Positions 1 through 40,667 of a DNA stretch of 40,667 nucleotides are shown here, piece by piece. Source of the DNA: Chloroflexota bacterium (GTDB lineage: Bacteria > Chloroflexota > Chloroflexia > Chloroflexales > Roseiflexaceae). How positions within the stretch are numbered: the stretch's first letter is position 1; every line of letters starts with the position of its first letter. Position numbers and translations under genes: made by a program. The stretch spans positions 1 to 40,667 of the forward strand of contig JAGWYG010000023.1 in the NCBI GenBank assembly GCA_018969485.1. Direction: 5' to 3'. The notes below the pieces were generated by a model. The model saw only the letters and a list, made by a program, of their open reading frames with translations, was not told the origin of the DNA and ran no database searches.

Positions 1-219
1 GGGAACCGCCGCAGCAGGGGTTGCGGCCCAGTCGGCGGCACTGCCCGCCAGGGCGCGATCCTCGATCATGCGCGCCCGCATCTGGTTCAAGCGCGCATCC
101 AACGCCACCTCAATCGCGCGAAGTGTTGCCTTCGGATGGGCGAGCCGCCAGGCCCGCATCTCCGTCGTGACGTCCTGGGTCAACTGCTGCCAACGGGTGG
201 TCGTGATCGGGCGGCTCAT
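1..219 (-). CDS. Transposase, N-terminal fragment (window edge)
   Basis: The minus strand reads an uninterrupted 73-codon N-terminus from ATG at 219 to the window edge. A GGAGG ribosome site lies 6 bases upstream (226-230); an in-frame ATG at 225 abuts that site and is less likely. The protein begins MSRPITTTRWQQLTQ and contains WRLAHPKATLRAIEVALDAR followed by an Arg/Met-rich helix. From memory this layout matches the helical N-terminus of ISKra4-like transposases, which is normally followed by a zinc-ribbon and a DDE-type catalytic domain. Those parts lie outside the window, so completeness and family cannot be proved. It sits next to a tRNA gene, a common neighbourhood for mobile DNA. I see no terminal inverted repeat because only one side is present. 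Confidence 0.55.
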   Translation of the reverse strand, partial: MSRPITTTRWQQLTQDVTTEMRAWRLAHPKATLRAIEVALDARLNQMRARMIEDRALAGSAADWAATPAAAVP

Positions 220-307
220 CAGCATCCTCCGGGGGTGATATGGCTCCGCTGCACCTCGTCTACCACCTCCCAAAACGTTCCGTCACACCCTCGGCGCTTC
301 GGGTGCG

Positions 308-336
308 TTGACATCCCGCACAGCGTATGCTACACT
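308..336 (+). promoter_or_regulatory. Promoter of tRNA-Cys
   Basis: A perfect -35 box TTGACA (308-313), a 17-base spacer and the -10 box TACACT (331-336), preceded by TGC to make an extended -10. Predicted start is about 343, three bases before the tRNA. This is the closest to consensus of all promoters in the window. Confidence 0.85.
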
Positions 337-345
337 ACGGTCATC

Positions 346-420
<75 letters not shown>

Positions 421-529
421 ACTCCCCTTCGGCCCTGATCCCGCGCCGTCATCATCTCCTGCTCATGGTCGAATGTGACACGTGCGAGCCCCACGCCCGC
501 CATCGTGTCGCTCGTAGAGAGGAGCCCCC

Positions 530-931
530 ATGGTTGACATCTCGTCGCTCGACCAGTACGAGCTTGAGCAATTGCGCGATGCCGTGAATCGCCGCCTGCT
601 GCTGATGCGGCACACCACCCGTCTCACGCTCCCCGAGCTGCTTCGGCTGTTCGACGACGTCAAGGTCGCGCTGCGCGACCAGGGCAAGGAGTGGTGGTCG
701 CTCGAGACGTGGCAGTGGCGGGATGGCGGCATCCGCTTCTGGCTGAACCCACGCGACCAGGCGCAGTACCAGCCAGGGTGGTACTCGATCGACGAGCTGA
801 TCGCCTGGACCCAGGACGCCGGTCCGGTGCTGGTGTCGTTTGACGATGAGCCAGACGATGACGGTGAACGCCCGGACGCTGACGCCGGGGTGACATTCAC
901 CTGGTTGCCGCCGTCTCCGCCGGATCATTGA
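530..931 (+). CDS. Hypothetical protein, 133 aa
   Basis: I do not recognise this protein. It is preceded by an AGAGGAG ribosome site about 6 bases before ATG, which supports it as a real gene. The first ~45 residues look like a helix-rich segment (SLDQYELEQLRDAVNRRLLL). The middle is rich in Trp and aromatic residues (EWWSLETWQWRDGGIRFW, YQPGWYS). Near the C-terminus there is a strongly acidic stretch (DDEPDDDGE) followed by a short Pro-rich tail. There is no signal peptide or membrane segment, so it is probably cytoplasmic. The next gene starts 7 bases after its stop, so the two are probably co-transcribed. The Trp-rich core might be a small binding domain, but no function can be assigned. 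Confidence 0.75.
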   Translation: MVDISSLDQYELEQLRDAVNRRLLLMRHTTRLTLPELLRLFDDVKVALRDQGKEWWSLETWQWRDGGIRFWLNPRDQAQYQPGWYSIDELIAWTQDAGPVLVSFDDEPDDDGERPDADAGVTFTWLPPSPPDH

Positions 932-938
932 CGACGCG

Positions 939-1856
939 ATGAACAGACGAATGCCCGCCGGCATGCCGACGCACATCCTCGGCGTGCCAATCAGCCACGT
1001 CGAGCGAGCCGCGTGGGGGTTCGAGCACGCGACGTTCATCGTCGATCTGGCCGACGCCCGCCGCATCGTGGTGCAGCAGATCAGACGGCCGCGGCTGGCA
1101 GCGCGGCGCCTGGCCAATGCGCTGGTGGTGCCCGCCGTGCTGCGTACCGCAGGCCTGCTGGCGCCCGACATCCTCGACCATGCGCTGGATCACGATCCGC
1201 CGTATGTCGTGCGCAGCTACATCGCGGGCGTCACCGCCAACACGCTGCTGCCCGACGACGCGACCGCTCCGGCGGTGGCGCAGGGCATGGGTGCGGCGCT
1301 CGCCCGGATCGCTGCCGTCGATGCGTCCGACATCGATCTTGAGCATACCTGGGCGGATGCACACCGGCTGGCGGCCAGCGCCCGGCAGTGGCTGACGACC
1401 GCAAGCGACCTACTGCCCAATCCGGCGCGCGTCGCGGCGGTCATCGACGCGCTTCCCCACACGTTCGCCGACCGTGCGGCGCGCTTCGCACACGGGGACT
1501 TCTGCCCGGTGAATGGCATCGTCGTCGGGACACAGCTCGTCGGCATGATCGATGTCGACTACAGCCGCATGGCCGATCCGCTCTTTGATGCCGCGTGGTG
1601 GGGCTGGGTAGTCGGCTTCCATCATCCGGCGCGGTTTCGGTGGTTGTGGCCGGTCTTCTGCGCCGCCGCCGGCATCGTCGACGATGACACGACCCGCGAA
1701 CGGCTGGCGCATCTGCAGATGCTCTATCTGCTCGAGCGCCTGGCGCTGGCCATCGAGCACGAGCCGTCCGCCAGCGGCGAGTGGTGCACGCGCCTCGATC
1801 GGACGATCGCCCTGCTCGAGCAGGGCGACGGCGCGCTGCGGCTGCCGATCGGCTGA
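939..1856 (+). CDS. APH/ChoK-family phosphotransferase
   Basis: A 305-aa protein with the kinase-like aminoglycoside/choline phosphotransferase fold. The catalytic (Brenner) loop HGDFCPVN is at 185-192, with H185, D187 and N192 in the canonical places. It is followed by the metal-binding segment MIDVDYSRMADPLFD around 203-217. Family members transfer phosphate from ATP to small hydroxylated molecules such as aminoglycosides, choline, homoserine or fructosamine; the substrate here cannot be told. The N-terminal lobe is short, with a weak phosphate-loop region. It starts 7 bases after the preceding small gene and has no clear ribosome site of its own, so coupled translation is likely; later ATGs (M5, M8) are possible starts. 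It ends just before a strong hairpin. Confidence 0.8.
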   Translation: MNRRMPAGMPTHILGVPISHVERAAWGFEHATFIVDLADARRIVVQQIRRPRLAARRLANALVVPAVLRTAGLLAPDILDHALDHDPPYVVRSYIAGVTANTLLPDDATAPAVAQGMGAALARIAAVDASDIDLEHTWADAHRLAASARQWLTTASDLLPNPARVAAVIDALPHTFADRAARFAHGDFCPVNGIVVGTQLVGMIDVDYSRMADPLFDAAWWGWVVGFHHPARFRWLWPVFCAAAGIVDDDTTRERLAHLQMLYLLERLALAIEHEPSASGEWCTRLDRTIALLEQGDGALRLPIG

Positions 1857-1858
1857 AC

Positions 1859-1907
1859 GCAGCGGCGCCGCTGCGGAGCCCGACACGCCAGGCGTCCCGG
1901 GCTCCGC
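1859..1907. terminator. Bidirectional hairpin terminator candidate
   Basis: Two GC-rich inverted repeats lie between the convergent phosphotransferase and acnA genes. One is the perfect 16-base palindrome at 1859-1874. The other is a 10-bp stem, 1873-1882 with 1898-1907, whose loop can form a further short stem (ACGCC/GGCGT). There is no T-tract on either side, so it is an unconventional intrinsic terminator at best. Confidence 0.5.
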
Positions 1908-1930
1908 GGGCATGAAGGCGCGCGGCGCGA

Positions 1931-4690
<2,760 letters not shown>

Positions 4691-4777
4691 GGGTCGCTCC
4701 TTCTGGTCGGCAGCCGCACGACGCCACAGATCGGCGTTCACTCGGGGTGCACGCTGCGGACGGGTGTTGACGTGCCG

Positions 4778-4807
4778 AGTATACCAGACGCGATTCTATC
4801 AGTCCAA
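4778..4807 (-). promoter_or_regulatory. Promoter of acnA
   Basis: On the minus strand: -35 TTGGAC (4807-4802), an 18-base spacer, -10 TATACT (4783-4778) preceded by TGG (extended -10). Predicted start near 4771, giving a leader of about 80 bases. A second extended -10, TGATAGAAT, lies inside the spacer (4801-4793). Confidence 0.65.
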
Positions 4808-4902
4808 GTGAATGCCTGATGCCAGCCGGCATTGACGCGCCGCCAGCGTGCCGGGCGGCGCAGGACGGCCGCGCGATGCACGTACACGGCGCGCGCCATT
4901 CG

Positions 4903-4911
4903 TGGTAGGAT
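4903..4911 (+). promoter_or_regulatory. Extended -10 of gatD; possibly leaderless transcript
   Basis: TGG followed by TAGGAT. With a normal 6-7 base distance, transcription would begin at or next to the gatD ATG (4918). The same bases could instead act as a ribosome site (AGGA, 7 bases before ATG), so the two readings compete. No -35 box is evident. Confidence 0.35.
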
Positions 4912-4917
4912 GGTGGC

Positions 4918-5709
4918 ATGCAACGAGCACTGCGCATCGCCCATCTCTACCCGGATCACATGAACATCTACGGTGACCGGGGCAACATCATCGCACTGAC
5001 GCAGCGATGCCGCTGGCGCGGCATCGCCGTCGAGGTCGTCGGCGTCCAGCCCGGCGCGGCTGTCGCCTGGGCATCGTTCGACCTGGTGTTCTTCGGTGGT
5101 GGCCAGGACAGCGGCCAGGCGCTGATCGCCGCCGACTTCGTGCGGCGGCATGGGGCCGAACTGTGCGCGGCGATCGCCGACGGCCTGCCGATGCTGGCGA
5201 TCTGTGGCGGCTACCAACTGCTGGGGCACTACTTCCAGACACACACCGGCGAGCGGCTCGCCGGCATCGGCGCCATCGATGCCCACACCATCGGCGGCGA
5301 CCGACGCATGATCGGCGACATCGCCATCACCATCGACGGCGACGTGCTCGGCGGCGGCGAGCCCCTCGTGGCCGTCGGCTTCGAGAACCACAGCGGGCAG
5401 ACGTATCTCGGCGACGGGGTGCGGCCGCTCGGGCGCGTGATCGCAGGGCACGGCAACAACGGCAGCGACGGCAGTGAGGGCGCGGTCGTCCATCACGCCT
5501 ACGGCTGCTATCTGCATGGATCGCTGCTGCCGAAGAATCCGCGCTTCACCGATCACCTGCTCAGCCTGGCGCTGATGCATGCTGGCGGCGATGGGGCGCT
5601 CGCCCCGCTCGATGACCACCGCGAGGACGCGGCGCGGGCGGTGATGCTCGAGCGCCTGCAGCCGCCCGAACGGCCGGCGCGGCGCTGGTGGCCGATACGG
5701 AGGAGTTGA
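4918..5709 (+). CDS. gatD: Lipid II isoglutaminyl synthase, amidotransferase subunit GatD
   Basis: A 263-aa class-I glutamine amidotransferase of the CobB/CobQ-like GatD group. The N-terminus LYPDHMNIYGDRGNIIAL is the GatD signature. The nucleophile is C96 in MLAICGGYQLLG and the catalytic His is H200 in CYLHGSLLPKNP. GatD releases ammonia from glutamine; with the Mur-ligase-like partner MurT it amidates the D-Glu carboxylate of the peptidoglycan stem peptide on lipid II. MurT is normally next door but is absent here: upstream is acnA and downstream a carotenoid enzyme. The C-terminal ~25 residues are basic and Pro/Arg-rich. Its TGA overlaps the ATG of the next gene by one base, so the two are translationally coupled. 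Confidence 0.9.
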   Translation: MQRALRIAHLYPDHMNIYGDRGNIIALTQRCRWRGIAVEVVGVQPGAAVAWASFDLVFFGGGQDSGQALIAADFVRRHGAELCAAIADGLPMLAICGGYQLLGHYFQTHTGERLAGIGAIDAHTIGGDRRMIGDIAITIDGDVLGGGEPLVAVGFENHSGQTYLGDGVRPLGRVIAGHGNNGSDGSEGAVVHHAYGCYLHGSLLPKNPRFTDHLLSLALMHAGGDGALAPLDDHREDAARAVMLERLQPPERPARRWWPIRRS

Positions 5710-7385
5710 TGCCACACGCATACGATTATGACGTGATCATCGTCGGCGGCGGCCACAACGGCCTGACCTGCGCCGGCTACCTGGCGCGTGCCGGCGTACG
5801 CACGCTCGTGCTCGAGCGCCGACCGATCGTCGGCGGCGCAGTGGTGACCGAGGAAGAGATTCCCGGCTACCGCATCGACATCGGTTCGTCGGCGCACATC
5901 ATGATCCACCTCACACCGATCATCCGCGACCTCGAGCTCGAACGTCACGGCCTCGAGTATTGCGACATGGATCCGTATGCCTACTATCCGATGCCCGACG
6001 GCAGCGGTGCCTTCGGGTTCTACCGCAGCGTCGAGCGAACCTGCGAGTCGATCGCGCGCGTCTCGCCACGCGATGCCGAAGCCTATCGGCGCTTCGTCGA
6101 GTACTGGCGGCCGCTCAACGAGGCGATCTTCGAGACGTTTCTCAACCCGCCGAGCGTGACCGGGCTGTTCGGCTCGATGGCGCTGGCACAACTGCGCAGC
6201 CGGCGTGTCGGGCAGACGCTCGAGACGGTGCGCCGGCTGGTGTCATCGTACGGCCAACTGATCAACGAGACATTCGAGAGCGAGGCGATGCGCGCCGCGA
6301 TGGCCTGGCTCGGGGCGCAATCGGGCCCGCCGCCCGACGAAGTCGCGTCGGGTGATCACTTCGGTTGGTATGCGATGATGCACCAGAGCGGTGCGATGCA
6401 TCCGCGCGGCGGCAGCGGCATGCTCACCCAGGCGATGGCGCGCTCGTTCACCAGCGCCGGCGGCGATGTACGCATCGATGCGCCAGTGAAGCGCATCCTG
6501 GTGCAGCAGGGGCGCGTCATCGGCGTCGAGCTCGTCGGCGGCGAGCGCATCTCGGCGCCCGTCGTCGTCTCGAACGCACACGTCGTCACCACGATGCTTG
6601 AATTGGTCGGCGCCGAGCACCTGCCGGCCGGCCTGGCCGATCGGGTGCGGGGCATCCGCATCGGCAACGGCTTCGGCATGACGCTGCGCTGTGCCGCCGA
6701 CGAACTGCCCGACTACGCCGGAGCGCCGTCGGGCGGCCGCGCCCACGAGAGCCACCACGGCCTGCAGCTACTGTGCCCCTCGCTCGACTATCTCAACCAC
6801 GCCTTCGCCGACTACCGGCGCGGCGTGCCATCGCGCGATCCCGCCGTGATCGCGATGACTTTCTCGGCGATCGACCCGACGGTCGCGCCACCCGGCAAGC
6901 ACACCATCTTCCTGTGGGCGCAGTATTTCCCCTACGATCTGGCGGATGGCCAGCGCTGGGACGATATCCGCGAGCGGGTGGCCGATGACATCCTCGACGT
7001 GCTGTACCGCTACGCGCCGAACATGCGCGGCAAGATCACCGACCGGTTCATCCAGACGCCGCTGGACCTCGAGCGGCGGCTGGGGCTGCTGCGCGGCAAT
7101 GTAATGCACGTCGAGATGTCGTTCGACCAGATGTTCTTCTTCCGGCCGCTGCCGGAGCTCTCACAGTACCGGACGCCGCTGCGCGGCCTGTACCTGACGG
7201 GCGCGAGCACGCATCCGGGCGGCGGCGTCTTCGGCGCGAGCGGCTACAACACGGCGCGGACGGTGCTGCGCGACACCTCGCTGCGGTCGTGGCTCGGCAC
7301 GGGCGTCGGCACAGCCGCCGGCCGCGTCGGCACCCTGGCGCAGCGCGTCGTCAGGCGCAACCCGCCGCCCGAACACCGGTCGTGA
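5709..7385 (+). CDS. crtO: CrtO-type FAD-dependent carotenoid oxidoreductase (beta-carotene ketolase-like)
   Basis: A 558-aa flavoprotein of the phytoene-desaturase superfamily. The Rossmann FAD motif DVIIVGGGHNGL is at 8-19. The closing FAD-binding motif LTGASTHPGGGVFGASGYN lies at about 498-516. Several internal stretches (HGLEYCDMDP, YRSVERTC with SPRDAEAYRRFV, SFDQMFFFRPLPE) closely resemble cyanobacterial CrtO as I remember it. CrtO adds 4-keto groups to carotenoid rings at the membrane. I chose ATG 5709, which has GGAGG 5 bases upstream and overlaps the gatD stop; an in-frame upstream ATG at 5688 lies inside gatD. No other carotenoid gene is in the window. A related CrtI-like desaturase or an uncharacterised PYROXD2-like oxidoreductase remains possible. 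Confidence 0.8.
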   Translation: MPHAYDYDVIIVGGGHNGLTCAGYLARAGVRTLVLERRPIVGGAVVTEEEIPGYRIDIGSSAHIMIHLTPIIRDLELERHGLEYCDMDPYAYYPMPDGSGAFGFYRSVERTCESIARVSPRDAEAYRRFVEYWRPLNEAIFETFLNPPSVTGLFGSMALAQLRSRRVGQTLETVRRLVSSYGQLINETFESEAMRAAMAWLGAQSGPPPDEVASGDHFGWYAMMHQSGAMHPRGGSGMLTQAMARSFTSAGGDVRIDAPVKRILVQQGRVIGVELVGGERISAPVVVSNAHVVTTMLELVGAEHLPAGLADRVRGIRIGNGFGMTLRCAADELPDYAGAPSGGRAHESHHGLQLLCPSLDYLNHAFADYRRGVPSRDPAVIAMTFSAIDPTVAPPGKHTIFLWAQYFPYDLADGQRWDDIRERVADDILDVLYRYAPNMRGKITDRFIQTPLDLERRLGLLRGNVMHVEMSFDQMFFFRPLPELSQYRTPLRGLYLTGASTHPGGGVFGASGYNTARTVLRDTSLRSWLGTGVGTAAGRVGTLAQRVVRRNPPPEHRS

Positions 7386-7419
7386 CGGCGGAGCGCCGCC
7401 AGAGGCGACGCCCGCCGTC
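7384..7419. terminator. Convergent hairpin terminator candidate
   Basis: An 8-bp inverted repeat, GACGGCGG (7384-7391) with CCGCCGTC (7412-7419), enclosing a smaller GGCGG/CCGCC stem. It lies between the convergent crtO-like and psuG genes. No T-tract. Confidence 0.4.
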
Positions 7420-7430
7420 GATCGCGCCAC

Positions 7431-8330
7431 TCAGCCGCTGATCCGGCACGCGACGGCGGCGGCGACGCGGGCATTCTGGCGCAGCAGCGCGATGTTGGTC
7501 TGCATGCTCTCGCCGTGGGTCTCCTCGGCGACGGCCGACAGCAGGAACGGCGTCACCGCCTGGCCGCGCACGCCGGCGGCGTCGGCACGCGCCAGCGCCC
7601 GGGCGATCGCTGCGTCCACCGGGCCACGTTCGAGCGCCACAGCGGCAGGGGGTGGCACCGCCAGCAGCATGCCGGCGCCGGCGCCGTACACCCGGTGTGC
7701 CGACCAGACGGCAGCGCATGCCGGGGCATCGGCGACCATCGCAGTCTCGAAGCCGCTCTCGGCGCTGTAGAACGCCGGAAACTGGCGCGTCCCGAGCGCC
7801 ACCACCGGCACGCCGGCGGTCTCGAGGTATTCCAGCGTGGCCGGGATGTCGAGGATCGCCTTGGCGCCCGCACACACCACCAGCACCGGCGTACGTGCCA
7901 GCTCAGTCAGATCGGCCGAGATATCCCAGGTGTCGCGCGCGCCGCGATGCACCCCGCCGATGCCGCCGGTCGCGAAGACCTGGACGCCGGCCAGGGCGGC
8001 GAGCGCCATCGTGGCGGCCACGGTCGTCGCGCCGTCGCGGCCCTGCGCCACGGCGAAGCCAATATCACGCCGCGACAGCTTCAGAACCTCGTGCGAGTGG
8101 GCGAAACGCTCGAGCGCCGCCGCATCCATGCCCACGGTCGGCACGCCAGCCACCACCCCGACCGTCGCCGGCACAGCCCCGGCAGCACGGACCTCCTGCT
8201 CCATCGCCCGCGCCAGTTCGAGATTGTGGGGGTACGGCAGCCCGTGCGAGATCACGGTGCTCTCGAGGGCGACGACCGGATGACCGGCGGCGAGTGCGGC
8301 GGCGACGTCGGGGGCAAGCTGAACCGTCAT
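7431..8330 (-). CDS. psuG: Pseudouridine-5'-phosphate glycosidase PsuG
   Basis: A 299-aa enzyme that reversibly cleaves the C-C glycosidic bond of pseudouridine 5'-phosphate to uracil and ribose 5-phosphate. The family hallmarks are intact: ALESTVISHGLPYPHN (E23), K84 in VLKLSRRDIGFA, TGGIGGVHRG at 121-130, and the catalytic-type lysine K157 in CAGAKAILDIPATLEYLE. The length is that of the family. I chose ATG 8330, with AGAGGA 9 bases upstream; an in-frame start further upstream (8408) would run back into the DUF58 gene. It is the last gene of the minus-strand cluster, 28 bases after the DUF58 stop. Its usual partner, the kinase PsuK, is not adjacent, but a PfkB kinase lies at 12160-13104 on the same strand. 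Confidence 0.95.
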   Translation of the reverse strand: MTVQLAPDVAAALAAGHPVVALESTVISHGLPYPHNLELARAMEQEVRAAGAVPATVGVVAGVPTVGMDAAALERFAHSHEVLKLSRRDIGFAVAQGRDGATTVAATMALAALAGVQVFATGGIGGVHRGARDTWDISADLTELARTPVLVVCAGAKAILDIPATLEYLETAGVPVVALGTRQFPAFYSAESGFETAMVADAPACAAVWSAHRVYGAGAGMLLAVPPPAAVALERGPVDAAIARALARADAAGVRGQAVTPFLLSAVAEETHGESMQTNIALLRQNARVAAAVACRISG

Positions 8331-8358
8331 GGTGATCTGTCCTCTCGTTCCTGATGAC

Positions 8359-9546
8359 TCATGCGTTGATCGCGCTGTCGGCCCCGACGCTGCCGGGCCG
8401 GCCGTCACGATCGATGGTATATGCGCGGACCTGCTGGCGACGAAGCTGGATCAGCGCCGCCGTCGGGGCATCGGCGACGAGCGCTGCCGGATGGATGCCG
8501 CGCCGCCGCGCCGTGACCAGGCTCGCCAGGCTGGCGGCATCACAGGCGCCGGTCAGCAGCACCAGCGTCCCACCCCAGCTGAGCGTCTGCGCCGCCTGCG
8601 TCAGCAGCTCGGCCGACTCAGGGCCATCGACCGCCTCGAGGCGCCCGAGCGCGCCGAGCACCAGCAGCAAGTGGCTGCGCCCATTGCCCGGCGGGATCCG
8701 TGGCGGCGCCGCGAGCAGCGGATCGATCCCGTTGCTCCACAGCCCGACCGGCTGACGGAGCGCCGCCAGCTGTGCCACCAGCGAGGCGGCCGCGACCAGG
8801 ACACGCTCACGGGTCTCGAGCGCGAGGCGGCCGGGATAGGCAGCGCGATCGAACGCCACCACCAGCAGCGTCTCGAGCGCGATCGCCGGGGCGCTACGGC
8901 GCACCTGCGGACTGCCCAGGCGGGCGCTGCTCTTCCAGTCGATCTGGCGCAGGTCATCGCCGGCCTGGTATGCCCGCACGCCCACCGGCCGCGCCGGGTC
9001 GGTGAACAACCGCTGTGATGCCGCCAGCGTGCCGAACGGCAGCGCCGCCGGCAGGCCCGGCGGTGCCAGCGGCACGACGCGCGGATAGACCGTCAGCATC
9101 GTCGGCATCAGCCCGCCGAGACGGTGCGTCGTCAGCCCCAGCACGTCGCCCGTCTCGAGAAACAGCGGGCCGACCGGATAGTAGCCGCGGCGGCGCGGCG
9201 TGAGCTCATAGTGGATCGTGCGCGTCTCGACGGCATCGAGCGTGACCACCTCGCGCACCTGGGGCGGGGTGCGCAGCCCGACTGGCACGCTCTCGTCGAT
9301 GGCGAGCCATGGCAGCGGCAGCAGCGACGGATTGATGATCTCAAGGCGCACCGGCACCGTCTCGCCGGGAAAGGCCGCCGGCGGCACGACGCGGCGCCAC
9401 TGCAGCCGCCGGGCGATCCGCCGCTGCCAGAACCAGGTCAGCAGCTGCAGCAGAAGGAGCAGGTACAGCATCGCGAAAAACAGCTCGCTGCGCAGCACCA
9501 CCGCGGCGATGAGCAGAACCACGATCGGCCAGCGCAGGTCCCGCAT
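8359..9546 (-). CDS. DUF58 domain membrane protein
   Basis: A 395-aa protein. Residues 6-40 hold two closely spaced membrane helices (WPIVVLLIAAVVL and FFAMLYLLLLLQLLTWF). The DUF58 signature VRAYQAGDDLRQIDWKSSAR is at 190-209, and the region after it has the shape of a VWA-like domain. DUF58 proteins are regularly encoded with MoxR ATPases and are thought to help fold or activate protein complexes or surface proteins. I chose ATG 9546: the MoxR stop is 9549-9551, so only 2 bases separate the genes and GTG 9552 is an in-frame alternative. A larger apparent reading frame continuing upstream to 10395 is the wrong frame of the MoxR gene. Confidence 0.9.
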   Translation of the reverse strand: MRDLRWPIVVLLIAAVVLRSELFFAMLYLLLLLQLLTWFWQRRIARRLQWRRVVPPAAFPGETVPVRLEIINPSLLPLPWLAIDESVPVGLRTPPQVREVVTLDAVETRTIHYELTPRRRGYYPVGPLFLETGDVLGLTTHRLGGLMPTMLTVYPRVVPLAPPGLPAALPFGTLAASQRLFTDPARPVGVRAYQAGDDLRQIDWKSSARLGSPQVRRSAPAIALETLLVVAFDRAAYPGRLALETRERVLVAAASLVAQLAALRQPVGLWSNGIDPLLAAPPRIPPGNGRSHLLLVLGALGRLEAVDGPESAELLTQAAQTLSWGGTLVLLTGACDAASLASLVTARRRGIHPAALVADAPTAALIQLRRQQVRAYTIDRDGRPGSVGADSAINA

Positions 9547-9548
9547 CG

Positions 9549-10511
<963 letters not shown>

Positions 10512-10541
10512 GCGGCAGTACTCCTCGCGCCGATGGCGCGC

Positions 10542-11291
10542 TCAGATGTCGGGCGGCGGTTCAGGTTCGCCCAGCAGGTCGCCGGCCCAGCGCTCGAGCC
10601 ACTCAAGCGCCTCGCGCAGCCGCGCCGGCGGCATGCGCCGGTAGGATGCCAGGCCGAACTGGCGGTACAGCCCGGCAGCGACGCCGCCGTACTCATTGCG
10701 CCGCGAACGTTGCGCCGCGATGGTCGCGACGCGCCGTACCGCCCGTGCCAAGGTCTCGGCCTCGCCGAGATCGGCCAGGTGCTCGGTCGTCAGGCGATTC
10801 CCGTCGATCATGCGCGCGTCGATCTGGCGCTCGATCAACATCTGCTGCCGCGCAAGATTCGCCAGCGCCAGCGCCGCAACGTATGCCTGTTCGGCCGGCG
10901 TCTGCGCCTCGCGCGGCCCGACCAGCGTGTCGTCGGCGGCAAAGCCCTGCGGCCGAAACGACTGCCACAGGATCGACGCAGCGTCGCGCTGGTGCATCAG
11001 CAGCGCGGGGCGCAGCGCCGGATCGACGGCGCCGGCGTCGAGGGTGGTGAGCCACAGGGGCACGAGATCGACGCGCAGTTGCCAGCACGGGTGGCCATCG
11101 TCGTCGGCGATCCGGCGCATGCCGGCGGCGAGCGCAGCGTGGCGACGCGCGCGGCGCTCGTGGGGTGCGCCGGCGATGCCGAGCGCGCCACACAGATCGG
11201 CCAGCGGCACCGCGCTGCGGTTCGGGTCGAGACCGATGCGGGCGATCAGATCGCGCGCGAGAAATGCCGGCAGGTCGTCATCACCAGGCAT
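10542..11291 (-). CDS. P22_AR_N / ORF6C-like antirepressor-type protein
   Basis: A 249-aa protein. Residues 26-112 (SAVPLADLCGALGIAGAPHE, then WQLRVDLVPLWLTTLDAGAV, ending MHQRDAASILWQSF) match the P22_AR_N antirepressor N-domain pattern. A helical, probably coiled-coil segment follows (about 135-195). The C-terminus, NEYGGVAAGLYRQFGLASYR through ALEWLERW, resembles the ORF6C domain found after such domains in phage proteins. In phages these proteins modulate repressors or gene expression; here no other phage genes are nearby. I chose ATG 11291, which overlaps the end of the upstream metallo-hydrolase by 11 bases, with GAGGAGG just upstream; ATG 11297 is possible. This is a domain assignment by pattern memory, not by search; DNA binding is inference. 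Confidence 0.75.
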   Translation of the reverse strand: MPGDDDLPAFLARDLIARIGLDPNRSAVPLADLCGALGIAGAPHERRARRHAALAAGMRRIADDDGHPCWQLRVDLVPLWLTTLDAGAVDPALRPALLMHQRDAASILWQSFRPQGFAADDTLVGPREAQTPAEQAYVAALALANLARQQMLIERQIDARMIDGNRLTTEHLADLGEAETLARAVRRVATIAAQRSRRNEYGGVAAGLYRQFGLASYRRMPPARLREALEWLERWAGDLLGEPEPPPDI

Positions 11292-12027
11292 AGACATCGC
11301 CCTCCTCGGCGATCGAGGCAGCGCCCGCGTAGCCGGCGGCGCGGATCGCCGCGATGGCGGCAGCGGCTGGCATGATCTGTCGCGGGCTGAAATGCACCAG
11401 CACGAGGTGGCGTGCGCCAGCGCGCAGCGCCGCCGCACCGGCCTCGCCGGGCGTCGAGTGCGACGCCGACGGCACCGCGCTGCCAGCCTCGTGGAGCAGG
11501 TAGTCGGTACCAGCGGCCAGCGCGTCGATCGCCGGGCACGGCGCCGTGTCGGCCGTGTAGGTGAGCGAGCGGCCGGCGGCGCTGAAGCGCAGCGCGAGGC
11601 ACACCCGCGAGTGGCGCGTACGCGCCGTCGCGATCGGCGCCATGCCCGGCAGCACGATCGCCGCACCAGGGATCGCCACATGCCACGCGAGCGGCAGCGG
11701 CTGGCCGGGCGCCAGCGCGTCGAGCACGCGCTGCACCGTCGTCAGCGCGGCCGCCGGGCCATAGATCGGCAACGAGGCGGTGCGGCCAGCCAATCCGAGC
11801 TGCACCAGCAACCCCGGCACGCCGGCGATGTGGTCGGCGTGATCATGGGTCAGGATCACCGCCGTGAGCGCCACGGGATCGTGGCCGGCACGCAGCAGGC
11901 GCTGAAACGCATCGCCCGCCGCATCGACCAGCACCCGCTGCCCGTCGGCATGCCAGAGCAGATGGGTATGTCCCCGGTCGGCGTCGGGGACGGCGGTTCC
12001 GGCGCCGAGAATCACCATGGCGGGCAT
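11281..12027 (-). CDS. RNase Z-like MBL-fold metallo-hydrolase
   Basis: A 248-aa metallo-beta-lactamase-fold enzyme. The metal site THDHADH (H61, H63, D65, H66) is followed by the Asp ligand in LTYTADTAP. The C-terminal pair HSTPGEAGAAALRAGARHLV and VHFSPR has the HST and HFS motifs of the RNase Z/ElaC group, which trims tRNA 3' ends. At 248 aa it is shorter than typical RNase Z (about 300), and I see no long exosite insertion. It may therefore be a related phosphodiesterase or another ElaC-like hydrolase. I chose ATG 12027, with GAGGAG and 7-base spacing. Its stop overlaps the start of the P22_AR_N gene, so translation is coupled. Confidence 0.85.
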   Translation of the reverse strand: MPAMVILGAGTAVPDADRGHTHLLWHADGQRVLVDAAGDAFQRLLRAGHDPVALTAVILTHDHADHIAGVPGLLVQLGLAGRTASLPIYGPAAALTTVQRVLDALAPGQPLPLAWHVAIPGAAIVLPGMAPIATARTRHSRVCLALRFSAAGRSLTYTADTAPCPAIDALAAGTDYLLHEAGSAVPSASHSTPGEAGAAALRAGARHLVLVHFSPRQIMPAAAAIAAIRAAGYAGAASIAEEGDVYAW

Positions 12028-12118
12028 CGACTGGCTCCTCTCGCCGCCACGGGCAGCGCGATCCACCGGCAGGAGGCCGCGCCAGGCCGCCGGGCTCACA
12101 CGCCCCCCGGCGCAGCGC

Positions 12119-12147
12119 ATTATGGCGCGTCTGCGCACAATGCGCAA
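12119..12147 (-). promoter_or_regulatory. Promoter candidate before the RNase Z-like gene
   Basis: On the minus strand: TTGCGC (12147-12142), a 17-base spacer, CATAAT (12124-12119). A 7-bp inverted repeat, GCGCATT (12115-12121) with AATGCGC (12139-12145), brackets the spacer, so the site could be an operator-promoter or a hairpin ending the upstream kinase transcript. The predicted leader is about 85 bases. Confidence 0.45.
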
Positions 12148-12159
12148 CCGGACAGCGGA

Positions 12160-13104
12160 TCAGCCCGCGCGGTCATCCAGCGCAGCCGACATCTCGGCGC
12201 GCGTCGCCTGGGCCGCCGTGCCGCCGGCCGCGCGCGTCGACAGCGCACCACAGACGACTGCGGCATGCAGGATCTGCTCGAGCGGCCAGCCCGCCAGGTA
12301 GCCACACAGCAACCCTGCGTCGAACGAATCGCCGGCGCCGACGGCATCGACCGGCACCACCGCCGGCGGCGCGCAATGCACATGCTGCGCGCCCCACCTG
12401 GCGATCGCGCCGGCTGCGCCACATTTGACCGCCAGCAACGGCACGCGGGCCGCCAGCCACGCGATGGCATCCTCCAACGTCGCGGCGGCGTCATGGTGCG
12501 CCCGTACGATCGCGCATGCCTCGGCGTCATTTGGCAAGAAGATGTCCAGCTGTGGCAGCCAGTCAGGGACATCATCCCATCGTCCGGCGGGATCCCAGTT
12601 CGGATCCAGCGAGGTCGTCGCGCCGGCAGCGCGGGCGCTCGCCAGCACCTCGGCGATCGCCGGCCGCAGCGCCGGCTGCAGGAACGGGCTCGCCAGATGC
12701 ACGTGACGCACCCCACAGAACGCATCGGCGGCGACGTGGGCCCTGCCAAAGTGTGCCATCGCCCCAGGAAACGTCAGCATCGTGCGGTCGGCATCGCGCT
12801 GCAGCACGATCGTGCAGCCCGTACGCAGGTCCGGCGCGACGGTCACACCGCCGATGTCGATCCCGCGCGCCGCGAGATGATCGCCGCACAGCGCGCCGAA
12901 CAGGTCGGCTCCGACCAGGCCGATGAACGCCGTGCGCAGCCCGAGCCGGGCGCATCCGCTCGCCATGATCGCCGCCGAACTCCCCAGCGTCAGCGTGGCG
13001 TCGTCCAGGAGCTGCTCGGCCTGCGCCCAGCGTGGCACCACATCACCACGGACGATGAGATCGACGTTGAGCTCGCCCAGCACCACGACGTCGAACCGGG
13101 TCAT
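12160..13104 (-). CDS. PfkB-family carbohydrate/nucleoside kinase
   Basis: A 314-aa ribokinase-type kinase. The N-terminal strand VVVLGELNVDLIVRGD, the substrate motif GSSAAIMASGCARLG (41-55) and the C-terminal anion-hole motif DAVGAGDSFDAG (253-264, catalytic D259) are intact. PfkB kinases phosphorylate sugars or nucleosides; the substrate cannot be read from the sequence. Pseudouridine is worth testing because psuG is on the same strand about 3.8 kb downstream, and PsuK is a PfkB enzyme; ribose, fructose or adenosine are alternatives. I chose ATG 13104, with GGAG 8 bases upstream; the nearer ATG at 13110 leaves only 2 bases. It lies 52 bases after the GNAT gene and 132 bases before the RNase Z-like gene. 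Confidence 0.9.
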   Translation of the reverse strand: MTRFDVVVLGELNVDLIVRGDVVPRWAQAEQLLDDATLTLGSSAAIMASGCARLGLRTAFIGLVGADLFGALCGDHLAARGIDIGGVTVAPDLRTGCTIVLQRDADRTMLTFPGAMAHFGRAHVAADAFCGVRHVHLASPFLQPALRPAIAEVLASARAAGATTSLDPNWDPAGRWDDVPDWLPQLDIFLPNDAEACAIVRAHHDAAATLEDAIAWLAARVPLLAVKCGAAGAIARWGAQHVHCAPPAVVPVDAVGAGDSFDAGLLCGYLAGWPLEQILHAAVVCGALSTRAAGGTAAQATRAEMSAALDDRAG

Positions 13105-13156
13105 CGGCATGGCTCCGCACAATCCGCGCCAGCGCAGACCGCTCTGCGGCAGATGC

Positions 13157-13702
13157 TCACTGCAGATGCCGTGCGAGCACGTGGAGATCGTGGCACGCGC
13201 CGTGGCGATCGCGGGCGTGCGCGCTGAAGCGCGCCTCGACGGCGAAGCCCAGCCGCTCAAAGATCGCGTGCCCACCCACCTGCTCGGCCATGATCTCGAC
13301 GACCACCTTGGCGACGCCCAGCGACAGCGCGGCATCGCTCGCCGCGCGCGCCAGCACCATACCGAGGCCACGGCGACGCCATGCCGGGCCGATGATCAGC
13401 AGAATCTCGCCGACGTGATTGGACCAGCCAGCCAGCCGGCGCACCGCCGCATACCCCACAATCTGATCGTCCCAGTCGACGGCGACCAACTGGCGCCAGT
13501 TCTCGGCGGCACTGGCGTTGACCAGGCGCGTGATGATCTCGGGACTCTGCAGATCGTCCTCGAGATAGAGCATATCGTCCTGTGGCAGCGTCCGGCCGAA
13601 CCGCAAGAGCGTCGACCAGTCATGTTCGGCGAGTGGTCGGATCACCACCTGGCTGCCATCGCGCAGCATCCTCGCCGCCGGCGCATCCATGCGCTGTCCC
13701 AT
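13157..13702 (-). CDS. GNAT-family N-acetyltransferase
   Basis: A 181-aa acyl-CoA-dependent acetyltransferase. The acetyl-CoA pyrophosphate loop is the RRRGLG motif in IIGPAWRRRGLGMVLARAA. Later come the helix VAKVVVEIMAEQ and the FERLGF motif, typical of GNAT motif B. The substrate is unknown; a peptide amine, an aminoglycoside or a small metabolite are all possible. The start is uncertain: ATG 13702 has GAGG 6 bases upstream, whereas ATG 13738 and GTG 13741 are closer to the predicted transcription start but have no ribosome site. All candidates precede the conserved domain. It is the first gene of the leftward cluster. Confidence 0.85.
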   Translation of the reverse strand: MGQRMDAPAARMLRDGSQVVIRPLAEHDWSTLLRFGRTLPQDDMLYLEDDLQSPEIITRLVNASAAENWRQLVAVDWDDQIVGYAAVRRLAGWSNHVGEILLIIGPAWRRRGLGMVLARAASDAALSLGVAKVVVEIMAEQVGGHAIFERLGFAVEARFSAHARDRHGACHDLHVLARHLQ

Positions 13703-13767
13703 CGGCATCCTCACAGCATCCGGGGCGCGCCAGTCCATCACAGCACCAAGCCGGGCGCGCCCGAAAA

Positions 13768-13776
13768 ACTATACCA
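13768..13776 (-). promoter_or_regulatory. Extended -10 of the GNAT/PfkB cluster
   Basis: Minus strand TGG TATAGT with no recognisable -35 box. The preceding bases make an 11-base block (TGTGGTATAGT) that recurs exactly, in the opposite orientation, at the LCP promoter 13849-13859. Confidence 0.5.
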
Positions 13777-13850
13777 CAGGTCTCATCACCGCTCGGGTGC
13801 GCTGGCGCGCGCCGTACGATCCAGGCCCCCGGAGGATGCCACGTCCGATG

Positions 13851-13859
13851 TGGTATAGT
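13851..13859 (+). promoter_or_regulatory. Extended -10 of lcp-murJ
   Basis: Plus strand TGG TATAGT with no recognisable -35 box. Predicted start about 13866, giving a 66-base leader to the GTG start of the LCP gene. It is divergent with the GNAT promoter. Confidence 0.55.
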
Positions 13860-13931
13860 GAGTGCAACGAGCATGCTGCGCTGAACAACCACAGTCATCG
13901 GTCGTCATTGGGTCGTTGTGGAGCAAGGATT

Positions 13932-15002
13932 GTGAGTCGCCTGCCGCATCCCTTCGCGCGTCGCATCCTCATCGCCGTCCTGGTCGTCAGCACAATCGGT
14001 GGCGTCGTCGCGAGCCGCCTGATCTGGGAGTGGTACACCGCGCTGGCCAACGTCAATGCGATGCTGGTCGAGGAGCGCGTCCTGCCGACCATTCCGCCCG
14101 AGCCGACGGCGATCGGGCTGGTGGCGACGGCGCCTCCGGCGCTGGCCGCTGGTGCGCCCACGCCGACGGTGACGCCGCGGCCAGAGCATGCTGATGCCAT
14201 CAACATCCTGCTGCTCGGCACCGACGCCCGCCCCGGTGAGCGGATCAGCCGCACCGATGCGATCATCCTGGTGCACCTCAATCCACGGATGAACCGCGTC
14301 TCGATGCTGTCGGTGCCCCGCGACCTGACCGTCGACGTGCCCGGTTTTGGCAGCAACAAGGTCAATGCGGCATATGCCATCGGCGAACAACAGCTCGGCG
14401 CCGGCTATGGGCCATCCCTGGCCAAGGCGACCGTCAGCCAACTCGTCGGCGTGCCGGTGCACAACGTCGTTGTCGTCAATTTCGACGGCTTTCAGCACAT
14501 CGTCGATACCCTTGGTGGCATTTCGATTGATGTTCCGCAACCAATCGACGATCCATATTTTCCTGTCGATGAATATGCCGGCGATGTTCGCACCATGCCA
14601 GTCAAGTTTTCGTCCGGCCCGCAAGTCATGGACGGCCGCACCGCATTGATGTATGCGCGGACCAGGCATGCTGACAACGATTTCGGGCGCAACCAACGCC
14701 AGCAACAGGTCTTGATGGCCATCTTCGATGCAATTCGCGCGAAGGGGTTATTGTCACAGCTGACCAGCATTGATGACTACACGGCTGCCCTCCGTGATGC
14801 AATTCGCACCGATCTCAGCCATAGTCAGCTCCTGTGGCTGGCACAGGTTGGTTCGCAGCTTGACGCAGGCGCGATCCAGCGCTACGCCATCAATTCGCGC
14901 ATGATCATCGTCCTCGACGAGTACGAAAACTTTGCCGCCGACCCCGCCGCAGTGCGCCAGATCATCGACGAGATGACTGCCGGCGGGACGGAGGCGCCAT
15001 AG
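13932..15002 (+). CDS. LytR-CpsA-Psr (LCP) family protein
   Basis: A 356-aa protein with one membrane helix (about residues 10-30, RILIAVLVVSTIGGVVAS), a Pro/Thr/Ala-rich extracytoplasmic linker (50-88) and the LCP catalytic domain from about 90. That domain includes INILLLGTDAR, SRTDAIILVHLNP, SMLSVPRDLTVDVPG, NVVVVNFDGFQHIVDTLGGI and ALMYARTRHADNDFGRNQRQ. LCP enzymes attach undecaprenyl-linked glycopolymers to peptidoglycan on the outer face of the membrane. The start is GTG 13932 with AAGGA just upstream (spacing only 2), so a TTG at 13908 cannot be excluded. Composition drops about two-fifths of the way in: 14521-14580 has 26 G/C of 60, unlike its flanks. It is followed at 2 bases by murJ. 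Confidence 0.93.
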   Translation: MSRLPHPFARRILIAVLVVSTIGGVVASRLIWEWYTALANVNAMLVEERVLPTIPPEPTAIGLVATAPPALAAGAPTPTVTPRPEHADAINILLLGTDARPGERISRTDAIILVHLNPRMNRVSMLSVPRDLTVDVPGFGSNKVNAAYAIGEQQLGAGYGPSLAKATVSQLVGVPVHNVVVVNFDGFQHIVDTLGGISIDVPQPIDDPYFPVDEYAGDVRTMPVKFSSGPQVMDGRTALMYARTRHADNDFGRNQRQQQVLMAIFDAIRAKGLLSQLTSIDDYTAALRDAIRTDLSHSQLLWLAQVGSQLDAGAIQRYAINSRMIIVLDEYENFAADPAAVRQIIDEMTAGGTEAP

Positions 15003-15004
15003 CC

Positions 15005-16570
15005 GTGGCGCCACCGGCAGCGCCCGCAGCGCGGCGCATCGCGATTGCCGCACTTCTGATCGCCGCGGGCAACATCGCCTCGCGGATGATCGGTCTCGGG
15101 CGCGAGGCCGTCATCGCCGGGCTGTTTGGCCGGGGCATCGAGGTCGCGGTCTTCACGGCGGCGTCGGCGGTCCCCACCATCGTCTACGACCTGCTGATCA
15201 ACGGTGCGATCAGCGCGGCGCTGGTGCCGGTCTTCAGCGCATACGCCGACGATGCCGACGATGCGACCTTCTGGCGCGTCGCCGGTGGCGTGACCACCAT
15301 CGCGCTCGCGGCGGTGGTGGCGGTGACGGCGCTGCTCATGTGGCAGGCACCGCTGGTATTACAGGTCCTGGTGGGCGGGTTCGCGCCAGACACGTTCGAG
15401 CATGCGGTCGCGATGACGCGCATCCTGCTGCCGGCGACCGTGTTCATGGCGCTGGCGGGGCTGATCACCGCACTGCTGCAGGCGCGGCAGCGCTTCCTGC
15501 TGCCAGCATTCACGACGAGTGCCTACAATGCCGGCATCATCGCCGGCGCGCTGGCGTTCGCGCCACACCTCGGCGCAACCAGCCTGGCGCTGGGCGTGCT
15601 GATCGGCGCGGTGGCGCAGGTCGCGCTGCAGCTCCCCGGGCTGCGTGGCGCGCGGTTCGGCTGGCCGGAGTGGGATCACCCCGGCGTGCGGCGCGTGCTG
15701 CGGCTCTATGCCCCGGTCGCCCTGGGGATCACATGCTCGGTGGTTGGGATCGTCCTCGACCGCAATCTGGCCTCGCGCCTGTCGGCGGAGGTAATCCCGA
15801 CGATGCGGTATGCGACGACGCTGATCCAGTTGCCGCTGGGCCTGGTGGCGGCGGCGGTCTCGTTCGCAGTGCTGCCGACGCTCTCGCGGCTGGCGGCGAG
15901 CAACGATGATGAGGCGTTCCGGCAGACGCTGGCGCTCGGCATCAACGTCGTGATCGTGCTGATCACACCGGCGACCGTCGGGCTGGCCCTGCTGGCCGAG
16001 CCGCTGGTCGCGCTGCTGTATCAGCGCGGCGCGTTTGGCGCCGATGACACCGTCGCGACCGCTCGGGCGCTGTGGTTCTATCTGCCCGGCCTGCCCGCCG
16101 CCGCAATCGACCAGATGCTGCTGTTCGCCTTCTACGCGCGGCAGCGCACGCTCCTCCCCAATCTGGTGCAGGGTGCGGCGGTCGGGCTGTACGCGCTGAC
16201 CGCGCTGGTGCTCTTCGCCACGACGCCGTGGCGCATCGAGGCGCTGATTCTGGGCAATACCGTGCAGTGGATCGGCCACATGGCGCTGCTCGCCCTGCTG
16301 GTTCGGCCACTGGTGCGCCTGCGCGGGCTGCAGATCGGCAGCACGGCGCTACGCTGTGCCGCGGCCAGCATCCCGCTCGCCATCACCGCATGGTGGCTGC
16401 AGGCGCCATTGCTGGCGTGGGGTGGGCCGCTGGCAGCGCTGCTCGGCGCCGGTGGCGCCGCGGCGCTCGCCTACCTCGGCGCTGGCGTGGCGCTGCGCAT
16501 CGGGGCGCTGACCTTCGTCGTCGATGCCATCCGTGCCCACTGGCTGCGCCGTGGGCCGCCCCACAGCTAG
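15005..16570 (+). CDS. murJ: Lipid II flippase MurJ
   Basis: A 521-aa polytopic membrane protein of the MviN/MurJ (MOP exporter) family, which moves lipid II from the cytoplasmic to the outer leaflet. The N-terminal ASRMIGLGREAVIAGLFG (25-42) and YDLLINGAISAALVPVFSAY (61-80) are the family signature. Hydrophobic helices fill the rest, as expected for about 14 membrane segments. The length is normal. The start is GTG 15005, 2 bases after the LCP stop, so it is co-transcribed and likely coupled. With GatD and LCP it forms an envelope-assembly theme in this part of the window. It ends 9 bases from the stop of the convergent orphan moxR, with no room for a terminator. Confidence 0.93.
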   Translation: MAPPAAPAARRIAIAALLIAAGNIASRMIGLGREAVIAGLFGRGIEVAVFTAASAVPTIVYDLLINGAISAALVPVFSAYADDADDATFWRVAGGVTTIALAAVVAVTALLMWQAPLVLQVLVGGFAPDTFEHAVAMTRILLPATVFMALAGLITALLQARQRFLLPAFTTSAYNAGIIAGALAFAPHLGATSLALGVLIGAVAQVALQLPGLRGARFGWPEWDHPGVRRVLRLYAPVALGITCSVVGIVLDRNLASRLSAEVIPTMRYATTLIQLPLGLVAAAVSFAVLPTLSRLAASNDDEAFRQTLALGINVVIVLITPATVGLALLAEPLVALLYQRGAFGADDTVATARALWFYLPGLPAAAIDQMLLFAFYARQRTLLPNLVQGAAVGLYALTALVLFATTPWRIEALILGNTVQWIGHMALLALLVRPLVRLRGLQIGSTALRCAAASIPLAITAWWLQAPLLAWGGPLAALLGAGGAAALAYLGAGVALRIGALTFVVDAIRAHWLRRGPPHS

Positions 16571-16579
16571 CAGTGCCGC

Positions 16580-17575
<996 letters not shown>

Positions 17576-17620
17576 CCAGGGTACCTCTGCTGTCCTGTAC
17601 GCACGACCGTACCGCGTTTC

Positions 17621-17629
17621 AGTATATCA
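17621..17629 (-). promoter_or_regulatory. Extended -10 of the orphan moxR
   Basis: Minus strand TGA TATACT; predicted start about 17614 and leader about 38 bases. No good -35 box. Confidence 0.55.
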
Positions 17630-17654
17630 TGCCCGTGACCGGACGTGCCGTGCC

Positions 17655-17705
17655 GCGACATCCCGGTGCGTCGCGTGGCGCGAAGGCGACATCCCGCGGT
17701 GTCGC
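17655..17705. repeat. Two near-identical hairpins in a divergent intergenic region
   Basis: GCGACATCCCGGTGCGTCGC (17655-17674) and GCGACATCCCGCGGTGTCGC (17686-17705) are related 20-base imperfect palindromes whose starts are 31 bases apart. The second has a perfect 6-bp stem, the first a 5-bp stem. They lie between the orphan moxR and the first lipoprotein gene. They could be operator sites or merely GC-rich chance; no ORF uses them. Confidence 0.4.
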
Positions 17706-17870
17706 GCGCCACAGCGCCGCGCTGCACCCCCGTTCATGCCGGGGCTGCTGCGCCCATCGGCCGCGCGTGACCGTCGTGCACGGCACGCGCGCCGGCGCCG
17801 GATGGCGGGAACCCGGGCAGTGGCTTCGTCGTCCCTTGGTTGAATGGTTTCACTCCGCGTTAGGAGACGC

Positions 17871-19142
17871 ATGATGCACCCGCTGCCAGTTCGTACGTCC
17901 GCTTCGCTGATTCTGATCGGGTTGATCGCTGCCCTGCTGCTGGGCGCCTGCGGCGCTGCGAGCATTCCGACGGCACCCGCCGAGCCGACGGCACCCGCCG
18001 AGCCGACGGCGCCCGCCGAGCCGACGGCACCCGCCGAGCCGACCGCGCCCGCCGAGCCGACCGCGCCCGCCGAGCCGACCGCGCCCGCCGAGCCGACCGT
18101 TGAACTCGATGATGCGCCGACGCTCAGTTCGGCCGAGGGTGTCGCCGATGGTGGAGTCGAGCGATTGCCGCTCGAGGATGGGCTGACGGTCGCCTATTCC
18201 ACCGGCATGATCAACTTCGATCGCGACACCCGCCACACGATCGCCATTGAGCAGCAGGGACGCGAGATTGCCGCGATCACGCTGGAGAACCCGACCTACC
18301 TCGACCCCAGCGGCGTCCAGCGGGTCGTGATCACCGGCGATGGCGTGTGGCTCGCCGTCGAGAGCGGCGCCGGTGCACACGGTGGTTGTTTCGACCTGGT
18401 GTGGTTCGACGGCAGCCAGTTGACCAACCCGTACTCCATCTGCGGCGAGGCGCCGGGCGTCGCACAGGTCCGCGACCTCGACGGCGATGGCAGCGCCGAG
18501 GTCATCATCAACACGACCAATCATTATGTCTTCTGCTACGCCTGCGGCGTCCGCGACGTATCGTTCAGCATCATGCGCTGGGACGGTGCCGGCATGGCTG
18601 CCGTGGCGCTGGCGCCGATCGCGGGCGACGATGCTGCGACGAGCGCGGCGAATGATGCATTGCGTCTCGCGAGCGCCGGCCTGTGGCGCGATGCCGCAGC
18701 AGCGCTCGACGGCGTGACCGCCACGCCGGGCAGTGAGGCATTCTGGTTGATCAGCGCAATCCGACTGACTGCGACGGGACGCGCGGAACAGGCACAGAGC
18801 GGCATCTACCCGCTGCTCGACCACCTGCTCTACGGCGAGTATGATGCCGCCATCGATTCGATGCGCACGTACACGCCCGAGGAGTTGCTCGACGCTGCCG
18901 GGCCGTTGCTGACCGGCACACCGGCGGAAGGGAACGGCGAGGCGTTGTTCGCTACCGTGGCCGGCACCGCCGAACTGGCGCTGACGGTGCAGCCCGACGC
19001 CCCCGCGGCGCTGTTCCTGCGCGGCTGGGCGCACGTGATGCAGGGCGATCGCGTACCAGGGGCAGCGGATCTCGCCCGGGCTGCCGAATTGAAGCCCGAC
19101 GATGCGCTGTTCGGCGCGCTGGCCGCCGCAGCCGGCCGCTGA
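17871..19142 (+). CDS. Lipoprotein with PTAPAE repeats, paralogue A
   Basis: A 423-aa secreted lipoprotein of unknown function. The signal peptide ends in the lipobox LLGAC with lipidated C27. A disordered linker of seven PTAPAE repeats follows (about 33-76). The central domain has a calcium-loop-like DLDGDGSAEVII and four cysteines: CFDLVWFDG, the later SICGE, and CYACG. The C-terminal third looks like TPR helices (AALFLRGWAHVMQGDR, AADLARAAELKPDDALF). It shares this plan with the next gene, with blocks such as AEQAQSG.YPLLD in common, so the pair arose by duplication. TAGGAGA precedes ATG 17871/17874. It is probably anchored on the outer face of the membrane. Confidence 0.88.
   Translation: MMHPLPVRTSASLILIGLIAALLLGACGAASIPTAPAEPTAPAEPTAPAEPTAPAEPTAPAEPTAPAEPTAPAEPTVELDDAPTLSSAEGVADGGVERLPLEDGLTVAYSTGMINFDRDTRHTIAIEQQGREIAAITLENPTYLDPSGVQRVVITGDGVWLAVESGAGAHGGCFDLVWFDGSQLTNPYSICGEAPGVAQVRDLDGDGSAEVIINTTNHYVFCYACGVRDVSFSIMRWDGAGMAAVALAPIAGDDAATSAANDALRLASAGLWRDAAAALDGVTATPGSEAFWLISAIRLTATGRAEQAQSGIYPLLDHLLYGEYDAAIDSMRTYTPEELLDAAGPLLTGTPAEGNGEALFATVAGTAELALTVQPDAPAALFLRGWAHVMQGDRVPGAADLARAAELKPDDALFGALAAAAGR
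17967..18092 (+). repeat. In-frame 18-bp minisatellite, 7 copies
   Basis: Seven 18-base units encode PTAPAE. Units 1, 2 and 4 are identical (CCGACGGCACCCGCCGAG), unit 3 differs at one base, and units 5-7 are identical to each other (CCGACCGCGCCCGCCGAG). The block pattern suggests recent slippage expansion. Copy-number change keeps the reading frame. Confidence 0.95.
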
Positions 19143-19168
19143 CCGCATCCTGGCACCAGGAGGACGAT

Positions 19169-20386
19169 GTGACCACCCGCCACATGCTGATCATCGCGCT
19201 GACCGTCGCAGGCTGGTTGACCGCATGTGGCGGCGCTGAGCCGACCGCCGCGCCGGCCGAAGCGCTCGCGCCGACCGCCACCCGCGAGGCGTCGCCCGAC
19301 GCAGGAGAGGCCCTGCCCACTGCCGCGCCGGTCGATCCGGCCAGCGCGGCGGTCTCGACCGAAGGGTATACCTTCATCGCGCTCGATGGCACGAGCGACC
19401 AATTCGTCGCGTTCCCGACCGGCATGCTGGATGCGGTGGATGCGCGGCACGACCTGACCATTCAGCAGCGAACCGATGGCGGCTACGCCGAAGTGGCGCG
19501 CATGACCCTGCCCAACACGCGATACCTCGACCCCGAGAGCGTACGTCAGGTGGCGATCGCGCCGGATGGTCTGTGGCTGGCGATCGCCAGCCGCGGCGAT
19601 GCCGAGCTCGAGTGCTTCGATCTGGTGACGTTCGACGGCTCGGTGCTGGCCACAGCGTTCAGCACCTGCAGCGACACGCCGGGCCAGGTACAACTGCAGG
19701 ATCTCGATCTCGATGGCACGACGGAACTGATCATCGACCGCACCGATCACTTCGCCTGGTGTGAGCGCTGCGGCGTCGTCGCGTGGGATCTGCGCGTCAT
19801 GTACTGGGATGGCACGGCGCTGCGCGAGGTCGCGCTCACGCCGGCCGAGGGCGATTCTGCGGCAGTAATGCGCACCAACGCGGCGCTCGAGCGTGCCCAG
19901 GCCGGGCAGTGGATCGACACGCTGGCCATCATCGCCGGTGATGCGCCCGATCCGGCGCCGACGCCCGATCCGGCGGTCGACTGGCTCTTCACGAGCCTGC
20001 GGCTGACCGCCGAACGCCGGGCAGAGCAGGCGCAGAGCGGAGCCTATCCGCTGCTCGATCGGGTATTCTTCGGCGACTACGCCGGAGCCATCGACGTGAT
20101 GCGCCCCTACGTGCCACTCCAGCTGATCGACTGGGCCGGTCCGCTCTTCCTCCAGACCCCATTCCTCGACGATCCGGCGCGCGTCGCGGCGGCCGTGCTC
20201 GAGCAGACGGAGCGCACGCTGGCAGCCCAGCCCGATGATGCCGCCGCGCTGTTCTTGCGTGGCTGGGCGCGCCTGATCAACGACAGCGGCGACCAGGCCG
20301 GGATCGACGACATCACGCGCGCCGCCGAGCTGGTTCCCGATGACGCACTCTACGCGGCGATGCGCGACACATTGCCGTTGCCTTGA
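19169..20386 (+). CDS. Lipoprotein, paralogue B
   Basis: A 405-aa lipoprotein paralogous to the preceding gene. The lipobox is WLTAC with C20, followed by an Ala/Pro/Thr-rich linker without the regular repeat. The central domain again has a DLDLDGTTELII loop and cysteines in equivalent places (CFDLVTFDG, STCSD, CERCG). The C-terminus has the matching TPR-like block (AALFLRGWARLINDSGD, ITRAAELVPDDALY). The start is GTG 19169 with AGGAGGA 4 bases upstream. It lies 26 bases after paralogue A and 25 bases before the MDR dehydrogenase, so the three genes look like an operon. Function unknown; the shared CxxCG suggests a disulfide or a metal site. Confidence 0.87.
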   Translation: MTTRHMLIIALTVAGWLTACGGAEPTAAPAEALAPTATREASPDAGEALPTAAPVDPASAAVSTEGYTFIALDGTSDQFVAFPTGMLDAVDARHDLTIQQRTDGGYAEVARMTLPNTRYLDPESVRQVAIAPDGLWLAIASRGDAELECFDLVTFDGSVLATAFSTCSDTPGQVQLQDLDLDGTTELIIDRTDHFAWCERCGVVAWDLRVMYWDGTALREVALTPAEGDSAAVMRTNAALERAQAGQWIDTLAIIAGDAPDPAPTPDPAVDWLFTSLRLTAERRAEQAQSGAYPLLDRVFFGDYAGAIDVMRPYVPLQLIDWAGPLFLQTPFLDDPARVAAAVLEQTERTLAAQPDDAAALFLRGWARLINDSGDQAGIDDITRAAELVPDDALYAAMRDTLPLP

Positions 20387-20411
20387 CGCCCACGCCCGAC
20401 GGGAGGGAACG

Positions 20412-21434
20412 ATGCGACACTGGTATGTCACCGGGCCGCGCAGCCTCAGCTGCGTCGACGAGCCGCAGCCGCAGCCCGCAGCCGGCGAGGTGCTGGTACA
20501 CACGGCCTATACGGCGCTCAGCCCGGGGAGCAATGTCCATGGGTATCTCAACGGGCGGTTCGGCACGGCATACGCGCCACGCCGCACCGAGGTGCTCTAC
20601 ATGGGCAGTGGCACCATCGGCGCGATCGGCGCGGGGGTCGACCCCGCGCTGCTGGGCCAGCCGGTCTCGATCCAGGGCATCGGTCATCAGGCCGCCGCCG
20701 TGCTGCCTGCCGGGCAGGTGCATGTCATCCCCGCCGGGCTCAGCCTGCGCGACGCCAGCCTGGCATACCTGAGCGCCTGGTCGCTCAGCGCGCTGCATCT
20801 CGGCGGCTACGCTGCCGCCGAGACCGTGGCAGTCATCGGCCTGGGGCTGGTGGGTGCATCGGCGGCATTGATGGCCGAGTGCGTCGGCGCGCGCGTGCTG
20901 GCGCTCGACGTCGCCCCGGAGCGCCTCGCGGCGGCCCGCGACCTGGGGTTGGCGGCGCTGGCGCACCCCGACGACGCGGCGTCGGTCGCCGCCGGGCTGG
21001 GCAGCGACGGACCCGACCTGATCATCGAGAGCTCGGGGAGCTGGGCGGGTGTCCAGTTGGCGCTGCGCCTGGCGCGCAACTACACGCGCATCGCGGCAAT
21101 GGGCATGTACCGCGAGCCGCCACCCGCCGAGCTGGCTGTGCAGCTGTTCAACGACGCCTTCACCTATCCGAGCAAGTTTCACTACCAGCGGCTGCAACTG
21201 ATCGGCTGCGGCTCGGATCCCGACGCCCTGGCCGAGCCGATGCCACGGATGGCGACGCGGCGCCGCAATTACCAGTACACCCTGGCACAGGCGGCGCGCG
21301 GGCGCCTGCCACTCGGCAGGCTGATCACCACCTGCACTCCGGCCGACACCATCGGCGAGACCCTCGAGCGCTTCGCGGCTGGCGAGCGCCGGCTCGTCGG
21401 GGCGGTCTTCGCGTGGGAGGAACCGACCACATGA
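20412..21434 (+). CDS. MDR-superfamily dehydrogenase, zinc-ligand-poor
   Basis: A 340-aa medium-chain dehydrogenase/reductase. The N-terminal GroES-like half contains GEVLVHTAYTALSPGSNVHG; the Rossmann motif VAVIGLGLVGASAALMAECV is at 139-158. I do not see the usual cysteine/histidine zinc ligands or the structural four-Cys lobe, so it is probably a zinc-independent reductase rather than an alcohol dehydrogenase. Annotation pipelines often call such proteins 'zinc-binding alcohol dehydrogenase'. Substrate unknown; a sugar or secondary metabolite is possible. GGGAGGGA precedes ATG 20412. It is the last gene of the lipoprotein operon. Confidence 0.85.
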   Translation: MRHWYVTGPRSLSCVDEPQPQPAAGEVLVHTAYTALSPGSNVHGYLNGRFGTAYAPRRTEVLYMGSGTIGAIGAGVDPALLGQPVSIQGIGHQAAAVLPAGQVHVIPAGLSLRDASLAYLSAWSLSALHLGGYAAAETVAVIGLGLVGASAALMAECVGARVLALDVAPERLAAARDLGLAALAHPDDAASVAAGLGSDGPDLIIESSGSWAGVQLALRLARNYTRIAAMGMYREPPPAELAVQLFNDAFTYPSKFHYQRLQLIGCGSDPDALAEPMPRMATRRRNYQYTLAQAARGRLPLGRLITTCTPADTIGETLERFAAGERRLVGAVFAWEEPTT

Positions 21435-21463
21435 GTGATGCGCGCCACGCGCTGGGCCGAGCA

Positions 21464-21493
21464 TTGACAGGCGTAGCCGACGCTTGGTAGACT
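21464..21493 (+). promoter_or_regulatory. Promoter of the GNAT-gdh-coxL-MBL operon
   Basis: TTGACA (21464-21469), an 18-base spacer, TAGACT (21488-21493) with TGG directly before it. Predicted start about 21500. This rules out the upstream in-frame start at 21484 for the GNAT gene. Confidence 0.75.
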
Positions 21494-21525
21494 CGTGGGC
21501 GACCAACCTGCGCTGCGGTGAGTCG

Positions 21526-22209
21526 ATGGAGAGCGACAGTACATCGATGTTCGATGCTTCCCCGGACGCCGAGGCGGTGACGGTTCGTGCGGCCCGTCCC
21601 GACGACATCCCGTCGGTCGTGCGGCTCCATCACGAGGCATTCCACGACATCTTCCTCGCGGCATTCGGCGCCGCACACCTGCAGCGCGGCGTCGACGCGA
21701 TGATCCTGGCGTGGCGTCGGCAGGGAGTGCTGGCGCTGCGCGGCATGTTCATCGCGACGGCCGGCACGCAGATCATCGGCACCACCGCACTGCGCACTGC
21801 CGAGCGCCGCGATGACCGGCTGCCACCGGCCGAGCTCGCATTCCAGCATGTGCTGGGATGGTGGGGCGCGACGCGGGCGACATTCGTGCTATCGCTCGTC
21901 GAACACCATGTCGAGCCGGACGAAGGCTACATCACCGATGTGGCGGTGCACCCCGACTACCGTCGGCGCGGCGTCGCGCAGGCATTGCTGCGGTATGCCG
22001 AGGCCGATGCCCGTGCCCGGGGCAAGCGGGCGCTCGGGCTCTACGTGGCGCAGCACAACCACAGCGCGCTGCGCCTGTATCACCGCATCGGATTTGTCGA
22101 ACATCACATCCAGCGCTCGCTGCTCACCGGCTGGCTGCTCGCGCAACCGGCATGGGTCTACATGCGCAAGGCGTTGTGCGACGACGCGCCGACGACGCTG
22201 GTCGATTGA
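21526..22209 (+). CDS. GNAT-family N-acetyltransferase
   Basis: A 227-aa GNAT enzyme. The core carries ITDVAVHPDYRRRGVAQALL (motif A, acetyl-CoA loop RRRGVA), then GKRALGLYVAQHNHSALRLY and HRIGFVEHH (motif B). This tail resembles RimI-type GNATs, but no substrate can be named. About 20 residues precede the domain. The start is ATG 21526 (weak GGTGAG upstream) or ATG 21547; both lie downstream of the mapped promoter elements. It is the first gene of a rightward set, 42 bases before glutamate dehydrogenase. Confidence 0.88.
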   Translation: MESDSTSMFDASPDAEAVTVRAARPDDIPSVVRLHHEAFHDIFLAAFGAAHLQRGVDAMILAWRRQGVLALRGMFIATAGTQIIGTTALRTAERRDDRLPPAELAFQHVLGWWGATRATFVLSLVEHHVEPDEGYITDVAVHPDYRRRGVAQALLRYAEADARARGKRALGLYVAQHNHSALRLYHRIGFVEHHIQRSLLTGWLLAQPAWVYMRKALCDDAPTTLVD

Positions 22210-22251
22210 TGGCAGTGCGCCGTGGGACGGCCGACGGACAGGAGGCGGACG

Positions 22252-23517
22252 ATGGGGTCTGAATCCGGCAACGCGTATCACATTGCACAGCAGCAGTTCG
22301 ATCTCGCCGCCGAGTGGCTGCAGCTTCCCGAGGCGCAGCGGGCGGTGCTGCGCGAGCCACAGCGCGAATTGACCGTACGCTTCCCGGTCAAGCTCGATCA
22401 CGGCGGCGTGCGCCTGTTCACGGGCTACCGCGTGCAGCACAGCCTGGCGCGTGGCCCGGCCAAAGGGGGCATCCGCTACCACCCGGCCGTCGATCTCGAC
22501 GAGGTGCGGGCGCTGGCAATGTGGATGACCTGGAAATGCGCCCTGATGAATCTGCCGTATGGCGGGGCCAAGGGCGGCGTCGTCGTCGATCCTGCGCAGC
22601 TCTCCAGCGATGAGCTCGAGCGCCTGACGCGCCGCTTCACCAGCGAGGTGAGCCTGCTGATCGGCCCCGAGCGCGACATCCCCGCACCGGACGTGAACAC
22701 CAGCGCCCAGACGATGGCCTGGATGATGGACACCATCTCAATGCAGCGTGGCCATACCGTGAACGCCATCGTCACCGGCAAGCCGGTCGCGGTGGGGGGC
22801 TCGCTGGGGCGCAGCGACGCAACCGGGCGGGGGGTCTGGCTGATGGCCCGTGAGTGGGCGCGGCGCACGGGCCGCGCGCTCGGCGAGTGCCGCGTCGCCG
22901 TGCAGGGGTTCGGCAATGTCGGCGGTGGAGCAGCGCGCCTGCTGGCCGCGTCCGGCTGCCGGATGGTCGGCATCGCCGATGTCAGCGGCGGGTATCGCTG
23001 CCGCACCGGGCTCGACATCGCCACCATGCAGGCGTATGCGGCATCGGCGCCACACCGGACGCTCGCAGGCTACATCCAGCCCGACATCGAGCGATGCTCC
23101 GCGGCGGAGATCCTCGAGACGCCGTGTGACATCCTCATCCCGGCGGCGCTGGAGCATCAACTCACCGACGCCAATGCCGACCGGATCAGCGCGGCCGTGA
23201 TCATCGAAGGGGCCAATGGCCCGACCACTCCCGAAGCCGATCGTGCCCTGGCAGCACGCGGCGTGACCGTCATCCCCGACATCCTGGCGAACGCCGGCGG
23301 GGTGATCGTCAGCTACTTCGAGTGGGTCCAGGGGTTGCAGTCCTTTTTCTGGAGCGAGGCCGAGGTCAACCAACGCCTCGAGCAGATCATGGTCGCTGCC
23401 GGCGAAACGGTGTACAATCTGGCGATAGCCCGAGGCATCACCTGGCGCCTCGCCGCATACCTGATCGCAGTGCGTCGTGTGGCCGACGCGCTCGCGATCC
23501 GTGGCATCTACCCATGA
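22252..23517 (+). CDS. gdhA: Glutamate dehydrogenase (Glu/Leu/Phe/Val family)
   Basis: A 421-aa oxidoreductase that interconverts glutamate with 2-oxoglutarate and ammonia. Substrate lysine K71 is in ARGPAKGGIRYHP, catalytic K107 in LPYGGAKGGV, and the catalytic Asp in DIPAPDVNT. The nucleotide fold VAVQGFGNVGGGAA is at 214-227. VIIEGANGPTTPEAD and PDILANAGGVIVSYFEWVQG are typical of the hexameric bacterial form, and the length is right. Cofactor preference cannot be read with confidence. AGGAGG precedes ATG 22252 by 8 bases. It is co-directional with and close to the GNAT gene (42 bases) and the molybdenum hydroxylase gene (45 bases). Confidence 0.95.
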   Translation: MGSESGNAYHIAQQQFDLAAEWLQLPEAQRAVLREPQRELTVRFPVKLDHGGVRLFTGYRVQHSLARGPAKGGIRYHPAVDLDEVRALAMWMTWKCALMNLPYGGAKGGVVVDPAQLSSDELERLTRRFTSEVSLLIGPERDIPAPDVNTSAQTMAWMMDTISMQRGHTVNAIVTGKPVAVGGSLGRSDATGRGVWLMAREWARRTGRALGECRVAVQGFGNVGGGAARLLAASGCRMVGIADVSGGYRCRTGLDIATMQAYAASAPHRTLAGYIQPDIERCSAAEILETPCDILIPAALEHQLTDANADRISAAVIIEGANGPTTPEADRALAARGVTVIPDILANAGGVIVSYFEWVQGLQSFFWSEAEVNQRLEQIMVAAGETVYNLAIARGITWRLAAYLIAVRRVADALAIRGIYP

Positions 23518-23562
23518 GGCACGTACTCCTGGCGTACCGCAGATGACGAGGAGGACATCCCG

Positions 23563-25887
23563 ATGGCCCGAGCGAAGTTGATCGGTGCGAGCGTTCGCCG
23601 CAAGGAAGATCCGCGGCTGATCACCGGCAGCGGCACCTACGTCGGCGACATTCAACTGGCCGGCATGGCCCACGTTGCGTTCGTGCGCAGCCCGTATGCC
23701 CACGCGCGCATCGGCGCCATCGACGCCAGCGCAGCGCTGCGGCATCCCGGCGTGCTGGCAGTGATCGGTGGCGCCGAACTGATGGATGCCTACGAGCCGA
23801 TGCCGATCGGCATGAATGGCGAAGGCGGCAGCCGCGGCGCGGCAAGCCGGCCATGCTCGCACTACGCCATCTCGGTCGACCGCGTGCGCCATACCGGGGA
23901 GATCGTGGCGGCAGTCATCGCCACATCGCCAGCGGCCGCCGTCGACGCCGTCGCCGATGTCGCCGTCGACTGGCATCCGTTGCCGCCGATCGTGGACATG
24001 GAGGCCGCGCTGGCGCCCGACGCGCCGCGGCTCTTCGATGCGATGGAGTCGAATCTCGATCACGTCTGGCGGTGCGATGTCGGCGATGTCGCCGGCGCAT
24101 TCGCCCGGGCGCACCAGGTCGTGCGGCAGCGCATGATCAACCAGCGGCTCGCCGGGGTCTCGATGGAGGGTCGGGCAGTCCTGGCACAGCCCGATGCCAC
24201 GACCGGTGGATTGACCGTCTGGTCGAGCACACAGGCGCCGCACCTGTCGCGCAGCGCGCTGGCGAAGACCCTGCGGTTGCACGAAAACCAGGTGCGCGTG
24301 ATCGCCCCCGAAGTCGGCGGCGGGTTCGGCGTGAAGATCGGCGCGTTCCCCGAAGACGTCGCGCTCGGCGCACTGGCGCGGCGGCTCAACATCCCGCTGC
24401 GCTGGGTCGAGGGTCGGATCGAGCACATGCAGGCCACGACCCACGGGCGGGCGCAGATCGCCGACTACGAGGCCGCCGTCGACGCGGATGGGCGCATCCT
24501 GGGGCTACGCGTCAGGATCGTCGCCGACATCGGCGCCTATCCGGTGGCCGCCGACATTCCGGATCTCACGGGCCGGATGCTCGTCGGGGTCTACGACATC
24601 CCCGCGGCCGATGTCGAGATTCGCTGCGTGCTGACGACGACGACGCCAGTCGCGGCGTATCGTGGTGCGGGCAGGCCGGAGGCCGCGTACTACATCGAGC
24701 GGCTGGTCGATGTGATCGCCGCCGCATTGCAGCGCGATCCTGCCGACGTGCGACGCGTCAATTTCATCGCGCCCGACGCATTCCCCTACCGCACCGTCGT
24801 CGGGACGGTCTATGACAGCGGCGAATATGCACGCGCCCTCGACCATGCCCTCGCGGTGGCGGACTATGCCGGATTGCGGGCGGAACAGCAGCGCCGGCGC
24901 GCTGCGGCAGCGCGCGGCGAACGCGTGCCGCTCCTCGGCATCGGCCTGGCGACATACGTCGAGATGTGCGGGTTTGGCCCCTACGAGAGCGCGGCCGTGC
25001 GCGTCGAGCCGACGGGTACGGTCACGGTGCTGACGGGCATCTCGCCCCATGGGCAGGGAACCGGCACTACCTTCGCGCAGATCGTGGCTGACCAGCTTGG
25101 TGCGGAGTTTGATCAGGTCGTGGTGAAATCGGGCGACACCGCCACCACGCCGATGGGCCAGGGCACGATGGGCAGCCGGAGCCTGGCCGTCGGCGGCGGC
25201 GCGCTGGTGCGGGCGGTGGCCAGCGTGCGCAACAAGGCGCGCCGCGTGGCGGCGCATCTGCTCGAGGCATCGGTCGACGACATCGTGCTCGATGAGGGGC
25301 GCTATCAGGTGCGCGGCGTGCCCGACCGCAGCCTGACGCTGACGGAGATCGCCGCGCGGGCCTACACCGACGAACTGCCGGACGATCTCGAGCCCGGCCT
25401 CGAGGCGATCAATTTCTTCAAGCCACCCGAGCTGATCTATCCGTTCGGCGCCCATGTGGCAGTGGTCGACGTCGATCCCGAGACCGGCGTGGTGCGCGTG
25501 GCGGCGTTCTTCACGGTGGATGACTGTGGTCCTCGCATCAGCCCGACGATCGTGGCCGGGCAGGTGCATGGCGGGCTGGCCCAGGGCATCGCGCAGGCCT
25601 TGCTCGAGGAGATCGTCTACGACGCCAACGGGCAGTTGCTCAGCGGCTCACTGATGGACTACAGCATTCCACGCGCCGATGATCTGCCGAATTTCACGCT
25701 CGACAAGACCGAGACGCCGACGCCGCACAACCCGCTGGGCGTCAAGGGGATCGGCGAGGCTGCGACGATCGGTTCGACGCCGGCGATCGCCAATGCGGTG
25801 GCCGATGCCCTGGCACATCTGGGAGTGCGCCATCTCGACATTCCGCTGCGTCCCGAGCGGATCTGGCGCGCGCTGCACACCTCCTGA
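23563..25887 (+). CDS. Orphan CoxL-like molybdenum hydroxylase large subunit (form II type)
   Basis: A 774-aa molybdopterin-binding subunit of the xanthine dehydrogenase/CO dehydrogenase family. N-terminal RRKEDPRLITGSGTYVGDI is typical. Cofactor contacts include EVGGGFGVKIGAFPED. The active-site loop is AYRGAGR (365-371), the form-II type, not the Cys-containing AYRCSFR loop of true CO dehydrogenase. The catalytic Glu E732 is in GVKGIGEAATIGS. It should therefore hydroxylate an organic substrate, not oxidise CO. The FAD (CoxM) and [2Fe-2S] (CoxS) subunits it needs for electron transfer are not adjacent and are not in the window. AGGAGG precedes ATG 23563. It is followed after 126 bases by an MBL-fold gene. 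Confidence 0.92.
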   Translation: MARAKLIGASVRRKEDPRLITGSGTYVGDIQLAGMAHVAFVRSPYAHARIGAIDASAALRHPGVLAVIGGAELMDAYEPMPIGMNGEGGSRGAASRPCSHYAISVDRVRHTGEIVAAVIATSPAAAVDAVADVAVDWHPLPPIVDMEAALAPDAPRLFDAMESNLDHVWRCDVGDVAGAFARAHQVVRQRMINQRLAGVSMEGRAVLAQPDATTGGLTVWSSTQAPHLSRSALAKTLRLHENQVRVIAPEVGGGFGVKIGAFPEDVALGALARRLNIPLRWVEGRIEHMQATTHGRAQIADYEAAVDADGRILGLRVRIVADIGAYPVAADIPDLTGRMLVGVYDIPAADVEIRCVLTTTTPVAAYRGAGRPEAAYYIERLVDVIAAALQRDPADVRRVNFIAPDAFPYRTVVGTVYDSGEYARALDHALAVADYAGLRAEQQRRRAAAARGERVPLLGIGLATYVEMCGFGPYESAAVRVEPTGTVTVLTGISPHGQGTGTTFAQIVADQLGAEFDQVVVKSGDTATTPMGQGTMGSRSLAVGGGALVRAVASVRNKARRVAAHLLEASVDDIVLDEGRYQVRGVPDRSLTLTEIAARAYTDELPDDLEPGLEAINFFKPPELIYPFGAHVAVVDVDPETGVVRVAAFFTVDDCGPRISPTIVAGQVHGGLAQGIAQALLEEIVYDANGQLLSGSLMDYSIPRADDLPNFTLDKTETPTPHNPLGVKGIGEAATIGSTPAIANAVADALAHLGVRHLDIPLRPERIWRALHTS

Positions 25888-26013
25888 CCGCCGCCCGACG
25901 GGTGTCACCGGCGACGTGCGCGCACGGTGGCGGTGGCACCTGCCCTGCGATATGCGGGCGATCCGATCGGCCATCGGCGCGACGCCGCTGCCGCGCCTAG
26001 TCAAGGAGCTGGC

Positions 26014-26937
26014 ATGAGGAGCACAGCGGGCATCTCGCCTGATGTCGATCTCATCGATACGCTGCATCTCGGTCGCCGCCATGTGATCGCCGCATATCTG
26101 CTGCTCGGCGACGTCCCGGCGATCATCGATCCCGGTCCGACGGTGACGCTGCCGCAGATCATGGCGGGGCTGGCCGCTCGTGGCATGCAGATCACCGATC
26201 TCGGTGCGATCGTGCTGACGCACATCCATCTGGATCATGCCGGTGCGACCGGCGTGCTGGTGCGCCAGCATCCGGGCCTGCGCGTCTATGTCCACGAGCG
26301 CGGCGCACGACATCTGACGGCGCCAGAGCGGCTGCTCGAGAGCGCACGACGCATCTACGGGCCGCTGATGGACGTGCTGTGGGGGGAGATCGCCGCGGTG
26401 CCGGCCACGGCGATCTCTGCGCTGCGCGGCGGCGAGACGCTCGAGCTCGGTGGACGATCGCTGCGGGTCCTGGATGCGCCGGGGCACGCCGCGCACCATC
26501 TGGTCTATCACGATCCGGTCAGCGGCGCCGCCTGGGTCGGCGATCTGGCCGGCATTCGCCTGCCGGAGCAACGATATGCGCAGCCGGCGACGCCGCCCCC
26601 CGACATCGACCTGGCCGCCTGGCGCGCGTCGCTCGATCGCCTGCTCGACAGCGCCCCCGATCACATGCTGCTGACGCATTTCGGGCGCGTCGACGCGCCG
26701 GCGGAGCATCTCGCCGACCTGTGGCGCAACACCGAGGCGTGGGCCGCCATCGTACGTGATTCGCTCGCGGCCGGCGACGACGATGCGGCGTCGCTGGCAC
26801 GCCTCACGCAGTACGCCGCCGAGACGTACCGCACGCTGCCGGCCGAGGTGGCCGCCGAATACCAGCACGCGGCGTCGCTGGCGATGAGTTGGCAGGGGCT
26901 GGCACGCTACTGGCGCAAGGTCGGTGCGTCGGCCTGA
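26014..26937 (+). CDS. MBL-fold metallo-hydrolase (glyoxalase II-like)
   Basis: A 307-aa metallo-beta-lactamase-fold enzyme. The metal motif THIHLDHAG has H70, H72, D74 and H75. Further ligands are likely the His in LDAPGHAAHHL, the Asp in AAWVGDLAG and the His in LLTHFGR. The C-terminal ~90 residues form a helical extension (LADLWRNTEAWAAIVRD onward). The arrangement fits the glyoxalase II/thioesterase-like branch, and the substrate is unknown. AAGGAG precedes ATG 26014; an in-frame GTG at 25927 would add 29 unconserved residues. It is the last gene of the rightward set, before a hairpin. Confidence 0.88.
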   Translation: MRSTAGISPDVDLIDTLHLGRRHVIAAYLLLGDVPAIIDPGPTVTLPQIMAGLAARGMQITDLGAIVLTHIHLDHAGATGVLVRQHPGLRVYVHERGARHLTAPERLLESARRIYGPLMDVLWGEIAAVPATAISALRGGETLELGGRSLRVLDAPGHAAHHLVYHDPVSGAAWVGDLAGIRLPEQRYAQPATPPPDIDLAAWRASLDRLLDSAPDHMLLTHFGRVDAPAEHLADLWRNTEAWAAIVRDSLAAGDDDAASLARLTQYAAETYRTLPAEVAAEYQHAASLAMSWQGLARYWRKVGASA

Positions 26938-26989
26938 TCAGACCGGCGCGCCGTTGCTGGCTGCCGCGCACGGTCCGTCGGCGAGCGGC

Positions 26990-27023
26990 GCAGCATCCCG
27001 ACACGCGTCCGGGCGCATGCTGC
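26990..27023. terminator. Convergent hairpin terminator candidate
   Basis: GCAGCAT (26990-26996) pairs with ATGCTGC (27017-27023). An inner CCCG/CGGG stem sits on top with a 3-base bulge. It lies between the convergent MBL and HNH genes. No T-tract. Confidence 0.4.
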
Positions 27024-27027
27024 CCGC

Positions 27028-27540
27028 CTAGGCGTACGCATACTTGCGCCAGACATCATGGCGCTCAAGCTCGCTGATCAACGCGAACGCAAAGAAGTTT
27101 GGCTGGCGTGGCACCGTCTGGAGCGCCATGTTGGCCTCTTCGGGAGTACGGCCGCCCTTGCGGTGATTACACTCACGGCATGCGGTCACCACGTTCTCCC
27201 ACGATGTCAGGCCGCCACGGGATCGTGGCAGCACGTGGTCGACAGTCAGGGTTGAACGCGCCGGACGTACACCGCAGTACATGCACGTCTCACGGTCGCG
27301 CGCCAGGACGCCGCGCCGCGAGCAGGGGAGCCTGATGCGCCGCGGCATGCGCACGTAGCGCCGGAGCCGGATGACGAGCGGCGCGATGTATGCGGCAGTG
27401 CTGGTGCGGAGCCGATGATGGGTCGCTTCGACGACTTCGGCTTTCTGCTGGAGCAGCAGGACGACCGCCCGCCGCACCGAGATGATCTGCAGTGGCTCGT
27501 AACCGGCATTGAGGACGAGGACTCGGTTAACCACATCCAC
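27028..27540 (-). CDS. HNH endonuclease
   Basis: A 170-aa HNH nuclease. The zinc knuckles are C86xxC89 (CMYCG) and C121xxC124 (CRECN). The HNH core is DHVLPRSRGG (D101, H102), N116 in SWENVV, and N125. The N-terminal ~65 residues, starting NRVLVLNAGYEPLQI, are the usual extension of this stand-alone chromosomal type found in many actinobacterial and Chloroflexota genomes. Its biological role is not established, and it is not evidence of a phage or restriction system by itself. The start is GTG 27540 or GTG 27534 behind an AGGGG run. A consensus promoter about 230 bases upstream implies a long leader. Confidence 0.9.
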   Translation of the reverse strand: MDVVNRVLVLNAGYEPLQIISVRRAVVLLLQQKAEVVEATHHRLRTSTAAYIAPLVIRLRRYVRMPRRIRLPCSRRGVLARDRETCMYCGVRPARSTLTVDHVLPRSRGGLTSWENVVTACRECNHRKGGRTPEEANMALQTVPRQPNFFAFALISELERHDVWRKYAYA

Positions 27541-27896
27541 CCCCTGTTCGAGTGCTCACCGGGAACGTCGTGTGCACGCGACAAGGGGTTGACCCTCACC
27601 GGCGCACGCGTCGCATGCTGCCGGGATGCCAGCTGTGGTGCGGCGGACAACCTGTGTGGAATGGCCCGCTGGCGCTCTGCCGCGGGATCACGGCCCCATG
27701 CGGGTGCTGCTGCATCAGTGCCGACAATCCGGTCACGTCGCCATCTCCCAACGCAGGATCCCAGCCCCCAGCATACACGAGCCGCCACCGGGATGTCAAA
27801 CCTTAACCTGTCCGCGCGCCGGTGGGCGATCGACTGGCACGATGCAGTGCCCCGCGGCTACGCGTGGCATAGGCGGCATCCGCGGCAGCGCCCGGT
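27541..27896 (-). other. Intergenic region with long HNH leader
   Basis: No coding sequence that I can support. It holds the HNH promoter (27770-27799) and a leader of about 220 bases. A small hairpin, GGCAC/GTGCC (27836-27851), lies downstream of the O-antigen ligase stop and may help end that transcript. I recognise no riboswitch. Confidence 0.5.
27770..27799 (-). promoter_or_regulatory. Promoter of the HNH gene
   Basis: Minus strand: perfect TTGACA (27799-27794), an 18-base spacer, TATGCT (27775-27770). Predicted start about 27763, far upstream of the HNH start codon. Confidence 0.65.
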
Positions 27897-30800
27897 TCAT
27901 GGCGTCGTGCGACGCTGCCCGTCGAGCCACTCGACGAGCCGATCGAGCGCGGCGCGCTCGGCAGCGTTGACGCGCTCGGGAGTGGCCAGCGCAAGCATCT
28001 GCCGGGCTTCGAGATAGGCTGCATCGTACTGCAGCATCCCACTCAGCACGAGCGTCAGGTTGCGTCGGGCTTCAAGATTCTGCGGCTGACGCTCGATGAT
28101 GGCACGAAACGCCGCCGCCGCGCGTTCGCGGTCGCCGGCACGGTCCGAGAGCAACCCGATGATCGCATGGATCCGGACATCATCGGGGGCGACGGCGAGC
28201 GCCGCCACGTACCCGTCGCGCAGGCGGGCCAGGGCCGCCGGATGAGTTTCGCCCAGCGCCCGCGCCAGCGCGATGATCTGGGCATCCAGCGCGTGTGGCT
28301 CACGGGCGATCACCGCCAGGTACTGGTCGATCGCGGCATCGACATCGCCGCGCAGACGTGTGAGCTCGGCGCGCCGCACGGCAGTGTCGAGATACGTCGG
28401 ATCGAGCAGCAGTGAGCGCTGCAGGACTGCATCTGCATCGTCGATGCGCCCCAGACGCAACAGGACGCCAGCCCACTCGTTCAGAATCGTCACATCCTGC
28501 GGCGCAATCTCGGCGCCACGTCGATACCAGGATTCGGCCCGGATCAACAGTTGCTGATCGGCGTCATCCTGCTGGTACCAGAACAGGAACATCCGACCGA
28601 GATTCGCATAGTGATCCTTGTTCAGCGGGGCGAGCTCCCGGGCCCGTTCCAACGCCATCGCTGCGAGTTCGAGCAGTTCGACGGCGTCGCGCTGCCGTAG
28701 CAGCGTATGCAGCGTGAACGGCGTCATCTGCAGGAGCGCATCAAGATCAGCGGCTGATGCTGATGGCGTACCAAGGCCCTCGCCGGCGATCCGCTGGGCG
28801 CTGATGGCGAGCAGTCCGCGGCCCAGGCTGAGGAAGTAGAAATCCTGGCGCGGATCGAGCGAAATGGCCGTGACCAACTGGCTGGTGCCGTCGATCAGCT
28901 GATCCATCGTGGCAGACGGCCGATCAATCGTCGATTGTGCGCGTTGATAGACGGCGTCCGCGATCATTGGCGCAATGTTCACCTGCCACGAGACCAGCGA
29001 GGTGACGACGACGATGCCCGCGTATCCGGCGAGGCGCGTCGGTCGGGGCGTCGGGCTGCTGGCTGCGGGAGCATGCTCGGCCGGAGCGCGCGCACGACGG
29101 CGGGCGCGCCGGGGTGGCGCGGGCGCGTCCTCGGGCGGAAGGGGGGGCTCAGGTGCGGGAGCCGTCTCAGGGAGGCGTGCGAGCACGATGATCAGCGCGA
29201 TCGCAATCCAGAACATCAGCAAGGTTGCGACGATCGGGATGCCGCTGAGACCTTCGACCGCGTGGGCAATGATCGCGCTCATCGCTGCCGCAGCGAGGAG
29301 CCGCTGCTCGTGCGTGTCCGCGCGCTCCATCACCCGCCACCCCTGACGAAACGTTGCCAGCATCACCAGCAGCAGGCTGGCCAGGCCGAGGACCCCACGG
29401 GTGATCAGCTCGTCGAGAAACAGCTGGTGGGATCGGTCTGGTGATGCACCACGGGCCTCGATGGTTGCCAGGCTGGGCGGATAGTGCCGACTGAAGACGA
29501 CGAACATCGTCTCGGGTCCCCAGCCGATGATGCTGCGCGTGAGGTCGGAGCGAATCAACCCGATCGCGCCGCCGGCATGCTCGTCACCGGTCCAGATCAG
29601 GCGCCGGACCAGTCCGGTCGCTTGATCGACCTCGAGCAGGCGGCCCATGCGCCCGACGTACGGGATGTCGCGCCACGCCACGATGGTGGGATGATCGCTG
29701 AGGTTGAAGATGAGTAATGCGACGATGGCGATCACGACCGTGAACCCCTTGACCACCAGGATGCGCGCCCACAGCAGCGCACGGGGGTTCTGCCGACGGC
29801 GATCGTGCCGCCAGATCGTGACGATCGCGATCGTCGACAGTGCCAGCAATCCGGCGATGCCGCCAATCCATGGCCCACGACTCTGGGTGAAGATGATGGT
29901 CAATATCAGCGTGATGGCATAGAGCAGCAACCCTGAGCCATGCATCACATGCCATCGCCGACTGGTCGCCGCTAACACCGGGGTGGTGACGGCAAGCACC
30001 GCACCGGAAGTGCCCAGGAGCACGGCGACAATCATCCATGCTGGCCAGGAGCTTCCTCCATGGGCGGATTCTTGTATATATTGCATGCCTGATGCTTGAT
30101 TGAATACGAAACTGATGCCTACAATCAGCACGTATCCAATCAGCACAAACACCGGCATCATGACAGAAGACTCACGACGCTCCAGATAGTGCGCTTTGAT
30201 CAACCATGGGCTTGCTAAACATGCCGAGACAATCATTGAACATGGATAAACCCACCAGTATCGCTCATCCGATGCACGAACCACGGCACTGAATGATAAT
30301 GAAGCATACGTCACCGTGATTCCTGCAGCAATAAAGCAGATATATGCGATGATCCACCGCAGTTCATGAGATGTATTGTGGTTTATATGCTTTTTTGCGG
30401 CATTCAATGATGTGATCATATGTACAATGATGAATGGTATCACCATAATCAAATATGCCGCAGTGAATATCGAATTCCCCATCGTCGATGCAACGCGCGT
30501 GATCACATCGCCGCTCCATGGCAGTGGATCACGTTGATCATGCTGTAGCCAACCATAGCCAACGACAGGAATACTGCCAATGATCAGACAGCTGATCAAT
30601 CGTTGAATTTGCTCTCTTTCGCGTATGTGAGTGACAAGAATGAGGCCAAATAACACATATGTGATGTTGGTGTATGTTCCTTGAAGTCGCTGAAACGACC
30701 CAAAAAAGCTCACATATGGTGCTATAGAGGTCAAAGTTGTCAAGATATACACAACAACGTAGATAATCACCGATATGGCCATGAATTTCTGCCATTCAGG

Positions 30801-31028
30801 CGATTTCTGGGTATCACGATGATTTTTCGTGGTGAATTGCTCGATCAACGATATAAGTGCAATAGATGCCAGAAATAACACCATTGCACGCAGAGTCAAC
30901 GCTTTGTCTGGTTCAAAATGTCGAGATGTCGATAAGTTGAAAAATCCCGGGATGATCAGAATAACTGCACACCATCCCACCTCAAGGATGCGATTACACC
31001 AACGACTTACTGCACTCAGATGATTCAC
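27897..31028 (-). CDS. O-antigen ligase/Wzy-type membrane protein with C-terminal TPR domain
   Basis: A 1043-aa protein. Residues 1 to about 620 hold a dozen or so membrane helices with the Wzy_C-type loop (SRGPWIGGIAG near 383; GWGPETMFVVFSRHYPP near 505; DRSHQLFLDELITRGVLG). A basic, Pro/Ala-rich linker (about 625-655, PAPPRRARRRARAPAEH) and one more helix follow. Residues about 800-1020 are TPR repeats. Such proteins ligate or polymerise lipid-linked glycans at the outer face of the membrane; O-glycosylation ligases look similar. The start is GTG 31028 with AGGAG 6 bases upstream. The first ~320 codons are AT-rich (30361-30420: 20 G/C of 60) while the rest is very GC-rich, so the 5' third may be imported. 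Confidence 0.88.
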   Translation of the reverse strand: MNHLSAVSRWCNRILEVGWCAVILIIPGFFNLSTSRHFEPDKALTLRAMVLFLASIALISLIEQFTTKNHRDTQKSPEWQKFMAISVIIYVVVYILTTLTSIAPYVSFFGSFQRLQGTYTNITYVLFGLILVTHIREREQIQRLISCLIIGSIPVVGYGWLQHDQRDPLPWSGDVITRVASTMGNSIFTAAYLIMVIPFIIVHMITSLNAAKKHINHNTSHELRWIIAYICFIAAGITVTYASLSFSAVVRASDERYWWVYPCSMIVSACLASPWLIKAHYLERRESSVMMPVFVLIGYVLIVGISFVFNQASGMQYIQESAHGGSSWPAWMIVAVLLGTSGAVLAVTTPVLAATSRRWHVMHGSGLLLYAITLILTIIFTQSRGPWIGGIAGLLALSTIAIVTIWRHDRRRQNPRALLWARILVVKGFTVVIAIVALLIFNLSDHPTIVAWRDIPYVGRMGRLLEVDQATGLVRRLIWTGDEHAGGAIGLIRSDLTRSIIGWGPETMFVVFSRHYPPSLATIEARGASPDRSHQLFLDELITRGVLGLASLLLVMLATFRQGWRVMERADTHEQRLLAAAAMSAIIAHAVEGLSGIPIVATLLMFWIAIALIIVLARLPETAPAPEPPLPPEDAPAPPRRARRRARAPAEHAPAASSPTPRPTRLAGYAGIVVVTSLVSWQVNIAPMIADAVYQRAQSTIDRPSATMDQLIDGTSQLVTAISLDPRQDFYFLSLGRGLLAISAQRIAGEGLGTPSASAADLDALLQMTPFTLHTLLRQRDAVELLELAAMALERARELAPLNKDHYANLGRMFLFWYQQDDADQQLLIRAESWYRRGAEIAPQDVTILNEWAGVLLRLGRIDDADAVLQRSLLLDPTYLDTAVRRAELTRLRGDVDAAIDQYLAVIAREPHALDAQIIALARALGETHPAALARLRDGYVAALAVAPDDVRIHAIIGLLSDRAGDRERAAAAFRAIIERQPQNLEARRNLTLVLSGMLQYDAAYLEARQMLALATPERVNAAERAALDRLVEWLDGQRRTTP

Positions 31029-31734
31029 AGTGCGCTCCTGGGGAATCAGTCATTGTTTCGCGATACGCGACAATACATGCGTCATTCCCGTTCTGATCAT
31101 TTGTTCATCGTTGATTTCAAGAAAACCTCGCTTGGCGACCAATTAACCGCATGATTGTTGACAATTGACACGAGTTCGATGATATATGCGACGGTCGACT
31201 GCCAATCAGGCAGGTGTAGTGTCAGGTGATGGAGCCGCAGCGCGGCTACGTCGACGGGACAGCAGCCGCATCACGATCAGCGCGTCTCCAGGTGGCAGAG
31301 CAGATCCCGCGGCAGTCGCGTCATCGGTCGCCGCCTGATTCGATCATCGAGGCTCCGGAGCGTCCGCCTGACGCCAGCACGGCTCCGTCCACGGCGCACT
31401 GTAACGCTTGGCACATCGGATGCGCCGCACGCCGGCGGAGCGCATGAAGCATGGTGGCGCAGCAGACGCCGACAGCCCGCACGCCGCCCAGCGCGCCAGC
31501 CGTGGATCCGATGCTGCCGACGGGCAGTCGCGTGTCACGGCCCCGCCGCCGGCGCGCGCCCGGAGCCGTGTGGCACCAGCGGAGCATGCTGCCCGTCGGC
31601 CTTGCGGCGCCGCCAGTCCGGCGCCGCTGCGGGCAGCCGCCAGCCGGGGCGATCGGCGAGGCGACCACCGTGCGCAGGGAAGCCCGAATGCCAGGCCAGC
31701 GCACCCAGCGATGCGCACACGCATCGCGCGACGC
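31029..31734. other. 706-base gap: AT-rich leader plus uncharacterised GC-rich stretch
   Basis: No convincing coding sequence. The first ~190 bases are AT-rich like the adjacent gene start and contain a hairpin (31052-31074, TCGCG-ATA-CGCGA with outer ATTG/CAAT) just before the ligase ribosome site. A plus-strand TTGACA (31158-31163) followed by TGATATATG (31180-31188) is promoter-like but points at no gene. A perfect 6-bp hairpin sits at 31234-31248. The rest (31250-31700) has only Arg/Ala-rich spurious frames. Confidence 0.5.
31708..31727 (-). terminator. Terminator hairpin after apt
   Basis: A perfect 8-bp stem, GCGATGCG with CGCATCGC and a 4-base loop, 7 bases after the apt stop on the minus strand. 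No T-tract follows. Confidence 0.55.
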
Positions 31735-32256
31735 TCAGAACTCGAGCAACGCGTGGATCGGCCGACCGACCAGCCGCTGTCGGCCGCCAAGTGCCAGCAG
31801 TTCGATGATGAACGCGACCTCGTCGATGACCCCACCAGCCCGCTCGACCAGCGCACACGCAGCAGCGATCGTCCCGCCAGTCGCCAGCAGATCGTCGATG
31901 ACCACCACGCGTGCACCCGGCGTCAGCGCGTCCTGATGGATCTCCAGCACATTCGAGCCATACTCGAGCTCGTATTCGATACGGTAGGTCGCAGCCGGCA
32001 GTTTCCCCGCCTTACGGACCGGAACCAGACCAACCCCCAGGCGATATGCCAGCGGCGCACTGAAGATGAAGCCGCGCGATTCGACGCCGACGACCGCCTC
32101 GATGCCACGCCCCGCATAGCGCTCTGCCAGCAGATCGACGACGGTGCGCAGCGCCGCGCCGCTTGCGAGCAGGGTCGTAATATCCTTGAATTGCACTCCC
32201 GGAATGGGGAAGTCCGGAATATTCCGCACGATGGCGGCCAGTTGTTCACGGTCCAT
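31735..32256 (-). CDS. apt: Adenine phosphoribosyltransferase
   Basis: A 173-aa enzyme of purine salvage (adenine + PRPP to AMP). The N-terminal RNIPDFPIPGVQFKDITTLL and VVGVESRGFIFSAPLAYRLG are characteristic of Apt. KLPAATYRIEYELEYG is the flexible loop, and VVVIDDLLATGGT (117-129) is the PRPP-binding loop. The length is that of the family. I chose ATG 32256, with GGAG 6 bases upstream; an in-frame extension to 32421 passes through the promoter region. It is a monocistronic unit ending in a hairpin. Confidence 0.96.
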   Translation of the reverse strand: MDREQLAAIVRNIPDFPIPGVQFKDITTLLASGAALRTVVDLLAERYAGRGIEAVVGVESRGFIFSAPLAYRLGVGLVPVRKAGKLPAATYRIEYELEYGSNVLEIHQDALTPGARVVVIDDLLATGGTIAAACALVERAGGVIDEVAFIIELLALGGRQRLVGRPIHALLEF

Positions 32257-32313
32257 CGCGATCTCCTCGATGTCTGCGAGCTGCATGGTGGGACATGGCC
32301 ATCGCCGCCCCGC

Positions 32314-32319
32314 AGTATA
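32314..32319 (-). promoter_or_regulatory. -10 candidate of apt
   Basis: Minus strand TATACT preceded by TG without the usual extra base. The leader would be about 50 bases. No -35 box. Confidence 0.4.
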
Positions 32320-32721
32320 CACGATGGCCACCGGATCTGTTGGGCGGGCCCAACGAGCCTGGGGCTGCGTCAACGTCACCGCCGGTGGGGGGCTCGCGGG
32401 CGGCTTCGCCGCCAGCAGCACCCCGAACGCAGAGTCTGAGTCAGCGCTTCACGAGCGACGGCGACGCCCTACGCCGAGCCAGCGTGCGGCGCCTGCCAGC
32501 ACCCCGCCACAGGTAGCCAGCGGGAGGCACTGCACACGTTCGGGGACAGGTTTGTCCAGCGTGGCATGGGATAGCGCCGTCTGATGTGGCAAGCGCACGT
32601 CCAGGCGTTGCGGGATGCCCGGCCGGGGCTCGGGCGCCAGGCGCCGCAGCCGGCCAGGCTCGCCGCGTCATCCCGACAGGCTGCCCGCGAGCGGGCATTG
32701 CGCCCGACGGCCCACACCGTA

Positions 32722-32730
32722 TGATAGAAT
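32722..32730 (+). promoter_or_regulatory. Extended -10 of the small lipoprotein gene
   Basis: TGA TAGAAT; predicted start about 32737. A weak TTGCGC lies 20 bases upstream. The same nine bases occur in the acnA promoter region. Confidence 0.5.
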
Positions 32731-32764
32731 GGAGCCAGACGGCGCCATGCAGCACGAGGTCATC

Positions 32765-33337
32765 ATGCGGAAGCGCTCACAGCGTTTGCTTCACTGGTTC
32801 ATCACCGGCGCCACCGTCCTCATGCTCGGGCTGACAGGATGCGGCGGTGGCGCCAGCGCCGTGATCGAGATCCAGGATCCGGCCGGCGGCGGCATCACGC
32901 CCGAGAGCGTCGTCGAAAACTTCTTCGAAGACCTGCGATCGGCGCTGCAGGAGCCCACCCTGATCGACGAGACATCGCGCAGCTACTGGGTCGAGCGGCT
33001 GACGCGCTACTTTGCACCAGAAGAGCGCTTCGCCCAGCGCATCGCACTCAATGCATCACTGACCCGTTTCGCAGCCGACCGGGCCAAACTCGCCGACGAC
33101 GAGGCGATGTCGCTGGAGATGAACTTTGACCGGCCGATCAAGCTCTCCGACGACGGAGAACGGGCGATGGTCCAGCTCCCCAATGCCTCGATGCTGATGA
33201 TGATCATCCGCAACACGGATCGCGGGCCGGTGACGCTCTACGAGCAGCCGATCGAACTACGGCAGTTGATCGGCAGCTCATCCGGCCTGATCCCCACCAT
33301 CAAGCTGAGCGACCGCTGGTACCTGACCGAGGGATGA
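32765..33337 (+). CDS. Small lipoprotein of unknown function
   Basis: A 190-aa exported protein. The signal peptide MRKRSQRLLHWFITGATVLM leads to the lipobox LTGC with C26. The mature part has a mixed helical segment (TPESVVENFFEDLRSALQ; YWVERLTRYFAPEERF) followed by strands (SLEMNFDRPIKLSDDGERAM). This resembles NTF2-like or DUF4878-type small lipoproteins that follow 'VVENFF' helices, but I cannot name a family. The start is ATG 32765 with GAGG 5 bases upstream; ATG 32747 would lengthen the pre-peptide. It has its own promoter and is separated from glpK by 147 bases carrying another promoter. Confidence 0.82.
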   Translation: MRKRSQRLLHWFITGATVLMLGLTGCGGGASAVIEIQDPAGGGITPESVVENFFEDLRSALQEPTLIDETSRSYWVERLTRYFAPEERFAQRIALNASLTRFAADRAKLADDEAMSLEMNFDRPIKLSDDGERAMVQLPNASMLMMIIRNTDRGPVTLYEQPIELRQLIGSSSGLIPTIKLSDRWYLTEG

Positions 33338-33387
33338 GCGTCGGCGCGGCCGGTATGCGCTCACCCGCACCATCCCGTGAGCAAGCA

Positions 33388-33396
33388 TGCTATAAT
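33388..33396 (+). promoter_or_regulatory. Extended -10 of the glp operon
   Basis: TGC TATAAT, a perfect extended -10, with no good -35 box, suggesting activator dependence. Predicted start about 33403 and a leader of about 82 bases before glpK. Confidence 0.65.
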
Positions 33397-33484
33397 CCGG
33401 GCGATATACCTGCGGCCGGCGAGCCGGTCGGCCGGCCGCGACCGCCGAGCCAACCCGTGGCGTCGCCGAAGGGAGGCCAGATCG

Positions 33485-34981
33485 ATGCACCCCCAGTTCA
33501 TCGCCGCGATCGACCAGGGCACCACCAGCACCCGCTGCATCATCTTCGATCGTGCTGGCACCATCATCAGCCTTGACCAGAAAGAGCACACCCAATCGTT
33601 CCCGCGGCCGGGCTGGGTCGAGCATGATCCCGAGGAGATCTGGGAGCGCACACAGAGCGTCGTGCGGGCCGCGCTCGAGCGGGCCGGGCTGGTGGCAGGG
33701 CAACTGGCAGCGATCGGCATCACCAACCAGCGCGAGACCACCGTCGTCTGGAACCGTCACACTGGGCGCGCCTACGCGCCCGCGATCGTGTGGCAGGACA
33801 CCCGCACCGATCGGTTATGTCATGAGCTTGCGCGCGACGGCGGCATCGACCGGTTCCGCGAGCGATGTGGTCTTCCGCTGGCGACGTACTTCTCGGGGCC
33901 AAAACTCGCCTGGCTGCTCGAGCAGGTGCCGGGGCTGCGCGCGGATGCCGAGCGGGGCGATGCGCTGTTTGGCACCATCGACACCTACCTGATCTGGCGG
34001 CTCACCGGCGCCCACCTGACCGACGTGACCAATGCCAGCCGCACCATGCTGATGAATCTGGCGACGCTCGACTGGGATGCGGCGATCCTGGCGGCGCTGG
34101 GCATTCCGCGGGCGATGCTGCCGCAGATCCGGTCGTCGAGCGACATCTATGGCGAGGCACGTGGCATCCTGGCCGGCGTACCGGTCGCCAGCGCGCTGGG
34201 CGACCAGCATGCCGCGCTGGTCGGGCAGGCATGCTACGCGCCGGGCGAGGCCAAGAACACCTACGGTACCGGGTGTTTCATGCTGCTGAACACTGGCCAC
34301 GAGATCGTCCCATCGCGCAGCGGCCTGCTCACCACCGTGGCATACCGGTTCGGCACCGCGCCGGCGGTGTACGCCCTCGAGGGCTCGATCGCGATCGCCG
34401 GCGCGCTGGTGCAATGGCTGCGCGACAACCTCGGCATGATCACCAGCAGCGCCGAGATCGAAGCGCTCGCGCGCCTGGTCGACGACAGCGGCGGCGTCTA
34501 CTTCGTTCCGGCATTCTCGGGATTATTCGCGCCCTACTGGCGCAGCGACGCCCGTGGCGTGATCGTCGGGCTGACGCGCTACGTCAACCGCAGCCACATC
34601 GCCCGCGCCGCCCTCGAAGCCACCGCATGGCAGACGCGCGAGGTCTTCGATGCGATGGAGCGCGACTCTGGCGTGACGCTGGCGGCACTGCGCGTCGATG
34701 GCGGCATGGTCGCCAACACATTGCTGATGCAACTCCAGAGTGACGTCCTCGGCGTTCCGGTCACCCGGCCGCAGATCACCGAGACGACGGCGCTCGGCGC
34801 AGCATACGCCGCCGGCCTGGCCGTCGGCATCTGGCGCGACCTGGACGAACTGCGGCAGCAGTGGGCCGCCGAGCGTAGCTGGCAGCCGGTGTTGGCGGCC
34901 GACGCCCGTGAGGCGCGCTACCGCGAGTGGAAGAAAGCCGTCACCCGTACGTTTGACTGGGTCGAAGGGGCATCATCGTGA
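33485..34981 (+). CDS. glpK: Glycerol kinase
   Basis: A 498-aa FGGY-family kinase that makes sn-glycerol 3-phosphate from glycerol and ATP. The N-terminus [19 protein letters not shown] is the phosphate-1 motif. [16 protein letters not shown] carries the Arg-Glu pair that binds glycerol. The nucleotide/linker motif [17 protein letters not shown] starts at K257. [19 protein letters not shown] and [15 protein letters not shown] follow. All conserved sites are present and the length is normal. GGGAGG precedes ATG 33485. The stop overlaps the GTG start of glpA by 4 bases. No glycerol facilitator gene (glpF) is in the window. Confidence 0.97.
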
Positions 34982-36627
34982 GCCGCAGCCTCACCGCCGA
35001 CGTGCTGGTGATCGGCGGCGGCGCCACCGGCGTCGGCGTCGTGCGCGATCTGGCGCTGCGCGGCATCCGCGCAATCCTCGTCGAGAAGGGCGACCTGACG
35101 CACGGCACCACCGGGCGCTACCACGGCCTGCTGCACAGCGGCGGACGCTATGTGGTGAAAGACCCCCAGTCCGCGCAGGAATGTGCCGCCGAGAACGAAA
35201 TCCTGCGGCGGATCATGCCCCACTGCATCGAAGACACCGGTGGGCTGTTCGTCATCACGCCCGCCGACGACGAGCGCTACGCCGAGACCTTTGTCGCCGC
35301 CTGCCGCGCGTGTGGCGTGTGGGTCGATGATGTGCCGCTGGCGGAAGTGATGCGCCACGAGCCGCGGCTCAACCGCAAGCTGCGCCGCGCCTTCGCCGTG
35401 CGCGATGCCGCTGCCGACGCCTTCCTCGCGACCGAAGCCAACGCTGCCGATGCCCGTGCCCGTGGCGCGACCCTGCTCACCTACCATCACGTCACCGACC
35501 TCGAGCTCGAGGGCGACCGTGTCACCGGTGCGCGCTGCGAAGACTTGCGCAATGGCGAGGCGGTGACGATCCACGCCGCGTATACCATCAACGCCGCCGG
35601 GGCCTGGGCCGGCAAGATCGCCGGCCTCGCCGGCCTCGACATCGCCGTCGTCCCCGGCAAAGGCACGATGGTCGCGATGAACCACCGCATCGTCAACTCG
35701 GTCGTCAATCGCTGCAAGCCGCCGGCCGACGGCGACATCATCGTGCCCATCCAGACGGTGGCCGTGCTCGGGACGACCGACATCGCCGTGCCCGACCCCG
35801 ATGTCTTCGGCATCGAACCTGATGAAATCGCGCTGATCCTCGCCGAAGGCGAGCATCTGGTGCCGGGCGTGTCGCGGATGCGCGCCTTGCGCGCCTGGGC
35901 CGGCGTCCGTCCGTTGTATCGCGACGTCGCCGCCGTCGATGATCGCGACATCCCGCGGACGTACAAGCTGCTCAACCATCGCACCCGCGATGGCGTCGCC
36001 GGCTTCGTCAGCATCGTCGGCGGCAAATGGACGACGTACCGGCTCATGGCGCAGGAAGCCGTCGATCTCGTCGCCGCCGACCTCGGCATCGCGATACCCT
36101 GCCGCACCGCCGTCGAGCCATTGCCGCCGGTTCACGGCGCACCGAAGTCCGGCCATCTGACGCTCGGCGGTCGCCTGCGGCATGTCGAATCCGAAGAGCT
36201 CTATGGCGACGTCATCTGCGAATGCGAGCTGGTCACCCGGCGCCAGCTCGTCGATGCGATCACCACCGGCGGCGCCGCCAATCTTGATGATCTCCGGCGC
36301 GATACACGCCTCGGCATGGGCCCGTGTCAGGGTGGATTCTGTACCTATCGGGCCGCGGGATTGTGGCACGAGCTCCGTGGCGCCGATGATGCCGGCGGTG
36401 CGGATGCCGCGGCGGCGCTGACGCGCCACTTCATCCAGGAGCGCTGGAAGGGGCTGGCGGCGATCGCCTGGGGAGATCAGCTGCGGCAGCAGCGGCTCGA
36501 CGAGCTCATCGCCCTCGAGGTGCTGGGCGTCGACCTGCTGCCTGCCGCCGTCATCGCCGACGGCGCGCGCCATCCGACGGTGGTGACCGAGCATGCGGCG
36601 ATCGCGACTGAGTATCATGCTGAATGA
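34978..36627 (+). CDS. glpA: Anaerobic glycerol-3-phosphate dehydrogenase subunit A
   Basis: A 549-aa FAD enzyme that oxidises glycerol 3-phosphate to dihydroxyacetone phosphate. The FAD motif [20 protein letters not shown] is at 9-28. The conserved [20 protein letters not shown] follows. The C-terminal BFD-like [2Fe-2S] domain has C414 and C416 in ICECE and C450 and C455 in GPCQGGFC, which separates GlpA from the aerobic GlpD. It starts at GTG 34978, overlapping the glpK stop, so it is translationally coupled. Electrons should pass through GlpB and the membrane-associated GlpC to quinone. Confidence 0.94.
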
Positions 36628-36831
36628 GGATCGCCGCTCTGACGGGCGGATCGTCATGGCATCGCGATCGGCGGCGGCGATGCGCCGCGGCGGCGCGCCG
36701 GCATGGCATCCAGCCTGGCCATCGGGCAGGCGCCGGCGCTGCCGATCGATGCCGACCGCCGTGACGCACCCGGAATCACCACCGATGTCGGTGGGTGAGT
36801 GCGCCCAGCGCGAGCACCTGCAAGGGGAATG

Positions 36832-38079
36832 ATGCGCGATACAATCGTGATCGGCGCCGGGCTCGCCGGCCTGATGGGCGCGCTGGCCCTCGCCGAGGCC
36901 GGCCGACGCCCGCTGGTGCTCGCCACCGGCCATGGCGCCACGCACTGGAGCAGCGGAACGATCGATGTCTGGGGGCAGGCTGCCAGCGGTGGGCCGCGGG
37001 CGGCCGTCGCGGCGGTGATCGCCGGCGATCCCGACCACCCGTACGCCCGCACCGGCGTCGCCGGCCTCGAGGCAGCGTGCGCCCGGTTTCGCCAGGTGAT
37101 GCAGGCGGCAGCCTACCCGTTCGTCGGCGACCTCCACAGCGATCTGATGATCCCGACGGCGCTCGGTGCATTTCGGCGGGCCGCGCTGGTGCCCCGCACC
37201 ATGAGCGCCGGCGCGCTGCAGGCGGGCGATCGGGTGCTGATCGCCGGCTTCCGCCAATTGCGTGACTTCTACCCGCCGCTGATGGCACAGAACCTGCGTT
37301 CCCAGGGGATTGCCGCCCACGGTGTGTATCTCGAACTGCCGCCCGTCAACCGCAATCTCGACTTCACCACGCGTTCGCTGGCGCAGTGTTTCGACGATGG
37401 TGCCTTCCGCGCGCATGTCGGCGCACAGCTCGCTCGCCTGCGTGGCGATGCCAGCCACATCGGCCTGCCGGCGGTCCTCGGCATGCGGCATCCACTCGAT
37501 GTCATCGCCGAGCTTGAACGCCACAGCGGCGGCCAGGTCTTCGAGATCGCCACGCTGCCGCCATCGGTGCCGGGCATGCGGATCGCCAGCATCCTCGAAC
37601 GGGCGATCGTCGCCGCTGGCGGGCGCATCCAGATCGGCTCGGCGGTGCTGCGCGGCGTCGCCGACGGCGACCGCCTGACCACGGTCATCAGCGAGGCGGC
37701 GGCACGCGAACAGCAGCATCGCGCCGTGCGCTGCCTGCTGGCCAGCGGTGGCATCGCCGGCGGCGGCGTGCGCACCGACCAGACCGGAGCGGTGTGGGAG
37801 ACGGCGCTGGGCCTGCCGCTGGCGGCGCCAGCCTCGCGGCGCGCATGGTTTGCCTCGCGATCGCTCGATCCGCGCGGGCACGCGATCTTTCGCACCGGCG
37901 TCCTGAGCGACGATCGGCTGCGCCCGCTCGACCAGCGCGGGGTTGTGGTCTATCGGAACGTCACCATCGCCGGCGGCGCGCTCGCCGGCGCCGATACCAT
38001 TCGTGAGCGTTCGCGCAGCGGCGTCGCGCTGGCGACGGGCTGGGCGGCAGGGTCGCGCCTCGCCGCCATCGAGGCGTGA
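36832..38079 (+). CDS. glpB: Anaerobic glycerol-3-phosphate dehydrogenase subunit B
   Basis: A 415-aa flavoprotein. The FAD motif DTIVIGAGLAGLMGALALAE is near the N-terminus. The GlpB-typical THWSSGTIDVWG and FEIATLPPSVPGMRI segments are present, and GVRTDQTGAVWETALG lies late. GlpB links the GlpA active site to GlpC. The start is ATG 36832 (or 36829) after AAGGGG. A 204-base non-coding stretch separates it from glpA, unusual for this tightly packed operon; I see no promoter, terminator or decayed ORF in that stretch. It is followed by glpC after 22 bases. Confidence 0.9.
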   Translation: MRDTIVIGAGLAGLMGALALAEAGRRPLVLATGHGATHWSSGTIDVWGQAASGGPRAAVAAVIAGDPDHPYARTGVAGLEAACARFRQVMQAAAYPFVGDLHSDLMIPTALGAFRRAALVPRTMSAGALQAGDRVLIAGFRQLRDFYPPLMAQNLRSQGIAAHGVYLELPPVNRNLDFTTRSLAQCFDDGAFRAHVGAQLARLRGDASHIGLPAVLGMRHPLDVIAELERHSGGQVFEIATLPPSVPGMRIASILERAIVAAGGRIQIGSAVLRGVADGDRLTTVISEAAAREQQHRAVRCLLASGGIAGGGVRTDQTGAVWETALGLPLAAPASRRAWFASRSLDPRGHAIFRTGVLSDDRLRPLDQRGVVVYRNVTIAGGALAGADTIRERSRSGVALATGWAAGSRLAAIEA

Positions 38080-38101
38080 CGGGTAACCAGGAGGAGCAGC
38101 C

Positions 38102-39343
38102 ATGCCGGCGACGGATTTCATCGAACTGTCGCTTGATCACTGCATCAAGTGCACGATCTGCACCGCGGCATGCCCGGTGAGTGCGGTGACCGACCTCTTT
38201 CCCGGGCCGAAGTACGTCGGGCCGCAGGCGCAGCGCTTCCGCCGCGATGGCGAAGCACCGCCGGATGACACCGTCGATTATTGTTCGGGATGCCGGGTGT
38301 GCAACGAGGTGTGCCCGACTGGCGTGAAGATCATGGAGATCAACACGCGGGCCAAGGCGCGCATCGTCGAGAGCCGTGGGGTGCCGCTGCGCAGCTGGTT
38401 GCTCGGCTACCAATACCTCATCGGGCGCCTGGCGTGCGGCCCGCTGGCTGGCGTGGCCAACCTGTTCGCCAACCTGCGCTGGGTGCGCGTGCTCGCCGAG
38501 CATCTCACCGGCATCGCCCGCGAGGCGCCGCTGCCGTCGTTCAGCGGCTACAGCTTTCGCTCGTGGGCGCGCCGCCACCGCGATCCGCATGCCGCCGGCG
38601 CCACCGGCCGCCCGAAGGTGGTGTACTTTCACGGCTGTGCCACCAACTACTACGAGCCACGCGTTGGCGAGGCGGCGGTGGCGGTGCTCGAACACAACGG
38701 CTTCGAGGTGATCATCCCCGAGCAGGGCTGCTGCGGCCTGCCGCTGCTCTCGAATGGCATCTTCAGCCACGGCCGGCATCATCACCAGTACAATGTCGCA
38801 CAACTCTATTCGTATGCCGCGCAGGGCATCCCGATCGTCGGCACCAGCACAAGCTGCACGCTGACCCTCAAGGAGGAAGCGCCCGAGCTGCTGGCGATGC
38901 ACGACGAGCAGACGCGGGTGGTCGCCGAACACACCTATGACATCTTCGAGTTTCTGCGCCTGCTCCACGAGCGGGGCCGGCTGAACACCCGCTTTCGTCG
39001 CATCAAGCGACGATTGCCCTATCACGCGCCGTGTCAGCAGCGTGCGCACCGCATCGGTCGCCCAGCCCTCGACATCCTCGAACTGGTGCCCGGGCTGACC
39101 ATGGTCGAGAGCGAGGCGGCGTGCTGCGGCCTGGCGGGGAGCTACGGCTACAAGGTCGAGAAGTACCGCATCGCGATGGACGTAGGAGCCGAGTTGTTCG
39201 ACTTCATCCGTGCCAGCGGCAGCGATCTGGCAGTATGCGACTCGGAGATCTGCCGCTGGCAGATCGACCACGGCAGCGAGGTGTACTCCGTGCACCCCAT
39301 CGAACTGCTGCGCGAGGCCTATGGACTCGCCCCTGGTGCGTGA
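38102..39343 (+). CDS. glpC: Anaerobic glycerol-3-phosphate dehydrogenase subunit C
   Basis: A 413-aa iron-sulfur protein that anchors the GlpAB dimer and carries electrons to the quinone pool. Two [4Fe-4S] motifs are near the N-terminus: C14, C17, C20, C24 and C61, C64, C67, C71. Two CCG-type domains follow (EQGCCGLPLL and SEAACCGLAGSYG), each typical of heterodisulfide-reductase-like subunits. All cysteines are intact. GGAGGAGCAGCC precedes ATG 38102. It closes the glpKABC group; the dCTP deaminase gene begins 46 bases later. Confidence 0.95.
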   Translation: MPATDFIELSLDHCIKCTICTAACPVSAVTDLFPGPKYVGPQAQRFRRDGEAPPDDTVDYCSGCRVCNEVCPTGVKIMEINTRAKARIVESRGVPLRSWLLGYQYLIGRLACGPLAGVANLFANLRWVRVLAEHLTGIAREAPLPSFSGYSFRSWARRHRDPHAAGATGRPKVVYFHGCATNYYEPRVGEAAVAVLEHNGFEVIIPEQGCCGLPLLSNGIFSHGRHHHQYNVAQLYSYAAQGIPIVGTSTSCTLTLKEEAPELLAMHDEQTRVVAEHTYDIFEFLRLLHERGRLNTRFRRIKRRLPYHAPCQQRAHRIGRPALDILELVPGLTMVESEAACCGLAGSYGYKVEKYRIAMDVGAELFDFIRASGSDLAVCDSEICRWQIDHGSEVYSVHPIELLREAYGLAPGA

Positions 39344-39389
39344 GCGATGCCGTCGGTGATCGCTGCGCCGACTGAGCCGGTGAATTGGT

Positions 39390-40427
39390 ATGCGCGTACT
39401 CCCGTCACAGCAGATCCGTGCCCTGATCGCCGCTGGCGCGATTCAGGCCGGCGCACCGCTCGCCGAGGCACAGATCCAGCCGGCCAGCCTTGATCTGCGC
39501 CTGGGCGAGCGTGGCTACGCGCTGCGCGCAAGCTTCCTGCCCGGGCCCGGGCAGCGCGTCGACGAGCGCCTCAATCGGGCGCGCCTGGTGATCGATGAGC
39601 TCGATATGCGCCGGCCCGTGATCCTGAACCCTGGCCGGGTCTATCTGTTCGAACTGGCCGAGTCGCTGGCGCTCCCCGCGGATGTCAGCGCGTGTGCCAA
39701 TCCGCGCAGCACGACGGGCCGGGCCGACCTGTTCGCGCGCCTGGTGTGTGATCGCAGCAGCACGTTCGAGACGGTGCCGGCCGGCTATCGCGGCGCCCTC
39801 TACGTCGAACTCGTGCCACGCACGTTCGCGATTCGCCTCAGTCGCGGCACGCGGGTCAACCAACTGCGCTTCCTGTGGCATCAGCGCGCGGCCCCCGTGC
39901 GGCGATCGCAGCTCTCGGTGGATCTGACGCCCGAACCGGGGACGCGGATCATCGGGTATCGGGCCCGCCATGGCGCGCCAGTGCTCGACTTCGACGGCGT
40001 CGCCTGCCACGACCGCTTCGACTACTGGGACCCGGTCGTGGCTGGCGATCTCGGCAGCCTGGTGCTGAATCCCGAAGAGTTTTACATCCTGCGCTCGTGC
40101 GAGCGCGTGAGCCTCGATGCCCAGACGGCGGCCGAGCTCGTGCCCTACGAGTCGGCGTTCGGCGAGTTTCGTGTGCACTACGCCGGCTTCCTCGATCCCG
40201 GGTTCGGGTACAGCGACGTCGACGGCGGCACGCCGGTGGTGCTCGAGGTGCGCGCGCGCGACGTGCCGTTCCTCATCGAGGCCGGGCAACTCATGGGGCA
40301 GGTGGTGCACTACACGCTCGACGTGCCGGCCGACAAGCTGTACGGCAGCGCGATCGGCTCAGCGTACCAGCGCCAGGGCATCGCCCTGGGGCGGCAGTTC
40401 CGCCCGCTGATGGCGAGCGGGCACTGA
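39390..40427 (+). CDS. dcd: dCTP deaminase, two-domain form
   Basis: A 345-aa protein of the long 2'-deoxycytidine 5'-triphosphate deaminase type (about twice the classic Dcd length), which I know mainly from alphaproteobacteria. The N-terminal half has LPSQQIRALIAAGAI, QPASLDLRLGERGYAL and ACANPRSTTGRADLFARLV. The C-terminal half repeats the dUTPase-like fold (LNPEEFYILRSCERVSL, YAGFLDPGFGY, IEAGQLMGQVVHY). It supplies dUTP for dTMP synthesis. Catalytic Glu assignment needs an alignment. ATG 39390 has GGTGA 6 bases upstream. It is likely co-transcribed with glpC or starts separately; the 46-base gap shows no clear promoter. Confidence 0.9.
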   Translation: MRVLPSQQIRALIAAGAIQAGAPLAEAQIQPASLDLRLGERGYALRASFLPGPGQRVDERLNRARLVIDELDMRRPVILNPGRVYLFELAESLALPADVSACANPRSTTGRADLFARLVCDRSSTFETVPAGYRGALYVELVPRTFAIRLSRGTRVNQLRFLWHQRAAPVRRSQLSVDLTPEPGTRIIGYRARHGAPVLDFDGVACHDRFDYWDPVVAGDLGSLVLNPEEFYILRSCERVSLDAQTAAELVPYESAFGEFRVHYAGFLDPGFGYSDVDGGTPVVLEVRARDVPFLIEAGQLMGQVVHYTLDVPADKLYGSAIGSAYQRQGIALGRQFRPLMASGH

Positions 40428-40474
40428 GCCTGGCGCAAACGGCGGCAGCCCCCGGCCGAACCACGCTCGCGGGC

Positions 40475-40505
40475 GGCGTGGCCACAGCCCCACGCGGTCC
40501 ACGCC
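40475..40505. terminator. Convergent hairpin terminator candidate
   Basis: GGCGTGG (40475-40481) can pair with CCACGCC (40499-40505). An alternative, shorter stem is GCGTGG (40476-40481) with CCACGC (40490-40495). It lies between the convergent dCTP deaminase and NUDIX genes. No T-tract. Confidence 0.4.
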
Positions 40506-40535
40506 ACGCAGCCGCAGCGGCCGGGATGATGGCGC

Positions 40536-40667
40536 TCAGCGTGCGGCGAGCATCGCGAGCGCACGGCCGACCACCTCGCGGATCTGCTCGTAGCCGATAC
40601 GCGCGACCGCCTGCGCCGCCGGCACCCAGGCGACCGCCCGGATGCCCTCGGCCTGCTGTGGCTGTGG
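40536..40667 (-). CDS. NUDIX hydrolase, C-terminal fragment (window edge)
   Basis: The minus strand reads 43 residues from the window edge to TGA at 40538-40536. The fragment contains EGIRAVAWVPAAQAVARIGY followed by QIREVVGRALAMLA. This pattern (aromatic 'W-V-P' strand, 'Y..IREV' helix) is the usual end of a NUDIX fold protein. The NUDIX box itself is outside the window, so activity and substrate cannot be judged. It converges with the dCTP deaminase gene. Confidence 0.6.
   Translation of the reverse strand, partial: PQPQQAEGIRAVAWVPAAQAVARIGYEQIREVVGRALAMLAAR

Follow-up and report, generated by a model that had tools for sequence, protein, structure and literature searches.

The window, that is, the whole stretch of DNA that we have analysed (40,667 nucleotides), holds on its minus strand a gene, hereafter AR, related to phage antirepressors. 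The features on which the analysis relies are the following.

10542..11291, minus strand: P22_AR_N-ORF6C gene (AR), an intact open reading frame of 249 aa
10959..11249, minus strand: N-terminal P22_AR_N / winged-helix-like domain of AR, approximately aa 15-111, from the Pfam stretch (aa 27-115) and the AF2 model
10545..10775, minus strand: ORF6C helical region of AR (aa 173-240) with the tail GEPEPPPDI, together aa 173-249, from Pfam and AF2, with a fold resemblance seen on homologue L108
11281..12027, minus strand: MBL-fold hydrolase (Lactamase_B_2, Pfam), upstream of AR with an 11-nt overlap
9549..10511, minus strand: MoxR-type AAA ATPase (AAA_3, Pfam), downstream of AR
8359..9552, minus strand: DUF58 protein (Pfam), downstream of moxR
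4918..5709, plus strand: GATase_3 protein (GatD-like), marking the ancestral neighbourhood of the AR orthologue, from Pfam and locus comparison

The initial annotation gave an overlap of 11 bases between AR and the preceding MBL gene and a distance of 30 bases to moxR, and both values proved exact, the overlap being ATGCCTGGTGA and the 30 bases separating the AR stop codon from moxR. An AGGAGG motif lies 9 nt 5' of the AR ATG, within the MBL gene, and a second in-frame ATG is found 6 nt upstream of the AR start; in a close relative (L071, 88% protein identity) the MBL-AR overlap and the AGGAGG Shine-Dalgarno are both kept. The neighbours scanned against Pfam, which make up part of the 40 kb window, all belong to host families (PfkB, Lactamase_B_2, MoxR AAA_3, DUF58, Indigoidine_A/PsuG, GATase_3, aconitase and MurJ), so that over these genes the earlier statement that AR has no phage genes nearby holds. 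The description of the upstream neighbour as RNase Z-like applies in a loose sense only: the MBL gene is the best match of the genome to TIGR02651 (RNase Z), but the score of 121.9 bits (80.9 bits for the best piece in a further search) is far under the cut-off of 292.95. The MBL-AR-MoxR-DUF58 run lies between a PfkB-family kinase (12160-13062) and an Indigoidine_A/PsuG gene (7431-8408), both of the same strand as the run, and we presume that these two may be a split pseudouridine-breakdown pair. Another gene of the window, at 16580-17575, clusters with moxR by BLAST.

Analysed on its own, the window protein matches P22_AR_N (PF10547) over aa 27-115 with an E-value of 1.5e-6 and 28.8 bits, below the gathering cut-off of 30.7, and ORF6C (PF10552) over aa 196-236 with an E-value of 0.033 and 14.6 bits, below the cut-off of 22. 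As a single sub-threshold match is weak, the family was built and its members were scanned singly (E<=0.01): P22_AR_N was recovered in 67/67 relatives (best 2.7e-31) and ORF6C in 50/67 (best 2.3e-8), and the family assignment is therefore firm. Eight rows that are near-duplicates or score low (L056, L122, L091, L095, L086, L087, L066 and L064) were left out of the alignment used (A2, 67 rows), as was the partial tandem copy L109:9291-9902; two further alignments, A3 and A4, have 50 and 27 rows. Membership of P22_AR_N is thus established through homologous intermediates and not through the gathering score of the window protein itself, so that the proposed search with the two Pfam models fell short on this protein and succeeded on its relatives. 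The window protein also matches PHROG 524, 'anti-repressor Ant' (E 1.3e-4), as does much more strongly the viral homologue L126 (6.9e-26), and the proposal that AR is of the phage antirepressor kind, combining P22_AR_N and ORF6C, is borne out by these Pfam and PHROG matches. AR had no match in NCBIfam. In the viral collection, the window protein alone as query returned 17 stretches that matched a pattern, none of them a relative, and tblastn searches of phages with P0002 and L108 returned no matches.

The N-terminal domain of AR is homologous by profile to the P22 Ant / P22_AR_N antirepressors (PF10547; PHROG 524), P22 Ant itself being a faint match (E 0.1). P22 Ant inactivates a phage repressor by binding it, and the phage homologues of the AR N-terminal domain are annotated as antirepressors. 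Three of these that were examined sit in immunity cassettes of the repressor-cro/DNA-binding-antirepressor type, whereas the window AR and its orthologues lie among host genes, without repressor or cro. AR also differs from the P22 Ant-type antirepressors in that its C-terminal part is ORF6C, the domain that phage proteins of PF10552 have in common with the 50 of 67 relatives mentioned above.

Of 400 genomes drawn from the phylum, 31 have an AR match at E<=1e-5. Within the same family or order (40 drawn genomes) an orthologue-level match (E<=1e-45) is present in 19, and in 18 of these it is the sole match; genome G061 has the orthologue plus element-type copies, and the window genome has a single copy. 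The genome collection comprises 52 AR loci in all, host and element type together, and the named carriers are Herpetosiphon aurantiacus, H. giganteus, H. llansteffanensis, H. geysericola, Oscillochloris-type genomes and Roseiflexaceae MAGs. When 76 rows are placed in a tree, a 100/100 branch of length 0.88 separates a host clade of 34 rows (one locus being counted twice, as L056 and L122 are the same broken Oscillochloris sp. ZM17-4 copy), and recurring groups are found within this clade, such as the Herpetosiphonaceae and the Oscillochlorids. All 5 viral contigs, two of which (L123 and L124) are near-identical phages, fall among the remaining 42 rows, as do 15 rows with a ParA neighbour. Two members of the host clade titled Singulisphaera and Thermoflexus MAGs (L097, L098) carry the locus of the lake Roseiflexaceae, its neighbours included, and are presumably mislabelled bins.

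The descent of the host clade follows that of its carriers. Pairwise identities of AR and RpoB in 14 carrier genomes are related with a Mantel r of 0.967, with 0 of 5000 permutations as high; the window genome (G000) is absent from this test because rpoB is missing from its assembly. Placed on an RpoB tree of 27 genomes (G246 left out), the presence and absence of AR needs 6 changes, a patchiness best read as repeated loss, with some gains by transfer also possible. Between the window and L071, AR has a dN of 0.068 and a dS of 0.431, the ratio of 0.16 evidencing purifying selection, and these values are close to those of both neighbours (dN/dS of 0.084/0.413 for MBL and 0.048/0.327 for MoxR). 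In Oscillochloris sp. ZM17-4 (L122:9611-10588) the host AR is broken, the match being confined to residues 1-81 (84% identity to L088).

The surroundings of the orthologues vary between families. AR is found between MBL and moxR in the window, in L071 and in G330, and this order was seen only in the window genus with L071 and in one other genus. In the complete genome G166, which belongs to the family of the window genome and has no AR match, MBL, moxR and DUF58 are directly joined, being an empty site for the arrangement that G330 presents with AR. In five Herpetosiphonaceae loci a GatD-type GATase_3 gene lies 20-29 bp upstream of AR, whereas gatD is 3.6-3.7 kb away in five lake Roseiflexaceae-type loci and 4.8 kb away in the window; that three lineages have gatD as a common neighbour suggests that AR has long held this chromosomal position. 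In the Oscillochlorids AR adjoins an Rsm22-like gene, and other MAGs have it between larC and a gene of the LOG family. An SSB gene is located some 3-4 kb downstream of the host AR in two Chloroflexales MAGs that are sisters (L073:14266-14688 and L074:14045-14467, Pfam SSB being scanned on L073).

A distinct scenario is seen in the element branch. ParA is encoded within 3 kb of AR in 17 of 41 element-branch loci and ParB near it in 7 of 41, versus 0 of 34 host-orthologue loci in both cases; homologues adjoining ParA, and often ParB, come from Chloroflexota plasmids, phages and MAGs (L101, L102, L104, L108, L050, L067, L175 and others). The 375-kb complete plasmid of Candidatus Chlorohelix allophototropha (NZ_CP128401) has AR, ParA and ParB adjacent, AR being the first gene before parA and parB, and its homologue is annotated 'phage antirepressor N-terminal domain-containing protein'; that copy is element-borne, whereas the window AR is chromosomal and without par genes. 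Viral loci carry replication genes, and a phage portal gene is also present in 3 of the 5 viral records. At L109:9240-10702 two tandem AR copies lie between an RNase II-type gene and carA; carA adjoins AR also in L103, L112 and L117, and the RNase II-type gene in L103 and L117. Since the element relatives reside on plasmids and phages, with par genes and in phage cassettes, we infer the direction of the exchange: the kind was born on mobile elements and the window clade was captured.

Taken together, the tree, the synteny and the empty site indicate with high probability that AR is of mobile origin and was captured, that it has been kept under purifying selection and vertical descent, and that it was lost several times. 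The suggestion that the gene was domesticated is thus sustained by vertical inheritance, by the mostly single copy and by host loci, as evidenced by the tree, the congruence with RpoB, the dN/dS values, the synteny and the empty site.

The two branches also differ at the C-terminus. Among the element-branch proteins, 27 of 42 end in -PF (for example -DIPF, -DEPF or -DLPF, as in L109:9902-10702 and L101:5250-6062), compared with 4 of 792 other complete ORFs of the same loci taken as control, and two of these four form one family, Pfam SSB (one of the two was scanned). In a subclade of 31 rows, conservation at the two final positions is 0.87 and 0.90, none of the ten preceding positions exceeding 0.48. 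Bacterial SSB has -DDDIPF as its interaction tip, and in Chloroflexota 23 of 30 SSB loci read in 15 genomes end in -PF (the remaining 7 have no tail or an unsure ORF pick), with at least one such SSB per genome. In the host branch no row has -PF, and 21 of 34 end in GEPEPxPDI, one more ending in GVPEPPPDI. The -PF end is likewise absent from four phage antirepressors sharing the N domain and from the antirepressor of Brevibacillus phage Abouo. The window clade has lost the -PF tip of its mobile relatives.

We have carried out structure predictions of the window protein and of the element homologue L108, which yielded AF2 models with pLDDT of 85.7 and 87.6 and pTM of 0.63 and 0.52, respectively. 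In the window model, short helices and three strands make up an N-terminal unit, which is followed by long helices and a C-terminal helical part. In VIA comparisons its N domain (approximately aa 24-99) resembles the HTH proteins BldC (Z 4.7, 3.0 A over 53) and Mu repressor (Z 4.2), and in BFVD phage Bro-N, repressor and Ant proteins are among the top matches, with probabilities of 0.96-1.0. The check by structure prediction that had been proposed is in line with an HTH-like N domain; Foldseek against the PDB gave no match reaching 1e-3 for either model. The predicted ORF6C part of L108 superposes on the C-terminal domain (CTD) of the annealase Sak80alpha with Z 9.1 (2.1 A over 66 residues), a value of about 9 being, for a helical bundle, within the range that the tool calls common, and on that of Redbeta with Z 5.0; in Foldseek, 8qe9 has the highest probability among the 50 matches listed for L108 (0.69, E 2.4). 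Neither Sak nor Redbeta is among the best 50 VIA matches of the window model, the likeness coming from L108, and AR is unlike these annealases in that it is without their N domain and no sequence similarity was detected: a sequence profile of the ORF6C part matched no Sak or Redbeta chain, a yeast IRC4 chain appearing at E 0.018. DdrC of Deinococcus, described in PMC5436757 as binding ss and ds DNA and as bridging and condensing DNA, aligns over both the N and C parts of AR and is among the top VIA matches (Z 5.0 for the window, 6.2-6.5 for L108). The whole-chain rmsd is 11-17 A, the Z values lie in a range that is uninformative, and a profile search of the PDB gave no DdrC hit at E<=10. The Sak/Redbeta and DdrC likenesses of the models are leads, not proofs. 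The predicted folds point to binding of DNA and of a partner protein, possibly of the SSB network, at least as much as to antirepression.

The explanation that we prefer is that a P22_AR_N-ORF6C protein of a mobile element was captured by an ancestor of the Chloroflexales-type order, and has since been kept under purifying selection as a mostly single-copy host gene, lost several times. Its N-terminal winged-helix-like domain would contact DNA, the middle helices would dimerise the protein and the ORF6C bundle would dock a partner protein; from fold and family we tentatively regard AR as a small DNA- and partner-binding protein organised in this way, a scheme that we rate as less probable than not. 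The ancestral partner would probably have been a repressor or a recombination/SSB-type protein; as the host AR lost the SSB-like tip and mostly has a new conserved tail, the partner has therefore probably changed. The explanation as a whole, capture and domestication together with the DNA- and partner-binding role, we consider moderately probable.

A different function may be envisaged for the same protein. AR could regulate the transcription of host genes in the classical, sequence-specific way, its own operon possibly among them, as the HTH-like predicted fold, a basic stretch at aa 36-58 (net +3) and the antirepressor family would suit; however, when the upstream regions of AR (180-200 bp) from 10 Oscillochlorid and 5 AR-ParA/ParB loci were aligned, no shared palindrome that could be a conserved operator was discerned by eye, and the neighbours of AR vary between families, which makes this role a rather unlikely one. 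Somewhat less likely still is that AR does not regulate transcription and acts instead as an adaptor at SSB-coated DNA, in replication or repair, through an annealase-CTD-like ORF6C. The likeness of the L108 ORF6C part to the Sak80alpha and Redbeta CTDs is in line with this, since these domains work with SSB or its tail: according to PMC11846896, Sak80alpha and its SSB cooperate via the Sak CTD and the SSB tail, and PMC8303780 describes the Redbeta CTD as an SSB-binding domain with the fold of lambda Orf. The -PF end of the mobile homologues, like that of the host SSBs, agrees as well, but the window clade is without this tip, the Sak/Redbeta likeness has no counterpart in sequence and the sole direct link to SSB genes is that of the two sister genomes. 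In a wider version, the AR proteins of Chloroflexota elements would be DNA-bound adaptors in the SSB network, their ORF6C being an annealase-CTD-like binder of the SSB tail and their C-terminus (-D-I-P-F type) an imitation of the SSB tip, and would work with ParA/ParB in plasmid and phage maintenance; the window AR would be the host-captured version, with both domains kept and the tip replaced. This, too, is a speculative proposal and seems to us unlikely.

Improbable is a role of AR in host immunity, in which a regulator taken from an element would block the partition or induction of related plasmids and phages that enter the cell: the same order has multi-copy element versions, several of them beside ParA/ParB, and frequent loss would suit a defence-like gene, but AR matches no PADLOC family and has no recognisable defence neighbourhood. 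More doubtful still is a single pathway in which AR would be the functional partner of MoxR and of the MBL hydrolase. In fact, the 11-nt overlap, the Shine-Dalgarno within the MBL gene and the common strand, an arrangement kept in L071, would suit such an operon-specific role; we have nonetheless set it aside as the core function of AR, because the adjacency occurs in two genera only, and MBL homologues are found in 13 of 15 genomes tested, AR-less genomes included. Finally, a recent prophage or plasmid remnant, which the family origin (P22_AR_N/PHROG 524) might suggest, is exceedingly improbable in view of the tree, synteny, RpoB congruence and dN/dS, with no element genes found beside AR.

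In the open-licence papers searched, we found no description of a phage or plasmid protein of the antirepressor type turned into a vertically inherited host gene across an order, and no domesticated P22_AR_N-ORF6C host family. To return to the capture that we favour, the AR gene offers a case with an empty site and with carriers that are named and culturable (Herpetosiphon aurantiacus and other Herpetosiphon). With its element relatives one can test directly whether regulators of phages and plasmids are connected, through ORF6C domains and -PF tails, with the SSB network and with ParABS partition. Should the reading as SSB adaptors working with ParA/ParB be true, a factor for element maintenance or recombination would have been domesticated in one bacterial order and would be run there as a chromosomal protein.
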